From Pseudoxanthomonas kaohsiungensis (GTDB lineage Bacteria; Pseudomonadota; Gammaproteobacteria; Xanthomonadales; Xanthomonadaceae), in contig NZ_PDWO01000011.1 of the NCBI RefSeq assembly GCF_010211765.1, positions 1-64,000 of the forward strand: a stretch of 64,000 bases of DNA, written 5' to 3'. Position 1 is the stretch's first letter. Every line of letters begins with the position of its first letter. This document shows positions 1-64,000 of the stretch, in pieces. Position numbers and translations under genes: made by a program. Under the pieces are notes generated by a model. The model was given only the letters and a program-made list of their open reading frames with translations. It did no database searches and was not told the DNA's origin.

Positions 1-14
1 GGACTGGGGCGCGT

Positions 15-1238
15 TCACCAGGTGAACTCCTCTTCACTGACGGGCTGCGGCGCGCTGGGCGCCATTGGGACGGGGATGACGGGCGGGGCGGACAGGGTAG
101 CGGTTGCGCGGCGCTTTTCCAGCGGCCGCGGTCGCGGTTTGGGCGGGTCGGGGGGCACCAGTTCAGCGGTGCGCCGGCGCGGTTTGCGCGGCGCCCGCGG
201 CCGGACCTCGGACAGCAGGGTGGCCAGCATGGCCGCATCGATGTTCCCGCCCGACACCACCGCGCACTTGCGCTTGCCGGCGACGCGGCGGCCGGCGGCC
301 AGGGCCAGGGCGCCGGCGCCCTCGGCGATCAGGTTCTCCTCCAGCGCCAGCCGGACCAGGGTCTCGCGCAGCTCGGCCTCGCGGACGATCACCACGTCGT
401 CCAGCAGGCGCGCGCAGAGCCGGCGGGTGAGCAGGCCGGGCACCTTGACCCGCACGCCGTCGGCCAGGGTGCGCGCCGGATCGATCGCGGCGGTGTCGCC
501 CTTGATCGCGCGGGCCATCGAATCCACCCCTTCGACCTGGGCGCCGACCACGCGCACGCCCTGCGACTTCAGCGCCAGGGCCACGCCCGAGGCCAGACCG
601 CCGCCGCCGATCGGGACGATGACCACGTCCGGCGTGTGCGGGGCGATCTCGATGCCGATGGTGCCCTGGCCGGCGATCACGTCCGGATCGTCGAACGCGG
701 ACAGGAAGCGGTAGTCGTTCTGCTCGGCCAGCTGCCGGGCGAAGGCATAGGCCTCGTCGTAGCTGTCGCCGTGCTGGCGCACGGTGGCGCCCCAGTGGGC
801 CACGCCGGCGATCTTCGTCTGCGGCGCGCCGTGCGGCATCACCGTGATCGCCTGCACGCCCAGCCGGTACGCGGCCCAGGCCACGCCCTGGGCGTGGTTG
901 CCGGCCGAGGCGCAGATCACCGGGCGGTGGTCGCCGCGTTCGCGCGCCGCCAGCATCGCATTGAGGGCGCCGCGCACCTTGTACGAGCCGGTGCGCTGCA
1001 GGTTCTCCAGCTTCAGCATCACGCCGAAGCGTTCGGCGTGGTGCATCGGCGTCACCGGCAGGTAGCGGCGCAACCGCGACTGCGCGGCCAGGACGTCGGC
1101 GACGCCGACTTCCGCGGGGTCCGCCCCGGGCCGGATGGCCTGGGCAGCCGCGTTCCCGGCAGCCGCCACGCCGGAGCGACCGACGTCGCCGACGTCGGGC
1201 TCTCCGCTGCTGGCGCTGGCGCGGCCGGTGTCAGGCAT
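15..1238 (-). CDS. ilvA: Threonine dehydratase without ACT regulatory domain
   Basis: PLP-dependent deaminase converting threonine to 2-oxobutanoate, the entry step to isoleucine. The fold-type II core is visible from about residue 45: a KLENLQRTGSYKVRG segment holds the Schiff-base lysine, and the glycine-rich phosphate loop reads PIGGGGLASG. The core ends near residue 340 at a serine/glycine-rich SGGN motif. No C-terminal ACT domain follows. Instead there is a basic, proline-rich tail of about 60 residues (RPRAPRKPRRR onward). It is the last gene seen of the minus-strand ilvC-ilvG-ilvM-ilvA operon, 99 bp after ilvM. The first 40 residues are not conserved and no good ribosome site precedes the ATG, so a downstream GTG start is possible. 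The biosynthetic role is inferred from the operon; a catabolic dehydratase is less likely. Confidence 0.9.
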   Translation of the reverse strand: MPDTGRASASSGEPDVGDVGRSGVAAAGNAAAQAIRPGADPAEVGVADVLAAQSRLRRYLPVTPMHHAERFGVMLKLENLQRTGSYKVRGALNAMLAARERGDHRPVICASAGNHAQGVAWAAYRLGVQAITVMPHGAPQTKIAGVAHWGATVRQHGDSYDEAYAFARQLAEQNDYRFLSAFDDPDVIAGQGTIGIEIAPHTPDVVIVPIGGGGLASGVALALKSQGVRVVGAQVEGVDSMARAIKGDTAAIDPARTLADGVRVKVPGLLTRRLCARLLDDVVIVREAELRETLVRLALEENLIAEGAGALALAAGRRVAGKRKCAVVSGGNIDAAMLATLLSEVRPRAPRKPRRRTAELVPPDPPKPRPRPLEKRRATATLSAPPVIPVPMAPSAPQPVSEEEFTW

Positions 1239-1337
1239 GCCGCGCGACCGTCGCCGGGCGATGTCGAAGAAGGCACCTCCGCACCACCGCCTCCGCGCGG
1301 GCGGCCGTGGCGGAACGGGGAGGAGCCTCGCGCATGC

Positions 1338-1628
1338 TCACGACGCGGCCTCCAGCGGCTGGGCTTCGGCCGGACTCGCCGCCACCGGAGCGGTTTCCAT
1401 CGGGCTTATCTCGACCGACTCGCAGTCGTAGACCTTCTGCAGCTGGCGCTTGAGCGTCTCGGCCGGGCGGCCGCCGTCGACCACCAGCTGCAGGCGCCAG
1501 CGCCCGCCTTCGCCGTCGGAGCCGCCGGCGATGGCATGCGGCGCGAAGCCGCGGCGCTCGGTCATCCCGATCACCCGGACCAGCGCGCCCTCCACGGGCT
1601 TCAGCACCAGGTCAAGCCGGTAACGCAT
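1338..1628 (-). CDS. ilvM: Acetolactate synthase small subunit, ACT type
   Basis: Regulatory subunit (96 residues) of acetohydroxyacid synthase. The N-terminal 75 residues have the ACT pattern: a first strand [28 protein letters not shown], then the alternating strand/helix pattern through LKRQLQKVYDCESVEI. A short Ala/Pro-rich tail follows. The chosen ATG lies inside the end of ilvG, a 17-bp overlap typical of subunit genes that are translationally coupled. The longer upstream reading frame is only the ilvG shadow. The family confers stability and valine feedback on the large subunit; whether valine inhibits this enzyme cannot be read from the sequence. Confidence 0.85.
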   Translation of the reverse strand: MRYRLDLVLKPVEGALVRVIGMTERRGFAPHAIAGGSDGEGGRWRLQLVVDGGRPAETLKRQLQKVYDCESVEISPMETAPVAASPAEAQPLEAAS

Positions 1629-3357
1629 GCGCGGACTCCGCCTTCTGTTCGTTGGGGTTGGACTCCAGCATGGTGCTGTTGGCGGTGTTCGGCGGCACCA
1701 GCGGCCAGACGTTGGCGCGTGCGTCGATCGCCACGTGCAGCAGCCCCGGGCCGGGCGACGCCAGCAGCGCGGCCAGCGCATCGTCGACCTCGGCGCGCTT
1801 CTCGATGCGGGTGGCGGGGATCCCGCACACCCGCGCCAGCGCGGCGAAGTCCGGGTTGTCGGACAGGTCGATCTCGCTGTAACGCTTGTCGAAGAACAGC
1901 TCCTGCCACTGCCGGACCATCCCCAGCGAGCTGTTGTCCAGCAGGATCATCTTCACCGGCAGCTTGCAGCGGGCCACGGTGACCAGCTCCTGCACGTTCA
2001 TCATGAAGCTGCCGTCGCCGGAGACCAGCACCACCGGGCGCTCCGGGCAGGCGAACTGGGCGCCCATCGCCGCCGGCAGGCCGAAGCCCATCGTGCCCAG
2101 CGCACCGGAGGTGAGGTGGTTGCGCGGATGGCTGAAGCGGCAATGCTGGGCGACCCACATCTGGTGCTGGCCGACGTCGCAGGCGATCACCGCATCGGGC
2201 ACCAGTTCGCTGACGCGCTTGAGCAGGGCCGGGGCATAGATGTCCTGGCCCGGCGCGTCGTAGCGGGCGGAATGGCGTTCGCGGTTCTTGGCGCAACGCA
2301 GGCGCCATTCGTCCTGGGCTCGGTTGGCGGTGGCCTTGCGCGCACCGGAGGCGAGCGTCCGCAGGCCGGCGGCGACGTCCCCGGGCAGGGCGATGTCGGC
2401 GGTGCGCAGCTTGGAGATCTCGTAGGCGTCCGCGTCCAGGTGGATGACGCGGGCGAATGGCGCGAACTCGGCCAGCTTGCCGGTGGCGCGGTCGTCGAAG
2501 CGGGCGCCGACCACCACCAGCAGGTCCGACTCCTGCACGGCGATGTTCGCCGCGCGCGTGCCGTGCATGCCCAGCATGCCCAGGAAATGCGGGTGGTTGC
2601 CGGGCAGCGCACCCAGGCCGCGCAGGGTCAGCACGGTCGGGATGCGGGTGGCCTCGACGAACTGGCGGAACTCTTCCACCGCTTCGCCCAGGGCGATGCC
2701 GCCGCCGCCGTAAACCACGGGCTTCTCGGCGCAGGCGATCGCGGCGATGGCCTCGGCCAGCGCCGCGTCGGCCGGCGCCGGCTCGCGCGCCACCTCGGCC
2801 GGCACGTGCGCCGGCAGGTGTGCGGCGCTTCCCACCTGCACGTCCTTGGGCAGGTCGATCAGCACCGGCCCGGGCCGGCCCTCGCGGGCCAGGCGGAAGG
2901 CTTCGGCCAGCACGTGCGGCAGGTCGTCGACCTTCCGCACCAGGAAGCTGTGCTTGACGATGGGCAGGGTCATGCCGAACACGTCCAGCTCCTGGAACGC
3001 ATCGGTGCCCAGCAGCGGCGTGGCGACCTGGCCGGTGATGCAGACCATCGGCACCGAGTCCAGCAGCCCGTCGGCGATGCCCGTCACCAGGTTCGACGCG
3101 CCGGGGCCGGAGGTGGCCACGCACACGCCGACCTTGCCGCTGGCGCGCGCATAGCCATTGGCGGCCAGCGCCGCGCCCTGTTCGTGGCGGACCAGGACGT
3201 GCTTCAGTCCCGAGTCCACGAGCGCATCGTAGAACGGCATGATCGCGCCGCCCGGATAGCCGAAGATCGTGTCCACCCCCTCGGCTTCCAGCGCATGCGC
3301 GACCCAGGCCGCGCCATTGCGCAGCCCGGCCGCCGCAGTGGGGGAGGTCGCGTTCAT
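1612..3357 (-). CDS. ilvG: Acetolactate synthase large subunit
   Basis: Thiamine-diphosphate enzyme (581 residues) condensing two pyruvates to acetolactate, or pyruvate with 2-oxobutanoate, in valine, leucine and isoleucine synthesis. The PYR domain carries the catalytic glutamate E59 in RHEQGA. The central domain follows, and the C-terminal ThDP domain has the GDGSFMMN metal/diphosphate motif near residue 450. Length matches catalytic AHAS subunits. The start overlaps the ilvC stop by 4 bp (ATGA) and the end overlaps ilvM by 17 bp, so the three genes are tightly coupled. The operon is controlled by the upstream attenuator. Confidence 0.95.
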
Positions 3358-4382
3358 GCGGCGGCGGTCCTCTTCGCGTTGGCGTCATCGGTATCGGGCT
3401 GGCCGGCGTTGGCCTGCAGCCAGACCATCTTCGCGCGCAGCTCGCGGCCGACCTTCTCGATCGGATGGTCCTTGTCGGCCTGCTGGAACTTGCGGTAGTT
3501 CGGCAGGCCGGCGTCGTACTCGGCCTGCCAGTTGCGGGTGAAGGTGCCGTTCTGGATGTCGGTCAGCACGTCCTTCATCCGCGCCTTGACCGAGGCGTCG
3601 ATCACCCGCGGGCCGCTGACGAAGTCGCCGTACTGCGCGGTCTCGGAGACGAACTCCAGCATGCGGGTGATGCCGCCTTCGTAGAACAGGTCGACGATCA
3701 GCTTCAGCTCGTGCAGGACCTCGTAGTAGGCGATCTCCGGCTGGTAGCCCGCCTCGACCAGCGTCTCGAAGCCGGCCTGGACCAGCGAGGACGCGCCGCC
3801 GCACAGCACGGCCTGCTCGCCGAACAGGTCGGTCTCGGTCTCTTCCTTGAAGGTGGTCCTGATGATGTTGGCGCGCGCGCCGCCCAGGCCGCCGGCATAG
3901 GCCAGGGCCAGCTGCTCGGCCTTGCTGGACTTGTCCTGGTAGACGGCGTAGATGCACGGCACGCCGCGGCCGATCTCGTACTCGCGGCGGACCAGCGCAC
4001 CCGGGCCCTTCGGCGCGACCAGGACCACGTCCAGGTCATCGCGCGGGCTGATCATGCCGAAGTGCACGTTGAGGCCGTGCGCGAACAGCAGGCAGGCGCC
4101 GGGCTTCATGTTCGGCGCCAGCACGTCCTCGTAGAGCTTCTTCTGGACCATGTCCGGGGTCAGCACCGCGACCAGGTCGGCGTCCTTGACCGCGTCGGCC
4201 GGCGACTTGACCACGAAGCCGTCGGCCTGGGCCTTGGCTTCGGTCGGGCCGCCCGGACGCAGGCCGACGACCACGTCGAACCCGGAGTCGCGCAGGTTCA
4301 GCGCATGCGCGCGTCCCTGGCTGCCGTAGCCGACGATCGCGACGCTCTTGATGGGAGCGTGGGAGGAGGTGCTGCTGGTCAT
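3354..4382 (-). CDS. ilvC: Ketol-acid reductoisomerase, class I
   Basis: NADPH-dependent isomeroreductase (342 residues) acting on acetolactate and acetohydroxybutyrate. The Rossmann motif GYGSQG is at residues 18-23. The C-terminal knotted domain has the metal/substrate segment [12 protein letters not shown] and [13 protein letters not shown]. The short length places it in class I. The N-terminus lacks the YYDxDAD segment that usually precedes the Rossmann fold. I chose ATG 4382 because a longer in-frame start at 4493 would begin inside the attenuator hairpin. First structural gene of ilvCGM-ilvA. Confidence 0.93.
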
Positions 4383-4491
4383 GGCGTGGTCCTGTGCGGT
4401 TGCGTGGAGGTGATGGTGGAAGCGAAGGGGGTGGAATGTGCCGTAAACGATTTGTTTCTGCTGATAATTTCCGGCCGCCGTGACGGCCAAC

Positions 4492-4520
4492 AAAAAACCC
4501 CGCGCCTTTCGGTGCGGGGT
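4492..4520 (-). terminator. Intrinsic terminator of the ilv attenuator
   Basis: Read on the minus strand, ACCCCGC (4520-4514) pairs with GCGGGGT (4503-4497), closing a loop with an inner CC-GAAA-GG helix and followed by a run of six T. It lies between the leader peptide stop (4548) and ilvC (4382), so termination here would stop transcription before the structural genes. The 5' arm also belongs to the alternative antiterminator pairing. Confidence 0.85.
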
Positions 4521-4571
4521 TTTGCGAATCTGGCGTGGTGTTTCTGCTTACGCGCCGGTTCGTCCCGCACC
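4511..4571 (-). promoter_or_regulatory. Antiterminator pairing of the ilv attenuator
   Basis: On the minus strand GGTGCGGG (4571-4564), inside the distal leader-peptide codons, is perfectly complementary to CCCGCACC (4518-4511), the 5' arm of the terminator. The two pairings are mutually exclusive. A ribosome stalled on the Leu/Val/Ile codons (4604-4584) leaves 4571-4564 free and favours antitermination. A ribosome that reaches the stop codon covers it and lets the terminator form. Seen directly as complementarity; the mechanism is inferred from enterobacterial ilv and trp attenuators. Confidence 0.75.
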
Positions 4572-4664
4572 TGTTGGCGAGGTAATAAGGACGAGGACGA
4601 CGAGCGACGCCGCGCCGCGGGGCGCGTTGCGGTCGTGGGTCGAGGGCGTGTGGCGATGCAGCAT
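4548..4664 (-). CDS. ilv operon leader peptide (38 residues)
   Basis: Short reading frame ahead of the terminator, starting ATG CTG CAT and ending in TAA. Residues 21-27 read LVVLVLI (codons CTC GTC GTC CTC GTC CTT ATT), an uninterrupted run of the three branched-chain amino acids whose synthesis the operon serves. The rest is rich in Ala, Arg, Thr, Pro and Gly. No Shine-Dalgarno sequence precedes the ATG, and the best -35 hexamer (TTGACA, 4701-4696) places transcription start within a few bases of it, so it may be translated from a nearly leaderless RNA. It would act as a sensor of charged Leu/Val/Ile tRNA, not as a functional protein. Confidence 0.8.
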
Positions 4665-4672
4665 GGAACGGA

Positions 4673-4701
4673 GGAAAGCACGCCCGTTCGCGGCTTGTCA
4701 A
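4673..4701 (-). promoter_or_regulatory. Candidate promoter of the ilv leader
   Basis: Minus-strand TTGACA (4701-4696), then 17 bp, then a weak -10 CTTTCC (4678-4673) preceded by TG. The predicted start point near 4666 is just upstream of the leader ATG at 4664. The -35 is a consensus match; the -10 is poor, so position is uncertain. Confidence 0.4.
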
Positions 4702-4723
4702 GCGATCGTAGGGACGCGCTACT

Positions 4724-4737
4724 GTTGCAGTTGCAAC
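4724..4737. promoter_or_regulatory. Dyad GTTGCA-gt-TGCAAC between ilvC and ilvD
   Basis: A perfect 6+6 bp dyad with a 2-bp centre lies upstream of the candidate ilv promoter and between the divergent ilvC and ilvD transcription units. It could be an operator. The resemblance to TTGCAA-type IlvY sites of enterobacteria is suggestive only; no ilvY gene is in the window. Confidence 0.3.
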
Positions 4738-4883
4738 CGTGGACATGGCCCGCGCACGCCGCACAATCGAACACGATTCGTGCCGCTTCCTGCACCGGAT
4801 TCCACGCCGTCCCGACCGCGCGCCCGCAGGTGCGTGGCTTTCCCTCCACCCACGCGCCAGCGTCCGCCAGCGTTCTTCCGACC

Positions 4884-6725
4884 ATGCCCGACTACCGTTC
4901 CAGGACTTCCACCCACGGCCGCAACATGGCCGGCGCGCGCGCGTTGTGGCGCGCCACCGGCATGAAGGACGACGATTTCCACAAGCCGATCGTCGCCATC
5001 GCCAACTCGTTCACCCAGTTCGTGCCCGGCCACGTCCACCTCAAGGACCTCGGCCAGCTGGTCGCGCGCGAGATCGAGCGGGTCGGCGGCGTGGCCAAGG
5101 AATTCGACACAATCGCGGTGGACGACGGCATCGCCATGGGCCATGACGGCATGCTGTATTCGCTGCCCAGCCGCGAGCTGATCGCCGACTCGGTCGAGTA
5201 CATGGTCAACGCGCACTGCGCCGACGCGCTGGTGTGCATTTCAAACTGCGACAAGATCACCCCCGGCATGCTGATGGCCGCGCTGCGGCTGAACATCCCC
5301 ACGGTGTTCGTCTCCGGCGGGCCGATGGAGGCGGGCAAGACACGCCTGGCCGACCACAAGCTCGACCTGATCGACGCAATGGTGATGGCCGCCGACCCGA
5401 ACGCCAGCGACGAGCAGGTCGCCGCGGTCGAGCGCAGCGCGTGCCCGACCTGCGGTTCGTGCTCGGGCATGTTCACCGCCAATTCGATGAACTGCCTGAC
5501 CGAGGCGCTGGGCCTGTCGCTGCCGGGCAACGGCACCGTGCTGGCCACCCATGCCGACCGCGAGGCGCTGTTCAAGCGCGCCGGCGTGACCGCGGTGGAA
5601 CTGTGCCATCGCTGGTACGGCGCGGAGGACGCCAGCGCGCTGCCGCGCGGCATCGCCACGTTCGCCGCGTTCGAGAACGCGATGACGCTGGACATCGCGA
5701 TGGGCGGCTCGACCAACACCATCCTGCACCTGCTGGCCGCCGCGCAGGAGGGCGAGGTCCCGTTCGGCATGCGCGACATCGACCGGCTGTCGAAGCGCGT
5801 GCCGCAACTGTGCAAGGTGGCGCCGAACACGCAGAAGTACCACATCGAAGACGTGCACCGCGCCGGCGGGATCATGGCGATCCTGGCCGAGCTGGCGCGC
5901 GGCGGACTGCTCGACACCTCGGTGCCGACCGTGCACGCGAAGACCCTGGGCGAGGCGATCGCCGCCTGGGACGTCACCGCCACCGCCGACGAGGCCGTGC
6001 ACACGTTCTACAAGGCCGGTCCGGCCGGGATCCCGACCCAGGTCGCCTTCAGCCAGGCCACGCGCTGGCCGTCGCTGGATACGGATCGCGCCGAAGGCTG
6101 CATCCGCGACATGGCCCATGCGTTCTCGAAGGAGGGCGGCCTGGCCGTGCTCCACGGCAACATCGCCGTCGACGGCTGCGTGGTGAAGACCGCCGGCGTG
6201 GACGAATCGATCCACGTGTTCGAGGGCAACGCGCGCGTGTACGAAAGCCAGGACGCGGCCGTGAAGGGCATCCTCGGCGACGAGGTGCAGGCCGGCGACG
6301 TGGTGGTGATCCGCTACGAAGGTCCCAAGGGCGGGCCGGGCATGCAGGAAATGCTGTATCCGACCAGCTACCTCAAGTCCAAGGGCCTGGGCAAGCAATG
6401 CGCGCTGCTGACCGACGGCCGTTTCTCCGGCGGCACCTCGGGGCTGTCGATCGGCCACGCCTCGCCCGAGGCGGCGGCCGGCGGGGCGATCGGCCTGGTC
6501 CGCAACGGCGACCGGATCCGGATCGACATCCCGGCGCGCACGATCGACCTGCTGGTGTCCGAGGCGGAACTGGCGGCGCGCCGCGCCGCGCAGGACGCGA
6601 AGGGCTGGAAGCCGGCCGAGCCGCGTCCGCGCAAGGTCAGCACCGCACTGAAGGCCTACGCCCTGCTGGCCACCAGCGCCGACAAGGGAGCGGTGCGCGA
6701 CAAGGCGCTGCTCGACGGCGTGTGA
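4884..6725 (+). CDS. ilvD: Dihydroxy-acid dehydratase
   Basis: Iron-sulfur dehydratase (613 residues, like E. coli IlvD) forming the 2-oxo acids that precede valine and isoleucine. The cluster-binding motifs are visible: NCDK at residues 121-124 and [11 protein letters not shown] at 187-197. The C-terminal segment [15 protein letters not shown] is typical of the IlvD/Edd family. The ATG at 4884 gives the family N-terminus [19 protein letters not shown]; the long upstream extension crosses the regulatory region and is rejected. Transcribed divergently from ilvCGM-ilvA. Its stop overlaps the next gene by 4 bp (GTGA). Confidence 0.95.
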
Positions 6726-7567
6726 GGCTCGCCAGGTCGCTTTTCGCCGCCGCCGCGCTCGTGTTGCTGGCGCCGTCGCCGGCGCCGGCCGGCGAGGCCG
6801 CACCGTGGGTGGTGGCCACCTACGCCTACCCGCAGCGCGACCGTGCCGCCGCGATCCGGCCGCTGGCCGACTATCTCGGCCGCCGTGGCGACCATCCGGT
6901 GCGGGTGGCCGTGCTGCCGTCGCCGACCGCGCTGGTCGATGCGCTGCGCCGGGGCCAGGTCGACGTGGCGGTACCGAACCTGCACGGTTACCTGCAGGCG
7001 CGGCCGGGTTCCGGCGACATCCGTGCATTGCCGGTGCCCGACGTGCCGGTCGTGCAGGCCGACCGCTATCGCGCGGTGATCGTAGCCCGCGCTGGGATCG
7101 ATTCGATCCAGGTGCTGCAGGCGCAGGCCGCGGACCTGCGGCTGGTCCTGGTCGGGGCGGACTCGGCGTCCGGCGGATTCGTTCCGCTCGCCGGTCTGCG
7201 AGCGATGGGACTGCGTCCGCAGGCGGACTTCGACTCGGTGGCCCATGCCGGCTCGCATGCGGCGGCGCTGCAGGCCCTGGTCGACGGGCACGCCGATGTC
7301 GCCGCGCTGGCCGCCGACGTCTACGACGCTGCCTCGCCGGCGGGCCTGCACGAGCTGTGGCGTTCCGCGCCGATTCCGCCCGGCCCGCTGCTGTGCCGGA
7401 TGGCCGCCACCGTGCCCTGCGACGACATCGCCGCGTGGCTGCTGGAGGCGCATGCGCGCGACCCGTCGGTGATGGCGGCACTGCGCGCCGGGTGGCCGGA
7501 GTTCGGCGATGCCCGTGTCTTCGTGACGGCACCGCCGATGCCGCTGGACCTGCCGCAGGCCGATTGA
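6722..7567 (+). CDS. PhnD-like periplasmic substrate-binding protein
   Basis: 281-residue exported protein starting at GTG 6722, four bases inside ilvD. An N-terminal signal peptide ([22 protein letters not shown]) is followed by a two-lobe binding fold of the PhnD/PtxB (phosphate-phosphonate-binding-like) type. Visible features are [34 protein letters not shown] and a second-lobe helix [16 protein letters not shown]. No ABC permease or ATPase lies nearby, so it may be an orphan binding protein or sensor partner. The 4-bp overlap argues for co-translation with ilvD, which has no obvious functional link. The ligand is unknown. Confidence 0.7.
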
Positions 7568-7687
7568 GCGGAGGGCCTTGCCGCCCGGATACCGCTGCCG
7601 CGCTGCGCGGGACGGAAGGGCGTACGGCCAGGCCGCGGACGGCGCCAGTTGGCGTAATCTGGCGACGGCTCGGGGAGGGAGAGGGCG

Positions 7688-8719
7688 ATGGGACGCGCTG
7701 CGGGAAAGTGGCTGGCCCTGCTGCCGGCCGTCATGCTGGCCGCCACCCTGGCCGGCTGCACCAGCATCGGCGTGCAGCGGGTCGGGATCGACCGCACCGA
7801 CTACACGCGGCAGTTGCGGCAGAGCGACAAGGAGCAGCTGCTGGCCAACATCGTGGCCTTGCGCCACGGCGACGCGCCGATGTTCCTGGAGGTCAGTTCG
7901 GTCATCAGCCAGTACAGCCGCGAGAGCACCGGCGAGCTGCAGGCCGCGATTGCTCCGGCGGTCGACAACGACGCCGGCGCCATCGGCGGATCGGTGGTCC
8001 TGCGCGAATCGCCCACGGTGACCTATACCCCGCTGACCGGCGAGCGCTTCTCGCGCAGCATGCTGGCGCCGCTGACGCCGGCAGTGGTGCTGGCCACGAT
8101 GGAGGCAGGCTGGGCCTCGGACCTGCTGTTCCCGTTGGCGGTGCGCTCCATCAACGGCGTCGGCAACGGCAGCAGCGCGCCGCTGTTCGAGCAGCGGGCG
8201 GACCCGGACTTCGCCGCGGTGGTCGCCGCGCTGCGCCGGCTGCAGCGCACCCAGGCGCTCGCGATCCGCGTGCGCCAGAAGGAGGAGACCTTCCAGGCAC
8301 TGGCGCGGGTGCGTCCGGCGCTGGATCCGCAGGAACTGGCGGACATCACCTTCCTCTCCGAACGGCTGGGCATCGAACGCGGCGCCGGCGAGCTGCGGGT
8401 CGTGTTCTCGACCTACCCGCACGACCGCGGCGAGCTGGCGATCGCCACCCGCTCGATGTTCGAGATCCTGATGGAGCTGGCACAGGGCGTGGAGATGCCC
8501 GGCTCGCCACCGCCGGCTTCGGCGCTGGTGCGGATCCGCAGCGGCGCGCAGGCGCCGGCCGGTGCGCACGTGGCGGTGCGCTCCGGCGATTCCTGGTTCT
8601 GGATCGACGGACATGACGAGTCCTCGAAGCGTATGTTCCTGCTAACCCAGGTGATGATGTCGATCGCCGACACCGGCGGTGGCTCCGGTTCGCCGCTGGT
8701 GACGATCCCGGCAGGTTGA
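7688..8719 (+). CDS. Conserved lipoprotein of unknown function
   Basis: 343 residues. The signal peptide ends in the lipobox LAGC (cysteine about residue 23), so it should be lipidated and membrane anchored. After it comes a conserved-looking segment, RQSDKEQLLANIVALRHGDAPMFLEV. No catalytic motif is recognisable. A purine-rich GGGAGGGAGAGGG just before the ATG supports the start. It stands alone between the ilvD unit and ggt. Confidence 0.7.
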   Translation: MGRAAGKWLALLPAVMLAATLAGCTSIGVQRVGIDRTDYTRQLRQSDKEQLLANIVALRHGDAPMFLEVSSVISQYSRESTGELQAAIAPAVDNDAGAIGGSVVLRESPTVTYTPLTGERFSRSMLAPLTPAVVLATMEAGWASDLLFPLAVRSINGVGNGSSAPLFEQRADPDFAAVVAALRRLQRTQALAIRVRQKEETFQALARVRPALDPQELADITFLSERLGIERGAGELRVVFSTYPHDRGELAIATRSMFEILMELAQGVEMPGSPPPASALVRIRSGAQAPAGAHVAVRSGDSWFWIDGHDESSKRMFLLTQVMMSIADTGGGSGSPLVTIPAG

Positions 8720-8797
8720 CCCGGACGCGAACCCGGTCCCGGCGGCCGTGCGGCGCGATCGGCTATCTTTCCGGGAAATCGTCCACGGTCCGATCCC

Positions 8798-10519
8798 ATG
8801 TCCCTGCTCCGTCGTTCCCTGCTGTGCGCCGCCCTGCTGCTGCCGGCCGGCGCCTCCGCCGCCGACCGCATCACCGGCGAGCTGTTCGCCACCCGCTCGG
8901 AGGTGATCGCACCGCACGCGATGGCCGCCACCTCGCATCCGCTGGCCACCCAGGTGGCGCTGGACGTGATGAAGCAGGGCGGTTCTGCGGTGGACGCGGC
9001 GATCGCCGCCAACGCCGCGCTGGGGCTGATGGAGCCGACCGGCAATGGCATCGGCGGCGACCTGTTCGCGATCGTGTGGGATCCGAAGACGGAGAAGCTC
9101 TACGGCTACAACGGCTCCGGTCGCTCGCCGAAGTCGCTGACCCTGGCCGAGTTCAAGCGCCGCGGGCTCAGGGATATCCCGCCGACCGGCCCGCTGCCGG
9201 TATCGGTGCCCGGCACGGTGGACGGCTGGTTCGCGCTGCACGGCCGGTTCGGCCGCCGCGCCATGGCCGACAACCTGGCGCCGGCGATCCGCTACGCGCG
9301 CGAAGGCCATCCGGTGCACGAAGTGATCGCCTACTACTGGGATCGTTCGGTGCCGCGCCTTTCGCAGCATCCCGGCTTCAAGGAGCAGTTCACCATCGAT
9401 GGCCGCGCCCCGCGCAAGGGCGAACTGTGGAAGAACCCCAACCTGGCCGACACCCTGCAGAAGATCGCCGACGGCGGGCGCGACGCGTTCTACAAGGGCG
9501 ACATCGCCCGCACCATCGACGCCTACTTCCGCGCCAACGGCGGTTTCCTCGGCTACGAGGACCTGGCCGCGCACCAGGGCGAGTGGGTCGAGCCGGTGTC
9601 GACCAACTACCGCGGTTACGACGTGTGGGAGCTGCCGCCCAACAGCCAGGGCATCGCCGCGCTGCAGATGCTCAACGTGCTCGAAGGCTACGACTTCTCG
9701 AAGATCGGCTTCGGCTCGCCCGAGCACGTGCACCTGTTCGTGGAGGCGAAGAAGCTGGCCTTCGCCGACCGCGCGCGGTTCTACGCGGACCCGGCATTCC
9801 AGCCGGCGCCGGTGGCGAAGCTGGTGTCGAAGGAGTACGCCGCCCAGCGCCGCCAGCTCGTCTCGATGGACAAGGCCCTGCGCGAGGCCCAGCCGGGCAC
9901 CCCGAAGCAGCTGGAGGAAGGCGACACGATCTACCTGACCACCGCCGACGCGGACGGCATGATGGTCTCGCTGATCCAGTCCAACTACCGCGGCATGGGC
10001 AGCGGCATGGCGCCGCCGGGACTGGGCTTCATCCTGCAGGACCGCGGCGAGATGTTCGTGCTGGCCGGCTGCGACCGCGAGCCGGTCCATCCGAACTGCT
10101 ATGCCCCGGGCAAGCGCCCGTTCCAGACCATCATCCCGGCCTTTATCACCAAGGGCGGCAAGCCGTGGGTGAGCTTCGGCGTGATGGGCGGCGCGATGCA
10201 GCCGCAGGGCCACGTGCAGATCGTGATGAACCTGGTCGACTTCGGCATGAACCTGCAGGAAGCCGGAGACGCGCCGCGGATCCAGCACGAGGGCTCGACC
10301 GAACCGACCGGGCAGGGCACGGCGATGAGCGACGGCGGCGAGGTCAACCTCGAAACCGGATTCCCCTACGAGACCGTGCGCGAGCTGATGCGCAAGGGTC
10401 ATCGCATCATCTTCGCCGACGGTCCCTACGGCGGTTACCAGGCGATCCTGCGGGCGGACAACGGCGTCTACTTCGGCGCTTCGGAGAGCCGCAAGGACGG
10501 CCATGCCGCCGGCTACTGA
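8798..10519 (+). CDS. ggt: Gamma-glutamyltransferase family Ntn hydrolase
   Basis: 573-residue exported precursor with a signal peptide ending ASAAD near residue 22. The Ntn-hydrolase nucleophile is T377 in GDTIYLTTADADG, where the family self-cleaves into large and small subunits. The glycine-rich segment GMGSGMAPPGLG replaces the GSS of classical GGT, and the lid region after it is short. The substrate range may therefore differ from glutathione hydrolysis, as in other lid-less GGT relatives. Probably periplasmic. The gene is monocistronic in appearance. Confidence 0.85.
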   Translation: MSLLRRSLLCAALLLPAGASAADRITGELFATRSEVIAPHAMAATSHPLATQVALDVMKQGGSAVDAAIAANAALGLMEPTGNGIGGDLFAIVWDPKTEKLYGYNGSGRSPKSLTLAEFKRRGLRDIPPTGPLPVSVPGTVDGWFALHGRFGRRAMADNLAPAIRYAREGHPVHEVIAYYWDRSVPRLSQHPGFKEQFTIDGRAPRKGELWKNPNLADTLQKIADGGRDAFYKGDIARTIDAYFRANGGFLGYEDLAAHQGEWVEPVSTNYRGYDVWELPPNSQGIAALQMLNVLEGYDFSKIGFGSPEHVHLFVEAKKLAFADRARFYADPAFQPAPVAKLVSKEYAAQRRQLVSMDKALREAQPGTPKQLEEGDTIYLTTADADGMMVSLIQSNYRGMGSGMAPPGLGFILQDRGEMFVLAGCDREPVHPNCYAPGKRPFQTIIPAFITKGGKPWVSFGVMGGAMQPQGHVQIVMNLVDFGMNLQEAGDAPRIQHEGSTEPTGQGTAMSDGGEVNLETGFPYETVRELMRKGHRIIFADGPYGGYQAILRADNGVYFGASESRKDGHAAGY

Positions 10520-10705
10520 GCCTGTCCTCCGGACCACGCATCGCCGGGCCACGCGCCGTCGACACGATTCCCTTCCCGTCCATGGGCGCCGCGTGCGCGG
10601 AATAGGTGATATGCGCCGTTCGCATGCGTGTCGCGGGGGCGCCGCCAGCGTGTAAGGTGCGGCGCATCCGCGTGCGATCGCGGGCTGACTGGACGGGGAG
10701 TTCTT

Positions 10706-12124
10706 ATGCACGTGCCTGCCGGATGGGCGGGCGGCTTCGGCCGCATCGCGATGTGGGGTGTCCTCTCGCTGTCGGTTGTGCTGGCGGCGTGTTCGCGAAG
10801 GCCCGCGAACGAGGCCGATGGCGGCGCCAATGCCGCTGCCGGCTCCGCAGCCGCCACCCCGGCCGTGACGTCGCGGCAGTCCGGGTTCGTCAAGGTCGAG
10901 GGCACGCGCTTCGTGCTCGACGGCAAGCCCTACCGCTTCGCCGGCGCGAACTTCTGGTACGGCGCCTACCTGGGCGCGCCCGACGGCGTCGGCGACCGCG
11001 AGCGCCTGCGCGCCGAACTCGACCAGCTCAAGGCCGCAGGCATCGACAACCTGCGCGTGCTGGCCATGTCGGAGGCCAGCGGCTTCAAGCGCGGCGTGCG
11101 GCCGGCGATCATGTCCGCGCCCGGCCAGTACGACGAGGCGATGCTGCAGGGACTGGACTACCTGCTGGCGGAGATGGCCCGCCGCGACATGAAAGCCGTG
11201 CTCTACCTCAACAACTTCTGGCAGTGGTCCGGCGGCATGTCGCAGTACGTGGCCTGGGCCACCGGCGGCTCGGTGTCCGAGCACGACCCGGACCTGACCG
11301 GCGACTGGAACGGGTTCATGCAGAACTCGGCGCGCTTCTACGCGATCCCCGAGGCGCAGGCCTGGTATCGAGACGCGATCGCCACCGTGGTCGGCCGCAC
11401 CAACAGCATCACCGGCGTGGCCTACGTGGACGATCCCACGGTGATGTCCTGGCAGCTGGCCAACGAGCCGCGTCCGGGCAGCGATGCCGGCGGCAAGGCG
11501 AATGCCGACGGCTACGTGCGCTGGATCGACGAGACCGCCGGGTACATCCGTGGGCTGGCGCCGAAACAACTGGTCAGCACCGGCAGCGAGGGCGAGAAGG
11601 GCTCGGCGGGCGACATGGCGCTGTTCGTCCGCGCCCACGACACGCCGAACGTCGATTACCTGACCTTCCACCTGTGGCCGTCCAACTGGAGCTGGATCGA
11701 CCACAAGGACCCGGCGGCCAGGCTGGATTCCGGGCTGGCGACCTCGCTCGACTACATCGACCGGCACATCGAAGTGGCGGGGAAACTGGGCAAGCCCATC
11801 GTCCTGTCCGAATTCGGCCTCAACCGCGACCAGGGCGCCTACGACCCGGCCTCGGGCACGCAGGCGCGCGACCGCTTCTACCAGGCGATCTACGCGCGCC
11901 TGCTCGAGCGGATGCAGGCCGGCGACGCCATCGCCGGCTCCAACTTCTGGGCCTGGGGCGGCCGTGGCCGCACCACCAACGCCGACTGGATGTGGGCGCC
12001 GGGCGACCCGTTCACCGGCGATCCGCCGCAGGAGGCGCAGGGCCTGTTCTCGCTGTTCGACAGCGACGCCTCGACCCTGGGGATCGTGTCCGACCACGCG
12101 CGCGCGGTGCACGCGCTGCCCTGA
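10706..12124 (+). CDS. GH5-type beta-mannanase-like lipoprotein
   Basis: 472-residue exported glycoside hydrolase. The lipobox VLAAC puts the lipidated cysteine at about residue 29, followed by an Ala-rich linker to residue 60. The TIM-barrel has the clan GH-A pair: acid/base E254 in QLANEPRPG and nucleophile E369 in VLSEFG. The closest resemblance is to GH5 subfamily 7 mannan hydrolases (RFAGANFWYGAYLG, FHLWPSNWSWID). A GGGGAG ribosome site 5 bp before ATG 10706 fixes the start. The role in plant or fungal mannan degradation is inferred; subfamily and substrate are not certain. Confidence 0.8.
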   Translation: MHVPAGWAGGFGRIAMWGVLSLSVVLAACSRRPANEADGGANAAAGSAAATPAVTSRQSGFVKVEGTRFVLDGKPYRFAGANFWYGAYLGAPDGVGDRERLRAELDQLKAAGIDNLRVLAMSEASGFKRGVRPAIMSAPGQYDEAMLQGLDYLLAEMARRDMKAVLYLNNFWQWSGGMSQYVAWATGGSVSEHDPDLTGDWNGFMQNSARFYAIPEAQAWYRDAIATVVGRTNSITGVAYVDDPTVMSWQLANEPRPGSDAGGKANADGYVRWIDETAGYIRGLAPKQLVSTGSEGEKGSAGDMALFVRAHDTPNVDYLTFHLWPSNWSWIDHKDPAARLDSGLATSLDYIDRHIEVAGKLGKPIVLSEFGLNRDQGAYDPASGTQARDRFYQAIYARLLERMQAGDAIAGSNFWAWGGRGRTTNADWMWAPGDPFTGDPPQEAQGLFSLFDSDASTLGIVSDHARAVHALP

Positions 12125-12142
12125 GGCGCAGCTCGCTGCGCC
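12125..12142. terminator. Hairpin between convergent GH5 and BCCT genes
   Basis: GGCGCAG-CTCG-CTGCGCC, a 7-bp stem directly after the GH5 stop and just before the end of the convergent transporter gene. There is no T tract on either strand, so its use as a terminator is uncertain. Confidence 0.4.
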
Positions 12143-12149
12143 GGTGATG

Positions 12150-13736
12150 TCAGGGCGTGCCGGCCGGCGGGCCGCCGGTGTCGCCCGTGCCGACTGCCGC
12201 CTCGCCCCGACGTGGGCGACCGAGCAGCCAGTCCTCCAGCGCATGGCGCATGCGCTGGGCGCGCCGTTGCCGCACCTGCATCGTGTGGACCAGCACGCGC
12301 CGCAAGGCAAGGGCGACCAGCACCAGCAGCAGCGCGAACGGCAGCGCGGAGACCGTGACCAGGCCCTGCAGTGCCCCCAATCCACCCGCCAGCAGCAGGG
12401 TTCCGGCCACCAGGGCGATCGCCATGCCCCAGGCCAGGCGGCGCCGCATGGGCGGGTCTCCGGGCTGCTCGCTGGACATGCTGGCCAAGACCAGCACGGC
12501 CGAATCGGCCGAGGTGACGAAGAAGATCGCCACCAGCGCCAAGGCGATCGCCGACATCGTCGCCCCCAGCGGCAGGTACGAGAAGACCGCGAACAGGACG
12601 TTCTCGTAGCCCGACTCCAGCACCGGCCCCAGGTCGGCGCCCGAGAACAGCTGCAGCCAGAGCGCGGTGCCACCGAAGATCGAGAACCAGGCGAAGCCGA
12701 GCAGGCTGGGCGCGAGCACCGTGCCCACGACGAACTCCCGGATCGTGCGGCCGTAGGACACGCGCGCGATGAACGCGCCAACGAATGGCGCCCAGGAGAT
12801 CCACCAGGCCCAGTAGAAGATCGTCCAGTCCATCACCCAGTGGCCGCCGGAGAAGGGCGACAGGCGCAGGCTCATGCGCACCAGGTCGTCCAGGTAGCTG
12901 CCCAGGCTGGTGGTGAACACGTCGAACAGGAACGCGGTCGGTCCCAGCACCAGCACCATCGCCATCAGCAGGGCGGCCAGCACCAGGTTGGCGCTGGACA
13001 GCCACTTGATGCCGCGATCCACGCCGCTCAGGCTCGAGGCCATGTACAGCACGAAGGCGACGGCGATCACCGTCAGCTGCACCGGGAGGCTGTCGGGCGT
13101 GCCGAACAGCCGGCCCAGGCCGGCGACGATCTGCAGGGTCCCGAATCCCAGCGTGGTGGCCACGCCTATCGCGGTGGCCACGACCGCGGCCGTGTCGACC
13201 AGCCTGCCGGCGAACCCGCGATGGTGGCGCCCCAGCAGCGGTTGCAGCAAGTCGCTGACCTGGCCGCGGCCGCGCCGGTTGTACTGGAACCAGGCCATCG
13301 CCAGCCCCACCAGGCCGTACACGGCCCAGGGATGCAGGCCCCAATGGAAGAACGCGTAGCGCATCGCCGCCCGCGCCGCCGGCACGCTGCCCGGTTCCAG
13401 TCCCTCGGGCGGCTTGAAGAAATGGGACACCGGCTCGGCCGCGCCCCAGAACACCAGGCCGATGCCCATGCCCGCGGCGAACAGCATCGCCAGCCAGCTG
13501 GCGCCGGAGAAGGCCGGTTCGGCGTCATCGCCGCCGATGCGCAGGTCCCCCAGCCGGCCGAAGGCCAGGTAGAGCATGAACACCAGGGTGAAGAACACGA
13601 CGACCAGGTACATCCAGCCGGTGTATTGCAGGGTCGCGGCGAGCAGGCCGCGCACGACCGCCTCGAAACGGTCCGGCGCCAGCCCGGCAGCGGCGACCAG
13701 CAGGGCGACCAGCAGGAAGGAGATGCGGAAAACCAT
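12150..13736 (-). CDS. BCCT family betaine/choline-type transporter
   Basis: 528-residue inner-membrane transporter with about twelve hydrophobic segments. The BCCT signature is clear: GAAEPVSHF near residue 100 and the tryptophan-rich WTIFYWAWWISWAPFVGAFIARVSYGRTIREF in the second half. Members import glycine betaine, choline, carnitine or related compatible solutes driven by Na+ or H+. Substrate cannot be assigned. Transcribed divergently from thiC and convergent with the GH5 gene. Confidence 0.92.
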   Translation of the reverse strand: MVFRISFLLVALLVAAAGLAPDRFEAVVRGLLAATLQYTGWMYLVVVFFTLVFMLYLAFGRLGDLRIGGDDAEPAFSGASWLAMLFAAGMGIGLVFWGAAEPVSHFFKPPEGLEPGSVPAARAAMRYAFFHWGLHPWAVYGLVGLAMAWFQYNRRGRGQVSDLLQPLLGRHHRGFAGRLVDTAAVVATAIGVATTLGFGTLQIVAGLGRLFGTPDSLPVQLTVIAVAFVLYMASSLSGVDRGIKWLSSANLVLAALLMAMVLVLGPTAFLFDVFTTSLGSYLDDLVRMSLRLSPFSGGHWVMDWTIFYWAWWISWAPFVGAFIARVSYGRTIREFVVGTVLAPSLLGFAWFSIFGGTALWLQLFSGADLGPVLESGYENVLFAVFSYLPLGATMSAIALALVAIFFVTSADSAVLVLASMSSEQPGDPPMRRRLAWGMAIALVAGTLLLAGGLGALQGLVTVSALPFALLLVLVALALRRVLVHTMQVRQRRAQRMRHALEDWLLGRPRRGEAAVGTGDTGGPPAGTP

Positions 13737-13822
13737 GCCGCCCCCGGGTCCGGTGGGGTGGCGAGTCTAGCAAAGCCCGCCTGCGCACCGTCCGTGGCGG
13801 CCGTGCCCCGCGCTCCGGCGTG

Positions 13823-13831
13823 TGGTCTAAT
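13823..13831 (+). promoter_or_regulatory. Extended -10 element of thiC
   Basis: TGGTCTAAT, an extended -10 hexamer (TGnTCTAAT). It would place transcription start at about 13838, the first base of the riboswitch. The -35 region is poor, as expected of extended -10 promoters. Confidence 0.5.
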
Positions 13832-13838
13832 CGTCGCC

Positions 13839-15910
<2,072 letters not shown>

Positions 15911-15973
15911 CCTGCCGGCCGCGGCGGCGATGCGCTATCGTCGCCGCTGTCCCGGAACCGGCAAGGAATGGCA

Positions 15974-16138
15974 ATGAGCGCAGGCACCAGCGTGGTCAGG
16001 GCGGGGATCGGCTTCGGCACCGCCCTGGCGATCACCCTTTCGTGGACGGCCAACAAGTCGCTGCTGTGGGTGATCATCCACGGCATCCTGGGCTGGATCT
16101 ACGTCGTCTACTACGCGCTGTTCAAGCATTTCGGCTGA
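15974..16138 (+). CDS. Small membrane protein, 54 residues, unknown function
   Basis: Too short to stand out, but it has AAGGA six bases before the ATG at 15974; an in-frame ATG six bases upstream sits too close to that site. Two hydrophobic stretches are visible, around GIGFGTALAITLSW and LLWVIIHGILGWIYVVYYALF, separated by a short polar TANKS turn. This suggests a helical hairpin in the inner membrane. The stop is 3 bp before the next start, so it is co-transcribed and probably translationally coupled to the ion-channel-like protein. No function is recognised. Confidence 0.65.
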   Translation: MSAGTSVVRAGIGFGTALAITLSWTANKSLLWVIIHGILGWIYVVYYALFKHFG

Positions 16139-16141
16139 ACG

Positions 16142-16822
16142 ATGGCCGCGTTCGCGCCGCTGCGCTGGGTGGTCCGGATCCGCCGCCATCCGTCGGCATT
16201 GCTGCTGGCCGTGCAGCTGCTGGGGGTGATGCTGTACCCGGTGATGGAACAGGCCGCCGCCGGGCGCGCGCTGTTCGGCGCGTTCGGCATCGTCGTGCTG
16301 CTGCTGGCGGTCTGGGTGGTCAAGCGCAGCCCGGCCCTGGGCTGGGTCGCCTGGTGCCTGGCGCTGCCGGCGGTGCTGCTGTCTATCGCCGCGGCGCTGC
16401 TCGGCAAGCCGGTCCTGACCGCGATGTCGCAGGCGCTGGAAAGCCTGCTGTACTTCTACGCGGCCGGCAGCCTGACCGCGTACATGCTCGAGGACCACGA
16501 GGTCACGCGCGACGAACTGTATGCGTGCGGTGCCACCTTCACGCTGCTGGCCTGGGCGTTCGCGTTCGCTTTCTCGGTCTGCCAGATCGTCAATCCGGGC
16601 AGCTTCGCTGCGACCTCCGAATTGCCCCAGCGCACCTGGATGGAGCTGCTCTACCTGAGCTTCAGCCTGCTCTCCGGCGTGGGCCTGAGCGACGTCGTGC
16701 CGGTGCTGCCGCAGGCGCGCGCGCTGGCGATGCTGGCCCAGTTCGCCGGCGTGATGTACATCGCGCTGGTGGTGTCGCGCCTGATCGGCTTGAGCGTGGT
16801 CAGGCGCGGCCGCGGCGCGTGA
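16142..16822 (+). CDS. Ion-channel-fold membrane protein with altered filter
   Basis: 226 residues with about six hydrophobic segments. The C-terminal third resembles a two-helix pore domain: a helix, a re-entrant loop LYLSFSLLSGVGLSDVVPV, then a final helix AMLAQFAGVMYIALVVSRLIGL. The selectivity-filter position reads SGVGLSD rather than TVGYGD, so potassium selectivity is doubtful. Couples to the 54-residue gene upstream (3-bp gap). It may be an ion-channel-family protein of unknown conductance. The fold assignment is moderate; the function is unknown. Confidence 0.6.
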   Translation: MAAFAPLRWVVRIRRHPSALLLAVQLLGVMLYPVMEQAAAGRALFGAFGIVVLLLAVWVVKRSPALGWVAWCLALPAVLLSIAAALLGKPVLTAMSQALESLLYFYAAGSLTAYMLEDHEVTRDELYACGATFTLLAWAFAFAFSVCQIVNPGSFAATSELPQRTWMELLYLSFSLLSGVGLSDVVPVLPQARALAMLAQFAGVMYIALVVSRLIGLSVVRRGRGA

Positions 16823-16905
16823 GCTGATTGCGGGGACGAGTGACCCGGCGTTCGCGGCGCGCGCGGAGACGTTGCTCCGCCGCTGACGCGGCGGCGCCGG
16901 TTCAT

Positions 16906-18012
16906 TCACGCCGCCAGCGGGGTGGCGTTGAGCGCTTCGGCGTAGCCGCGCCAGTCGCCCAGGCGCGACACGACGCCGGTGCGGGTCAGGTAGGCCTCGT
17001 CGGGCTCTTCGCGGGCGGCCAGGGCCATGGCGGTGTGGACCGCACCGGTGACCCAGAAGCTGCGCGTGCTCGAGCGCGACGGCGAGCGATGGAACGCGAC
17101 CGCTTCGATGATCGGCATCGGCAGGCCCCACAGGCCCAGCAGGTAGGCGCCGGCCTCGGCATGGCCCGGGCGCGCATCGCCCTCGACCGCCGCCTCGCGC
17201 TCGTCGCGAACACCCGGAAGCAGCAGGCCGATGTCGGCCAGCAGCGCGGCGGTGGCGCCGAGTTCGGCGCTGGATTCGGGGAGCATGCGCTTGGCCAGGC
17301 GCGAGGCCAGCAGGGCGCGCTGCTGCAGCGCCGCGCGGTCCACGCCGGATGCCCCGGGCAGCGAGAACACCTCGCTGGCCAGGACCAGGTCGCGCAGCGT
17401 GGAGATGCCCAGGCGGGTCACCGCCGCGCGCAGGTCGGCGATGGTGCGGCCGTTGGAGAAATAGGCCGAATTGCACAGCTGCAGCACCTTCGCCGCGATC
17501 GCCGGGTCGCCGGCCACCAGGCGGGCGATGTCCGAGGCACTGGTGTCCTCGTCGGTCTCCAGCGCGTTCATCAGGCGCAGGTAGAGCTGCGGCGGCGAGG
17601 GCAGCTGCTCGACCCGGCCGATCCGTTCGCGCAGGACCGGGTTGTCGAGCAGTTCGCGCAGTTCCTCGAGGCTGCCGATCGCCTCCAGCAGCACTTCCGG
17701 CGCCAGCGGCGCAGGCAGGAAGCGGTGGGCCAGGCCGATGATCCGCGCCGGCGGGTTCTGGTCGCCGTCGATCACCGCCACGCGCGAGGCTTCCGCGCGC
17801 AGGGTGCGCACCTGGCCCAGCAGGGTGGCCGGCGGCATGTCGGGAAGGGTGGGTGCGACCAGGATCACGTCCAGTGGCTGGGCGGCGACGCGCGCCATCG
17901 CACCGCCGGCGTCTTCGCAACGCTCCACTTCCCAGTCCTGGCCCAGCTCGGCCACCAGCTCGACCAGGGTGGCCGGAAACACGGCTTCATCGCCGACAAA
18001 CAGAATGCGCAC
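16906..18012 (-). CDS. HDOD domain protein with degenerate receiver domain
   Basis: 368 residues. The first about 120 form a CheY-like fold (MRILFVGDEAVF ... VILVAPTLPDMPPATLL ... VIDGD). The phosphoacceptor aspartate expected at the end of strand 3 is replaced (VAPTLPDMP), so it is probably not phosphorylated in the normal way. Residues about 130-330 are an HDOD domain (LPSPPQLYLRLMNALE, IARLVAGDPAIAAKVLQLCNSAYF), an HD-like fold without the catalytic HD residues that serves signalling. HDOD proteins of xanthomonads take part in diffusible-signal and motility regulation; a role here is not evident. Monocistronic. Confidence 0.8.
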   Translation of the reverse strand: MRILFVGDEAVFPATLVELVAELGQDWEVERCEDAGGAMARVAAQPLDVILVAPTLPDMPPATLLGQVRTLRAEASRVAVIDGDQNPPARIIGLAHRFLPAPLAPEVLLEAIGSLEELRELLDNPVLRERIGRVEQLPSPPQLYLRLMNALETDEDTSASDIARLVAGDPAIAAKVLQLCNSAYFSNGRTIADLRAAVTRLGISTLRDLVLASEVFSLPGASGVDRAALQQRALLASRLAKRMLPESSAELGATAALLADIGLLLPGVRDEREAAVEGDARPGHAEAGAYLLGLWGLPMPIIEAVAFHRSPSRSSTRSFWVTGAVHTAMALAAREEPDEAYLTRTGVVSRLGDWRGYAEALNATPLAA

Positions 18013-18200
18013 GAAAAACCTCCCATGGGGCGACGCGGGAACAGGCGGAGGGCCGGCCTGGGCCGGATGTCCGTAGCCGGTATCGGTCGGAGGGGAGGGA
18101 AAGTTGAGCTGGTGGCGCCGGGTGGCGCCGCGAAGATGCGGAACTGTGCGTCAGTTCCCGTTTGCTGCCGCGGCAGGCCGATCGCCGGCGGCCGGTGCCG

Positions 18201-18260
18201 GCCTTGCCGGGGTCCGGTGGACCGGCAAGGCCCCGGCGCCGACCGCAGCCGGCGCCGGGG
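18201..18260. terminator. Two tandem GC hairpins downstream of ppa
   Basis: GCCTTGCCGG (18201-18210) pairs with CCGGCAAGGC (18222-18231), and CCCCGGCGCC (18231-18240) pairs with GGCGCCGGGG (18251-18260). They lie just beyond the minus-strand ppa stop and upstream of the HDOD gene. No T tract is present. Likely 3'-end protective or Rho-dependent structures. Confidence 0.4.
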
Positions 18261-18268
18261 CGCGGCGG

Positions 18269-18802
18269 TCAGGCCTTGTCGGCCGCGCGCTTCATCGCGT
18301 CGACCAGGATCTGCTTGGCTTCGGCGGCGTCCCCCCAGCCGTCGAGCTTGACCCACTTGCCCTTTTCCAGGTCCTTGTAGTGCTCGAAGAAGTGGCCGAT
18401 GCGCTCCAGCCAGTGCGGCGAGACCTGGCCGATGTCTTCCACGTGCGCGTAACCGGAGAACACCTTGGACACCGGCACGGCCAGGATCTTCTCGTCGCTG
18501 CCGGCCTCGTCGGTCATCTTCAGCACGCCGACCGGGCGGCAGCGCACCACCGAGCCGGGAATCAGCGGCAGCGGCAGCACCACCAGCACGTCGGCCGGGT
18601 CGCCGTCGCCGCACAGGGTGTCGGGCACGTAGCCGTAGTTGCACGGATAGCGCATCGGGGTGGAGAGGATGCGGTCGACGAAGATCGCGCCGCTTTCCTT
18701 GTCCACTTCGTACTTCACCGGCTCGGAGTCCTTGGGGATCTCGATGATGACGTTGATTTCCTCGGGCGGATTGCGCCCGGCGCTGACCTGGTCGAGGCCC
18801 AT
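18269..18802 (-). CDS. ppa: Inorganic pyrophosphatase, family I
   Basis: Soluble Mg-dependent enzyme (177 residues, same as E. coli) hydrolysing PPi to phosphate, which pulls biosynthetic reactions forward. The family signature DGDPADVLVV and the active-site segments EIPKDSEPVKYEVDKESG and YPCNYGYVPDT are intact. The ATG at 18802 gives the standard N-terminus; the in-frame extension to 18952 runs through an intergenic hairpin. Adjacent to hppA on the same strand. Confidence 0.96.
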   Translation of the reverse strand: MGLDQVSAGRNPPEEINVIIEIPKDSEPVKYEVDKESGAIFVDRILSTPMRYPCNYGYVPDTLCGDGDPADVLVVLPLPLIPGSVVRCRPVGVLKMTDEAGSDEKILAVPVSKVFSGYAHVEDIGQVSPHWLERIGHFFEHYKDLEKGKWVKLDGWGDAAEAKQILVDAMKRAADKA

Positions 18803-18910
18803 GTGCTGCTCCGTTGCGATGCTGGATGGGGGAAAAGGCGGCCATTTTACGCCTTCGGCTGCTGCGGCGCACAAAGCACGCAGGCCCCCGATCCGGGGCG
18901 CCACAAACGC

Positions 18911-18935
18911 GAAGCCCCGGCATGGCCGGGGCTTC
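18911..18935 (-). terminator. Terminator-like hairpin after hppA
   Basis: GAAGCCCCGG and CCGGGGCTTC form a 10-bp stem just past the hppA stop on the minus strand. It is followed by GCGTTTG, a weak T stretch. It separates hppA from ppa. Confidence 0.6.
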
Positions 18936-18956
18936 GGACCCAGCAGGAACAATCAC

Positions 18957-20984
<2,028 letters not shown>

Positions 20985-21150
20985 GAACCCCTCCCAAGGT
21001 TGATGGATGCCACCCAGTGGACGGGTGAACAGGAGGGCACGCCGGGCAAGTCGTGAAGCACTGGAGCGGACCCGAGCCGAGGCGCGTCACACCGTGTTCA
21101 ACATCCCTGGAGCAGCCCGAGTATGACCGCATGGCCGGCCGTAAGGCCAC

Positions 21151-21798
21151 ATGGCGTTCATGCGGACGGTGACAGGATCGACGCCTCTCCCCGCCGATCG
21201 AGCGCCGATGCCCGTCCACGCGCCCCACTCGCCACCCGAGCAGTCCCGGCCGCACCCGGCGTCGACGGACCCGCGTCCGGGCCAGGCCGAGATCTTCCGC
21301 CAGGCCTTCCTGCTCGCCGTGCTCGTGGCGGTCGCGGCCGTCGCCGCGCCGCTGCAGGCCCAGGCGCCGCAGCGCGAGCGCACCGGGACGCCGCAGGCTA
21401 CGGGGGCGCTGCACACGGTCCGCACCATCCCCGAGGCGTGCACCCGCCTGGAAGGCATGTACACGGGCGATCCGGCGCAGCCGTACCGGCTGCAGCCGGT
21501 GGAGACCGCGCCCGGATGCCGGCAGCGGGCGCGCTACGTGGACCCGGCCCAGGCCCGGCCGGACGCCGGTGCCGGCTGGGTGCTCGATGACCTGGTCCGC
21601 GTTCCGGATGCCGCCTGCCCGCAGCGGCAGGCGCTGGTGCGGGTGTGGCGCAAGCCCGTCGACCAGACCCTTCAGCTGGACGGACAGGGCCGGGTGCGGA
21701 TCTACCTGCAGGATGCGCAGAAGCAGGCAGCCGCCGGGCAGATGCGCGAGCTTCCGGAATATTCGGCGCAGCTGGAACTCGCGGGCCGCTGCGGCTGA
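21151..21798 (+). CDS. Hypothetical exported protein
   Basis: 215 residues as drawn, starting at an ATG that follows TAAGG; a second ATG at 21208 is equally possible. Around residues 48-70 is a strong hydrophobic helix ending in an AxA-like site (IFRQAFLLAVLVAVAAVAAPLQAQAP), so it is exported or anchored. The mature part carries four cysteines (ACTRL, PGCRQR, AACPQ, GRCG), possibly two disulfides. No family is recognised. It is convergent with the VOC gene, six bases apart. Confidence 0.5.
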   Translation: MAFMRTVTGSTPLPADRAPMPVHAPHSPPEQSRPHPASTDPRPGQAEIFRQAFLLAVLVAVAAVAAPLQAQAPQRERTGTPQATGALHTVRTIPEACTRLEGMYTGDPAQPYRLQPVETAPGCRQRARYVDPAQARPDAGAGWVLDDLVRVPDAACPQRQALVRVWRKPVDQTLQLDGQGRVRIYLQDAQKQAAAGQMRELPEYSAQLELAGRCG

Positions 21799-21804
21799 GC
21801 CGCG

Positions 21805-22248
21805 TCAGCCTTCCGGGAACAGCGCCACATACCGCCGCTGCATCTCCTCCGGCGTCACCTCCTCGATGCTGTGGCCGATGTTCCAGCGGTGGCCGAACGG
21901 ATCGATGACCACCCCGGAGCGCTCGCCGTAGAAGGCATCGCTGGCGGCGCGCTCGAGCGTGGCGCCGGCGGCGACGGCGCGCTGGATCGTGGCGTCGGCA
22001 TCGTCCACGTGCAGGTGCAGGGTGGTGCCGTGGCCGTGCGCCGGGTCGGGCTTGCGGATGCCCAGCTCCGGGAATTCCTCGCACAGCATCAGGATGGTGC
22101 CGTCGAAGTCCACCTCGGCGTGGCCGATGCGTCCGCCCGGTTCGACCAGGCGGAACTTCTCCGTGGCGCCGAAGGCGTGCCGGTAGAAGTCGATCGCGCG
22201 CGCGGCGTCGGCGACGCAGAGGTAGGCGAACAGTTCGTGGGTAGCCAT
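21805..22248 (-). CDS. VOC (glyoxalase fold) family protein, PhnB-like
   Basis: 147 residues with paired beta-alpha-beta-beta-beta units: YLCVADAARAIDFYRHAFGATEKFRL and LHLHVDDADATIQRAVAAGAT. The ending SGVVIDPFGHRWNIGHSIEEVTPEEM is typical of PhnB-like VOC proteins, which often lack known activity. The ATG at 22248 gives the usual N-terminus. Follows the AraC regulator by 78 bp on the same strand and is probably co-transcribed. The substrate is unknown. Confidence 0.8.
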   Translation of the reverse strand: MATHELFAYLCVADAARAIDFYRHAFGATEKFRLVEPGGRIGHAEVDFDGTILMLCEEFPELGIRKPDPAHGHGTTLHLHVDDADATIQRAVAAGATLERAASDAFYGERSGVVIDPFGHRWNIGHSIEEVTPEEMQRRYVALFPEG

Positions 22249-22326
22249 GGCTGCCTCGCTGGCGGAAGGGACCGGCCGGCAGGATGGCCCGTCGCCGGCC
22301 ACCGGATATTGGAAAAAACTGACGGC

Positions 22327-23115
22327 TCAATCCACCCGGACGTGGCGTGGATGCAGGTGGCCATCCCGGTAGCAACGGGCCGGCAGGCCGGCGAACTGGC
22401 GGAAGTCGCGCGCCAGGTGCGCCTGGTCGAAGTATCCGTGCTCGGCGGCCAGACCGCTCCAGTCCGGGCACCCGTCCACCTGCGCCAGCACGCGCTGGAA
22501 CCGGCGCAGGCGCGCGTAGCGCTTGGGCGCCAGCCCGGTCGCGTCGCGGAACCGGGCGATGAAATGGCGATGGCTGCAGCCTGCCTGCGCCAGCACCTCG
22601 CGCAGGTCGGCGCTACGATCGAGCGCGGCGATGGCATGGTCCACTTCCGCGGCCAGCGGCGCGACCGGTCGCAGCTGCGCCAGCAGGGAGCGCTCGAGCA
22701 CCGCCAGGCGTGCATCGGGCGTGTCGGCGCGCGCCAGCCTGGCGTGCAGTTCGTCGACCGCCCCGCCCCAGAAGTCGCGCAGGGGTGCGTGCCGTTCGGC
22801 CAGGGTGGCGGCCGAGACGCCCAGCAGCGCCCAGGATGCGCCGGGCAGCAGCTGCGCGCCGACCGTGCAGCCCGGCTCGGTGCGCTTGGCGTAATAGCGG
22901 CTGCGCGCGCCGCAGACCACCGCGGTGTCGATCGCCTGGCCGGCGCGGTCGCCGCGACCGGCATACAGCTGCAGCGGCGGCCCGTCGATGCGGACCGCCA
23001 GGTGCATCTCGCCGGAGGGAATGACGTGCTCGCGTCGCGCGCGCACGGCCTGCCCGACCCACAGGCTGCCGACGTAAGGCCGCAGCGCGGCCGCCAGCGG
23101 CGCGCGCGCAGTCAT
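22327..23115 (-). CDS. AraC family transcriptional regulator
   Basis: 262 residues. The C-terminal half has two helix-turn-helix units (LREVLAQAGCSHRHFIARFRDATGLAPKRYARLRRFQRVL ... LAAEHGYFDQAHLARDFRQFAG). The N-terminal half is a ligand-binding domain beginning RPYVGSLWVGQAVRARREHVIPSGEMHLAVRI. Its stop lies 78 bp before the VOC gene, its probable target. It begins immediately after pfp, whose stop is 4 bp from its ATG, so it may be read from pfp transcripts. Confidence 0.85.
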   Translation of the reverse strand: MTARAPLAAALRPYVGSLWVGQAVRARREHVIPSGEMHLAVRIDGPPLQLYAGRGDRAGQAIDTAVVCGARSRYYAKRTEPGCTVGAQLLPGASWALLGVSAATLAERHAPLRDFWGGAVDELHARLARADTPDARLAVLERSLLAQLRPVAPLAAEVDHAIAALDRSADLREVLAQAGCSHRHFIARFRDATGLAPKRYARLRRFQRVLAQVDGCPDWSGLAAEHGYFDQAHLARDFRQFAGLPARCYRDGHLHPRHVRVD

Positions 23116-23119
23116 GGCA

Positions 23120-24388
23120 TCAGCCTTCCCAGGCCGGAAGCTTCTTCTTCACCGGCGTGTTCTTCAGTGCCACGTATTTCGGCAGGCCGTCGCGCCCCCA
23201 GGGCAGCGGCGCCTCGCCCTGGATCAGCGGCTGCAGGTACTCGCGCGCCTTCGCCGTGATGCCGTAGCCGTCCTTGCGCAGGAAGCCGGCCGGCATGGTC
23301 TTCTCGTGGTTGGCGACCTTGTGCAGCGGCGCCGGCTCGATCTTCCAGCGGTACGGCGTGCTGGAGGTGCGCACGATCACCGGCATCACCGCGTTCATGC
23401 CCTTGAGCGCGTACTGCACCGCGGCCTTGCCCACCGCCTGCGCCTGCTCCCAGTCGGTCTTGGAGGCGACATGGCGGGCCGAGCGCTGCAGGTAGTCGGG
23501 CAGGGTCCAGTGGACCTTGTAGCCCAGCGAATCCTTGACCTTTCCGGCCAGGTACGAGGCCACGCCGCCGAGCTGGGTGTGGCCGAACGCGTCCTTGCCG
23601 CCGCCGGCGTCGGCGACGAACTTCCCGTCCTTGTCGCGGATGCCCTCGCTGGCCACCACCACGCACCAGCCGACCTTCTTCACCACCTTGTCGACCTGGG
23701 CCAGGAACGCGGCCTCGTCGTAGGCGCGCTCGGGGAACAGGATGATCTGCGGGGCGTCGTCGGGCGATTGCCCGGCCAGGCCGGCCGCGGCGGCGAGCCA
23801 GCCGGCGTGGCGGCCCATGGCCTCGTAGACGAACACCTTGGTCGAGGTCTCGGCCATGGCGGCCACGTCCAGCGCCGCCTCGCGCACCGACACGGCGGTG
23901 TACTTGGCGGCCGAGCCGAAGCCCGGGCAGGTGTCGGTCACCGCCAGGTCGTTGTCGATGGTCTTGGGAACACCAATACAGGTCAGCGGGTAGCCGAACT
24001 CGGCCGCCAGCTGGGAGACCTTCCAGGCGGTGTCGGCCGAGTCGTTGCCGCCGTTGTAGAGGAACCAGCGCACGTCGTGGGCCTTGAGCACCTCGAGCAG
24101 CCGTTCGTACTTCGCCCGGTCCGCGTCCACCGACTTGAGCTTGTAGCGGCAGGAGCCGAAGGCGCCGCCGGGGGTGTGGGCCAGTGCGGCGATGGCCGCG
24201 GCCGACTCCTTCGAGGTGTCCACCAGTTCCTCGCGCAGCGCGCCGAGGATGCCGTTGCGGGCGGCCAGCACCTTGATGCCCCGGGCCCGCGCCTCGCTGA
24301 TGACGCCGCTGGCGGTGGCGTTGATGACGGCGGTGACGCCGCCGGACTGGGCGTAGAGCAGGGTGCCTTGCGGGGTGGCTCGGGCCAT
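23120..24388 (-). CDS. pfp: Pyrophosphate-dependent 6-phosphofructokinase
   Basis: 422 residues. It reversibly phosphorylates fructose 6-phosphate using PPi. Specificity is readable: the phosphoryl-donor loop is GGNDS (113-117), with aspartate where ATP enzymes have glycine. The following motif is PKTIDND (141-147), with the lysine diagnostic of PPi use instead of GTIDND. Xanthomonads are known to rely on such an enzyme. Near-adjacent hppA, ppa and divergent adk make a PPi/adenylate energy neighbourhood. GGNDS differs from the usual GGDDS by one residue. Confidence 0.93.
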   Translation of the reverse strand: MARATPQGTLLYAQSGGVTAVINATASGVISEARARGIKVLAARNGILGALREELVDTSKESAAAIAALAHTPGGAFGSCRYKLKSVDADRAKYERLLEVLKAHDVRWFLYNGGNDSADTAWKVSQLAAEFGYPLTCIGVPKTIDNDLAVTDTCPGFGSAAKYTAVSVREAALDVAAMAETSTKVFVYEAMGRHAGWLAAAAGLAGQSPDDAPQIILFPERAYDEAAFLAQVDKVVKKVGWCVVVASEGIRDKDGKFVADAGGGKDAFGHTQLGGVASYLAGKVKDSLGYKVHWTLPDYLQRSARHVASKTDWEQAQAVGKAAVQYALKGMNAVMPVIVRTSSTPYRWKIEPAPLHKVANHEKTMPAGFLRKDGYGITAKAREYLQPLIQGEAPLPWGRDGLPKYVALKNTPVKKKLPAWEG

Positions 24389-24539
24389 GGACGCGGTTCC
24401 TCCGGAGGGGACAATTCTGGGACAGCGCCACCGGATGCGGTAAGCTGCACCGGAATGGTGCGGTGCAATGCAGTGGTGCGCAGCGACGAAAGTCTAGCGC
24501 CCCCGGCCGCCACGGGACATTTCTTCATCGGAGCGATCG

Positions 24540-25103
24540 ATGCGACTGGTACTTCTGGGCCCGCCCGGCTCGGGCAAGGGAACGCAGGCCGCGCGCCTGA
24601 AGGAAACCCTCGGCGTCCCCCACATCTCCACCGGCGACCTGCTGCGTGCCGAGGTGGCCGCCGGGACGCCGCTGGGCCTGCAGGCCAAGGAAGTGATGGC
24701 CCGGGGCGACCTGGTCTCCGACGAGATCCTGCTGGGCATGCTCGAATCGCGCCTGGGGCGCGACGACGTCGCCAACGGCTTCATCCTCGACGGCTATCCG
24801 CGCAACCTGGCCCAGGCGGCGGCGCTGGACGGCCTGCTGGCCAAGATCGGCCAGCCGCTGGACGCGGTGGTGCAGCTGGACGTGGGCACGGACCTGCTGG
24901 TCGAGCGCATCGCCGGCCGCGCCCAGGCCGAAGGCCGCGCTGACGACAATCCCGAATCGGTGCGCAAGCGCCTGCAGGTCTACAACCACTCCACCGCCCC
25001 GGTGATCGGCTTCTACGAGAACCGCGGCACGCTGACCCGGATCGACGGCGTCGGCAGCATGGACGAGATCACCGCGCGGGTGCTGGCGGCGCTGAAGGGC
25101 TGA
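24540..25103 (+). CDS. adk: Adenylate kinase
   Basis: 187 residues. Interconverts 2 ADP with ATP and AMP. P-loop GPPGSGKGT at residues 7-15, NMP-binding HISTGDLLRAEV, and DGYPRNLAQAAALD. The LID region (RIAGRAQAEGRADDNPESVRKRL) is the short form without an inserted zinc/long lid. Transcribed divergently from pfp with 151 bp between; a strong terminator follows. Confidence 0.96.
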   Translation: MRLVLLGPPGSGKGTQAARLKETLGVPHISTGDLLRAEVAAGTPLGLQAKEVMARGDLVSDEILLGMLESRLGRDDVANGFILDGYPRNLAQAAALDGLLAKIGQPLDAVVQLDVGTDLLVERIAGRAQAEGRADDNPESVRKRLQVYNHSTAPVIGFYENRGTLTRIDGVGSMDEITARVLAALKG

Positions 25104-25126
25104 GCCCGCCGCAGTCGTGCTGGATC

Positions 25127-25164
25127 AACGCGCGTCGCCCCCGGGGCGGCGCGCGTTTTCTTTT
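25127..25164 (+). terminator. Intrinsic terminator of adk
   Basis: A stem of CGCGCG and CGCCCC against GGGGCG and CGCGCG (25129-25154, one internal mismatch), followed by TTTTCTTTT. It begins about 25 bp after the adk stop. Confidence 0.85.
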
Positions 25165-25280
25165 GGGCGATATTCCGGGTGGGGCGGCGGCGTGTGCTTG
25201 CGGCCGCGCGACGCAACGGCCACTGGAACCGCAACGGCAACCGCTGTAACGGCAGCGCGGCTGGCTTCGGCGGGAGCCGC

Positions 25281-25378
25281 GGCAGGCCGGGGGTGTCGCA
25301 GCCGCTCGGGCGTACATCCATGTACGCACTCGCTACCGCGGCCATCCATGGCCGCTGCTGCGACCCCCCCGGCCTGCC
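25281..25378. repeat. Palindromic element with two ATCCAT hairpins
   Basis: Outer arms 25281-25302 and 25357-25378 are complementary over 21 of 22 bp. Inside are two small hairpins with the same six-base loop: GCGTAC-ATCCAT-GTACGC (25310-25327) and GCGGCC-ATCCAT-GGCCGC (25338-25355). The result is a three-way folded unit. The shared loop word suggests a family of dispersed elements rather than chance. Confidence 0.65.
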
Positions 25379-25604
25379 ACGTCTTCTGGGGCTTCCAGAT
25401 CGTGGCGTTGATCCCGGCAAGCGCCGGCCTTGCCCCGGTGCCCGGTGTCGTCGGGATCGGCGGCGTTGCCACGGATCCAGCGTCCAGGCCGACAGCCGGG
25501 CTCCGCCGCGCCCACCTGCGGCGACGGCGGCCAGGAAGCAGCATCACGTTCTCCAGAAAACCGCGTTCTGCTTCTGATCGAAGCGACGAACTGCCAGCTG
25601 CCCG

Positions 25605-25705
25605 AGGACGTCGTGTCCTGGGGGTGGGGCGCAAGTGGCACAGGGATGTGCCACGACCCGAGTACGGACAGGACGTCCGCCCGAGGGATGCGCCCCGCCC
25701 CCAGG
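25605..25705. repeat. Second palindromic three-stem element
   Basis: Outer arms 25617-25632 and 25690-25705 are complementary over 16 bp with one G-T pair. Inside are GTGGCAC-AGGGAT-GTGCCAC (25635-25654) and CGGAC-AGGAC-GTCCG (25665-25679). A further hairpin AGGAC-GTCGT-GTCCT precedes it at 25605-25619. Same architecture as the element 240 bp upstream, with different stems. Confidence 0.6.
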
Positions 25706-25897
25706 GCACGGCGGCCCCTTCCGAAGCCGACGCCCCGCGACCCGGCTCAAATACCCAGGTTCACGGTGGTTCCAGGATTCCACGCCTTTAGCGCGGCTCC
25801 GAAGAAAACCGGTGCATTGGGAATGGAAGCAAGCCCGCAGCCAGGCCACCCAGCCGAACAGCCCAAAAACCGCGACGCTTCGGCGACAATCGCCGGC

Positions 25898-27301
25898 ATG
25901 AGCAAGATCCACATCCTCGGCATCGCCGGGACCTTCATGGGCGGCGTCGCCGCCCTGGCGCGCGAGCTGGGCCACACCGTCGAGGGCAGCGACCAGGCGG
26001 TGTACCCGCCGATGTCGACCCAGCTCGAACGACTGGGCATCGAGCTGAAACAGGGCTACCTGCCGGAGAACATCTCCGCCGATGCCGGGGAGATCGTCGT
26101 CGGCAACGCGCTGTCGCGCGGCAACCCGGCGGTGGAGCAGGTGCTCGACGATGGCCGCCGCTACATCTCCGGCGCCCAGTGGCTGGCCGAGCGCGTGCTG
26201 CCCGGGCGCACCACCCTGGCGGTGGCCGGCACCCATGGCAAGACCACGACCACCTCGATCCTGGCCTTCCTGCTGCAGGCGGCCGGGCGCGACCCGGGCT
26301 TCCTGATCGGTGGCGTCGCCGAGGATTTCGGCACGTCCGCGCGCCTGGGCGGCGGTCGCGAGTTCGTGGTCGAGGCCGACGAGTACGACACCGCGTTCTT
26401 CGACAAGCGCAGCAAGTTCGTCCACTACCGGCCGCGGGTCGCGATCCTCAACAACCTCGAGTACGACCACGCCGACATCTTCCCCGACCTGGCCGCGATC
26501 CAGCGCCAGTTCCACCACCTCGTGCGCACGGTGCCGCGCGCCGGCCGCCTGGTCGTCAACGGCGAGGACGCGCACCTGGCGCAGGTGCTGGCGATGGGCT
26601 GCTGGACGCCGGTGGAGACCTTCGGCATCGAGCAGGCGGCCGTGGCCATCGCGCGCGCCGACGGCGGCGCCGGCTTCGACTGGAGCGCGCGCCTGCTCGA
26701 TGCCGATGGCAGCGCCTTCGCCGTGCTGCATCGCGGACAGGAAGCCGGGACCGTGCGCTGGCCGCTGGTCGGGCGGCACAACGTCATGAACGCGCTGGCC
26801 GCGCTGGCCGCCGCGCATGCGGTCGGAGTCGCGCCGGCGCAGGTGACCGGCGCACTGGCCGCCTTCAGCAGCGTCAAGCGCCGCCTGGAGGTGCTCGGCA
26901 CGCAGGGTGGCATCACCGTCTACGACGATTTCGCCCACCATCCCACCGCGATACGCACCACCCTCGAGGGCCTGCGCGCGAAGGTCGGTGCCGCGCGGAT
27001 CGTGGTGGCGATGGAGCCACGCAGCAACTCGATGCGGCTGGGCGCGCATGCCGACGCACTGGCGCCCTCGCTGGAACTGGCCGATGCGGTGGTGTTCCTG
27101 CACCGGCCCGGGCTGGCCTGGGATGCCGGCAAGGTGGTCGCGGCGGTGCGTGGCGACGCGCGCGCCGTGGCCGACGCCGATGCCCTGCTGGAGACGCTGC
27201 GCGACATGGCCGCGCCCGGCGACCACGTCGTGTTCATGTCCAACGGCGGCTTCGACGGCGCGCCGCGTCGTTTCGTGGCGATGCTCGGCGGGGTTCCCTG
27301 A
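25898..27301 (+). CDS. mpl: UDP-MurNAc:L-Ala-D-Glu-meso-DAP tripeptide ligase
   Basis: 467-residue Mur ligase that attaches recycled murein tripeptide to UDP-N-acetylmuramate in cell-wall recycling. Three domains: an N-terminal Rossmann domain (MSKIHILGIAGTFMGG), the central ATPase with P-loop GTHGKTTT at 111-118, and the C-terminal domain starting near YDDFAHHPTAI. The HxxGIAGTFMGG variant and length distinguish Mpl from MurC. The ATG at 25898 gives the standard N-terminus. Confidence 0.94.
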   Translation: MSKIHILGIAGTFMGGVAALARELGHTVEGSDQAVYPPMSTQLERLGIELKQGYLPENISADAGEIVVGNALSRGNPAVEQVLDDGRRYISGAQWLAERVLPGRTTLAVAGTHGKTTTTSILAFLLQAAGRDPGFLIGGVAEDFGTSARLGGGREFVVEADEYDTAFFDKRSKFVHYRPRVAILNNLEYDHADIFPDLAAIQRQFHHLVRTVPRAGRLVVNGEDAHLAQVLAMGCWTPVETFGIEQAAVAIARADGGAGFDWSARLLDADGSAFAVLHRGQEAGTVRWPLVGRHNVMNALAALAAAHAVGVAPAQVTGALAAFSSVKRRLEVLGTQGGITVYDDFAHHPTAIRTTLEGLRAKVGAARIVVAMEPRSNSMRLGAHADALAPSLELADAVVFLHRPGLAWDAGKVVAAVRGDARAVADADALLETLRDMAAPGDHVVFMSNGGFDGAPRRFVAMLGGVP

Positions 27302-27380
27302 CCACGTCCTTGACGGGACATGGACGCACGCCGCGCCGGGTTCGCGCTAACCTGAGCCGGATGCACGCCACCGCCACGCC

Positions 27381-27980
27381 GTGACCGCCACCGAACCGTT
27401 GCCGCTGTTCCCGCTGCACACCGTGCTGTTGCCCGGCGCGCCGCTGGGCCTGCGCGTGTTCGAGCGGCGCTACCTGGACCTGGTCGCCGAATGCGGCCGC
27501 AACGGTCGCGGTTTCGGCATCTGCATGATCCTGGAAGGCGAAGAGGTCGGCGCGCCGGCCACGCCGGCGGCGTTCGGCGTGGAAGCGCGGATCGAGGATT
27601 TCGGCAGCGACCGCAACGGCCTGCTGACCCTGCAGGTGCGCGGCCAGCGTCGCTTCCGCGTGGCCCGCAGCCGGGCCCGCGACAGCGGCCTGCTGGTCGG
27701 CGACGTGCTGTGGTGCGAGGACGCCGGCACGCCGTCGCTGCTGCCGCAGCATGCCGCGCTGGCCACGTTGTTGGGCGAACTGCTGGACAAGGTCGGCGGC
27801 GAATATCCCGGCCTGGGGCATGCCGGCGCCAACCTCCGCCAGCTGGAGGATGCCGCCTGGGTCGGCTGGCGCCTGGCCGAGCTGCTGCCGCTCAGCGACG
27901 AACAGCGCCTGGCGCTGTTGCAGCAGGACGATCCGCACCGGCGCCTGGACCGGCTGCTGGAGTGGATGGACGAGGAATAG
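27381..27980 (+). CDS. LON N-terminal (substrate-binding) domain protein
   Basis: 199 residues, GTG start (no in-frame ATG nearby). The whole protein is a Lon substrate-binding-like domain without ATPase or protease: LPLFPLHTVLLPGAPLGLRVFERRYLDLV at the start and a helical C-terminus with LLPLSDEQRLALLQQDD. Stand-alone proteins of this kind are common in proteobacteria and poorly characterised. The last 89 bp overlap, on the opposite strand, the end of the DedA-PAP2 gene. Confidence 0.85.
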   Translation: MTATEPLPLFPLHTVLLPGAPLGLRVFERRYLDLVAECGRNGRGFGICMILEGEEVGAPATPAAFGVEARIEDFGSDRNGLLTLQVRGQRRFRVARSRARDSGLLVGDVLWCEDAGTPSLLPQHAALATLLGELLDKVGGEYPGLGHAGANLRQLEDAAWVGWRLAELLPLSDEQRLALLQQDDPHRRLDRLLEWMDEE

Positions 27981-29988
27981 GCGGCGGCACGGCGAGGCCG
28001 TCGGTGCGCAGGCGCAGCACCGGCAGGTGCGATTCCGGATGCGGCGCGACCACGTGGGGCAGGTCGCGCAGCGGACCCAGCGCCTGCTCCAGCGCCGGAT
28101 CGGCGCCGGGCAGCGGCCGCCACGTGACCAGCAGCCCGAGGTCGTGCTTGAAGTGCAGGGTCTGCGCCGTGCCCACCCACAGCGGTACGTCGCCCGGCTG
28201 CAGGTGCACGGGCGTCGGCCACAGCCGCAGCACGTGGCGCAGCTTGCCGTCGGCGGTATCGTGGATCATCAGCAGGGCTTCGGTGCGCGCGTCCAGCGTC
28301 GCCGGCAGCACCGGCACCTGGTCCGGCCCGGTGTCGGTGTCGAGCAGGCTGATCGCCTGCATCCACTTCGCCTGTGGCTGCACCCGCCAGCCGGCGGCCA
28401 CCAGCCGCTGCTGCAGCGGCGCCAGCGGCCCGGCGACCTGTACGTCCAGCGGCCAGCGCAGCTGGTCGTCGAACTCGTTGCGCCGTGCCGGCTGCAGCAT
28501 CCACTCGTGGCTCCACCAGTCCTCCAGGTCCTGCACCACCGGCAGCGCCGGCGGCGGCTCGAACTTGGCCAGCTTGGCCTCGACGTTGCGCGGCGCGTAC
28601 CACAGCGCCGCCGCGGCGAAGGTGCCGTAGAACAGCCAGCCGATCGGCTTGATCCAGAACGAACGGTTGAAGCGGCGCCGGTACGCGATGCCCAGCACCA
28701 GCAGCCAGACGATGCCCAGCAGCATCCCGCCGATCACGTCGCTGAGCCAGTGCGCGCCCAGGTACAGCCGGGCGAAACCGATCACCGCCACCACCGCGCC
28801 GGAGACCAGGTACGGCCAGACCCGGTCGCGCCCGGGCAGTTCGCGCGCGATCAGCACTGCGAAGAAGCCGAAGGCGATCGTGGTCATGGTGACCGCGATC
28901 GACGGAAAGCCGAAGCCGCTGCTCGCGCCCGGCGGGCGGACCACGTCGACGGTATTGCCGAGCAACCAGGTCAGGGCCAGGCCGAAGGCCAGCGCGGCCA
29001 GCCAGTGCGCCGCGGCCATCCAGCGCCGGCGCCAGACGAAGTAGCCCAGCACCATCGCGCAGGCCGGCGCCAGCACCGGCCAGTCGCCGAGCGAGGCCAG
29101 TGCCGCCATCGGATAGTCGGCCAGCGGGTTGCGCAGCGCCAGCATCATCTGGTGCACCGCCAGGTCCATGGCCAGCGGCTCGCCGTGCCCGATCACCACC
29201 ACCAGCTGCGCGAACCAGGCCCAGCCGATCGCCAGCAGCAGCACCGCCAGCAGCGCCAGCGAGGTCGATTCGCGGTGCGAAGGATCGAACACCGCCGCCG
29301 AATGCCGGCCCATCACCGGATGCCGGTGCGACCAGTCCAGCGCGCGTGCCAGCAGCGAGTCGGCGTGGTCGGCGAACCAGCGGTAGGTATAGAGCACCCA
29401 GGCCCAGGCCAGCGCCAGCACCAGGGCGAGCAGGCCCAGCACGATGAACAGGTGGCCGGCCACGGCGGCGACCGCATCGTAGGCGCGGCCCAGCACCCAG
29501 CCCGGCGCCAGGAACAGCAGCGCCCACGACAGGCTGGCCAGGCCGCTGGCGAACAGGTAGCGGCGGACCGGCATCCGTGCCATGCCGGCGATGGCCGGCA
29601 CGAACGGCCGCACCGCGCCGACGTAGCGGGCGACCAGGATGCTGGTGAAGGCATTGCGCCGGAACAGGACCTCGCCGCGTCCCAGCAACTGCGGATAGCG
29701 GCGGAACGGCCACACGCCGTGCAGCCGGTCGCCCCAGCGCCGCCCGATCCAGTAGCTCAGGCCGTCGCCCAGGAACGCGCCCAAGGTGGCGCTGGCCACC
29801 GCATACGGGCCGGAGATCTCGCCCATGCCGATCAGCACCCCGACCGCGAACAGCAGCGGCAACGCGGGCACCACCGCGCCGACCACGATCAGCGCGTCGA
29901 GGAAGGCGACGGCGAAAACCACCGCACCGGCGAGGATGGGGTGGTTCCCGATCCAGGCCAGTACGGCGTCCATCCAGGAGGAATCCAT
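27892..29988 (-). CDS. DedA-PAP2-LssY three-domain membrane fusion
   Basis: 698 residues. Residues about 1-200 are a DedA/SNARE-associated transporter-like domain (VGAVVPALPLLFAVGVLIGMG, EVLFRRNAFTSILVARYVGAVRPFVPAIAG). About 220-450 form a PAP2 phosphatase domain with the acid-phosphatase residues in GFGFPSIAV and YLGAHWLSDVIGG. About 480-660 form an LssY-like soluble domain (WWSHEWMLQPARRNEFDDQLRWPLDVQVAGPL). A likely role is phospholipid or undecaprenyl-lipid handling in the inner membrane. The last about 30 residues are Pro/Ala-rich and antisense to the LON gene. Confidence 0.85.
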   Translation of the reverse strand: MDSSWMDAVLAWIGNHPILAGAVVFAVAFLDALIVVGAVVPALPLLFAVGVLIGMGEISGPYAVASATLGAFLGDGLSYWIGRRWGDRLHGVWPFRRYPQLLGRGEVLFRRNAFTSILVARYVGAVRPFVPAIAGMARMPVRRYLFASGLASLSWALLFLAPGWVLGRAYDAVAAVAGHLFIVLGLLALVLALAWAWVLYTYRWFADHADSLLARALDWSHRHPVMGRHSAAVFDPSHRESTSLALLAVLLLAIGWAWFAQLVVVIGHGEPLAMDLAVHQMMLALRNPLADYPMAALASLGDWPVLAPACAMVLGYFVWRRRWMAAAHWLAALAFGLALTWLLGNTVDVVRPPGASSGFGFPSIAVTMTTIAFGFFAVLIARELPGRDRVWPYLVSGAVVAVIGFARLYLGAHWLSDVIGGMLLGIVWLLVLGIAYRRRFNRSFWIKPIGWLFYGTFAAAALWYAPRNVEAKLAKFEPPPALPVVQDLEDWWSHEWMLQPARRNEFDDQLRWPLDVQVAGPLAPLQQRLVAAGWRVQPQAKWMQAISLLDTDTGPDQVPVLPATLDARTEALLMIHDTADGKLRHVLRLWPTPVHLQPGDVPLWVGTAQTLHFKHDLGLLVTWRPLPGADPALEQALGPLRDLPHVVAPHPESHLPVLRLRTDGLAVPPPIPRPSTPAAGPGAGADRPAATAPGAVRR

Positions 29989-30119
29989 GGCGCGGATTAT
30001 AGGTGGCGCCTCCCGGCGCCAGGCTTAAGCGCGGATGGATGGCGGGCCTTGGCCGCCCGGAGTTCCCGTCGTGCGGGGCAAGAAGCACGGCTTGCCGGCG
30101 ACATGGGCGCCGGAGCCTT

Positions 30120-30205
30120 GATGACGCCGCCCGTGCCGGCGTCATCGCGTCGCGGGCACCTCTCCCCGGACGCATGTCCGGTCTCCCGGGCTCCTACAAC
30201 AGCGG
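30120..30205. repeat. Intergenic hairpins with GTAG-headed REP-like end
   Basis: GATGACGCCG (30120-30129) pairs with CGGCGTCATC (30137-30146). A short hairpin CCGGA-CGCATG-TCCGG follows. The end reads GGGCTCCTACAAC, the complement of GTAGGAGCCC. The GTAGGAGCC head matches the REP copies at 34.5 and 36.4 kb. Lies between divergent DedA-PAP2 and SDR genes. Confidence 0.45.
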
Positions 30206-30257
30206 CCATCGCGCGACAATGCGCCAACTACGCGATCCGCGATCCCGAGGCGACACG

Positions 30258-31079
30258 ATGGCCACGCTGGCTGGCAAGACCCTCTTCATCACCGGTGCCT
30301 CGCGCGGCATCGGCCTGGCCATCGCCCTGCGCGCGGCGCGCGATGGCGCCAACGTGGCGATCGCGGCCAAGTCCTCGGTGCCCAACCCGAAGCTGCCCGG
30401 CACCATCCACAGCGCCGCCGATGCGGTGACCGCCGCCGGCGGCCAGGGCCTGGCGCTGAGATGCGACATCCGCGAGGAGGACCAGGTGCGCGCGGCGGTG
30501 GCGGCGACGGTCGACGCCTTCGGCGGCATCGACATCCTCGTCAACAACGCCAGCGCGATCTGGCTGCGCGGCACCCTGGACACGCCGATGAAGCGCTTCG
30601 ACCTGATGCAGCAGGTCAACGCCCGCGGCACCTTCCTCTGCTCGCAGGCCTGCCTGCCGCACCTGTTGGAGGCGCCCAATCCGCATATCCTGACCCTGGC
30701 GCCGCCGCCGTCGCTGGATCCGAAGTGGTGGGGAGCGCACACCGGCTATACCCTCGCCAAGATGGGCATGAGTTTCGTCACCCTCGGCCTGGCCGCCGAA
30801 TTCGGGCCACGTGGCGTGGCCGTCAACGCGCTGTGGCCACGCACGCTGATCGGCACCGATGCGCTGAACATGATCCCCGGGGTGAGCGCCGGCAACGGCC
30901 GGCGCCCGGAGATCGTGGCCGATGCGGCGCATGCGGTGCTGGTGCGGCCGGCGGCCGGGTTCAGCGGGCGCTTCCTGGTCGACGACGAGGTGCTGGCCGA
31001 AGCCGGTGTCGCCGACCTCTCCGGCTACGCGGTGGACCCTTCGCAGCCGCTGCTGCCCGACCTGTTCCTCGACCCGTGA
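30258..31079 (+). CDS. Short-chain dehydrogenase, HSDL2-like
   Basis: 273 residues. Rossmann motif TGASRGIG near residue 12, the NNAS motif in VNNASAIWL, and active-site YTLAK (YxxxK) preceded by the unusual LAPPPSLDPKWWG. That segment is characteristic of the hydroxysteroid-dehydrogenase-like-2 group, which has no firmly assigned substrate. ATG 30258 gives the family N-terminus. First gene of a plus-strand set with DoxX and GloA. Confidence 0.88.
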   Translation: MATLAGKTLFITGASRGIGLAIALRAARDGANVAIAAKSSVPNPKLPGTIHSAADAVTAAGGQGLALRCDIREEDQVRAAVAATVDAFGGIDILVNNASAIWLRGTLDTPMKRFDLMQQVNARGTFLCSQACLPHLLEAPNPHILTLAPPPSLDPKWWGAHTGYTLAKMGMSFVTLGLAAEFGPRGVAVNALWPRTLIGTDALNMIPGVSAGNGRRPEIVADAAHAVLVRPAAGFSGRFLVDDEVLAEAGVADLSGYAVDPSQPLLPDLFLDP

Positions 31080-31155
31080 GCCGGATGCGCCGGTTCCGTG
31101 CCGGGCACCACAGGCCGCCGGCGTATGCTGGCCCGCCCCGATGCGAGGCACGGCG

Positions 31156-31566
31156 ATGACGACCCTTGCGGCAAGGCAGGGCCTGGACCTGGTCCGTTGG
31201 GTGCTGGCGACGTTGCTGTTCATCCATGGCCTGGCCCGCGTGCTGGCAGGCGGCGTGGCACCGTTCGGCGCGTTTCTCGATGCGCAGGGCTTCCCGGCCG
31301 GGCTGGTGCTGGCGTGGGCGGTGACCGTGTTCGAGCTGGTGGCCGCGCCGGTGATGGCCTGGGGCCGGTGGGTGACGCCGGTCGCACTGGTGTTCGCCGC
31401 GATCTACGCCTGCGGGATCTGGCTGGTGCACGCGCCGGCCGGCTGGTTCGTGGTCGGACTCGGCCGCAACGGAGCCGAGTACAGCGTGCTGATCATCGCC
31501 TGCCTGCTGGCCAACGCCTGGGCGTACCGCCGCCACCCACGTCTTTCCAAGGGAGCCGAACCATGA
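31156..31566 (+). CDS. DoxX family membrane protein
   Basis: 136 residues with four hydrophobic helices: LVRWVLATLLFIHGLARV, GLVLAWAVTVFELVAAPVMAWG, VALVFAAIYACGIWLV and YSVLIIACLLANAWAY. The conserved GRNGAEYS segment of DoxX-like proteins is present. An in-frame ATG at 31141 exists; 31156 has an AGG-containing site at better spacing. The stop overlaps the glyoxalase start (ATGA). The function in this context is unknown; relatives are linked to redox and thiol stress. Confidence 0.82.
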   Translation: MTTLAARQGLDLVRWVLATLLFIHGLARVLAGGVAPFGAFLDAQGFPAGLVLAWAVTVFELVAAPVMAWGRWVTPVALVFAAIYACGIWLVHAPAGWFVVGLGRNGAEYSVLIIACLLANAWAYRRHPRLSKGAEP

Positions 31567-32000
31567 AATACCTGCACGCGATGATCCGCGTCCACGACCT
31601 GGACGCGACCAGCCGCTTCCTCACCGAGGGTCTGGGCCTGCGCCAGACCCGGCGCATGGACCACGAAGCCGGGCGCTTCACCCTGGTGTACTTCGGCGCA
31701 CCGGAGAACCCGGAGGCAGAGATCGAGCTGACGTACAACTGGCCGTCGGCCGATGGCTCGCCGGCGGAGGACTACGGCAGCGCGCGCAACTTCGGCCACC
31801 TGGCCTTCCAGGTCGATGACATCTATGCGCTGTGCGCCCACCTGCAGTCGCTGGGCGTGACCATCAACCGCCCGCCGCGGGACGGCCGCATGGCGTTCGT
31901 GCGCACGCCGGACCTGATCTCGATCGAGCTGCTGCAGAAGGGCGGCGCGCTGCCGCCGGCCGAGCCCTGGCTGTCGATGCCCAATACCGGCAGCTGGTGA
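31563..32000 (+). CDS. gloA: Lactoylglutathione lyase-like (glyoxalase I)
   Basis: 145 residues. The metal ligands of glyoxalase I are all in place: H5 (MKYLHAMIRV), E in EIELTYNW, H in NFGHLAFQVDD and E in ISIELLQ. It detoxifies methylglyoxal as its glutathione adduct. There is a slightly longer loop after TYNW than in E. coli GloA. Translationally coupled to the DoxX gene by a 4-bp overlap, which suggests a shared electrophile or thiol-stress role. Confidence 0.85.
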   Translation: MKYLHAMIRVHDLDATSRFLTEGLGLRQTRRMDHEAGRFTLVYFGAPENPEAEIELTYNWPSADGSPAEDYGSARNFGHLAFQVDDIYALCAHLQSLGVTINRPPRDGRMAFVRTPDLISIELLQKGGALPPAEPWLSMPNTGSW

Positions 32001-32112
32001 GCCGCGCGCCGCCGGAAAGCCCCCCGCTTCGCCGGTAGGCGAGGCGTAGAGCGGGGCTTGCCCCGCTGCCTCCACCCGCCGCACTGGCCGCGACCGCGCC
32101 GCCCGCGACGCC

Positions 32113-32982
32113 CTAGGCCGGATCGGGCAACCGGTGCCCGCAGCTGCGGCAGTGGCGCGAATCGCGGCTGTGGCCTTCCAGCCCGCACTCCGGGCAGCCG
32201 CGCTGGTCGAAGCGGCGTGCCTCGTCCTCGCTCTGGCGCAGGCTGCTCGCCAGCTCGGCGGTGTAGATGCCGGTGGGCACGGCGATGATGCTGTAGCCGG
32301 TCAGGATCAGCAGCGAGGTGACGAAACGGCCGAGCACCGTCTGTGGGACGATGTCGCCGAAGCCCACCGTGGCCATGGTCACGATCGCCCAGTACATGCT
32401 GGTGGGAATGCTGGTGAAGCCGTTGCGCGGCCCCTCGATCACGTACATGAGCGCGCCGGCGACGGTGACGATGGTCAGCACCGAGAACAGGAACACCAGG
32501 ATCTTGCGCCGGCTGCGCCACAGCGCCTGCAGCAGGATGCCGCTCTCCTCGACGTACCGGGTGAGCTTGAGGATCCGGAACAGCCGCAGGATGCGCATCA
32601 CCCGCACCGCCAGCAGGCTCTGCGCGCCGGGCACCACCAGCGACAGGTAGGTCGGCAGGATCGCCAGCAGGTCGATCACGCCCCACACGCTGAGCATGTA
32701 GCGCAGCGGGCGCTTGACCACCGCGATGCGCAGCAGGTATTCGGCGGTGAACAGCAGGGTGAAGGCCCACTCGACCATGTAGAACAGGCCGGCATAGCGC
32801 TGGTGGAGCCGCTCGACGCTGTCGAGCATCACCACCCCGATGCTGGCCACGATCGCGGCCACCAGCAGCAGGTCGAAATTGCGCGACGGCGGGGTGTCGT
32901 GCCGGTGGATGATGTCGAACCAGGTCCGACGCCAGCCGGTATCGCGCGCGGGATTGAGCTGGGGAGCCATGAACAGGCGCAT
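32113..32982 (-). CDS. Voltage-gated K+ channel with C-terminal zinc ribbon
   Basis: 289-residue six-helix cation channel. S1-S3 are hydrophobic, and S4 has regularly spaced arginines (RVMRILRLFRILKLTR). The pore loop has the potassium filter TVGFGD, followed by S6. After S6 comes a short charged linker (ELASSLRQSEDEARRFDQ), then a zinc-ribbon-like end with CPEC (263-266) and CRSC (278-281). Most bacterial Kv channels end after S6 or carry RCK or cNMP domains. The start is ATG 32982; 32970 is also possible. Confidence 0.88.
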   Translation of the reverse strand: MRLFMAPQLNPARDTGWRRTWFDIIHRHDTPPSRNFDLLLVAAIVASIGVVMLDSVERLHQRYAGLFYMVEWAFTLLFTAEYLLRIAVVKRPLRYMLSVWGVIDLLAILPTYLSLVVPGAQSLLAVRVMRILRLFRILKLTRYVEESGILLQALWRSRRKILVFLFSVLTIVTVAGALMYVIEGPRNGFTSIPTSMYWAIVTMATVGFGDIVPQTVLGRFVTSLLILTGYSIIAVPTGIYTAELASSLRQSEDEARRFDQRGCPECGLEGHSRDSRHCRSCGHRLPDPA

Positions 32983-33114
32983 GCGCCGGAGGATCGTCGC
33001 CGGAAGGCGTCCGGTCAACCTGCGGCGGCCGCCGGCGATGGCGGACGGCCGCGGAGCCGGCCGATAATGCGCCCGCCGGCCGCCGCCGGCGACACCGGAC
33101 GCGATCGCCACGCC

Positions 33115-34359
33115 ATGAACGACACCACGCTTCCCGCCGACGGCACCGCCGCCCTGCTCGATCTGGGCCACCGCTACTACCTGCCCGTCTACCGCCCGCG
33201 CGAGCTGGTGCTGGTGCGCGGCCAGGGCGCGCGCCTGTGGGACAGCGAGGGCCGCGAGTACGTCGACCTGGCCGCCGGCATCGCCGTCTGCGGCCTGGGC
33301 CACAACGATCCGGACCTGCACGCCGCACTGGTCGAGCAGGCCGGCAAGCTCTGGCATACGAGCAACGTGTTCTTCAGCGAGCCGCCGCTGCGCCTGGCCG
33401 AGGAACTGGTGCAGGCCAGCCGTTTTGCCGAGCGCGTGTTCCTGTGCAACTCCGGTGCCGAGGCCAACGAGGCGGCGATCAAGCTGGTGCGCAAATGGGC
33501 CGCCTCGCAGGGCCGGCCACCGCAGCAGCGGGTGATCGTCACCTTCCGCGGCAGCTTCCACGGCCGCACCCTGGCCGCGGTCACCGCCACCGCCCAGCCC
33601 AAGTACCAGGAAGGCTACGAACCGCTGCCCGGCGGCTTCCGCTACGTCGACTTCAACGACATCACCCAGCTGGAGACGGCGATGGCCGCCGGCGACGTCG
33701 CCGCGGTGATGCTCGAGCCGGTGCAGGGCGAGGGCGGGGTGATGCCGGCCGCATCGGGTTTCCTGCGCCAGGTGCGCGAGCTGTGCGACCACCATGGCGC
33801 GCTGCTGGTGCTGGACGAGATCCAGGCTGGCATGGGCCGCACCGGCACCCTGTTCGCGCACTGGCAGGATGGCGTGGTGCCGGACATCGTCACCCTGGCC
33901 AAGGCGCTGGGCGGCGGCTTCCCGATCGGCGCGATGCTGGCCGGTCCCAGGGTCGCCCAGGCCATGCAGTTCGGCGCGCACGGCACCACCTTCGGCGGCA
34001 ATCCGCTCGCCGCGGCGGTGGCGCGGGTGGCGTTGCGCAAGATCGCCTCGCCGCAGGTCTCGGCGAACGTGTCGCGGCAGTCGCACGCGCTGCGCGAGGG
34101 CTTGCTGGCGATCGGCGCGGAGTTCGACCTCTTCGCGGAGGTGCGTGGCCGCGGCCTGATGCTCGGTGCGGTACTGAAGCCGGCCCATGCCGGCCGCGCC
34201 GGCGAGATCCTCGACCACGCCGCCGCGCATGGCCTGCTGCTGCTGCAGGCCGGCCCGGACGTACTGCGCCTGGTGCCGGCGTTGAACCTCACCGACGCCG
34301 ACGTGGCCGAAGGCCTGAAACGCCTGCGCATGGCCGCGGCCGCGTTCACCGGCCGCTGA
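33115..34359 (+). CDS. argD: Acetylornithine/succinylornithine-type aminotransferase
   Basis: 414-residue class-III PLP aminotransferase. PLP lysine K263 in TLAKALGGGFP, the SGAEANEAAIKL segment at 113-124, and LDEIQAGMGRTG before it. Highest likeness is to acetylornithine transaminase of arginine synthesis. No other arg gene is in the window, so a related role (ornithine or succinylornithine) cannot be excluded. The ATG at 33115 gives the usual N-terminus. Divergent from the channel gene. Confidence 0.85.
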   Translation: MNDTTLPADGTAALLDLGHRYYLPVYRPRELVLVRGQGARLWDSEGREYVDLAAGIAVCGLGHNDPDLHAALVEQAGKLWHTSNVFFSEPPLRLAEELVQASRFAERVFLCNSGAEANEAAIKLVRKWAASQGRPPQQRVIVTFRGSFHGRTLAAVTATAQPKYQEGYEPLPGGFRYVDFNDITQLETAMAAGDVAAVMLEPVQGEGGVMPAASGFLRQVRELCDHHGALLVLDEIQAGMGRTGTLFAHWQDGVVPDIVTLAKALGGGFPIGAMLAGPRVAQAMQFGAHGTTFGGNPLAAAVARVALRKIASPQVSANVSRQSHALREGLLAIGAEFDLFAEVRGRGLMLGAVLKPAHAGRAGEILDHAAAHGLLLLQAGPDVLRLVPALNLTDADVAEGLKRLRMAAAAFTGR

Positions 34360-34390
34360 TCCGGCGCTGGCCGCCCTGTCTGCCGCAGGC

Positions 34391-34413
34391 GCCCGGCTTG
34401 CTGGACGCCGGGC
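34391..34413. terminator. Hairpin after argD
   Basis: GCCCGGC-TTGCTGGAC-GCCGGGC, a 7-bp stem 32 bp past the argD stop. There is no T tract. A weak terminator candidate for argD or for the convergent HAD gene. Confidence 0.35.
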
Positions 34414-34454
34414 AGGAAGCAACGAAGAACGGCCAGTGCCGGTGCCGGCGGATG

Positions 34455-34476
34455 GCGGGAAAGCCCGGTTCCTACG
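34455..34476 (-). repeat. Single GTAG-headed REP-like palindrome
   Basis: On the minus strand CGTAGGAACCGGGCTTTCCCG: the GTAG head, then a CGGG-CTTT-CCCG hairpin. The TAG of the head is the stop codon of the HAD gene (34472-34474). The sequence aligns with the GTAGGAGCC copies at 36.4 kb. Confidence 0.55.
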
Positions 34477-35091
34477 ACGCGAGGCCGTAACGCCTCAGGA
34501 CCCGCCGCAGCGTGTGCGCGTCGGTCACGGTATCGGCCTGCAGTCCCGCCGCCCGGGCACCCTGTACGTTGGCGAATACGTCGTCGACGAACAGCACCTG
34601 GGCGGCGGCGACGCCGAAGTGGTCCAGCGCGCGGGCGAAGGCCGCCGCGTCCGGCTTGCGCACGCCCAGCGCGCCGCTGCACAGCACCCGGCCCTCGAGC
34701 ATTGGGAACAGCGGGGCGACGATGCCGCGCATCGCGTGCGCCATCAGCGCGCCGTTGTTGGTCAGCACGCCGACGGGCGTGCCGGCGGCCGCTGCGAGGA
34801 CCTGCTCGATGACGCCGGGGGCGGCACGGCTGCCGGCCAGGCGCGAGGCGATCCAGGCGGCTTCGTCGATGGCGCAGCCCAGTCCGTCGCCCAGCCGGCG
34901 CAGGTAGGTGGATGTGTCGATCCGGCCGCTGTCGTATTCGGTCTCCAGCCCCGAGGCGAACAGCACGTCCGCCACCCGCGCCGGCTCGCAGCCGGCGGTG
35001 CGGGCCAGGTGGGCGATGCGCCGCTCGTGCGAGTAGTGCGCCAGTACGCCATCGAAGTCGAGCAGCAGCAGGCGCGGACGCACTACCAGGG

Positions 35092-35095
<4 letters not shown>
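34472..35095 (-). CDS. HAD superfamily hydrolase (subfamily IA)
   Basis: 207 residues. HAD motif [14 protein letters not shown], motif [10 protein letters not shown], motif III lysine in GVRKPD, and motif [14 protein letters not shown] predicted small-metabolite phosphatase; the substrate is unknown. The start overlaps the hemL stop by 4 bp (ATGA), so it is co-translated with hemL. The stop codon falls in the head of a REP-like palindrome. Confidence 0.85.
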
Positions 35096-36384
<1,289 letters not shown>

Positions 36385-36415
36385 CGGCGGAATCCTGTAC
36401 GGCGAAAAGGGACAT

Positions 36416-36509
36416 TGTAGGAGCCGATTCATCGGCGACACGAGCATCGGGGTGGCGCGGGCGTCGCTGGTGCCGACGCCCCCGGGTCGCCGATGAATCG
36501 GCTCCTACA
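36416..36509. repeat. Inverted REP doublet between thiE and hemL
   Basis: Arms 36416-36439 and 36486-36509 are perfectly complementary over 24 bp, each headed by TGTAGGAGCC at the outer end. Between them GGGCGTCG and CGACGCCC form an inner hairpin. The GTAG head and paired arrangement match the BIME/SMAG-type REP elements of Pseudomonas and Stenotrophomonas that are moved by RAYT transposases. The right head supplies the thiE stop codon. Confidence 0.85.
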
Positions 36510-37134
36510 GGAAGCAGCGCGCGTAGGCGCGGACCGCGGCGACCGGGTCGGGCGCTTCGAACACCCCGCCGATCACCGCGACCAGGTCGGCGCCGGCGTC
36601 CACCAGCGGACCGGCGTTGGCCGGGGTGATCCCGCCGATGGCCACCCGCGGCACGCCCAGCGGGGCCGCATCGCGCAGCAGGTCGACCGTGGCGCGGCGG
36701 GTGGTGGCCTTGCTGCTGGTGGGGAAGAACGCGCCGAAGGCCACGTAGCTGGCGCCGGCCGCGACGGCGCGCCCGGCCAGGTCCAGGCGGTCGTAGCAGG
36801 AGGCGCCGACGATCGCGTCGGGTCCAAGCAGGGCGCGGGCAGCGGCGACGTCGCCGTCGTCCTCGCCCAGGTGCGCGCCGGCGGCGCCGATCGCCAGCGC
36901 CAGTGCGGCATCGTCGTTGACCAGCAGCGGCACGCCGGCGGGCGCGCACAGCGCCTGCAGCGCGGCCGCCTGCTCGCGCCGCAGCGCCGCATCGGCGGCC
37001 TTGTTCCGGTACTGCAGCCAGGCCACGTCCTGCGCCAGCAGCGGCGCCACCCGCGCCAGCAGGCGGGCGGTATCGGCCTCGTCGGGAGTGATCAGGTAGA
37101 GGCCGCGGGGCGGCCGGCCTTGCCGGGGATCCAT
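36505..37134 (-). CDS. thiE: Thiamine phosphate synthase
   Basis: 209-residue TIM-barrel enzyme joining HMP-PP and thiazole phosphate to thiamine phosphate. Typical segments are [50 protein letters not shown] and AIGGITPAN. The last codons lie in the REP palindrome, and the TAG stop is part of its GTAG head. Divergent from rubredoxin. thiC is separate at 14 kb, so thiamine genes are scattered. Confidence 0.94.
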
Positions 37135-37205
37135 CGGGGTTTCCGCTGCGGCGGCGGCGGTGGGACAATGCCGTCCCGCGCCCGTGCCGAAGCCTGCATT
37201 ATCCG

Positions 37206-37394
37206 ATGAGCGAACCCGATGCCACCACCTACCGCAGCTGGATGTGCGTGGTCTGCGGCTTCATCTACCACGAGGCCGACGGCTTGCCGGAAGAGGGCAT
37301 CGCGCCGGGTACGCGCTGGGAAGACATTCCCGACACCTGGACCTGCCCGGACTGCGGCGTGACCAAGGACGACTTCGAGATGGTCGAGCTGTAG
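37206..37394 (+). CDS. Rubredoxin
   Basis: 62 residues. One iron is coordinated by four cysteines in CVVCG and CPDCG, with the conserved aromatic core ([25 protein letters not shown]). A small cytoplasmic electron carrier, in aerobes often serving hydroxylases or stress reductases. No reductase partner is nearby. In xanthomonads and pseudomonads it commonly sits next to thiE or hemL, as here. Confidence 0.95.
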
Positions 37395-37471
37395 GCGCCG
37401 GTCCAGCCGCGAACCCGCGCCGTCGCCATCGATGGCATCCGCCACCACGGCGCCCGGCCGCCGGCATCGGC

Positions 37472-38317
37472 TCAGTGCAGCGAGGCGCGCATGCCGCCCG
37501 CATCGACCAGGCGGTCGCGGATGGCCTCGGCGTCGGCCGCGTCGGGCACCAGCTCCAGGTAGCGCGCCAGGTCCTGGCGGGCGCCGCGCAGGTGGTCCAG
37601 TTCCAGGTAGGCCAGGCCGCGGTCGCGCAGGGCCTCGGACTGGCCGGGCATCAGCCGGAGCACGCGGTCGGCGCTGCGCGCCGCGCGGTCCCACTCGTTC
37701 TTCTCGGCGTACACGCCGTGCAGGTTGCGCAGCACGCGGACCAGGATCGCGCGCGCGGGGGCGGGGCTTAGGATCTGCAGCAGGACGCTGTCGTCCGGTG
37801 CCTGGCCCAGGTGCGGCTTGGCCCGCTCGCGCAGTTCCTCCACCGCCAGCGGCCGGCCACCATTGAACGGATCCATCACCAGCAGGCCGCCATCCACCGG
37901 CAGGCGGACCAGGAAGTGGCCGGGGAAGGACACGCCGTCCAGCGGGATGTCGAGCCTCCGCGCGACCTCCATCTGCACCATCGCCAGCGAGATCGGATTG
38001 CCCAGGCGCCGGTCCAGCACCTGGTTGAGGTAGCTGTTGCGCGGGTCGTAGTACTCGTCGTGGTTGCCGCTGTAGCCCACTTCCTCGAACAGGTGGCGGT
38101 TGATCGCCGCCATCTTCAGCGGCGGCTGGCCGATGGCGGCGACCTCCTCGCGCAGGTGGTCGGCATGGGCCTGCACCAGCGCCTCGTACGGGGCCGGGTC
38201 CAGGTCGGGATATTCGTCGCGGGCGATCAGCAGCGCAGCCGGCAGCAGCGGCAGCGATTCGTCATCCAGCGCGGCCAGTGCGGTCCAGTCAGGCATTGGC
38301 ATGCGATCGATCCCCAT
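37472..38317 (-). CDS. SirB1-family transglutaminase-like/TPR protein
   Basis: 281 residues. The N-terminal two thirds are a SirB1 (transglutaminase-like) domain: RLGNPISLAMVQMEVARRLDIPLDGVSFPGHFLVR and MDPFNGGRPL. The C-terminal third is TPR-like helices (RAARSADRVLRLMPGQSEALRDRGLAYLEL). No catalytic cysteine triad is obvious, so it is probably non-enzymatic. Start may be ATG 38317 or the ATGs 5 and 7 codons later. Function unknown. Confidence 0.82.
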   Translation of the reverse strand: MGIDRMPMPDWTALAALDDESLPLLPAALLIARDEYPDLDPAPYEALVQAHADHLREEVAAIGQPPLKMAAINRHLFEEVGYSGNHDEYYDPRNSYLNQVLDRRLGNPISLAMVQMEVARRLDIPLDGVSFPGHFLVRLPVDGGLLVMDPFNGGRPLAVEELRERAKPHLGQAPDDSVLLQILSPAPARAILVRVLRNLHGVYAEKNEWDRAARSADRVLRLMPGQSEALRDRGLAYLELDHLRGARQDLARYLELVPDAADAEAIRDRLVDAGGMRASLH

Positions 38318-38398
38318 GGCGCAAGACTGGGGCCAGCGATGGCGACAATCAAGCCCCGCGGGCGTCGCAACGGCGCGGCCCGGCGCCAGGCCGGGAAC

Positions 38399-38860
38399 TC
38401 AGTTGCCGGTCGCGGGGGCGATGCCCGGTCCGAAGGTCAGCAGCGCGCCGTCCTGCAGCCCCAGGCGCGCGGCCTGGCCGGCGTTGAGCTCCAGCACGTA
38501 CTGCGCGGGAGCGCGGCTGGGATAGGGCGGGCAACGGTCGCCGGCCGAGCAGGGCGGCACGTCGCGCTGCTGCGAAACCAGCCGCCGGTCGCGGTCGAAG
38601 TAGAGGATGTCGAGCGGAATCCGGGTGTTCTTCATCCAGTACGCCTGCGGTTCCTGGCGGTCGTGGATGAAGAGCATGCCGTGGTCGTCGGCCATGGCGT
38701 CGCGGAACATCAGCCCGCGTGCGCGCTCGGCGTCGTCGTCGGCGACCTCGACCTGGAAGCGCTCGCCGCCGACCTCGACCCACGGCGTGCGCGCCGAGGC
38801 GCAGGCGCTCAGGGCCAGCAGCAGCGGCAGCAGGGACAGGCGGGCGAGGGGTCGGATCAT
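38399..38860 (-). CDS. DUF192 family lipoprotein
   Basis: 153 residues with lipobox LSAC (cysteine about residue 20). The DUF192 core is visible: ERARGLMFRDAMADDHGMLFIHDRQEPQAYWMKNTRIPLDILYFDRDRRLV, ending YVLELNAGQAARLGL. Two cysteines (CSAGDRC) could form a disulfide. Periplasmic or outer membrane. Function unknown. Follows rpiA by 32 bp. Confidence 0.85.
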   Translation of the reverse strand: MIRPLARLSLLPLLLALSACASARTPWVEVGGERFQVEVADDDAERARGLMFRDAMADDHGMLFIHDRQEPQAYWMKNTRIPLDILYFDRDRRLVSQQRDVPPCSAGDRCPPYPSRAPAQYVLELNAGQAARLGLQDGALLTFGPGIAPATGN

Positions 38861-38892
38861 TGGCGAGGCTCCGGAGCGGGGGCAGGGACGGT

Positions 38893-39540
38893 TCAGAGCA
38901 CCAGCGGCGGCTCGCCGCCGACGATCACCACGTCGGCCGGCCGTCGCGCGAACAGGCCGACGCTGACCACGCCCGGGATCTGGTTGAGCTCGGTTTCCAT
39001 GCCCACCGGATCGGTGATCGCCAGGTTGTGCACGTCCAGGATCCAGTTGCCGTTGTCGGTGACCACGCCGTCGCGCCACACCGGCTGGCCGCCGGTCAGG
39101 GCCAGGATGCGGCGCGCGACCAGGCTGCGCGCCATCGGGATCACTTCCACCGGCAGCGGGAACCGGCCGAGCACCGGCACCTGCTTGGCCGGGTCGACGA
39201 TGCAGACGAAGGTTTCGCTGGCTTCGGCGATGATCTTCTCGCGGGTCAGCGCGGCACCGCCGCCCTTGATCAGGCGCTTGTGCGGGTCGCACTCGTCCGC
39301 GCCATCGACGTAGAGCTTCAGCGGGCCGGCGGCATTGGCGTCCAGGACCTCGATCCCGAGCGCGCGCAGGCGCGCCGTGCTCTGCTCCGAACTGGACACC
39401 GCGCCGGCGATGCGGTCGCGGATGCGGCCGAGCGCATCGATGAAGTAGGCCACGGTCGAGCCGGTGCCGACGCCGACGACCATGCCGTCCTCGACATAAT
39501 CGATGGCCTTTTCGCCGGCCAGGCGTTTCGCTTCGGACAT
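38893..39540 (-). CDS. rpiA: Ribose-5-phosphate isomerase A
   Basis: 215 residues, like E. coli RpiA. Interconverts ribose 5-phosphate and ribulose 5-phosphate in the pentose phosphate pathway. Conserved segments are [55 protein letters not shown] (catalytic acidic residues and lysine) and the C-terminal [17 protein letters not shown]. In a minus-strand run fau-EVE-rpiA-DUF192. Confidence 0.96.
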
Positions 39541-39600
39541 GGGGGAGGGCTCGCTCGGGAATGCGGTTAGTTTAGGTGCCGCCGCGGCGCGGCGGCAGGC

Positions 39601-40071
39601 TCATTCCAGCGACAGCAGCAGCTTCCACTGCGCGGCGGTGACCGGGAAGACCGACAACCGGCTGCCGCGCGCCACCAGCGGGAAGGCTTCGCCCAGCGCC
39701 TCGGCGTGCTGCTTGATCTCGTCCAGGGGGATGGTGCGCGCGAGCTTGCGCTCGAACGCCACGTCGACCAGGAACCAGCGCGGCTGCTCGCGGGTGGCCT
39801 TGGGGTCGTAGTAGTCCGACCGGGGGTCGAACTGGGTCTCGTCGGGATAGGCGGTGCTGGCGACGCGGGCGATGCCGACGATGCCGGGGACCTTGGCGTT
39901 GGAGTGGTAGAACAGCACGCCGTCGCCGACCTTCATGCCGTCGCGCATGAAATTGCGCGCCTGGTAGTTGCGCACCCCGTTCCAGGGCTCGGTGCCGACC
40001 CGCTGCAGGTCGTCGATGGAGAAGGCGTCCGGTTCGGACTTCATCAGCCAGTAGCGCTTGCGGGCGGTCAT
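39601..40071 (-). CDS. EVE domain protein
   Basis: 156 residues, entirely an EVE (PUA-like) domain: RYWLMKSEPDAFSIDDLQRVGTEPWNGVRNYQARNFMRDGMKVGDGVLFYHSN. EVE domains bind modified bases in nucleic acids; stand-alone bacterial copies are of unknown role, some linked to RNA or defence. The start overlaps the fau stop by 4 bp (ATGA), indicating co-translation. Confidence 0.9.
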   Translation of the reverse strand: MTARKRYWLMKSEPDAFSIDDLQRVGTEPWNGVRNYQARNFMRDGMKVGDGVLFYHSNAKVPGIVGIARVASTAYPDETQFDPRSDYYDPKATREQPRWFLVDVAFERKLARTIPLDEIKQHAEALGEAFPLVARGSRLSVFPVTAAQWKLLLSLE

Positions 40072-40670
40072 GCAGGCTCGCTTCGGTGTTCGCGGCGGGG
40101 AAGGAACGTGGCGTTTTCGGTGCAGATCGCGTCGGGCAGGACGTCCCAGCCGGCCGCGTCCAGCGCCGGCACCTGCTGCGCGGCAAACGCGGCGCCGACC
40201 AGCCAGGGAGGGGCTGGGCGCCGGTGGCGGAAGGCGAAGGCGCGATCATACCAACCGCCTCCCATGCCCAGCCGGCGGCCGGCGTCGTCGAAGCCCACCA
40301 GCGGCATCACCGCCATCGCCAGGGCCTCGGCGGTCAGGCCGGAGGCAGGCTCCACGTCGGGTTCGGGGATGCCGAAGCGGTTGGTGACCAGCGGGTCGCC
40401 CGGGCGCCACGGCGCGAAGCGCAACTGATCGTCGCCGTGCAGCAGGGGCAGGCAGTAGACCAGCCCCGGCGGCAGGCGCAGCTGCAGCACATGCAGTCCG
40501 ATTTCGCCGTCCAGCGCCCAGTAGCCGGCGACATAGCCTTCGCGAGGCAGGAACGGCAGGGCCAGGATCCGCGCGGCCAGTGCCTCGGCGCCGGCGATCC
40601 GCGTGGCGGCGGGAAGCCCGCGGCGGCGTTGGCGCAGTTCGCGGCGCAGCGAGGCGCGGTCCTGGGTCAT
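40068..40670 (-). CDS. fau: 5-formyltetrahydrofolate cyclo-ligase
   Basis: 200 residues (YgfA/MTHFS family), ATP-dependent recycling of 5-formyl-THF to methenyl-THF. The signature is LVGFDDAGRRLGMGGGWYDRAF. It follows the 6S RNA gene, the same order (zapA - ssrS - fau) as in E. coli, where it is co-transcribed with 6S RNA. ATG 40670 gives the family start MTQDRASLRRELRQRRR. Confidence 0.93.
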   Translation of the reverse strand: MTQDRASLRRELRQRRRGLPAATRIAGAEALAARILALPFLPREGYVAGYWALDGEIGLHVLQLRLPPGLVYCLPLLHGDDQLRFAPWRPGDPLVTNRFGIPEPDVEPASGLTAEALAMAVMPLVGFDDAGRRLGMGGGWYDRAFAFRHRRPAPPWLVGAAFAAQQVPALDAAGWDVLPDAICTENATFLPRREHRSEPA

Positions 40671-40770
40671 TGGCGATGGCCATCGGAAGCGGGAGCGGTG
40701 GCGCGCATGATCGCGGACTTCGGCACCGGCGCCAAGGCGCCCACGGCAATGATGCCTGCGCGGAAACGGC

Positions 40771-40792
40771 AACGCCTCCCGAAGGAGGCGTT
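40771..40792 (-). terminator. UUCG-loop hairpin between 6S RNA and fau
   Basis: On the minus strand AACGCCTCC-TTCG-GGAGGCGTT: a 9-bp stem with a stable UUCG tetraloop, followed by GCCGTTTCC. The T tract is weak, so it may be a processing or partial-termination point between ssrS and fau. Confidence 0.55.
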
Positions 40793-40804
40793 GGCCAGAA
40801 GAAG

Positions 40805-40988
40805 GCATTCTCCACCATGCCGATGCGGCGAAACGACCTTGAACCCGAGGTCCAAGTGGGAACGCTAGGAAACCATCGGGCTTTCCGCTACGTGGCGGAC
40901 ATGCACACCCGGCGTCGTCGCATCCCCGGTGTCGTTTTTAAGGGACAAGGCGAATGTTTTGCCAGCTGTCGAACACGGCAGAGAACGC
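40805..40988 (-). ncRNA. ssrS: 6S RNA
   Basis: About 184 nt between zapA and fau, as in E. coli. The ends pair: GCGTTCTC (40988-40981) with GAGAATGC (40812-40805), extended by TGCCG (40980-40976) with CGGCA. The 3' part carries CTTGGACCTCGGGTTCAAGG, close to the CTTGAACCAAGGGTTCAAGG of E. coli 6S RNA. A TATAAT -10 lies 6 bp upstream of the 5' end. It sequesters sigma-70 RNA polymerase by mimicking an open promoter. End positions are approximate. Confidence 0.85.
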
Positions 40989-40994
40989 GGGGGA

Positions 40995-41000
40995 ATTATA
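40995..41000 (-). promoter_or_regulatory. -10 box of the 6S RNA promoter
   Basis: A perfect TATAAT on the minus strand, 6-7 bp before the predicted 6S 5' end. No good -35 hexamer at standard spacing. Confidence 0.65.
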
Positions 41001-41114
41001 GCGCTCCGCCCCTCCCTGCCTAGCCCGTCCGTCGGTATGCGGGAAGAAATCGGCAATGCAGGGTTCAGCGATGCAAGATCGCGCCTATCGACGCACCACG
41101 ACGCGACGGCGCAT

Positions 41115-41417
41115 TCAGCCAGCGCTGGTACCGAGCAGGCCGTCCAGGCGCCTGTTCAGCGCTTCCAGCGTGCCGGCCAGTTCGCGCTGCTGCGACTCCC
41201 GCTCCTGGCGCAACTGCTGCACCTCGTGCGCCAGGTTGAGCGCGGCCAGCACCGCGATCCGGTCCAGCGCGACCATCCGGTTGTTGCCGCGCAGTTCGCG
41301 CATGCGCGCGTCGAGCAGGCGGGCGGCGGCGAGCAGCCCGTCGCGTTCCTCGGCACTGACGCCGACGGTGTACTCGCGGTCGAGCACGCGCACGCCTACC
41401 GGTTCGCTGTTGCTCAC
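41115..41417 (-). CDS. zapA: Cell division protein ZapA
   Basis: 100 residues from a GTG start (VSNSEPVGVRVLDREYTVGVSAEERDGLLAAARLLDARMRELRGNNRMVALDRIAVLAALNLAHE). The N-terminal head binds FtsZ, and the C-terminal coiled coil (VQQLRQERESQQRELAGTLEALNRRL) gives the tetramer. The GTG overlaps the stop of the upstream gene by 4 bp (GTGA). Upstream of 6S RNA, as in other gammaproteobacteria. Confidence 0.9.
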   Translation of the reverse strand: MSNSEPVGVRVLDREYTVGVSAEERDGLLAAARLLDARMRELRGNNRMVALDRIAVLAALNLAHEVQQLRQERESQQRELAGTLEALNRRLDGLLGTSAG

Positions 41418-41635
41418 GTGTGCTGCTCCAGCGACTTGAGGCGGGCGATCATCGCTTCCACCCGCGAGCGCGCCTGTTCGTTCTTGTTCAGCAGTTGCGC
41501 GCGCTCGGCGAACAGCTGCTCCTGCTGCTGGCGCAGGCTGCGGTTCTCGTCGGCCAGGCGCTGGCTGCGCTCGACCAGCGCTTCCACGCGCGCGGCCAGG
41601 GCGCGGAGCTGGGCGATGGCGTCGGAAGGATCCAT
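41414..41635 (-). CDS. Small coiled-coil protein (TIGR02449 type)
   Basis: 73 residues predicted to be one continuous coiled coil: LRALAARVEALVERSQRLADENRSLRQQQEQLFAERAQLLNKNEQARSRVEAMIARLKSLEQH. It belongs with the TIGR02449/ZapB-like proteins that precede zapA in many gammaproteobacteria and is probably division related. ATG 41635 chosen; an in-frame GTG three codons earlier is possible. Overlaps zapA by 4 bp. Confidence 0.82.
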   Translation of the reverse strand: MDPSDAIAQLRALAARVEALVERSQRLADENRSLRQQQEQLFAERAQLLNKNEQARSRVEAMIARLKSLEQHT

Positions 41636-41685
41636 GGCGGTCACGATAGGCAGCGCCCGTGCGGCCGGTCAAGCGGCGAGGCGGC

Positions 41686-43848
41686 TCAGGCCGGGACCGG
41701 TACCGGCCGCGACAGGAAGGCCAGGCATTCGTCCCGGTCCATCGCCGCGGCGACGTAGTGGCCCTGGACCTCGTCGCAGCCGTGGTCGCGCAGGAATTTG
41801 AGCTGGCCCGCGGTCTCCACGCCCTCGGCGACCACGGTCAGGGCCAGCGAATGGCCCATCGCGATCACGGTGCTGGTGATGGCCTCGTCGTCCGGGTCGC
41901 GGGTGAGGTCGCCGACGAACTCCTGGTCGATCTTCAGCGTGGTCAGGGGCAGGCGCTTGAGATAGGCCAGCGAGGAGTAGCCGGTGCCGAAGTCGTCCAC
42001 CGCCACGCCCACGCCCAGGATCCGGCAGGCGTGCAGGACGCTGGCGCTGCGACCGACGTTGGCCATGATCGCGCTTTCGGTCAGCTCCAGTTCCAGCTGG
42101 CCGGAGGCGACGCCGGTCTCGGCCAGGATCCGCGCCAGGGTCGCGGCGAGGTCGCCGCGCAGCAGCTGGATCGCCGATACATTGACCGACATGCGCATCC
42201 CGTCCAGGCCCGCCTCGTGCCACTGGCGCAGGGTGGTGCAGGCCTCGCGCAGGACCCATTCGCCGATCTCCAGGATCAGCCCGGTGTCCTCCGCCAGCGG
42301 GATGAACTGGTCCGGCGGGACCAGGCCGAATTCCGGGTGGTGCCAGCGCACCAGGGCCTCGGTGCCGACCACGCGCTGCTCGTGCAGCGAGTAGCGCGGC
42401 TGGTAGACCAGGGTCAGCTCGTCGCGTTGGACCACCCGGCGCAGCAGCCCGGCCAGGGTCGCGCGCCGGCGGGTGGCCTCGTCCATCCGCGCCGAGTACA
42501 CCTGCCAGGTGCGGCGACCGGCGGCCTTGGCCTGGTACATCGCGGTGTCGGCATGCTTGAGCAGTTCGGTCGGGACCTGGGCGTGGTCCGGGAACAGGCT
42601 GATGCCGATCGACGGCGACACGGTGATCTCGTGGTGCTCGTCCAGCGCCAGCGGCAGCGCGAACGATTCGATCACCCGGCGGGCGACCTCCTCGGCCTCC
42701 TCCGGCGCCGCCAGGCCCTCCAGGACCACGGTGAACTCGTCGCCGCCCAGCCGCGCCACGGTGTGCTGCGGGCCGACCGCATGCTGCACCCGCTCGGCGG
42801 CCGCGCGCAGCACGCGGTCGCCGGTGGCGTGGCCGAGCGAATCGTTGACGTCCTTGAACCGGTCCAGGTCGAGGAACAGCACCGCCACGTGCCCGCCCTC
42901 GCGGCGCGCCCGCACGATCGCCCGCGCCAGCCGTTCCGACAGCAGCGAGCGGTTGGGCAGGCTGGTCAGGGCGTCGTAGTTGGCCAGGTAGCGCAGCTCC
43001 TGCTCGGCGCGCTTCTGCTCGGTGATGTCGCTGAGCACGACCACGTGGAAGTTGACCTCGCCACCGGCGTCGAGGATCCCGTTGTGCTTGACGTGGCACA
43101 GGATCTCCTCGCCGTCGCGGCGGGTCATCCACACGTTGCCCTGCCAGTGCTGGCGCCCCAGGTCCTGGCGCAGCGCGCTGCCGCGGCCCTCGCTGTGGTC
43201 GCTGTCGAGCATGGTGAACGGGCGGCCGAGGGCTTCCACGTCGTCGTAGCCGGTGATCTGGGAGAACGCCGGGTTGACCGCGACGAAGTTCAGCTCGCGG
43301 TCCAGTACCGCTACCGCCTCGCTCATGCTGCGCAGGACTTCGCTGGCGATGCGCCGCTCGGCTTCGGCGTGGCGGTTGGAGGTGGTGTCGCGCGCGGTGC
43401 CGGCCAGGCGCCGTGGCCGCCCGTGCGCGTCGCGTTCCACCGTGCGCCCGTGGACCCGCATCCACACCCAGTTGCCGTCGCCGTCGGCATCGACCCGGTG
43501 CTCGGAGGAGAACACCGGGTCGCGGCCGCGCAGGTGCGCGCGCAACCGCCGCCGCAGGCTGGCGCGGTCGTGCGGATGCACCACGGGCAGCGACACCCGG
43601 CGGCTGCTCACCGACAGGCCGATGCCGGGTTCGGCGCCGGATTCGTCGGCATGGAGCAGGTGCAACTCGCGCCGGTCGAGGTCGAAGTCCCAGAACTGCT
43701 CGCCCGAACCCCACAGGGCGACCGTCAGGTGTTCCTCACGGGTCTTGAGCGCTTCGTGCTGGCGCAGGTGGCTGTTGCGCCAGCGCCAGAGCAGGAGCAG
43801 GACCGCGATCGTCAGTCCCGCTGCGACCGCCATGAGCGCGGCGGTCAT
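41686..43848 (-). CDS. PAS-PAS-GGDEF-EAL cyclic-di-GMP enzyme
   Basis: 720 residues. One N-terminal membrane helix (LMAVAAGLTIAVLLLLWRW), then two PAS-type sensor domains (about 40-150 and 165-285). The GGDEF domain has intact RLGGDEF, and the EAL domain has TEALVRW, NVSAIQL, ELTES, DDFGTGYSSL, KIDQEFV and VAEGVE. Both catalytic sets look intact, so it may make and break c-di-GMP. The RxxD inhibitory site five residues before GGDEF is absent. The start could lie upstream. Divergent from ygfB. Confidence 0.92.
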   Translation of the reverse strand: MTAALMAVAAGLTIAVLLLLWRWRNSHLRQHEALKTREEHLTVALWGSGEQFWDFDLDRRELHLLHADESGAEPGIGLSVSSRRVSLPVVHPHDRASLRRRLRAHLRGRDPVFSSEHRVDADGDGNWVWMRVHGRTVERDAHGRPRRLAGTARDTTSNRHAEAERRIASEVLRSMSEAVAVLDRELNFVAVNPAFSQITGYDDVEALGRPFTMLDSDHSEGRGSALRQDLGRQHWQGNVWMTRRDGEEILCHVKHNGILDAGGEVNFHVVVLSDITEQKRAEQELRYLANYDALTSLPNRSLLSERLARAIVRARREGGHVAVLFLDLDRFKDVNDSLGHATGDRVLRAAAERVQHAVGPQHTVARLGGDEFTVVLEGLAAPEEAEEVARRVIESFALPLALDEHHEITVSPSIGISLFPDHAQVPTELLKHADTAMYQAKAAGRRTWQVYSARMDEATRRRATLAGLLRRVVQRDELTLVYQPRYSLHEQRVVGTEALVRWHHPEFGLVPPDQFIPLAEDTGLILEIGEWVLREACTTLRQWHEAGLDGMRMSVNVSAIQLLRGDLAATLARILAETGVASGQLELELTESAIMANVGRSASVLHACRILGVGVAVDDFGTGYSSLAYLKRLPLTTLKIDQEFVGDLTRDPDDEAITSTVIAMGHSLALTVVAEGVETAGQLKFLRDHGCDEVQGHYVAAAMDRDECLAFLSRPVPVPA

Positions 43849-44032
43849 CGGGGGCCAGTCCGGCGGGGTCCTGCCTTGCGGTATCGCGCAACGACGTCGG
43901 ACGGCATGGGAGGCGGGCTGAATGGGCGATCCCCCCGAGTGTAGGCATGCCTGGGGAACGGCCACAAGCGGCGCCACCGGGGCGATTGATACACTGCCGC
44001 TGGAGTTCCGCCTCGCCAACCGCTCGAACCGA

Positions 44033-44578
44033 ATGCCCGACCTGCCGACCCCCGAAGACATCGACGAAGCCAGCCGCGCGCTGCAGCTGGGCGCCAGCGT
44101 GGCCGAACTGCACGGCGGCCTGTGCGGCTGGCTGGCCGGCGGCGGCGAGGACACCGCGGCCTGGCCGGCGCGCGTGCTGGCCGACCCGGGGCTACCGGCG
44201 CCGGCGCCGGGCAGCGCGCTGGATGGCCTGCGCCGGGCCACGGTCGCGCAGCTGGGCGACGGCGAGTTCTCCTTCGAGCTGCTGCTCGGCGACGACGACC
44301 TGCCGTTGCGCCAGCGCGCGCAGGCGCTGTTCGACTGGTGCCGCAGCTTCCTGGGCGGCTTCGGCCTGGCCGCCGGCGCGCAGCCGCCGCTGTCGGAGGA
44401 GGGCGCCGAAGCGCTGCAGGACCTGGCCCGCCTCGCCGGCGCCAGCGTGCAGGAGATCGACGAGGACGACGAAGACGAGTCGGCCCTGTCGGAACTGGAG
44501 GAGTTCGTCCGCGTCGCCGTCCTGCTGCTGCACGGCGACTGCGTGCTGGGCCCGCGCCACCGCCGCAGCCTGAACTGA
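44033..44578 (+). CDS. YgfB/YecA (UPF0149) family protein
   Basis: 181 residues, helical, acidic (EIDEDDEDESALSELEEFVRVA). Conserved segments are ASVAELHGGLCGWLAGGG and ALFDWCRSFLGGFGLA. It lies one base before pepP, the ygfB-pepP arrangement of E. coli. In Pseudomonas a homologue modulates beta-lactam resistance through the AmpR/Alp pathway; the role here is unknown. ATG 44033 chosen. Confidence 0.85.
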   Translation: MPDLPTPEDIDEASRALQLGASVAELHGGLCGWLAGGGEDTAAWPARVLADPGLPAPAPGSALDGLRRATVAQLGDGEFSFELLLGDDDLPLRQRAQALFDWCRSFLGGFGLAAGAQPPLSEEGAEALQDLARLAGASVQEIDEDDEDESALSELEEFVRVAVLLLHGDCVLGPRHRRSLN

Positions 44579-44579
44579 C

Positions 44580-45908
44580 ATGCTGCGCCAGCTCACCGGC
44601 ATCACCGCGGCCGAGTACGCGCGTCGCCGCCGCCAGCTGATGCGCATGGCCGGCGAGGACGCGATCCTGGTCCTGCCCGCCGCGCCGGCGCGGGTCCGCA
44701 GCCACGACACCCACTACCCGTACCGGCAGGATTCCGACTTCTGGTACCTGTGCGGCTTCCCGGAGCCGGAGGCGGTGCTGGTCCTGGTGCCGGGGCGCAA
44801 GCACGGCGAAACCCTGCTGTTCTGCCGCGAACGCGATCCCGAGCGCGAGGGCTGGGACGGGCCGCGCGCCGGCCAGGAAGGCGCGGTCGCCGACTTCGGC
44901 ATGGACGACGCCTACCCGATCGACGACCTGGACGAGATCCTGCCCGGGTTGCTGGAAGGGCGCTCGCGGGTCTACTACCACTTCGGCCGCGACGCCGAGT
45001 TCGACCTCAAGCTGATCGGCTGGGTCAACCGGGTGCGCGCGCAGGTCCGGCACGGCGCGCAGCCGCCGCACGAGTTCCTCGAGCTGGGCCACCTGCTGCA
45101 CGAGCAGCGGCTGTTCAAGTCGCGCGACGAGATCCGGCTGATGGAGAAGGCCGCGCAGATCAGCGTACGCGCCCACCAGGCGGCGATGCGCGCCGCGCGC
45201 CCGGGGATCCACGAATACGAGTTGCAGGCCGAGCTCGAGCGCGTGTTCCGCGCTGCCGACGCCTGCCCGGCCTATAACAGCATCGTCGGCGCCGGCGCCA
45301 ATGCGTGCGTGCTGCACTACGTGGCCAACTCGGCCCGCGCGGCCGACGGCGAACTGGTGCTGGTCGATGCCGGCGCCGAATACCGCAACTACGCCGCCGA
45401 CATCACCCGCACCTTCCCGGTGAACGGCCGGTTCTCGAAGGAACAGCGGGCCCTGCACGACCTGGTCGGCGCGGCGCAGGCGGCGGCGCGCGCATGCGCC
45501 CGCCCTGGCGTGCCGTGGCTGGCGATCCACGACGCGGCGGTTGAAGCGCTCACCGAAGGGCTGCTGCGGCTGGGCCTGCTCAAGGGCTCGCTGGAAAAGA
45601 ACATCGCCGACGGCCACTACAAGCGCTTCTACCGGCACAAGAGCGGGCACTGGCTGGGCCTGGACGTGCACGACGTGGGCGACTACCGCATCGACGGCGA
45701 GTCGCGCCTGCTCGAGCCGGGCATGGTCCTGACCATCGAGCCGGGCCTGTACGTGGCCGCCGACGACAAGGCCGTGCACGCTAAGTGGCGCGGCATCGGC
45801 ATCCGCACCGAGGACGACGTGCTGATCACCGGCGACGGACACCGGGTGCTGTCCGACGGCCTGGCCCGCTCGGCCGACGAGATCGAAGCGTTCATGGCGG
45901 GCGCGTAG
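44580..45908 (+). CDS. pepP: Xaa-Pro aminopeptidase
   Basis: 442 residues, like E. coli PepP. Removes N-terminal residues preceding proline. The N-terminal creatinase-like domain is followed by a pita-bread domain. Dinuclear metal ligands are visible in LVDAGAEYRNYAADITRTFPVNG (two Asp), SGHWLGLDVHD (His), TIEPGLYV (Glu) and RTEDDVLIT (Glu). The start is one base after ygfB. Confidence 0.95.
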   Translation: MLRQLTGITAAEYARRRRQLMRMAGEDAILVLPAAPARVRSHDTHYPYRQDSDFWYLCGFPEPEAVLVLVPGRKHGETLLFCRERDPEREGWDGPRAGQEGAVADFGMDDAYPIDDLDEILPGLLEGRSRVYYHFGRDAEFDLKLIGWVNRVRAQVRHGAQPPHEFLELGHLLHEQRLFKSRDEIRLMEKAAQISVRAHQAAMRAARPGIHEYELQAELERVFRAADACPAYNSIVGAGANACVLHYVANSARAADGELVLVDAGAEYRNYAADITRTFPVNGRFSKEQRALHDLVGAAQAAARACARPGVPWLAIHDAAVEALTEGLLRLGLLKGSLEKNIADGHYKRFYRHKSGHWLGLDVHDVGDYRIDGESRLLEPGMVLTIEPGLYVAADDKAVHAKWRGIGIRTEDDVLITGDGHRVLSDGLARSADEIEAFMAGA

Positions 45909-45935
45909 GGCGGGCGACCGCCGGCGTCGGCAACA

Positions 45936-45954
45936 CCCGCAACGCCGTTGCGGG
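45936..45954 (+). terminator. Hairpin after pepP
   Basis: CCCGCAAC-GCC-GTTGCGGG, an 8-bp stem 28 bp after the pepP stop. No T tract, so perhaps only a weak terminator. The remaining bases up to 46089 show nothing else. Confidence 0.45.
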
Positions 45955-46089
45955 GCATCTCGCCCCGGGGCAGCGTCGTCATCGCAACCACGGGCTTCTT
46001 CCCGAGCCTGGGGGCTGTGCTGTTGCGGTGCCGTCCTCCTGCCGGCCCCTCCCGCATCTGAACGGCGGCCATCCCCCGGCCGAACGCGC

Positions 46090-46117
46090 TTGAAATACCT
46101 GCCTAGGCATCTATATC
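46090..46117 (+). promoter_or_regulatory. marR-emrAB promoter with candidate MarR operator
   Basis: TTGAAA (46090-46095), 16 bp, then TATATC (46112-46117). In the spacer lies the perfect palindrome TGCCTAGGCA (46100-46109), the right place for a MarR dimer to block polymerase. The predicted start near 46123-46125 is only a few bases before the ATG at 46128, so the mRNA may be almost leaderless. Confidence 0.65.
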
Positions 46118-46127
46118 CTGTGCAGCC

Positions 46128-46598
46128 ATGACCAAGACCGATCCCCGCGAGAGCCTCGGCTACCAGGTCGCCGACCTGCACCGCCTGTTCGGGCGCGTCT
46201 TCGACCGCCGCGTCGCCCACCTGGAGCTGACCCGCGTGCAGTGGCGCGCGCTCAAGCACCTGGGCCACGCCGAAGGCGTCACCCAGGTCGAGCTGGCCGA
46301 CCGCCTGGACATGGAACCCATCGCGCTGGGCCGGGTCATCGACCGGCTGCAGAAGGCCGGCTTCGTCGAGCGCCGCGCCGATCCCGCCGACCGCCGGGTC
46401 TGGCGCCTGTACCTGCTGCCGCAGTCCGCGCGGGTGACCGGTCCGGTCGAAGCGGTCGCCCAGGCGCTGCGCAAGGAGGCCACCGCCGGCATCTCCGCCG
46501 CCGACCTGGCGACCACGCTGGCGGTGCTGGACCGCGTCCGCGACAACCTTTCCCGGATCGACCGCGAAGACCGCGGCGAACCTTCTTCCCAGAGTTGA
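46128..46598 (+). CDS. MarR family repressor
   Basis: 156 residues. The winged helix-turn-helix is clear (LKHLGHAEGVTQVELADRLDMEPIALGRVIDRLQKAGFVERRADPADRRVWRLYL), with dimerising helices at both ends. First gene of an emrAB operon and probably an autorepressor acting at the palindrome in its own promoter, relieved by a toxic ligand. Ligand unknown. Confidence 0.9.
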   Translation: MTKTDPRESLGYQVADLHRLFGRVFDRRVAHLELTRVQWRALKHLGHAEGVTQVELADRLDMEPIALGRVIDRLQKAGFVERRADPADRRVWRLYLLPQSARVTGPVEAVAQALRKEATAGISAADLATTLAVLDRVRDNLSRIDREDRGEPSSQS

Positions 46599-46603
46599 GC
46601 CCC

Positions 46604-47704
46604 ATGACCAGCAAGTCCGACAACGCCGCCGCGCAGGCGGCCCAGGTTCCCGTCCGCAAGCGCCGCGTGCCGCTGTGGCTGTGGGTCGCCGGCCCGCTCG
46701 CGGTGGCCGGCTTCTTCGGCTGGCAATGGCTGTACGCCGGCCGCGAGGTCGACACCGACAACGCCTACGTCAAGGCCGAGCGCATCCTGGTGGCGCCGCA
46801 GGTCGGCGGCCGCGTGGTCGAAGTGGCGGTCGGCCAGAACCAGCCGGTGAAGAAGGGCGACCTGCTGTTCCGCATCGATACCCAGCCGCTGGAGATCGCG
46901 GTGGCGCAGAACGAGGCGCTGCTGGCGCACATGGCCAATGCAGTCGATGCCAGCCGGGCCAAGGTGACCGGCACCGGCACCTCGATCCAGGCCGCGCGCG
47001 AAACCCTGGCCTGGGCCCAGCGCGACCTGCAGCGCCTGCAGCAGCTGGGCGACCAGCAGCTGGTCTCGCGCAAGATGGTCGACGACGCCCGCCACGCCGT
47101 GGCCGAAGCGCGCACCGACCTGGCCGACGCCATCGCCGCGCAGAGCGAGGCCGCCGCCTCGCTCAGCGGCAAGGCCAGCACGCCGACCGAAGACCTGCCC
47201 GACTACCGCGCCGCGCTGGCGATGCTGGCCAAGGCCAGGCTCGACCTGGCCCATGCCGAGGTGCGCGCGCCGGTGGACGGCGTGATCGGCACCCATGACC
47301 TGCAGGTCGGCGAGTTCCTCAACGTCGGCCAGACCGCGATGCCGCTGGTGGCCGCCGATCCGGTGTGGATCGAGGCCAACTTCAAGGAGACCGAGCTGGC
47401 GAAGATGCAGGTCGGCCAGGCGGCCACCATCGAGGTCGACAGCTATCCGGGCGTGAAGTGGAAGGCGCACGTGGCCTCCATCGCGCCGGCTTCGGGCGCC
47501 GAGTTCAGCGTGCTGCCGGCGCAGAACGCCACCGGCAACTGGGTCAAGATCGTGCAGCGCATCCCGGTCCGCCTGGAGCTGGACGGCGCCGACCGCGACG
47601 ATCCGCCGGTGCTGCGCGCCGGCATGAGCGCCGAGGTCAAGGTCGACCTGCGCGACGCGCCTGCCGCCGACGGGGCCACGGCCGTGGCCGCCGGCCAGCA
47701 CTGA
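46604..47704 (+). CDS. emrA: EmrA-type membrane fusion protein
   Basis: 366 residues. One N-terminal helix (VPLWLWVAGPLAVAGFFGWQWL), then the lipoyl halves (ILVAPQVGGRVVEVAVGQNQPVKKGDLLFRID and AEVRAPVDGVIGTHDLQVGEFLNVGQ) flanking a coiled-coil hairpin, then a beta-barrel domain. The periplasmic adaptor of a tripartite efflux pump. Five bases after marR, upstream of emrB. The outer-membrane channel is not in the operon. Confidence 0.93.
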   Translation: MTSKSDNAAAQAAQVPVRKRRVPLWLWVAGPLAVAGFFGWQWLYAGREVDTDNAYVKAERILVAPQVGGRVVEVAVGQNQPVKKGDLLFRIDTQPLEIAVAQNEALLAHMANAVDASRAKVTGTGTSIQAARETLAWAQRDLQRLQQLGDQQLVSRKMVDDARHAVAEARTDLADAIAAQSEAAASLSGKASTPTEDLPDYRAALAMLAKARLDLAHAEVRAPVDGVIGTHDLQVGEFLNVGQTAMPLVAADPVWIEANFKETELAKMQVGQAATIEVDSYPGVKWKAHVASIAPASGAEFSVLPAQNATGNWVKIVQRIPVRLELDGADRDDPPVLRAGMSAEVKVDLRDAPAADGATAVAAGQH

Positions 47705-47759
47705 CCCGCCCGCGCATGGCCGTGCCCCTGGCCGTGACGCCATCGAACCGGTACCCGAC

Positions 47760-49301
47760 ATGATCCCGCGCCTGAATCGTTCCGAAGGCGGTAGCCGCGC
47801 ATTGCTGGTCGGCTCGGTGATGCTGGCCACGCTGATGCAGGCGCTGGACACCACCATCGCCAACGTCGCCCTGCCGGACATGCAGGGTTCGCTGTCGGCC
47901 ACCCAGGACCAGGCCTCGTGGGTGCTGACCAGCTATATCGTGGCGGCCGCCATCCTGACCCCGGTCACCGGCTGGCTCGCCGCGCGACTGGGCCGGCGCC
48001 GCCTGCTGATCATCGCGGTCAGCGGCTTCACCGTGGCCTCGGTGCTGTGCGCGATGGCCACCGGCATCGGCCAGATGGTCATGTTCCGCATCCTGCAGGG
48101 CGTGTTCGGCGCCTCGCTGGTGCCGATCTCGCAGTCGCTGCTGCTCGATGCGTTCCCCAGGGAAAAGCACGGCGCGGCAATGGCGATGTGGGGCATGGGA
48201 ATCATGGTCGGGCCGATCCTGGGCCCGCCCCTGGGCGGCTGGCTGACCGAGTACTACAGCTGGCACTGGGTCTTCCTGATCAACCTGCCGGTCGGTGCGG
48301 TTGCGCTGGTCGGCATCATGGCCAGCGTCAGGCCGGAAGTGCCGCGCCCGCGTCCGCTGGACGCGATCGGCCTGGCCCTGCTGGCGCTGGGCATCGGCGC
48401 GCTGCAGCTGTTCCTGGACCGCGGCGAGACCATGGACTGGTTCGGCAGCCTCGAGATCCAGGTCGAGGCGGCGCTCGCCTTCCTGGCCCTGTACCTGTAC
48501 GGGCTGTGGTGGTGGAGCCGGCGCGATCGCGCGCTGCTGGACCTGGGCATGCTCGGCAACCGCAACTTCGCCGTCGGCTGCGTGCTGATCTTCGTCGTGG
48601 GCATCGTGCTGTTCGCCACGCTGGCGCTGATGCCGCCATACCTCAACACGCTGATGCACTATCCGGTGCTGACCATCGGCCTGGTGCTGGCGCCGCGTGG
48701 CATCGGCACCATGTTCACGATGATGCTGGTCGGGCGGATGCTCGGCCGCATCGACGCGCGGATCCCGATCCTGGTCGGCATGGCGATGATGGTGCTGTCC
48801 CTGCACGGGATGTCGCAGTTCGGTACCGAGGCCTCGATCGAGGCGGTGGTCTGGCTGGGCGTGCTGCAAGGCATGGGCCTGGGCCTGGTGTTCGTGCCGA
48901 TTTCCACGATCGCCTATTCGACCCTGCCGGCGGCGCAGCGCACCGAGGCCGCCGGACTGTTCAGCCTGGTCCGCAACATCGGCTCCTCGGTGGGCATCTC
49001 GATGGTGGTCGCGCTGCTGGCGCGCGCCACCCAGGTCAACCACGCCGAGATCGCCGCGCGGATTCCCGCCTACGGCGCCGAGCAGGGCCTGCTGCCGGCG
49101 ATCTGGAATCCAGCCACCGCTTCCGGCGCGGCGATGCTCAACGCCGAGGTGACGCGCCAGGCGGCCGCGATCGGCTACGCCAACGATTTCTGGCTGATGA
49201 TGGTGCTGACCCTGTGCGCGATGCCGCTGGTGCTGCTGATGCACAGCGGGCGCCACGACACCGGGGGCAGTGCCTCCGATGCGGCGGCGGCCGCGCATTG
49301 A
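47760..49301 (+). CDS. emrB: EmrB-type DHA2 drug:H+ antiporter
   Basis: 513-residue MFS transporter with 14 predicted helices. Motif C-like GPILGPPLGGWLTEYYSWHWVFLINLPVG and motif A-like LAARLGRRRL are present, with VALPDMQGSLSATQDQASWVLTSY at the start typical of EmrB. Exports hydrophobic toxins with EmrA. Last gene of the marR-emrA-emrB unit. Confidence 0.94.
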   Translation: MIPRLNRSEGGSRALLVGSVMLATLMQALDTTIANVALPDMQGSLSATQDQASWVLTSYIVAAAILTPVTGWLAARLGRRRLLIIAVSGFTVASVLCAMATGIGQMVMFRILQGVFGASLVPISQSLLLDAFPREKHGAAMAMWGMGIMVGPILGPPLGGWLTEYYSWHWVFLINLPVGAVALVGIMASVRPEVPRPRPLDAIGLALLALGIGALQLFLDRGETMDWFGSLEIQVEAALAFLALYLYGLWWWSRRDRALLDLGMLGNRNFAVGCVLIFVVGIVLFATLALMPPYLNTLMHYPVLTIGLVLAPRGIGTMFTMMLVGRMLGRIDARIPILVGMAMMVLSLHGMSQFGTEASIEAVVWLGVLQGMGLGLVFVPISTIAYSTLPAAQRTEAAGLFSLVRNIGSSVGISMVVALLARATQVNHAEIAARIPAYGAEQGLLPAIWNPATASGAAMLNAEVTRQAAAIGYANDFWLMMVLTLCAMPLVLLMHSGRHDTGGSASDAAAAAH

Positions 49302-49336
49302 GCGCGGCGCCGCCGGATCCGGGCCATGATCGGCGG

Positions 49337-49723
49337 ATGAAACTCGCAGGCATCCACCACGTCGCGATCATCGCCTCCGACTACGGGCGTTCCAAGCGCT
49401 TCTACGTCGACGTGCTGGGCCTGGAGGTGGTCGCCGAGGCGTACCGCGAGGCTCGCGACTCGTGGAAGCTCGACCTGCGCCTGGCCGACCGCACCCAGCT
49501 GGAGCTGTTCTCGTTCCCGGCACCGCCACCACGACTGTCGCGCCCGGAGGCCTGCGGCCTGCGCCACCTGGCGTTCCGGGTCGCCGACCTGGACGCCGCC
49601 CGGGCGCACCTGCGCGCGCATGGCGTGGACTGCGAGCCGGTGCGGGTGGACGAGTACACCGGACGCCGCTTCTCCTTCTTCGCCGATCCGGACGGGCTGC
49701 CGCTGGAGCTCTACGAAGGCTAG
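49337..49723 (+). CDS. VOC family protein, GloA2/YaeR-like
   Basis: 128 residues. The glyoxalase fold starts IHHVAIIASDYGRSKRFYVDVLGLEVVAE, has RHLAFRVADLDAARAHL in the second half and ends FADPDGLPLELYEG. His and Glu at metal-ligand positions are present (HHVAI, LELF, RHLAF, LELYE), so it may be a metalloenzyme. YaeR-like proteins lack an assigned substrate. 35 bp after emrB and possibly on the same transcript. Confidence 0.85.
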   Translation: MKLAGIHHVAIIASDYGRSKRFYVDVLGLEVVAEAYREARDSWKLDLRLADRTQLELFSFPAPPPRLSRPEACGLRHLAFRVADLDAARAHLRAHGVDCEPVRVDEYTGRRFSFFADPDGLPLELYEG

Positions 49724-49855
49724 GTGGCCGCGGTCTTGCACGCGGGCCGCAAGCCGATGCAATTAGCCGAAGATCGAAGTCCGTGCAATGTGCTGGATCA
49801 CGGCCGCAGGGGACAGGGTCGATAGAATTGCCGCATCCCCACCGGAACACCACCA

Positions 49856-51367
49856 ATGAGCAACAGGATCGCGCACGCCGGACTGGCCGCGAAGCGGATG
49901 AGCGCCGAGCAGGCCGCCGCGCTGATCGACCCGGGCATGTCGGTCGGCATGAGCGGCTTCACCGGCGCCGGCTATCCGAAGGCGATCCCGCTGGCGCTGG
50001 CGACACGGATCACCGCGGCGCGCGACCGTGGCGAACCCTTCGCGTTGCGCATCCTCACCGGCGCCTCGACCGCGCCCGAACTCGACGGCGCGCTCGCCCG
50101 TGCCGGCGGCATCGACTTCCGCCTGCCGTACCAGTCCGACCCGGAGCTGCGCGCGCGCATCAACGCCGGCGAGATCGAGTACATGGACATCCACCTGGGC
50201 CATGTCGCGCAGTACACCTGGTTCGGCTTCCTCGGCCACATGGACGTGGCGGTGGTCGAGGTGAGCGCGATCCTGCCCGATGGGCGGCTGGTGCCGTCGA
50301 CCTCGGTGGGCAACAACAAGACCTGGCTGGACCTTGCCGACAAGGTGATCCTGGAGGTCAACCACCGCCAGCCGCGCGGACTGGACGGGATGCACGACAT
50401 CTACTACGGCACCGCGCTGCCGCCGGCGCGCAAGCCGATCCCGCTGGTGCACCCGGGCGACCGCATCGGCGAGCCGTACCTGCGTTGCGATCCCGACAAG
50501 GTGATCGCCGTGGTCGAGACCGACGCGCCGGACCGGCTCGGCGCATTCGCGCCGCCGGACGACACCTCGCGCCGCATCGCCGCGAACCTGGTCGATTTCT
50601 TCCGCCAGGAGATCCGCGCCGGGCGCCTGCACGGGCAGCTGCTGCCGTTGCAGTCGGGCGTGGGCAACGTCGCCAACGCGGTGCTCGCCGGCCTGCGCGA
50701 CGCCGGGTTCCGCGGCCTGACCGCCTTCACCGAGGTGATCCAGGACGGCATGCTCGAGCTGATCGGCGACGGCACCATCGAGGTCGCTTCGGCCAGCTCG
50801 TTCGCGCTCAGCCCGCAGGGCGTCGCCGACTTCGTCGCCAACATCGACCGCTACCGCGAGCGGATCGTGCTGCGCCCGCAGGAGATGTCCAACCACGCCG
50901 AACTGATCCGCCGCCTCGGCGTGATCGGCATGAACGGCATGGTCGAGGCAGACCTCTACGGCAACGTCAATTCCACCCACGTGGCCGGCACCAGCATCAT
51001 CAACGGGATCGGTGGTTCGGGCGACTTCGCCCGCAATGGCTTCCTGTCCTGCTTCCTCACCCCGAGCACGGCCAAGAACGGCGCGATCTCGGCGATCGTG
51101 CCGATGGTCAGCCATGTCGACCACACCGAGCACGACGTGGCGGTGGTGGTCACCGAGCAGGGCCTGGCCGACCTGCGCGGCCTGTCGCCCAAGCAGCGCG
51201 CGCGCAAGATCATCGAGAACTGCGCGCACCCGGATTACCGGCCGATGCTGCAGGACTACTTCGAACGCGCCTGCCTGCACAGCCGCGGCCGGCACACGCC
51301 GCACCTGCTGCCCGAGGCGCTGTCCTGGCACCAGCGTTTCCTCGAGACGGGCACGATGCGGGCCTGA
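49856..51367 (+). CDS. Succinate/acetyl-CoA transferase family protein
   Basis: 503 residues of the acetyl-CoA hydrolase/transferase family. Two CoA-transferase domains are present. The catalytic glutamate lies in the AFTEVIQDGML context, with the QSGVGNVANAVLAGL oxyanion loop before it and EADLYGNVNSTHVAGTSIINGIGGSGDF after it. Best match is the succinate (acetate) CoA-transferase group that converts acetyl-CoA plus succinate in a modified TCA cycle or recycles propionyl-CoA. The exact substrate is not determinable. Confidence 0.88.
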   Translation: MSNRIAHAGLAAKRMSAEQAAALIDPGMSVGMSGFTGAGYPKAIPLALATRITAARDRGEPFALRILTGASTAPELDGALARAGGIDFRLPYQSDPELRARINAGEIEYMDIHLGHVAQYTWFGFLGHMDVAVVEVSAILPDGRLVPSTSVGNNKTWLDLADKVILEVNHRQPRGLDGMHDIYYGTALPPARKPIPLVHPGDRIGEPYLRCDPDKVIAVVETDAPDRLGAFAPPDDTSRRIAANLVDFFRQEIRAGRLHGQLLPLQSGVGNVANAVLAGLRDAGFRGLTAFTEVIQDGMLELIGDGTIEVASASSFALSPQGVADFVANIDRYRERIVLRPQEMSNHAELIRRLGVIGMNGMVEADLYGNVNSTHVAGTSIINGIGGSGDFARNGFLSCFLTPSTAKNGAISAIVPMVSHVDHTEHDVAVVVTEQGLADLRGLSPKQRARKIIENCAHPDYRPMLQDYFERACLHSRGRHTPHLLPEALSWHQRFLETGTMRA

Positions 51368-51459
51368 CCCCGGGGCCTCCGCTTCCGGATCCGGCGAGAC
51401 GCGCGTCCCCGCTTCGGCTGCCCGGGTTCGCGCGCCGGGCGGCGCACGGGTCGATGCAG

Positions 51460-51491
51460 AAAAAAGCGGGCGGCACCTGTGCGCCGCCCGC
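51460..51491 (-). terminator. Intrinsic terminator of cysK
   Basis: On the minus strand GCGGGCGGC (51491-51483) and GCCGCCCGC (51474-51466) form a 9-bp stem followed by six T. Strong Rho-independent terminator 25 bp past the cysK stop. Confidence 0.9.
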
Positions 51492-51515
51492 CGTGTTCGG
51501 TCCGACGCGACGCGG

Positions 51516-52475
51516 TCAGCCCAGCGAGGCCAGCCACTCGTCGTCCGAGCCCTCGTTGACGCCCTCGAACAGCGGCGTGGAGAAGTAGCGCTCGCCGGTG
51601 TCGGGCAGCATCGCCAGGAGCACCGAGCCCTTGGGCGCGTCGGCGGCGACCTTCAGCGCGGCGGCCACGGTGGCGCCGGCGGAGATGCCGACGAAGATGC
51701 CTTCCTCGGCCGCCAGGCGCCGCGACGTCGCGATGGATTCGTCGTCGCCCACGCCCAGGATCTGGTCGGCGACTTCGCGGTTGAGCACGGCCGGGACGAA
51801 GTCCGGGGTCCAACCCTGGACCTTGTGCGGCTTCCACTCGTTGCCTGCCAGCAGCGAGGCGTTGACCGGTTCGGCGGCGGTGATCTTCACTTCGGGCCGG
51901 GCCACGCGCAGCACCTCGCCGACGCCGGTCAGCGTGCCGCCGGTGCCCCAGCCGGTGATGAAATGGTCGAGCCGGCGGCCGGCGAAGTCGCGCAGGATCT
52001 CCGCCGCGGTGGTCTGGCGATGGTAGGCCGGGTTGGCCGGGTTCTCGAACTGGCGGGCCAGGAACCAGCCGTGCTTCTTCGCCAGCTCCTCGGCGCGGCG
52101 GACCATGCCGCTGCCGCGCTCGGCCGCCGGGGTCAGGATCACCTTGCCGCCGTAGGCACGGATCAGCTTGCGCCGCTCGATCGAGAAGGTCTCCACCATC
52201 GTCGCCACGAACTTGTAGCCGCGCGCCGCGGCCACCGCGGCCAGGGCCACGCCGGTGTTGCCCGAGGTCGCCTCGATGATGGTGTCGCCGGGCTTGAGCA
52301 GGCCCTTGGCCTCGGCGTCGAGCACGATCGCCAGCGCCAGGCGGTCCTTGACCGAGCCGGCCGGGTTGAACGCCTCGACCTTGGCGTAGAGCTCCACGTG
52401 CGCGGGCGCGACGCGGTGCAGCTTGACGACCGGGGTGCGGCCGATGGTGTCGAGGATGCTGTCGTAGATGGCCAT
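51516..52475 (-). CDS. cysK: Cysteine synthase A
   Basis: 319-residue O-acetylserine sulfhydrylase. PLP lysine K43 in PAGSVKDR, substrate loop SGNTGVALA, phosphate loop GTGGTLTG, and the C-terminal LPDTGERYFST segment. Incorporates sulfide produced by CysIJ into cysteine. Downstream of cobA on the same strand (54 bp) and probably part of the CysB regulon. Confidence 0.95.
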   Translation of the reverse strand: MAIYDSILDTIGRTPVVKLHRVAPAHVELYAKVEAFNPAGSVKDRLALAIVLDAEAKGLLKPGDTIIEATSGNTGVALAAVAAARGYKFVATMVETFSIERRKLIRAYGGKVILTPAAERGSGMVRRAEELAKKHGWFLARQFENPANPAYHRQTTAAEILRDFAGRRLDHFITGWGTGGTLTGVGEVLRVARPEVKITAAEPVNASLLAGNEWKPHKVQGWTPDFVPAVLNREVADQILGVGDDESIATSRRLAAEEGIFVGISAGATVAAALKVAADAPKGSVLLAMLPDTGERYFSTPLFEGVNEGSDDEWLASLG

Positions 52476-52529
52476 TGCGTTGTTCCGGAAGTCGCGGGAA
52501 GGCGGGAAGTGGGAGGGGATACGCGTTAA

Positions 52530-53360
52530 TCAGGCGGCGCGGGCCAAGGCCGGTTCAGCGACCGGCGGGCCCAGGGGCGCGGCCCCGAACCAGTGCAGGT
52601 GCGTCGCCAGCGCGGCCACCTCGCCGAGGATCAGCAGCGCCGGCGAGGCGACGTCGTGCGCGCGCGCGGTGTCGGGCAGGTCGCCCAGGGTGCCGGTGAC
52701 CACCCGCTGTTCGGGCCGCGACCCGTTTTCGACCAGCGCGAACGGCGTGCCCGGGTCGCGGCCGGCGGCCAGCAGGCGCTCGCGCAGCCGCTCCAGCCCG
52801 GCCACGCCCATGTAGACGGCCAGCGTCTGCCGCTCCTGGGCCAGCGCATCCCAGTCCAGGGTGTCCACGCCGTCGCGGCAGTGCGCGGTGAGCAGGCGGA
52901 CCGACTGGGCGTGGTCGCGATGGGTCAGGGGGATGCCGGCGTAGGCCGCGCAGGCGACCGCGGCGGTGATGCCCGGCACCACCCGGTATGGAATGCCGTG
53001 CGCGCGCAGGACTTCCAGCTCCTCGCCGCCGCGGCCGAACACGAACGGGTCGCCACCCTTGAGCCGGACCACGCGACGGCCGGCGCCGGCGTGTTCCAGC
53101 ATCAGCGCATGGATGTCTTCCTGCGCCATGCTGTGGCGGCCGGCGGACTTGCCGACCTCGACCAGCACGGCGTCGGGATGGGCCAAGGCCAGCACGCCCG
53201 GGCCCACCAGGCGGTCGTACAGCACCACCTCGGCCGCCTCCAGCGCCCGCACCGCATGCAGGGTGAGCAGGCCCGGGTCGCCCGGGCCGGCGCCGACCAG
53301 GGCCACGCCGCCGGGCGGCAGGTCGAAGGGCGCGCTGGCGGGGGGCGGGGATAGGGTCAC
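52530..53360 (-). CDS. cobA: Uroporphyrinogen-III C-methyltransferase (SUMT)
   Basis: 276 residues from GTG 53360, or 294 from ATG 53414. SAM-dependent, first step from uroporphyrinogen III to siroheme. Motifs are [60 protein letters not shown] and [10 protein letters not shown]. It is the methyltransferase alone, without the CysG dehydrogenase/chelatase domain. I prefer the GTG because the ATG would overlap the ATAACC-bearing regulatory region shared with cysB. It supplies siroheme for CysI. Confidence 0.88.
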
Positions 53361-53412
53361 GGCAGGACGGGCGGGGCGGAGGGAGCCGGGATGCCGACCG
53401 TAGCGCCGGCTC

Positions 53413-53461
53413 ATAACCGCCGGAAATAACTTGCCGCGCCGTGCTCATGCCTTCCGGTTAT
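53413..53461. promoter_or_regulatory. ATAACC...GGTTAT dyad between cobA and cysB
   Basis: ATAACC (53413-53418) and GGTTAT (53456-53461), flanked inside by CCGGAA and TTCCGG-like sequence, with a further AATAAC at 53425-53430. The same GGTTAT word occurs in the cysJ/cysD divergent region. Candidate CysB operator; inference only. Confidence 0.4.
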
Positions 53462-53537
53462 ATGCTGGGCGGGCGATTGCCTCTACAGTCCTTGGCCTGC
53501 CCTTCCGCGTTCCCCGAGTGCCTCCGGCACCCCTCCG

Positions 53538-54521
53538 ATGACGCTCACCCAGCTGCGCTACCTCGTCGCCATTGCCGATGCCGGGCTGAACATCACCCTG
53601 GCCGCCGCGCGCGTCCATGCCACCCAGCCGGGCCTGTCCAAGCAGCTCAAGCAGCTGGAAGACGAGTTGGGCTTCCTGCTGTTCGTGCGCAAGGGCCGCA
53701 GCCTCGAGGCGATCACCCCGGCCGGCGCCGAGGTGCTGGAGCGGGCCCGGGTGATCCTGGCCGAGACCACCAACATCCGTGCCTACGCCGCCAACCAGCG
53801 ACGCGAGAGCCATGGCCAGCTGACCATCACCACCACCCATACCCAGGCCCGCTTCGTGCTGCCGCCGGCGATCGCGCGGATCAAACGCGAGTTCCCGCAG
53901 GTGAGCGTGCACCTGCAGCAGTCCGCCGAAGGCGCCGCGCTGGACCTGCTCAGCCAGGGCGACGCCGACATGGCCGTGGTCAGCACGGCCGGCGGCGAGC
54001 CGCAGGGCGGCATCGCGGTGCCGCTGTACCGCTGGCGCCGGCTGGCGCTGGTTCCGCGCGGCCACGAGCTCGACCGCGCCGGGCGGGCGCCGGACATGGC
54101 CGAGCTGTCGCGGCACCCGCTGATCAGCTACGAGTCGTCGGTGCGCCCCGAATCCTCGCTGCAGCGCGCCTTCGCCAGCGTCGGCCTGGAGCCGAACCTG
54201 GCCCTGACCGCGCTCGACGCCGACCTGATCAAGACCTATGTGCGCGCCGGCCTGGGCGTGGGCCTGCTCGCCGAGATGGCGGTGGGCGTGGGCGACACCG
54301 ACCTGCGCGGCTGGCCGGCGCCGCGGGAGATGAGCGAATGCATCGCCTGGGCGGTGCTGCCGCGCGAGCGGGTACTGCGCGACTACGCGCTGGAAATGGT
54401 CAACGTGCTGGCGCCGCAGATCGACAAGCGCGACCTGCGCCGCGTGCTCGACGGCAACCAGGCGCCGGACTGGCCCGAGCCGCCCACCTGGGAATCGCTG
54501 ACCCAGACCATCACCAGCTGA
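53538..54521 (+). CDS. cysB: CysB-type LysR regulator of sulfur assimilation
   Basis: 327 residues. The N-terminal winged helix-turn-helix (LTQLRYLVAIADAGLNITLAAARVHATQPGLSKQLKQLEDELGFLLFVRKG) is followed by a linker helix and an inducer domain (TITTTHTQARFVLPPAIARIKREFPQV). The close TTHTQARY/F match to CysB/Cbl is diagnostic. It activates cys genes with N-acetylserine as inducer. Divergent from cobA-cysK; cysHIJ and cysDNC are a few kb downstream. Confidence 0.92.
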   Translation: MTLTQLRYLVAIADAGLNITLAAARVHATQPGLSKQLKQLEDELGFLLFVRKGRSLEAITPAGAEVLERARVILAETTNIRAYAANQRRESHGQLTITTTHTQARFVLPPAIARIKREFPQVSVHLQQSAEGAALDLLSQGDADMAVVSTAGGEPQGGIAVPLYRWRRLALVPRGHELDRAGRAPDMAELSRHPLISYESSVRPESSLQRAFASVGLEPNLALTALDADLIKTYVRAGLGVGLLAEMAVGVGDTDLRGWPAPREMSECIAWAVLPRERVLRDYALEMVNVLAPQIDKRDLRRVLDGNQAPDWPEPPTWESLTQTITS

Positions 54522-54637
54522 GCGCCCCTCGCTGCCGGCCGTGCGTGGTGGCCCGTCGCAGCGGCGTGGACCTTGCGCGGCGGCGGTGTCGCGCGCGGTC
54601 GCTAGAATGACTGCTTCCCACGCAGCCGGTCGCCCGC

Positions 54638-55021
54638 ATGAACACGATCATGGTTCCCGTTTCGGTCGGGGAGCTCATCGACAAGATCACCATCCTCGAG
54701 ATCAAGGCCGAGCGGATCACCGCGCCGGACAAGCGCCACAACGTGCGGGTCGAACTCGAAGGCCTGCTGCCGCTGTGGGAGTCGCTGTCGGCGGGCTCGG
54801 CCGAGCTCGCTGGCCTGAAGGCGCAGCTGCGAGCGGTGAACGAGCGCATGTGGGACGTGCAGGACGCGCTGCGCGCCAAGGAAGCGGCGCAGGACTTCGG
54901 CAGCGGGTTCATCGAGCTGGCGCGCGCGGTGGCCGCACGCAACGGCGAGCGCGTCGGCTTCAAGAACGAGATCAACCGCCTGGCCGGCTCCCAGTTCGTG
55001 GAGGAAAAGCAGTACCGTTGA
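54638..55021 (+). CDS. DUF6165 family protein
   Basis: 127 residues, cytoplasmic and mostly helical. It begins MNTIMVPVSVGELIDKITILEIKAERI, the conserved start of DUF6165, and has NERMWDVQDALRAKE and GSGFIELARAVAARNGERVGFKNEINRL. Members are often near polysaccharide genes; none are here. Function unknown. Monocistronic between cysB and the non-coding stretch. Confidence 0.82.
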   Translation: MNTIMVPVSVGELIDKITILEIKAERITAPDKRHNVRVELEGLLPLWESLSAGSAELAGLKAQLRAVNERMWDVQDALRAKEAAQDFGSGFIELARAVAARNGERVGFKNEINRLAGSQFVEEKQYR

Positions 55022-55407
55022 GCGGCGGCACCCGGGCGCCCTCGGCGCCGTGGGCTGGTGGCGATACGGTTGTTCCTCGACGTCGATCGGGGAGATATCC
55101 GCTTCGGGGCGGCCCGGGTTCGCTCCCATGCGGCGTCTCGTCATGCGCAGGCGCGAGTGTGTCGCCCGTCACACGCGGTTCGGCATCGCCTACGTTTGCC
55201 TGCTCGAACGAAGCGAACCGAATTCGCGGCTATGACCGCGATTCGAGGCAAAGTTGCGTATTAAGGTGGCCGCTCAAACGCCACGGATGCGTTGTTCTCC
55301 CTGCCTTCACAGTCCATAAACGTATTCCAACGTTAGCTGAAGGCGCTTCACGGCTTCCGCACGAAGCCCGCTATATTCCGATGCCCCATGGACGAAGGAG
55401 GATTGTC
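55022..55407. other. Non-coding stretch upstream of the lipoprotein gene
   Basis: About 386 bp less GC-rich than its surroundings. It has an imperfect palindrome (CGAATTCGCGG ... CCGCGATTCG, 55217-55244), and a TATATT -10-like box at 55372-55377, about 30 bp before the lipoprotein start. Small open frames here have no ribosome site or recognisable motif. Confidence 0.5.
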
Positions 55408-55674
55408 ATGTTTTCTGCCAACCATCTGAGAACGGCCCGCATGCTCGGCGTGGCGATGGTCGCCACTCTCGGTCTTGCCAGCTGCGCTACCTACGACGAC
55501 GAGTTCGCGACCATCAACTCGCGCCTCGACCAGCTCGATACCCGGGTGCAGGGTGCGGCGCAGAGCGCCGAATCCGCCAACCAGTCGGCGCAGCAGGCCA
55601 ACCAGCGGCTGGACCAGCTGGAAAGCCGCGTCCAGCAGCTCGAATCGGCCCCGACCCGCAAGCCGCGCGGGTAA
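55408..55674 (+). CDS. Lpp-like coiled-coil outer-membrane lipoprotein
   Basis: 88 residues, with an excellent AAGGAGG site seven bases before the ATG. Signal peptide with lipobox LASC (cysteine about residue 28). The mature part is a heptad coiled coil (INSRLDQLDTRVQGAAQSAESANQSAQQANQRLDQLESRVQQLES), as in Lpp/OprI. The C-terminus is PTRKPRG: there is no terminal lysine as in E. coli Lpp, although a lysine is four residues from the end. Followed 31 bp later by an L,D-transpeptidase, the enzyme class that links such lipoproteins to murein. Confidence 0.85.
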   Translation: MFSANHLRTARMLGVAMVATLGLASCATYDDEFATINSRLDQLDTRVQGAAQSAESANQSAQQANQRLDQLESRVQQLESAPTRKPRG

Positions 55675-55704
55675 TTCCTTCCTGCGCAGCGTGTTTCGAT
55701 ACGT

Positions 55705-56511
55705 TTGAACCCTGGAACCGGCGGCCCCTGCTGGCCGCCGGTCTCCTTTCCTGACTACCCAGTTGCGAGGAACCGTCCCATCCGCACGTCTACTCATCCC
55801 GCGATACGCGTAGCTTGTTGCGCGCTCGTCTTGGCCCTGGGGTTCGCAAGCGTTGGCGTTGCCAGCGCCCAGGATGCCGATGCGCCGGCCGCAGTCCCGG
55901 GCGACCAGTTGCCTCCCGGCCAGGACGTTTCCGACACGGTGATCGAGCTGGCCGGCTGGATCGTCGCGACCGGGGACAGCCACGGTTACCCCTTCGTGAT
56001 CATGGACAAGGCGGCAGCGCAGGTCCTGGTGTTCGGCGGTGATGGCCGGCTTCGTGGAGCGGCCCCGGGTCTGTTCGGTTCGGCGGTCGGCGACCACACG
56101 GCGCCCGGAATCGCCGGCCTCGCGCTGCGCGAGATTCCCGGCCGGGATCGCACCACGCCTGCCGGTCGCTTCGTGGGTGGTTTCGGCCCCTCCGTCGATG
56201 CCGGCCGCGTCCTGTGGGTGGACTACGATTCGGCGGTTTCCATGCATCCCACGGCGACGGGCGTCCCGGCCGAGCGGCGTCCGGAACGCCTCGCATCGCC
56301 TTCGCCGGACGACAACCGCGTCACCCATGGCTGCATCAATGTCTCGCCGGAGTTCTACGAGGCGATCGTGAGCCCGACGTTCGAGCGCGGCGGCGTGTTC
56401 TACATCCTGCCGGACGAGGCCTCGCTGGCGGAGACCTTCCCCGAGTTCGCGCAGAGCCGCGCCACCGCGCAGCGCGCGGACGAGGCGCACGCGTCGGCCG
56501 ACCGCAACTAG
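55705..56511 (+). CDS. L,D-transpeptidase (YkuD fold), uncertain start
   Basis: 268 residues from TTG 55705. The catalytic motif THGCINV has the nucleophile C210, with a conserved histidine at 181. Upstream is a signal peptide (VACCALVLALGFASVGVASA) for periplasmic export. It would form 3-3 peptidoglycan links or attach a lipoprotein. The start is problematic: TTG 55705 has no ribosome site. A well-placed GAGGAA lies seven bases before an ATC at 55780 that would give a textbook signal peptide. No ATG or GTG is in frame between. Probably co-expressed with the lipoprotein. Confidence 0.8.
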   Translation: MNPGTGGPCWPPVSFPDYPVARNRPIRTSTHPAIRVACCALVLALGFASVGVASAQDADAPAAVPGDQLPPGQDVSDTVIELAGWIVATGDSHGYPFVIMDKAAAQVLVFGGDGRLRGAAPGLFGSAVGDHTAPGIAGLALREIPGRDRTTPAGRFVGGFGPSVDAGRVLWVDYDSAVSMHPTATGVPAERRPERLASPSPDDNRVTHGCINVSPEFYEAIVSPTFERGGVFYILPDEASLAETFPEFAQSRATAQRADEAHASADRN

Positions 56512-56515
56512 ATCG

Positions 56516-56530
56516 CGGGGCGCTGCCCCG
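56516..56530. terminator. Hairpin between convergent ldt and cysH
   Basis: CGGGGC-GCT-GCCCCG, a 6-bp stem just past the L,D-transpeptidase stop. No T tract; possible bidirectional end structure. Confidence 0.4.
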
Positions 56531-56580
56531 TCGACAGGCGCGTTGGCGGGGGCGATGCCGCGGCTCCTCTCCGGGCCCGG

Positions 56581-57324
56581 TCAGATGTCCTCGTGGATCC
56601 CGCACTCGCGCTTGAGGCCGAAGAAGCGTGTGTCCTCGTCGCGCATGCCCGGTTCCCAGCGGGTGGTGGTGTGGAAGTCGCCGATCGAGACGTAGCCTTC
56701 GTGCCACAGCGGGTGGTAGGGCAGGTCGTGCCTCTTCAGGTACTGCCAGATGTCGCGGTCGGACCAGTCGGCGATCGGGCTGATCTTCAGGCGGGTACCG
56801 CGCTGCTGCACGATCGGGGTGTCGGCGCGGCTGGCCGACTGGCTGCGGCGCAGGCCGGTGAACCAGGTGCCCACGCCCAGTTCGTCCAGCGCGCGCCGCA
56901 TCGGCTCGACCTTGCGCAGCTGGTTGTAGTTGTCCAGGCCGACCACGCCCTGCTCCCAGAGCCGGCCATGCCGGGCTTCCATCCAGGCGCGGCTGACCAG
57001 CGGGCGATAGACCTGGAGGTTGAGGTCCAGCCGCGCGACCAGTTCGTCGGCGAAGCGGTAGGTTTCCGGGAACAGGTAGCCGGTGTCGACCAGAATCACC
57101 GGGATGTCCGGCCGCTGCCGGGTCAGCAGGTGCAGGGTCACCGCCGACTGCGCGCCGAAGCTCGACGACAACGCCGCGGTGCCGGGACCGTGCTCCAGCG
57201 CCCAGGCCACGCGCTGTTCGGCGTCCAGTGTTTCCAGTCGTGCGTTGATCGCCGCCAAGTCCAGCGCCGGCACGGCTTCCGGGCTGTTGGCGGCTTCGTG
57301 TTCGACGGGGGCGGTGAGGCTCAT
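56581..57324 (-). CDS. cysH: Phosphoadenosine phosphosulfate reductase
   Basis: 247 residues. Reduces PAPS to sulfite with thioredoxin. The PP-loop-like [13 protein letters not shown], the [13 protein letters not shown] segment and the catalytic C-terminal KRECGIHED are present. The two cysteine pairs that bind the 4Fe-4S cluster of APS reductases are missing, so it uses PAPS, consistent with the APS kinase domain in CysNC. ATG 57324 follows GGAG. Last gene of cysJ-cysI-cysH. Confidence 0.93.
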
Positions 57325-57364
57325 CGGAGGCTCCGGACGCAGGCTTCGTGTTGGCATGGGTATG

Positions 57365-59092
57365 TCAGGCGGCCTCGCCGAGCGCGGCCGAAGCCGGATC
57401 GACGCGGACGTGGGTCGGGTAGACGGGCAGGGCGACGATGCCGGCGCGGTGCAGGAAGTCGCCGAAGCCTTCGCCGTCGTTGCGCTCGGCGGCATAGCGC
57501 GCGAACAGCGGATCGAGCGCCTCGACGATCTCGGCCTCAGTGATGTTCTCGCGGTACAGCGTGTTCAGCCGCTGGCCGCGGTGGTCCGCGCCGAGCATCA
57601 GGTTGTAGCGGCCGGGCGCCTTGCCGACCAGGGCGATCTCGCCCAGGTAGGGGCGCGAGCAGCCGTTCGGGCAGCCGGAGATGCGCACCAGGATCGGCGC
57701 ATCGCGCAGGCCGTGCTGGTCCAGCAGCGGCTCCAGGCGGGCGGCGAAATCAGGCAGGTAGCGCTCGGCCTCGGCCATGGCCAGGCCGCAAGTGGGCAGC
57801 GCCACGCACGCCATCGCCGCGCGCGCCAGCGCGGTCGGGGCGCGGTTGCCGGCGTCCAGGCCGTGGTCGCGGACCAGCGCATCGATGCGCTTGCGCTCGC
57901 TCGCCGGCACCCCGGCGATCACCAGGTTCTGGTTGCCGGTCATCCGGAACTCGCCCCGGTGCACGTTGGCGATCTCGCGCAGCCCCGTCAGGTGCGGCGC
58001 TCCGGGGCGGTCGGCGATGCGGCCGGCCGGCAGCGACAGGGTCAGGTGCCAGCGGCCGTCCTCGCCCTCGGTCCAGCCGTAGCGGTCGCCATTGTGTTCG
58101 AACGCGGCGGCGCGCGGTGCGGCGAACGCCACGCCTGCGCGGCGCTCGATCTCGGCGACGATGAACTCCAGGCCGTGGTCGTCGATGGTGTACTTGAAGC
58201 GCGCGCGCTTGCGCAGCACCCGGTTGCCGAAGTCGCGCTGGGTCGTGACCACCGCCGTGGCCACGTCCAGCAGGGCCGCGCGCGGGATGAAGCCGACGTT
58301 GTTGGCCAGGCGCGGGTAGGTCTCCGCATCGCCATGGGTCGAGCCCATGCCGCCGCCGATGGTGACGTCGTAGCCTTCGAGCTGGCCATCGGCACCGAGC
58401 ACGCCGATGAAGCCCAGGTCGTTGGCGTACACGTCGACGTCGTTGACCGGGGGCAGGGCGAAGCCGATCTTGAACTTGCGCGGCAGGTACTTGTCGCCGT
58501 AGATCGGCTCCTCTTCCTCGCCGCTGCCGGCCACGCGCTCCTCGTCCAGCCAGATCTCGTAGTAGGCGCGGGTGTTGGGCAACAGGTGCTCGGAGGTGGC
58601 GGCTGCATCGCCGTACAGGTCGGCGTGGGCGCGCGACAGCAGCGGGTTGGCCGCGACCTGCACGTTGCGGTTGACGTCGCCGCAGGCGGCCAGGGTGTCG
58701 ATCAGCGCGGCGTTGATCGCCTGCATCGTCGCCTTCAGTTCGCGCTTGATCACGCCATGGAACTGGAAGGCCTGGCGGGTGGTGACCCTCAGCGAGTGGT
58801 TGGCGAAACGGGTGGCGACCGCGTCCAGCTTGAGCCACTGCTCGGGGGTGACCACGCCGCCCGGCGTGCGGGTGCGGATCATGAACTGGTACGCCGGCTC
58901 GAGCTTCTGCCGACGGCGTTCGTCGCGGATGTCGCGGTCGTCCTGCTGGTAGCTGCCGTGGTACTTGATCAGGGTCTGGTCGTCCTCGCGCAGCGCGCCG
59001 GTGACCGGGTCGGCCAGGCTTTCCAGCAGCGAGCCGCGCAGGCGGTGGCTTTCGGCCTTGATGTCTTCGACGGAGTGCGTGGTGGTGCTCAT
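57365..59092 (-). CDS. cysI: Sulfite reductase hemoprotein (beta) subunit
   Basis: 575 residues. Six-electron reduction of sulfite to sulfide. Siroheme/4Fe-4S cysteines lie in [17 protein letters not shown] and [11 protein letters not shown]. Substrate arginine/lysine segments include [14 protein letters not shown] and GIAL-like repeats of the two-fold symmetric nitrite/sulfite reductase fold. ATG 59092 gives the family start. Between cysJ and cysH on the minus strand. Siroheme comes via HemL and CobA, also encoded here. Confidence 0.95.
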
Positions 59093-59111
59093 GCGTTGGC
59101 TGGGCCGGGCG

Positions 59112-60968
59112 TCAGTAGACGTCGCGGCTGTAGCGGCCCCCGGTCTGCAGTGAGGTGAGGTACTCGGCGGCGGCCTCGGCATCGCCGCCGTTGTGCGTCG
59201 CGACGATGTCCAGCAACGCGGCGTGCACGTCCTTGCCCATGGCGATGGCGCCGCAGACATACAGGTGCGCGCCGTTCTGCAGCCAGTCGTACAGCTCGGC
59301 GCCGCGCTCGCGCAGGCGGTGCTGCACGTAGACCTTGTCGGCCTGGTCGCGGGAGAAGGCCAGGTCGAGGCGATGCAGTTCCTTGCGCTGCAGGGCGTCC
59401 TGCCACTCGACCTGATAGAGGAAGCCGGTGTTGAAGCGCTGGGCGCCGAAGAACAGCCAGTTGCGGCCGGTGGCGCCGGTTTCGGCGCGCTCCTGGACGA
59501 AGGCGCGGAACGGGGCCACGCCGGTGCCCGGGCCGATCATCACGATGTCGCGCGCGCCGTCGGCCGGCACGCGGAAGCGCTCGTTCGGCTCGATGTAGAC
59601 CGGCACCTGGCCGCCTTCGTCCAGCGCGGCCAGGAAACCGCTGGCGGCGCCGCCGTGTTCGTGGCCGTGCGCGTGGTAGCCGAGCACGTCCACGGTCAGG
59701 TGTGCTTCCTCGCCCACGCGCTTGCGGCTGGAAGCGATCGAGTACAGTCGCTGGGCCTGCGGGCGCAATGCGGCCAGCAGCGCGTCATGGTCCCAATCCG
59801 CCGGCCAGCGCCGCAGCACGTCCACCAGCTGGTGGTCGGCCAGCAGCGCGGCCAGGCCGGCGGACTGGGTGGGGTCGAGCAGCTCGGTCAGCGCCTTGGC
59901 GCCGGAACGTTCGGCATGCGCAGCCAGGAACGGGCGCGACAGCCGGGTCAGCTCGCGGCGGGTCGCCAGCCACTCGGACAGGGGCAGAGTGTGTTCGCCG
60001 GAAGTGACAGCGGCGTTGCCGTCCAGGCGCGTGGCGCCCAGCACCGCATCGACCAGCGCCGGCGGATTGCGGTGGCGGATACCCAGCGCATCGCCCGGTT
60101 CGTAGGCCAGGCCGGACCCTTCCAGCGACAGTTCGATGTGGCGCACGTCCTTGTCGCCACTGCCGTACTGCAGGAAACCCTGGCCCTTGAACTCGCGACC
60201 GCTGATGCGCTGGTTGGCCAGCACTTCGGCCGGGAAAGGGCGCTCGTGCGACCAGGCCGCGGCGGCCGGACGCAGCGGCGTCACCGTGGCCAGGTGCGCG
60301 GCCGGCGCGGCGGTGGACTTGAGCAGCTCGCGGGCCTGGGCCAGCGCGCGCTCGCGCCAGGGCCCGGCGACGGTATCGATGTCCAGGTCGGCCTGCCCCA
60401 GCTCGGCCACCCGCTGCGCGCCCAGTTCGGCCAGGCGGCCGTCGAGCTTGCGCGCGATGCCGCAGAAGTCGGCGTAGCTGGTGTCGCCCAGGCCGAGCAC
60501 GGCGAACTTCAGCTCCGGCAGCTTCGGCGCGCGCTTGCCGAGCAGGAATTCGGTGAAGCCGATCGAATCGTCCGGCGGGTCGCCCTCGCCCTGGGTGCTG
60601 ATCACCAGGTACAGCAGGCGCTCGCCGGCCAGTTCGCGGGTGGCATAGGCATCGGTACGGACCAGGCGCACCGCCAGGCCGGCCGCTTCGGCCGCCTGGG
60701 CGATCTTCTCCGCCTCGCGGCGGGCGTTGCCGGTCTGGCTGCCGTAGAGGATGGTCAGGCGCTGACCGGCCTGTGGCGTGGCCGCGGCCGCCGCACCACC
60801 CGGCAGGACCGCCAGGTGCGGCGGGGCCTGCACCTGGGCCAGGCCGGCGGTATAGCCGGACAGCCACCACAGCGACGGGCCGTCCAGTCCCTCGACCAGC
60901 CGGGCCAGCAGGACCTTGCGGTCCTCGTTGAGCGGACTGGGGGGCAGCGCGGTGGGCGCAGCGGTCAT
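59112..60968 (-). CDS. cysJ: Sulfite reductase flavoprotein (alpha) subunit
   Basis: 618 residues. An N-terminal flavodoxin domain binds FMN ([20 protein letters not shown] at about 70). A connecting domain, the FAD site RLYSIASS and the NADPH-binding [16 protein letters not shown] follow, ending [16 protein letters not shown]. It passes electrons from NADPH to CysI. First gene of the minus-strand cysJIH unit, divergent from cysD. Confidence 0.95.
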
Positions 60969-61207
60969 CCTGGCGGGCTCGGCGGGGCGTCTTGGCTAGA
61001 CGGGCCACCGATGGTAGGAATCCACGAGACCAAGCTGAAACGGCTTGTGGTTATTGGCTTATGCTCTGCGCTTATTTCGCCGGGCCGGCCTGCACCCCGA
61101 ACATTCGCCGTCCCGGGCCCGCGCCCGGGCTGCGGGGCGTTGCGCGGCCGGGGGACGCCCCGGCCCGTGCCGCCCCGTCCCACGCCGTTCCCACCGCCGA
61201 ACCGTCG
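60969..61207. promoter_or_regulatory. Divergent cysJ/cysD control region
   Basis: 239 bp separating the two halves of the sulfate-reduction regulon. The AT-richer core (about 61035-61075) holds GGTTAT at 61049-61054, the word also seen as a dyad between cobA and cysB, followed by GGCTTATGC. It probably holds both promoters and a CysB site. I cannot place -10/-35 boxes with confidence. Confidence 0.45.
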
Positions 61208-62119
61208 ATGACCCTGCCGCACCGCCTGTCCCACCTCGACCGCCTGGAAGCGGAGAGCATCCACATCCTGCGCGAGGTCGCCGCCGAGTTCCGCAACCCG
61301 GTGCTGCTGTACTCGGTGGGCAAGGACAGCTCGGTGCTGCTGCACCTGCTGCTCAAGGCGTTCGCGCCGGCGCCGCCGCCGATCCCGCTGCTGCACGTCG
61401 ATACCCGCTGGAAGTTCCGCGAGATGATCGCCTTCCGCGACCGTCGCGCCGCCGAGACCGGGGTGGAGTTGCGGGTCCACATCAATCCCGATGGCGTCGC
61501 CCAGGGCATCGGCCCGTTCACCCACGGCGCCACCGTGCATACCGACGTGATGAAGACCCAGGGCCTCAAGCAGGCGCTGGACCAGTGGCAGTTCGATGCG
61601 GCCATCGGCGGGGCGCGCCGCGACGAGGAGAAGTCGCGGGCCAAGGAGCGGGTGTTCTCCTTCCGCAACGAGAACCACCGCTGGGACCCCAAGCGCCAGC
61701 GCCCGGAACTGTGGAGCCTGTACAACGCCCGCGTGCGCAAGGGCGAGAGCGTGCGCGCCTTCCCGCTGTCCAACTGGACCGAGCTGGACGTGTGGCTGTA
61801 CATCTTCCGCGAGAAGATCCCGGTGGTGCCGCTGTACTTCGCCGCCCCGCGCCCGGTGGTCGAGCGCGACGGCGCGCTGATCCTGGTCGACGACGAACGC
61901 CTGCCCCTGCGCCCCGGCGAAACGCCGCAACTGCGCAACGTCCGCTTCCGCACGCTGGGCTGCTATCCGCTCACCGGGGCGATCGAGTCGCAGGCCGACA
62001 CGCTGGAGAAGATCATCGCCGAGATGCTGGTGGCCACCAGTTCCGAGCGCCAGGGCCGGGTCATCGACCAGGACCCGACCGCCTCGATGGAAAAGAAGAA
62101 GCTGGAGGGATACTTCTGA
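61208..62119 (+). CDS. cysD: Sulfate adenylyltransferase subunit 2
   Basis: 303 residues. The ATP-pyrophosphatase-type subunit that makes adenylyl sulfate and PPi from sulfate and ATP. The PP-loop [15 protein letters not shown] is near residue 33, [12 protein letters not shown] follows, and the C-terminus is [17 protein letters not shown] 61208 gives the family start. The stop overlaps the cysNC start by one base (TGATG). Confidence 0.96.
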
Positions 62120-64000
62120 TGGCCGCCGACGCGACCGGCGCGACCAGCGCCGACATCAGCACCTACCTGCGCCAGCACGAGGACAAGCCGCTGCTGCGCT
62201 TCATCACCTGCGGCAGCGTGGACGACGGCAAGAGCACCCTGATCGGCCGCCTGCTGTACGAAAGCAAGCGCCTGTTCGACGACCAGCTATCCGCGCTGGA
62301 GGCCGACAGCCGCCGCCACGGCACCCAGGGCGAGCGGATCGACTACGCGCTGCTGATGGACGGCCTGGCGGCCGAGCGCGAGCAGGGCATCACCATCGAC
62401 GTGGCCTACCGCTACTTCGACACCGACAAGCGCAAGTTCATCGTCGCCGACTGCCCGGGCCACGAGCAGTACACCCGCAACATGGCCACCGGCGCCTCGA
62501 CCGCCGACCTGGCCGTGGTCCTGGTCGACGCGCGCAAGGGACTGCTGGCGCAGACCCGCCGGCACAGCTACATCGTCTCGCTGCTGGGTATCCGCCATGT
62601 CGTGCTGGCGGTGAACAAGATGGACCTGGTCGGCTACGACCGGGCGGTGTTCGACGGGATCGTCGAGGGCTACCGGGCGCTGGCCACGCAACTGGGCATC
62701 GCCGACGTCCAGGCGATCCCGTTGTCGGCCCTGGAAGGCGACAACCTGCTGCAGCGCTCGGACAAGACGCGCTGGTACGAGGGCCCGGCCCTGCTCGAAC
62801 ATCTGGAAACAGTGGTCCTGGATGGTGGTGATGCCGGCGGTGGGTTGCGCCTGCCGGTGCAGTGGGTCAACCGGCCCAACCAGGATTTCCGCGGCTTCGC
62901 CGGCACGATCGCCGCTGGCGAGGTGGCCCCGGGCGATGCGGTGGTGGTGCTGCCTTCGGCGCGCCGTTCGTCCGTGGCCCAGGTGCTGGGCCCCGATGGC
63001 CCGGTCCAGCGCGCCTTTGCCGGCCAGGCGGTGACCCTGACCCTGGCCGACGAGGTGGACGTCAGCCGCGGCGACGTGATCGCCGCGGCCGGCGATCCGC
63101 CGGCGGTGGCCGACCAGTTCGCCGCGCACGTGCTGTGGATGAGCGACTCGCCGCTGCTGCCGGGCCGGCCGTACTGGCTGAAGATCGGTGCCCGTACCGT
63201 GTCGGCCAGCATCAGCGAGATCAAGCACCGGGTCGACGTGAACACCCAGGAGCACCTGGCGGCCAAGCGCCTGGAGCTGAACGAGGTCGGCTACTGCAAC
63301 CTGAGCCTCGAGGAGCCGGTCGCTTTCGCTCCGTACGCGGAGAACCACGCGTTGGGCGGCTTCATCCTGATCGACCGCCAGAACAACGACACCGTCGCCG
63401 CCGGCACCCTGGATTTCGCCCTGCGCCGCGCCGACAACGTGCACTGGCAGCACCTGGACGTGGACCGGGCCGCGCGCGCGCGGATCAAGGGCCAGGTGCC
63501 GAAGGTGCTGTGGTTCACCGGCCTGTCCGGCGCCGGCAAGTCGACCGTGGCCAACCTGGTCGACAAGCGCCTGCACGCGCTCGGGTACCACACCTTCGTC
63601 CTGGACGGCGACAACGTCCGCCACGGGCTCAACCGCGACCTGGGCTTCACCGACGAGGACCGGGTGGAGAACATCCGCCGGGTGGCCGAGGTGGCCCGGT
63701 TGATGGCCGACGCCGGCCTGATCGTGCTGGTCAGCTTCATCTCGCCGTTCCGCGCCGAGCGGCGCATGGCCCGCGAGCGCTTCGCCGACGGCGAGTTCGT
63801 CGAGGTGTTCGTCGACGTGCCGCTGGAGGTGGCCGAGGCCCGCGACGTGAAGGGCCTGTACCGCAAGGCGCGCGCCGGCCTGATCCCCAACTTCACCGGC
63901 ATCGATTCGCCCTACGAGGCGCCCGAGCACGCGGAGGTCCACCTGCACGCGGCGACCAGCACGCCCGAGGCGATGGTGGCGCAGGTGCTGCAGGCCATGC
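62119..64000 (+). CDS. cysNC: CysNC: sulfate adenylyltransferase GTPase + APS kinase (partial)
   Basis: Runs off the end of the window; 627 codons visible. The N-terminal EF-Tu-like GTPase of sulfate adenylyltransferase subunit 1 has P-loop GSVDDGKST (about 32-40), [12 protein letters not shown] and NKMDLVG. About residue 468 onward is an APS kinase domain with a second P-loop [24 protein letters not shown] and [14 protein letters not shown]. The fusion makes PAPS directly, matching the PAPS-type CysH. The last few dozen residues are missing. Confidence 0.95.

Follow-up and report, generated by a model that had tools for sequence, protein, structure and literature searches.

The window, that is, the whole 64,000-nucleotide stretch of DNA analyzed here, comes from a Pseudoxanthomonas-like genome and carries on its minus strand a group of genes for branched-chain amino acid biosynthesis. 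In the direction of transcription, these are ilvC (3354..4382; NF004017 and TIGR00465 above cut-off), the closest named ilvC found being that of Pseudoxanthomonas daejeonensis (93%), ilvG, encoding the acetolactate synthase 2 catalytic subunit (1612..3357; NF006524 above cut-off), a probable ilvM for the small subunit (1338..1628) and a threonine dehydratase gene of the ilvA/tdcB type (15..1238; NF006455 above cut-off). The ilvM assignment relies on inspection of the sequence by eye and on its position between ilvG and ilvA; its start is uncertain, and the shorter stretch 1338-1601 gave no NCBIfam match. An ilvD gene (4893-6725; NCBIfam NF009103) is divergent from the ilvC operon.

At the head of this cognate operon, in which ilvC, ilvG and the threonine dehydratase gene are named by NCBIfam, lies a leader on the minus strand. 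It contains an ORF of 38 aa plus a stop codon (4548..4664; TAA at 4548-4550), with corresponding ORFs in relatives, which harbors the run LVVLVLI encoded by CTC GTC GTC CTC GTC CTT ATT (4584..4604). A −35 box, TTGACA (4696..4701), is found 31 nt 5′ of the leader ATG and is separated by an 18-nt spacer from an extended −10-like element, TGCTTTCCT (4672..4680), with the ATG 7 nt further on. Since the preceding stop codon sits inside TTGACA, there is no in-frame ATG, GTG or TTG other than the leader ATG between that stop codon and the codon run. Strand 1 (4591..4600), within the run, would be able to pair with 4568-4560 when no ribosome is stalled there. Strand 2, GGTGCGGG (4564..4571), is the 5′ arm of the predicted antiterminator and forms a perfect 8-bp pairing with strand 3, CCCGCACC (4511..4518), both strands being assigned on pairing counts in relatives. 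Strand 3 is common to the antiterminator and to an intrinsic terminator, CCCCGCACC-GAAA-GGCGCGGGG at 4519-4498, in which strand 4, GGCGCGGGG (4498..4506), pairs with 4519-4511, leaving one A.C mismatch in the stem, and which is followed by a T6 tract (4492..4497). The initial annotation had listed the frame with its seven Leu/Val/Ile codons at 4664-4548, the hairpin and T6 terminator at 4520-4492 and the competing 8-bp pairing between 4571-4564 and 4518-4511; direct reading of the sequence finds all of them in place.

The window leader folds better than shuffled sequences (z = −2.27). A simple scan of the window reported neither the leader terminator nor the leader promoter, the former probably because the mismatch leaves a loop of 10 nt while the scan was limited to 8. 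At the gathering score, no Rfam family was found at the leader, and a permissive Rfam scan of 4300-4800 returned sub-threshold matches only; Leu_leader (RF00512) reached 17.4 bits at the leader, for a gathering cut-off of 50. The only Rfam matches in the window are a 6S RNA (40805-40987, minus strand) and a TPP riboswitch (13834-13934, plus strand), both ordinary.

A search of 198 family genomes found IlvC in 139, the one containing the window among them, and we read the DNA around these matches. A short ORF with a Leu/Val/Ile run precedes ilvC in 68 loci, namely, the window (L001, left out of the relatives), 59 of 138 family-genome loci and 8 of 24 named-species loci; some species were drawn twice in this set, which yields 62 distinct leaders in the codon count. 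One further locus, L189, was dropped because its run was a false one inside a longer ORF (69 loci before removal). In the 68 loci, no ilvD in the same direction occurs in the upstream stretch read, and ilvG follows ilvC in all of them except L107. The other 79 family-genome loci have a same-direction ilvD just upstream of ilvC, and 60 of these were fetched: the leader is present ahead of ilvD in 58, while L227 and L277 show none in the stretch ahead of ilvD. Five named-species loci (L008, L010, L012, L023 and L024) have the leader too, and ten (L013-L016, L018-L022 and L025) have none in the upstream stretch read; nine of these ten, all but L025, we take from their names to be Rhodanobacteraceae. 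We thus rejected the statement that over half of the family genomes are without a leader, given that in those loci ilvD precedes ilvC and the leader lies ahead of ilvD. The results show that the codon run sought in relatives is kept, and that the leader stands either before ilvC or before an upstream ilvD, so that the attenuator keeps its leading position whichever gene comes first in the operon. This putative device is independent of ilvC, a point that goes beyond the initial annotation, as does the strong bias of its codon choice described below.

As a chance check, we searched for runs of at least five Leu/Val/Ile codons in the 470 nt upstream of ilvC: such runs occur on the sense strand in 62 of 65 distinct leader loci (not an independent count, because the 65 loci had been picked for having a run), on the opposite strand in 4 of 65 and in 31 of 1300 Markov resamples. 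We also observed that two ilvD genes are in use, one being the divergent gene of the window (NF009103), to which the ilvD genes heading operons are mostly 32-40% identical. Loss of the operon-heading ilvD may have brought the leader beside ilvC.

The position of the promoter relative to the ORF varies little among these leaders. When start codons were picked independently of the promoter and one mismatch at most was allowed, 122 of 128 distinct family sequences had TTGACA 29-32 nt ahead of the leader ATG, the box being exact in 120. At the same loci, this spacing is found for 68 of 5896 other ATGs (~1%) and for 30 of 6072 random positions. Five of the six exceptions (L008, L097, L107, L252 and L278) have a later in-frame ATG 30-31 nt from an exact TTGACA and are explained by the start rule, which took an upstream in-frame ATG; the sixth is at 33 nt. 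SD-like 4-mers were found in 1 of 127 leaders, compared with 371 of 3930 random positions. Among 152 distinct sequences with a −35 box at this spacing (63 ilvC-type, 61 ilvD-type and 28 from other families), position −1 of the ATG is occupied by C in 135 cases and by T in 9, and a pyrimidine is usual before a purine transcription start. Given that sigma-70 promoters start transcription ~30 nt after the −35 box, the observed spacing puts +1 on the first base of the ATG or one to two bases 5′ of it. The spacing and the scarcity of SD motifs together thus suggest that transcription should start at the AUG or within ~2 bases of it, in agreement with the initial annotation, which had described the leader ATG as lying almost at the predicted +1 and having no ribosome site. 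The start region of the ORF, often encoding MLHRHT or MTQRNN, is CA-rich, a feature said to aid leaderless translation.

Conservation 5′ of TTGACA is low overall, with patches of 0.5-1.0 bits; conserved patches are found, for example, at −16 to −14 and −6 to −3 in the ilvD type and at the two bases before the −35 box in the ilvC type. As for the −10 element, it matches TATAAT weakly, with a TG and a T-rich hexamer moderately conserved in the family. A perfect TTGACA paired with a very poor T/C-rich −10 (TTTCCT, TTATCT or TTCTCT) after TG is a common arrangement in the family; by eye, several leaders of other families have TAxxxT in place of the T/C-rich −10. The distance of the −10 element from the consensus, and the absence of any promoter on the minus strand from the output of the scan, would favor a real attenuator with an ordinary 5′ UTR, in which the transcript begins at a more upstream site and ribosome entry relies on weak or SD-independent binding. 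We consider this unlikely in view of the promoter spacing, which sets the leader ATG apart from the other ATGs of the same loci, of the near absence of SD-like motifs, of the poor overall conservation 5′ of TTGACA and of the C at −1, which fits a start at a pyrimidine/A step; furthermore, in the window, the stop codon within TTGACA leaves no alternative in-frame ATG, GTG or TTG.

We then compared codon usage in the run with that of ilvC itself. In the 62 distinct ilvC-type leaders, Leu is encoded by CTC (56.9%), CTT (41.7%) and CTG (0.9%), the values for ilvC of 145 relatives being 16.0% for CTC, 1.1% for CTT and 79.3% for CTG. For Val, the leader runs use GTA (41.5%), GTC (39.3%) and GTG (17.8%), and ilvC of the 145 relatives uses GTC at 42.1% and GTA at 2.2%. 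The Ile codon ATT accounts for 96.2% in the ilvC-type runs vs. 2.3% in ilvC of these relatives. Moreover, CTT ATT closes the run in 58 of 62 ilvC-type and 54 of 62 ilvD-type leaders (112 of 124 distinct leaders). The leader run makes use of codons that are rare in these genomes, namely, CTT, ATT and GTA; the run of the window uses CTC, GTC, CTT and ATT, with GTA absent. By the usual wobble rules, CTT and CTC share one tRNA, as do ATT and ATC, so that decoding speed or RNA structure may matter beside tRNA charging; constraints of RNA structure could also account for part of the codon bias. For other attenuators, both theory and experiment are reported to show that sensitivity depends on which synonymous control codon is used (PMC1183508).

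The two competing hairpins were analyzed in alignments by testing pairs against 500 shuffles, a cell being one pair in one aligned sequence and a two-sided change one that alters both bases. In a mixed alignment of both leader types (38 sequences), the antiterminator is paired in 96.1% of cells and shows 13 two-sided changes, all at one pair, compared with a shuffled mean of 5.1 (0 of 500 shuffles). Of five measures taken on this alignment, three are above every one of the 500 shuffles and the other two, pairs with a two-sided change and further pair types, are not; the two-sided changes largely track the two leader types and may stem from few events. Within 56 ilvC-type leaders, no antiterminator measure rises above the shuffles because the core is invariant. 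The terminator shows 18 two-sided changes over four pairs in the 38 sequences, for a shuffled mean of 8.5 (0 of 500 shuffles), and 14 for a shuffled mean of 3.0 within the 56 ilvC-type leaders.

We also counted pairs at the bases preceding the GCGGG core, in 120 of 123 distinct leaders that are in register (L241, L257 and L275, without the core in register, were left out) and that are related, such that the counts are not independent events. At the base adjoining the core, 58 of 61 distinct ilvC-type leaders keep the antiterminator pair and 21 the terminator pair, the corresponding numbers for 59 ilvD-type leaders being 53 and 55. Strand 2 at this position thus seems to be kept for pairing with strand 3, and its retention does not look like a side effect of the terminator. 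One base further out, the antiterminator and terminator pairs are formed in 56 and 59 of the 61 ilvC-type leaders and in 59 and 56 of the 59 ilvD-type leaders; at the third base, they are formed in 49 and 56 of the 61, and in 31 and 57 of the 59, showing that ilvD-type leaders have a weak outer antiterminator pair. The stem conservation asked for in relatives is thus found, with a weaker outer edge in one leader type, and together with the codon run it supports the attenuator reading of the ilvC leader.

Strand 1:2 pairing is found in 98.7% of cells (56 sequences), with no two-sided change and all 500 shuffles scoring equal, so this protector pairing is compatible with the sequences but unproven. 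The RNA separating strand 2 from strand 3 is more stably folded than its shuffled versions, with a mean z of −1.59 (50 sequences) and −1.47 (58 sequences); single-sequence shuffling was used here, given that no inner antiterminator stem was resolved in the MAFFT alignments. This folding surplus suggests that the antiterminator is a composite hairpin, longer than the 8-bp pairing of the initial annotation. In the four leaders for which folding was computed, the antiterminator is the minimum-energy fold before strand 4 exists (four of four), and the terminator is the minimum-energy fold of the RNA left free when a ribosome sits on the stop codon. With the full RNA past a stalled ribosome, the terminator beats the antiterminator in three of four (−31.4 vs. 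−27.3 kcal/mol in the window). In view of this, antitermination would have to be kinetic.

Based on these features, the leader is very probably a ribosome-mediated transcription attenuator that acts on the ilvC-ilvG-ilvM-ilvA operon through a leaderless leader peptide, as predicted from sequence and its conservation. RNA polymerase would begin the transcript with the leader AUG itself or no more than about two bases away, and a ribosome would initiate on the 5′ AUG without a Shine-Dalgarno site. When Leu-, Val- or Ile-tRNA is short, the ribosome would stall in the CTC/GTC/CTT/ATT run, leaving strand 2 (4571-4564) to pair with strand 3 (4518-4511), such that the terminator would be blocked and the operon transcribed. 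When charged tRNA is plentiful, the ribosome would reach the stop codon, which lies 18 nt beyond the start of the GCGGG core, and cover part of strand 2; strand 3 would then pair with strand 4, and transcription would end at the T tract. The distance of 18 nt from core start to stop codon is found in 105 of 128 parsed leaders (L132, L203 and L008 being outside the strand parser's count of 128).

An alternative would be a terminator upstream of ilvC that is constitutive or controlled by a factor, with an accidental hydrophobic ORF and no ribosome acting as sensor. The strength and conservation of the terminator are compatible with it, but the codon run survives changes of the first gene and is made of codons avoided in ilvC, and the competing strand 2 is kept beside the core even where the terminator pair is broken, which makes this explanation highly improbable. 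Equally hard to credit is an RNA that binds a metabolite or protein, in the manner of a riboswitch (compare the ilvB-associated ppGpp riboswitches), with the ORF secondary, as the region between strands 2 and 3 does fold better than shuffles but no Rfam family is present here at threshold and conservation is centered on the codon run and strands 2-4.

To follow the putative leaderless attenuator outside the family, we built a covariance model from 38 leaders. The model scores the window site with E = 4.8e-30, the only full-length match listed in its own genome, and gives some match at E <= 0.01 in 107 of 151 genomes of the order, many weak ones covering the terminator part only. Twenty-five genomes outside the family were picked for good model matches, and 29 loci were read. 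An ORF with a Leu/Val/Ile run is present at the match in 29 of 29, with a minimum of four residues (L332 and L334), and TTGAC lies 29-32 nt from an in-frame ATG in 28 of 29, L329 being the exception; because these ATGs were chosen by their TTGAC spacing, this is weaker evidence than the family count. By our own reading, the downstream gene is ilvD in 15 loci, leuA in 10, ilvG in L325 and ilvC in L330, with no gene assigned in L319 and L324. NCBIfam naming outside the family was limited to seven loci and confirms leuA (L309, L312, L314 and L333), ilvG by TIGR00118 (L325), ilvC (L330) and ilvD (L307). Six genomes of another family of the order (f12), which is perhaps Rhodanobacteraceae, have the leader ahead of leuA, confirmed by NCBIfam in three of the six. 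At the level of the class, 19 of 229 genomes matched the model, three of them from the family of the window; four matches from the 16 outside genomes were inspected, and two of these resemble branched-chain leaders (L359, and L363 ahead of acetolactate synthase). One genome, G233, has three branched-chain leaders in ~5.5 kb (C9, around 102291, 107099 and 107574; L319, L335 and L332), two of which are divergent, ahead of ilvD and leuA.

The model also gave a weak match in the genome of the window (G000:C9:24038-24119) that corresponds to a device different from the branched-chain leader. Directly ahead of asnB (NF006949), we found an ORF of 32 aa with eight Asn (MHPFRLANTANCNRNNNAANNRARPMRERDRS) and a terminator, which together form a probable asparagine attenuator (G000:C9:23967-24119, plus strand; L282/L393). 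The Asn-rich ORF of another locus, L339, reads MSIRLATAVNNNRNNLRANNRARPMRDCALGR; in the asparagine leader, a competing strand, GATGCGGG, and the terminator are followed by asnB. A model made from six asnB leaders has matches in 44 of 149 family genomes. Among 30 loci read, all with an asnB sequence, 27 show a leader ORF of 29-33 aa with 4-10 Asn codons, the other three being out of register. All 27 of these 27 leaders have a TAnnnT whose end is 5-8 nt from the ATG on its 5′ side, a spacing by which the asnB leader also looks leaderless. In the literature searched, we found no report of this probable asparagine attenuator. In two other loci (L337 and L338, in G052 and G005), we observed a leader-like ORF ending in YYTTFTWAGSAGSGHV or WITNFTWAHRAGIGHV, with TTGACA 32 nt before the ATG and a terminator; the gene that follows is MarR-like by eye and has no NCBIfam match at 1e-60. 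This leader is possibly an aromatic amino acid sensor.

Attenuation by means of a codon run, a stall geometry and exclusive hairpins is known at branched-chain operons of E. coli (ilvGMEDA, ilvBN and leuABCD), whose leaders, unlike the present one, have an ordinary 5′ UTR and a ribosome site. Leaderless polycysteine ORFs of mycobacteria are reportedly amino-acid-responsive attenuators, by the title of Canestrari et al. 2020; they are likewise short leaderless attenuator ORFs, but sense cysteine and belong to Actinobacteria. The ilv leader of Corynebacterium glutamicum is said, in the title of Morbach et al. 2000, to be without a ribosome binding site. For the C. glutamicum ilvBNC attenuator, a single nucleotide is reported to separate +1 and the start codon of the leader (PMC11857589), and this system resembles ours in its branched-chain leader peptide (IlvL), its terminator and antiterminator and its +1 near the start codon. 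The likeness is one of description. C. glutamicum is an Actinobacterium with a leader of 15 aa ahead of ilvB, whereas the present device belongs to a gammaproteobacterial order, where it precedes ilvC, ilvD, ilvG or leuA operons. In Sinorhizobium meliloti, an Alphaproteobacterium, the 5′ end of the trpL RNA (peTrpL) begins at the ATG of the leader ORF, as stated in part of PMC7298713; it differs in sensing tryptophan and in its 14-aa leader. Leaderless attenuation itself thus has precedents, in Corynebacterium (ilvBNC) and Sinorhizobium (trpL).

Branched-chain leaders are also described, in the sections available of the respective papers, ahead of ilvB in Corynebacterium and other Actinobacteria (PMC10272879, PMC1262725 and PMC13236596) and in Caulobacter (PMC4117421). 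Transcription starts of X. campestris pv. vesicatoria have been mapped by dRNA-seq (Schmidtke et al., cited in PMC3744752); ilv and leader peptides go unmentioned in the main text of this Xanthomonas paper and of PMC3771888. By title or abstract, none of the matches listed reports the leader in relatives of Xanthomonas, an earlier prediction being possible in Vitreschak et al. 2004. What appears to be new here is a predicted leaderless branched-chain attenuator that occurs across several families of one order and is movable between ilvC, ilvD, ilvG and leuA operons.

In textbook attenuation, the ribosome takes a Shine-Dalgarno site in the 5′ UTR before it meets the sensor codons. We lean toward the view that, in the order of Xanthomonas, Stenotrophomonas, Lysobacter and their neighbors, attenuators are leaderless by design, with initiation at a 5′-terminal AUG forming part of the sensor, with one module carried between ilvC, ilvD, ilvG and leuA operons and with the same architecture serving an asparagine sensor at asnB. 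The leader would offer a clean test case for the tuning of attenuation by synonymous codon choice and a natural switch for gene-expression work in these plant-associated and environmental bacteria. If the proposal is true, a start on a bare 5′ AUG would have both the reliability and the speed needed to time a termination decision over ~170 nt of transcription, and amino acid sensing would be tied to conditions that favor leaderless initiation.
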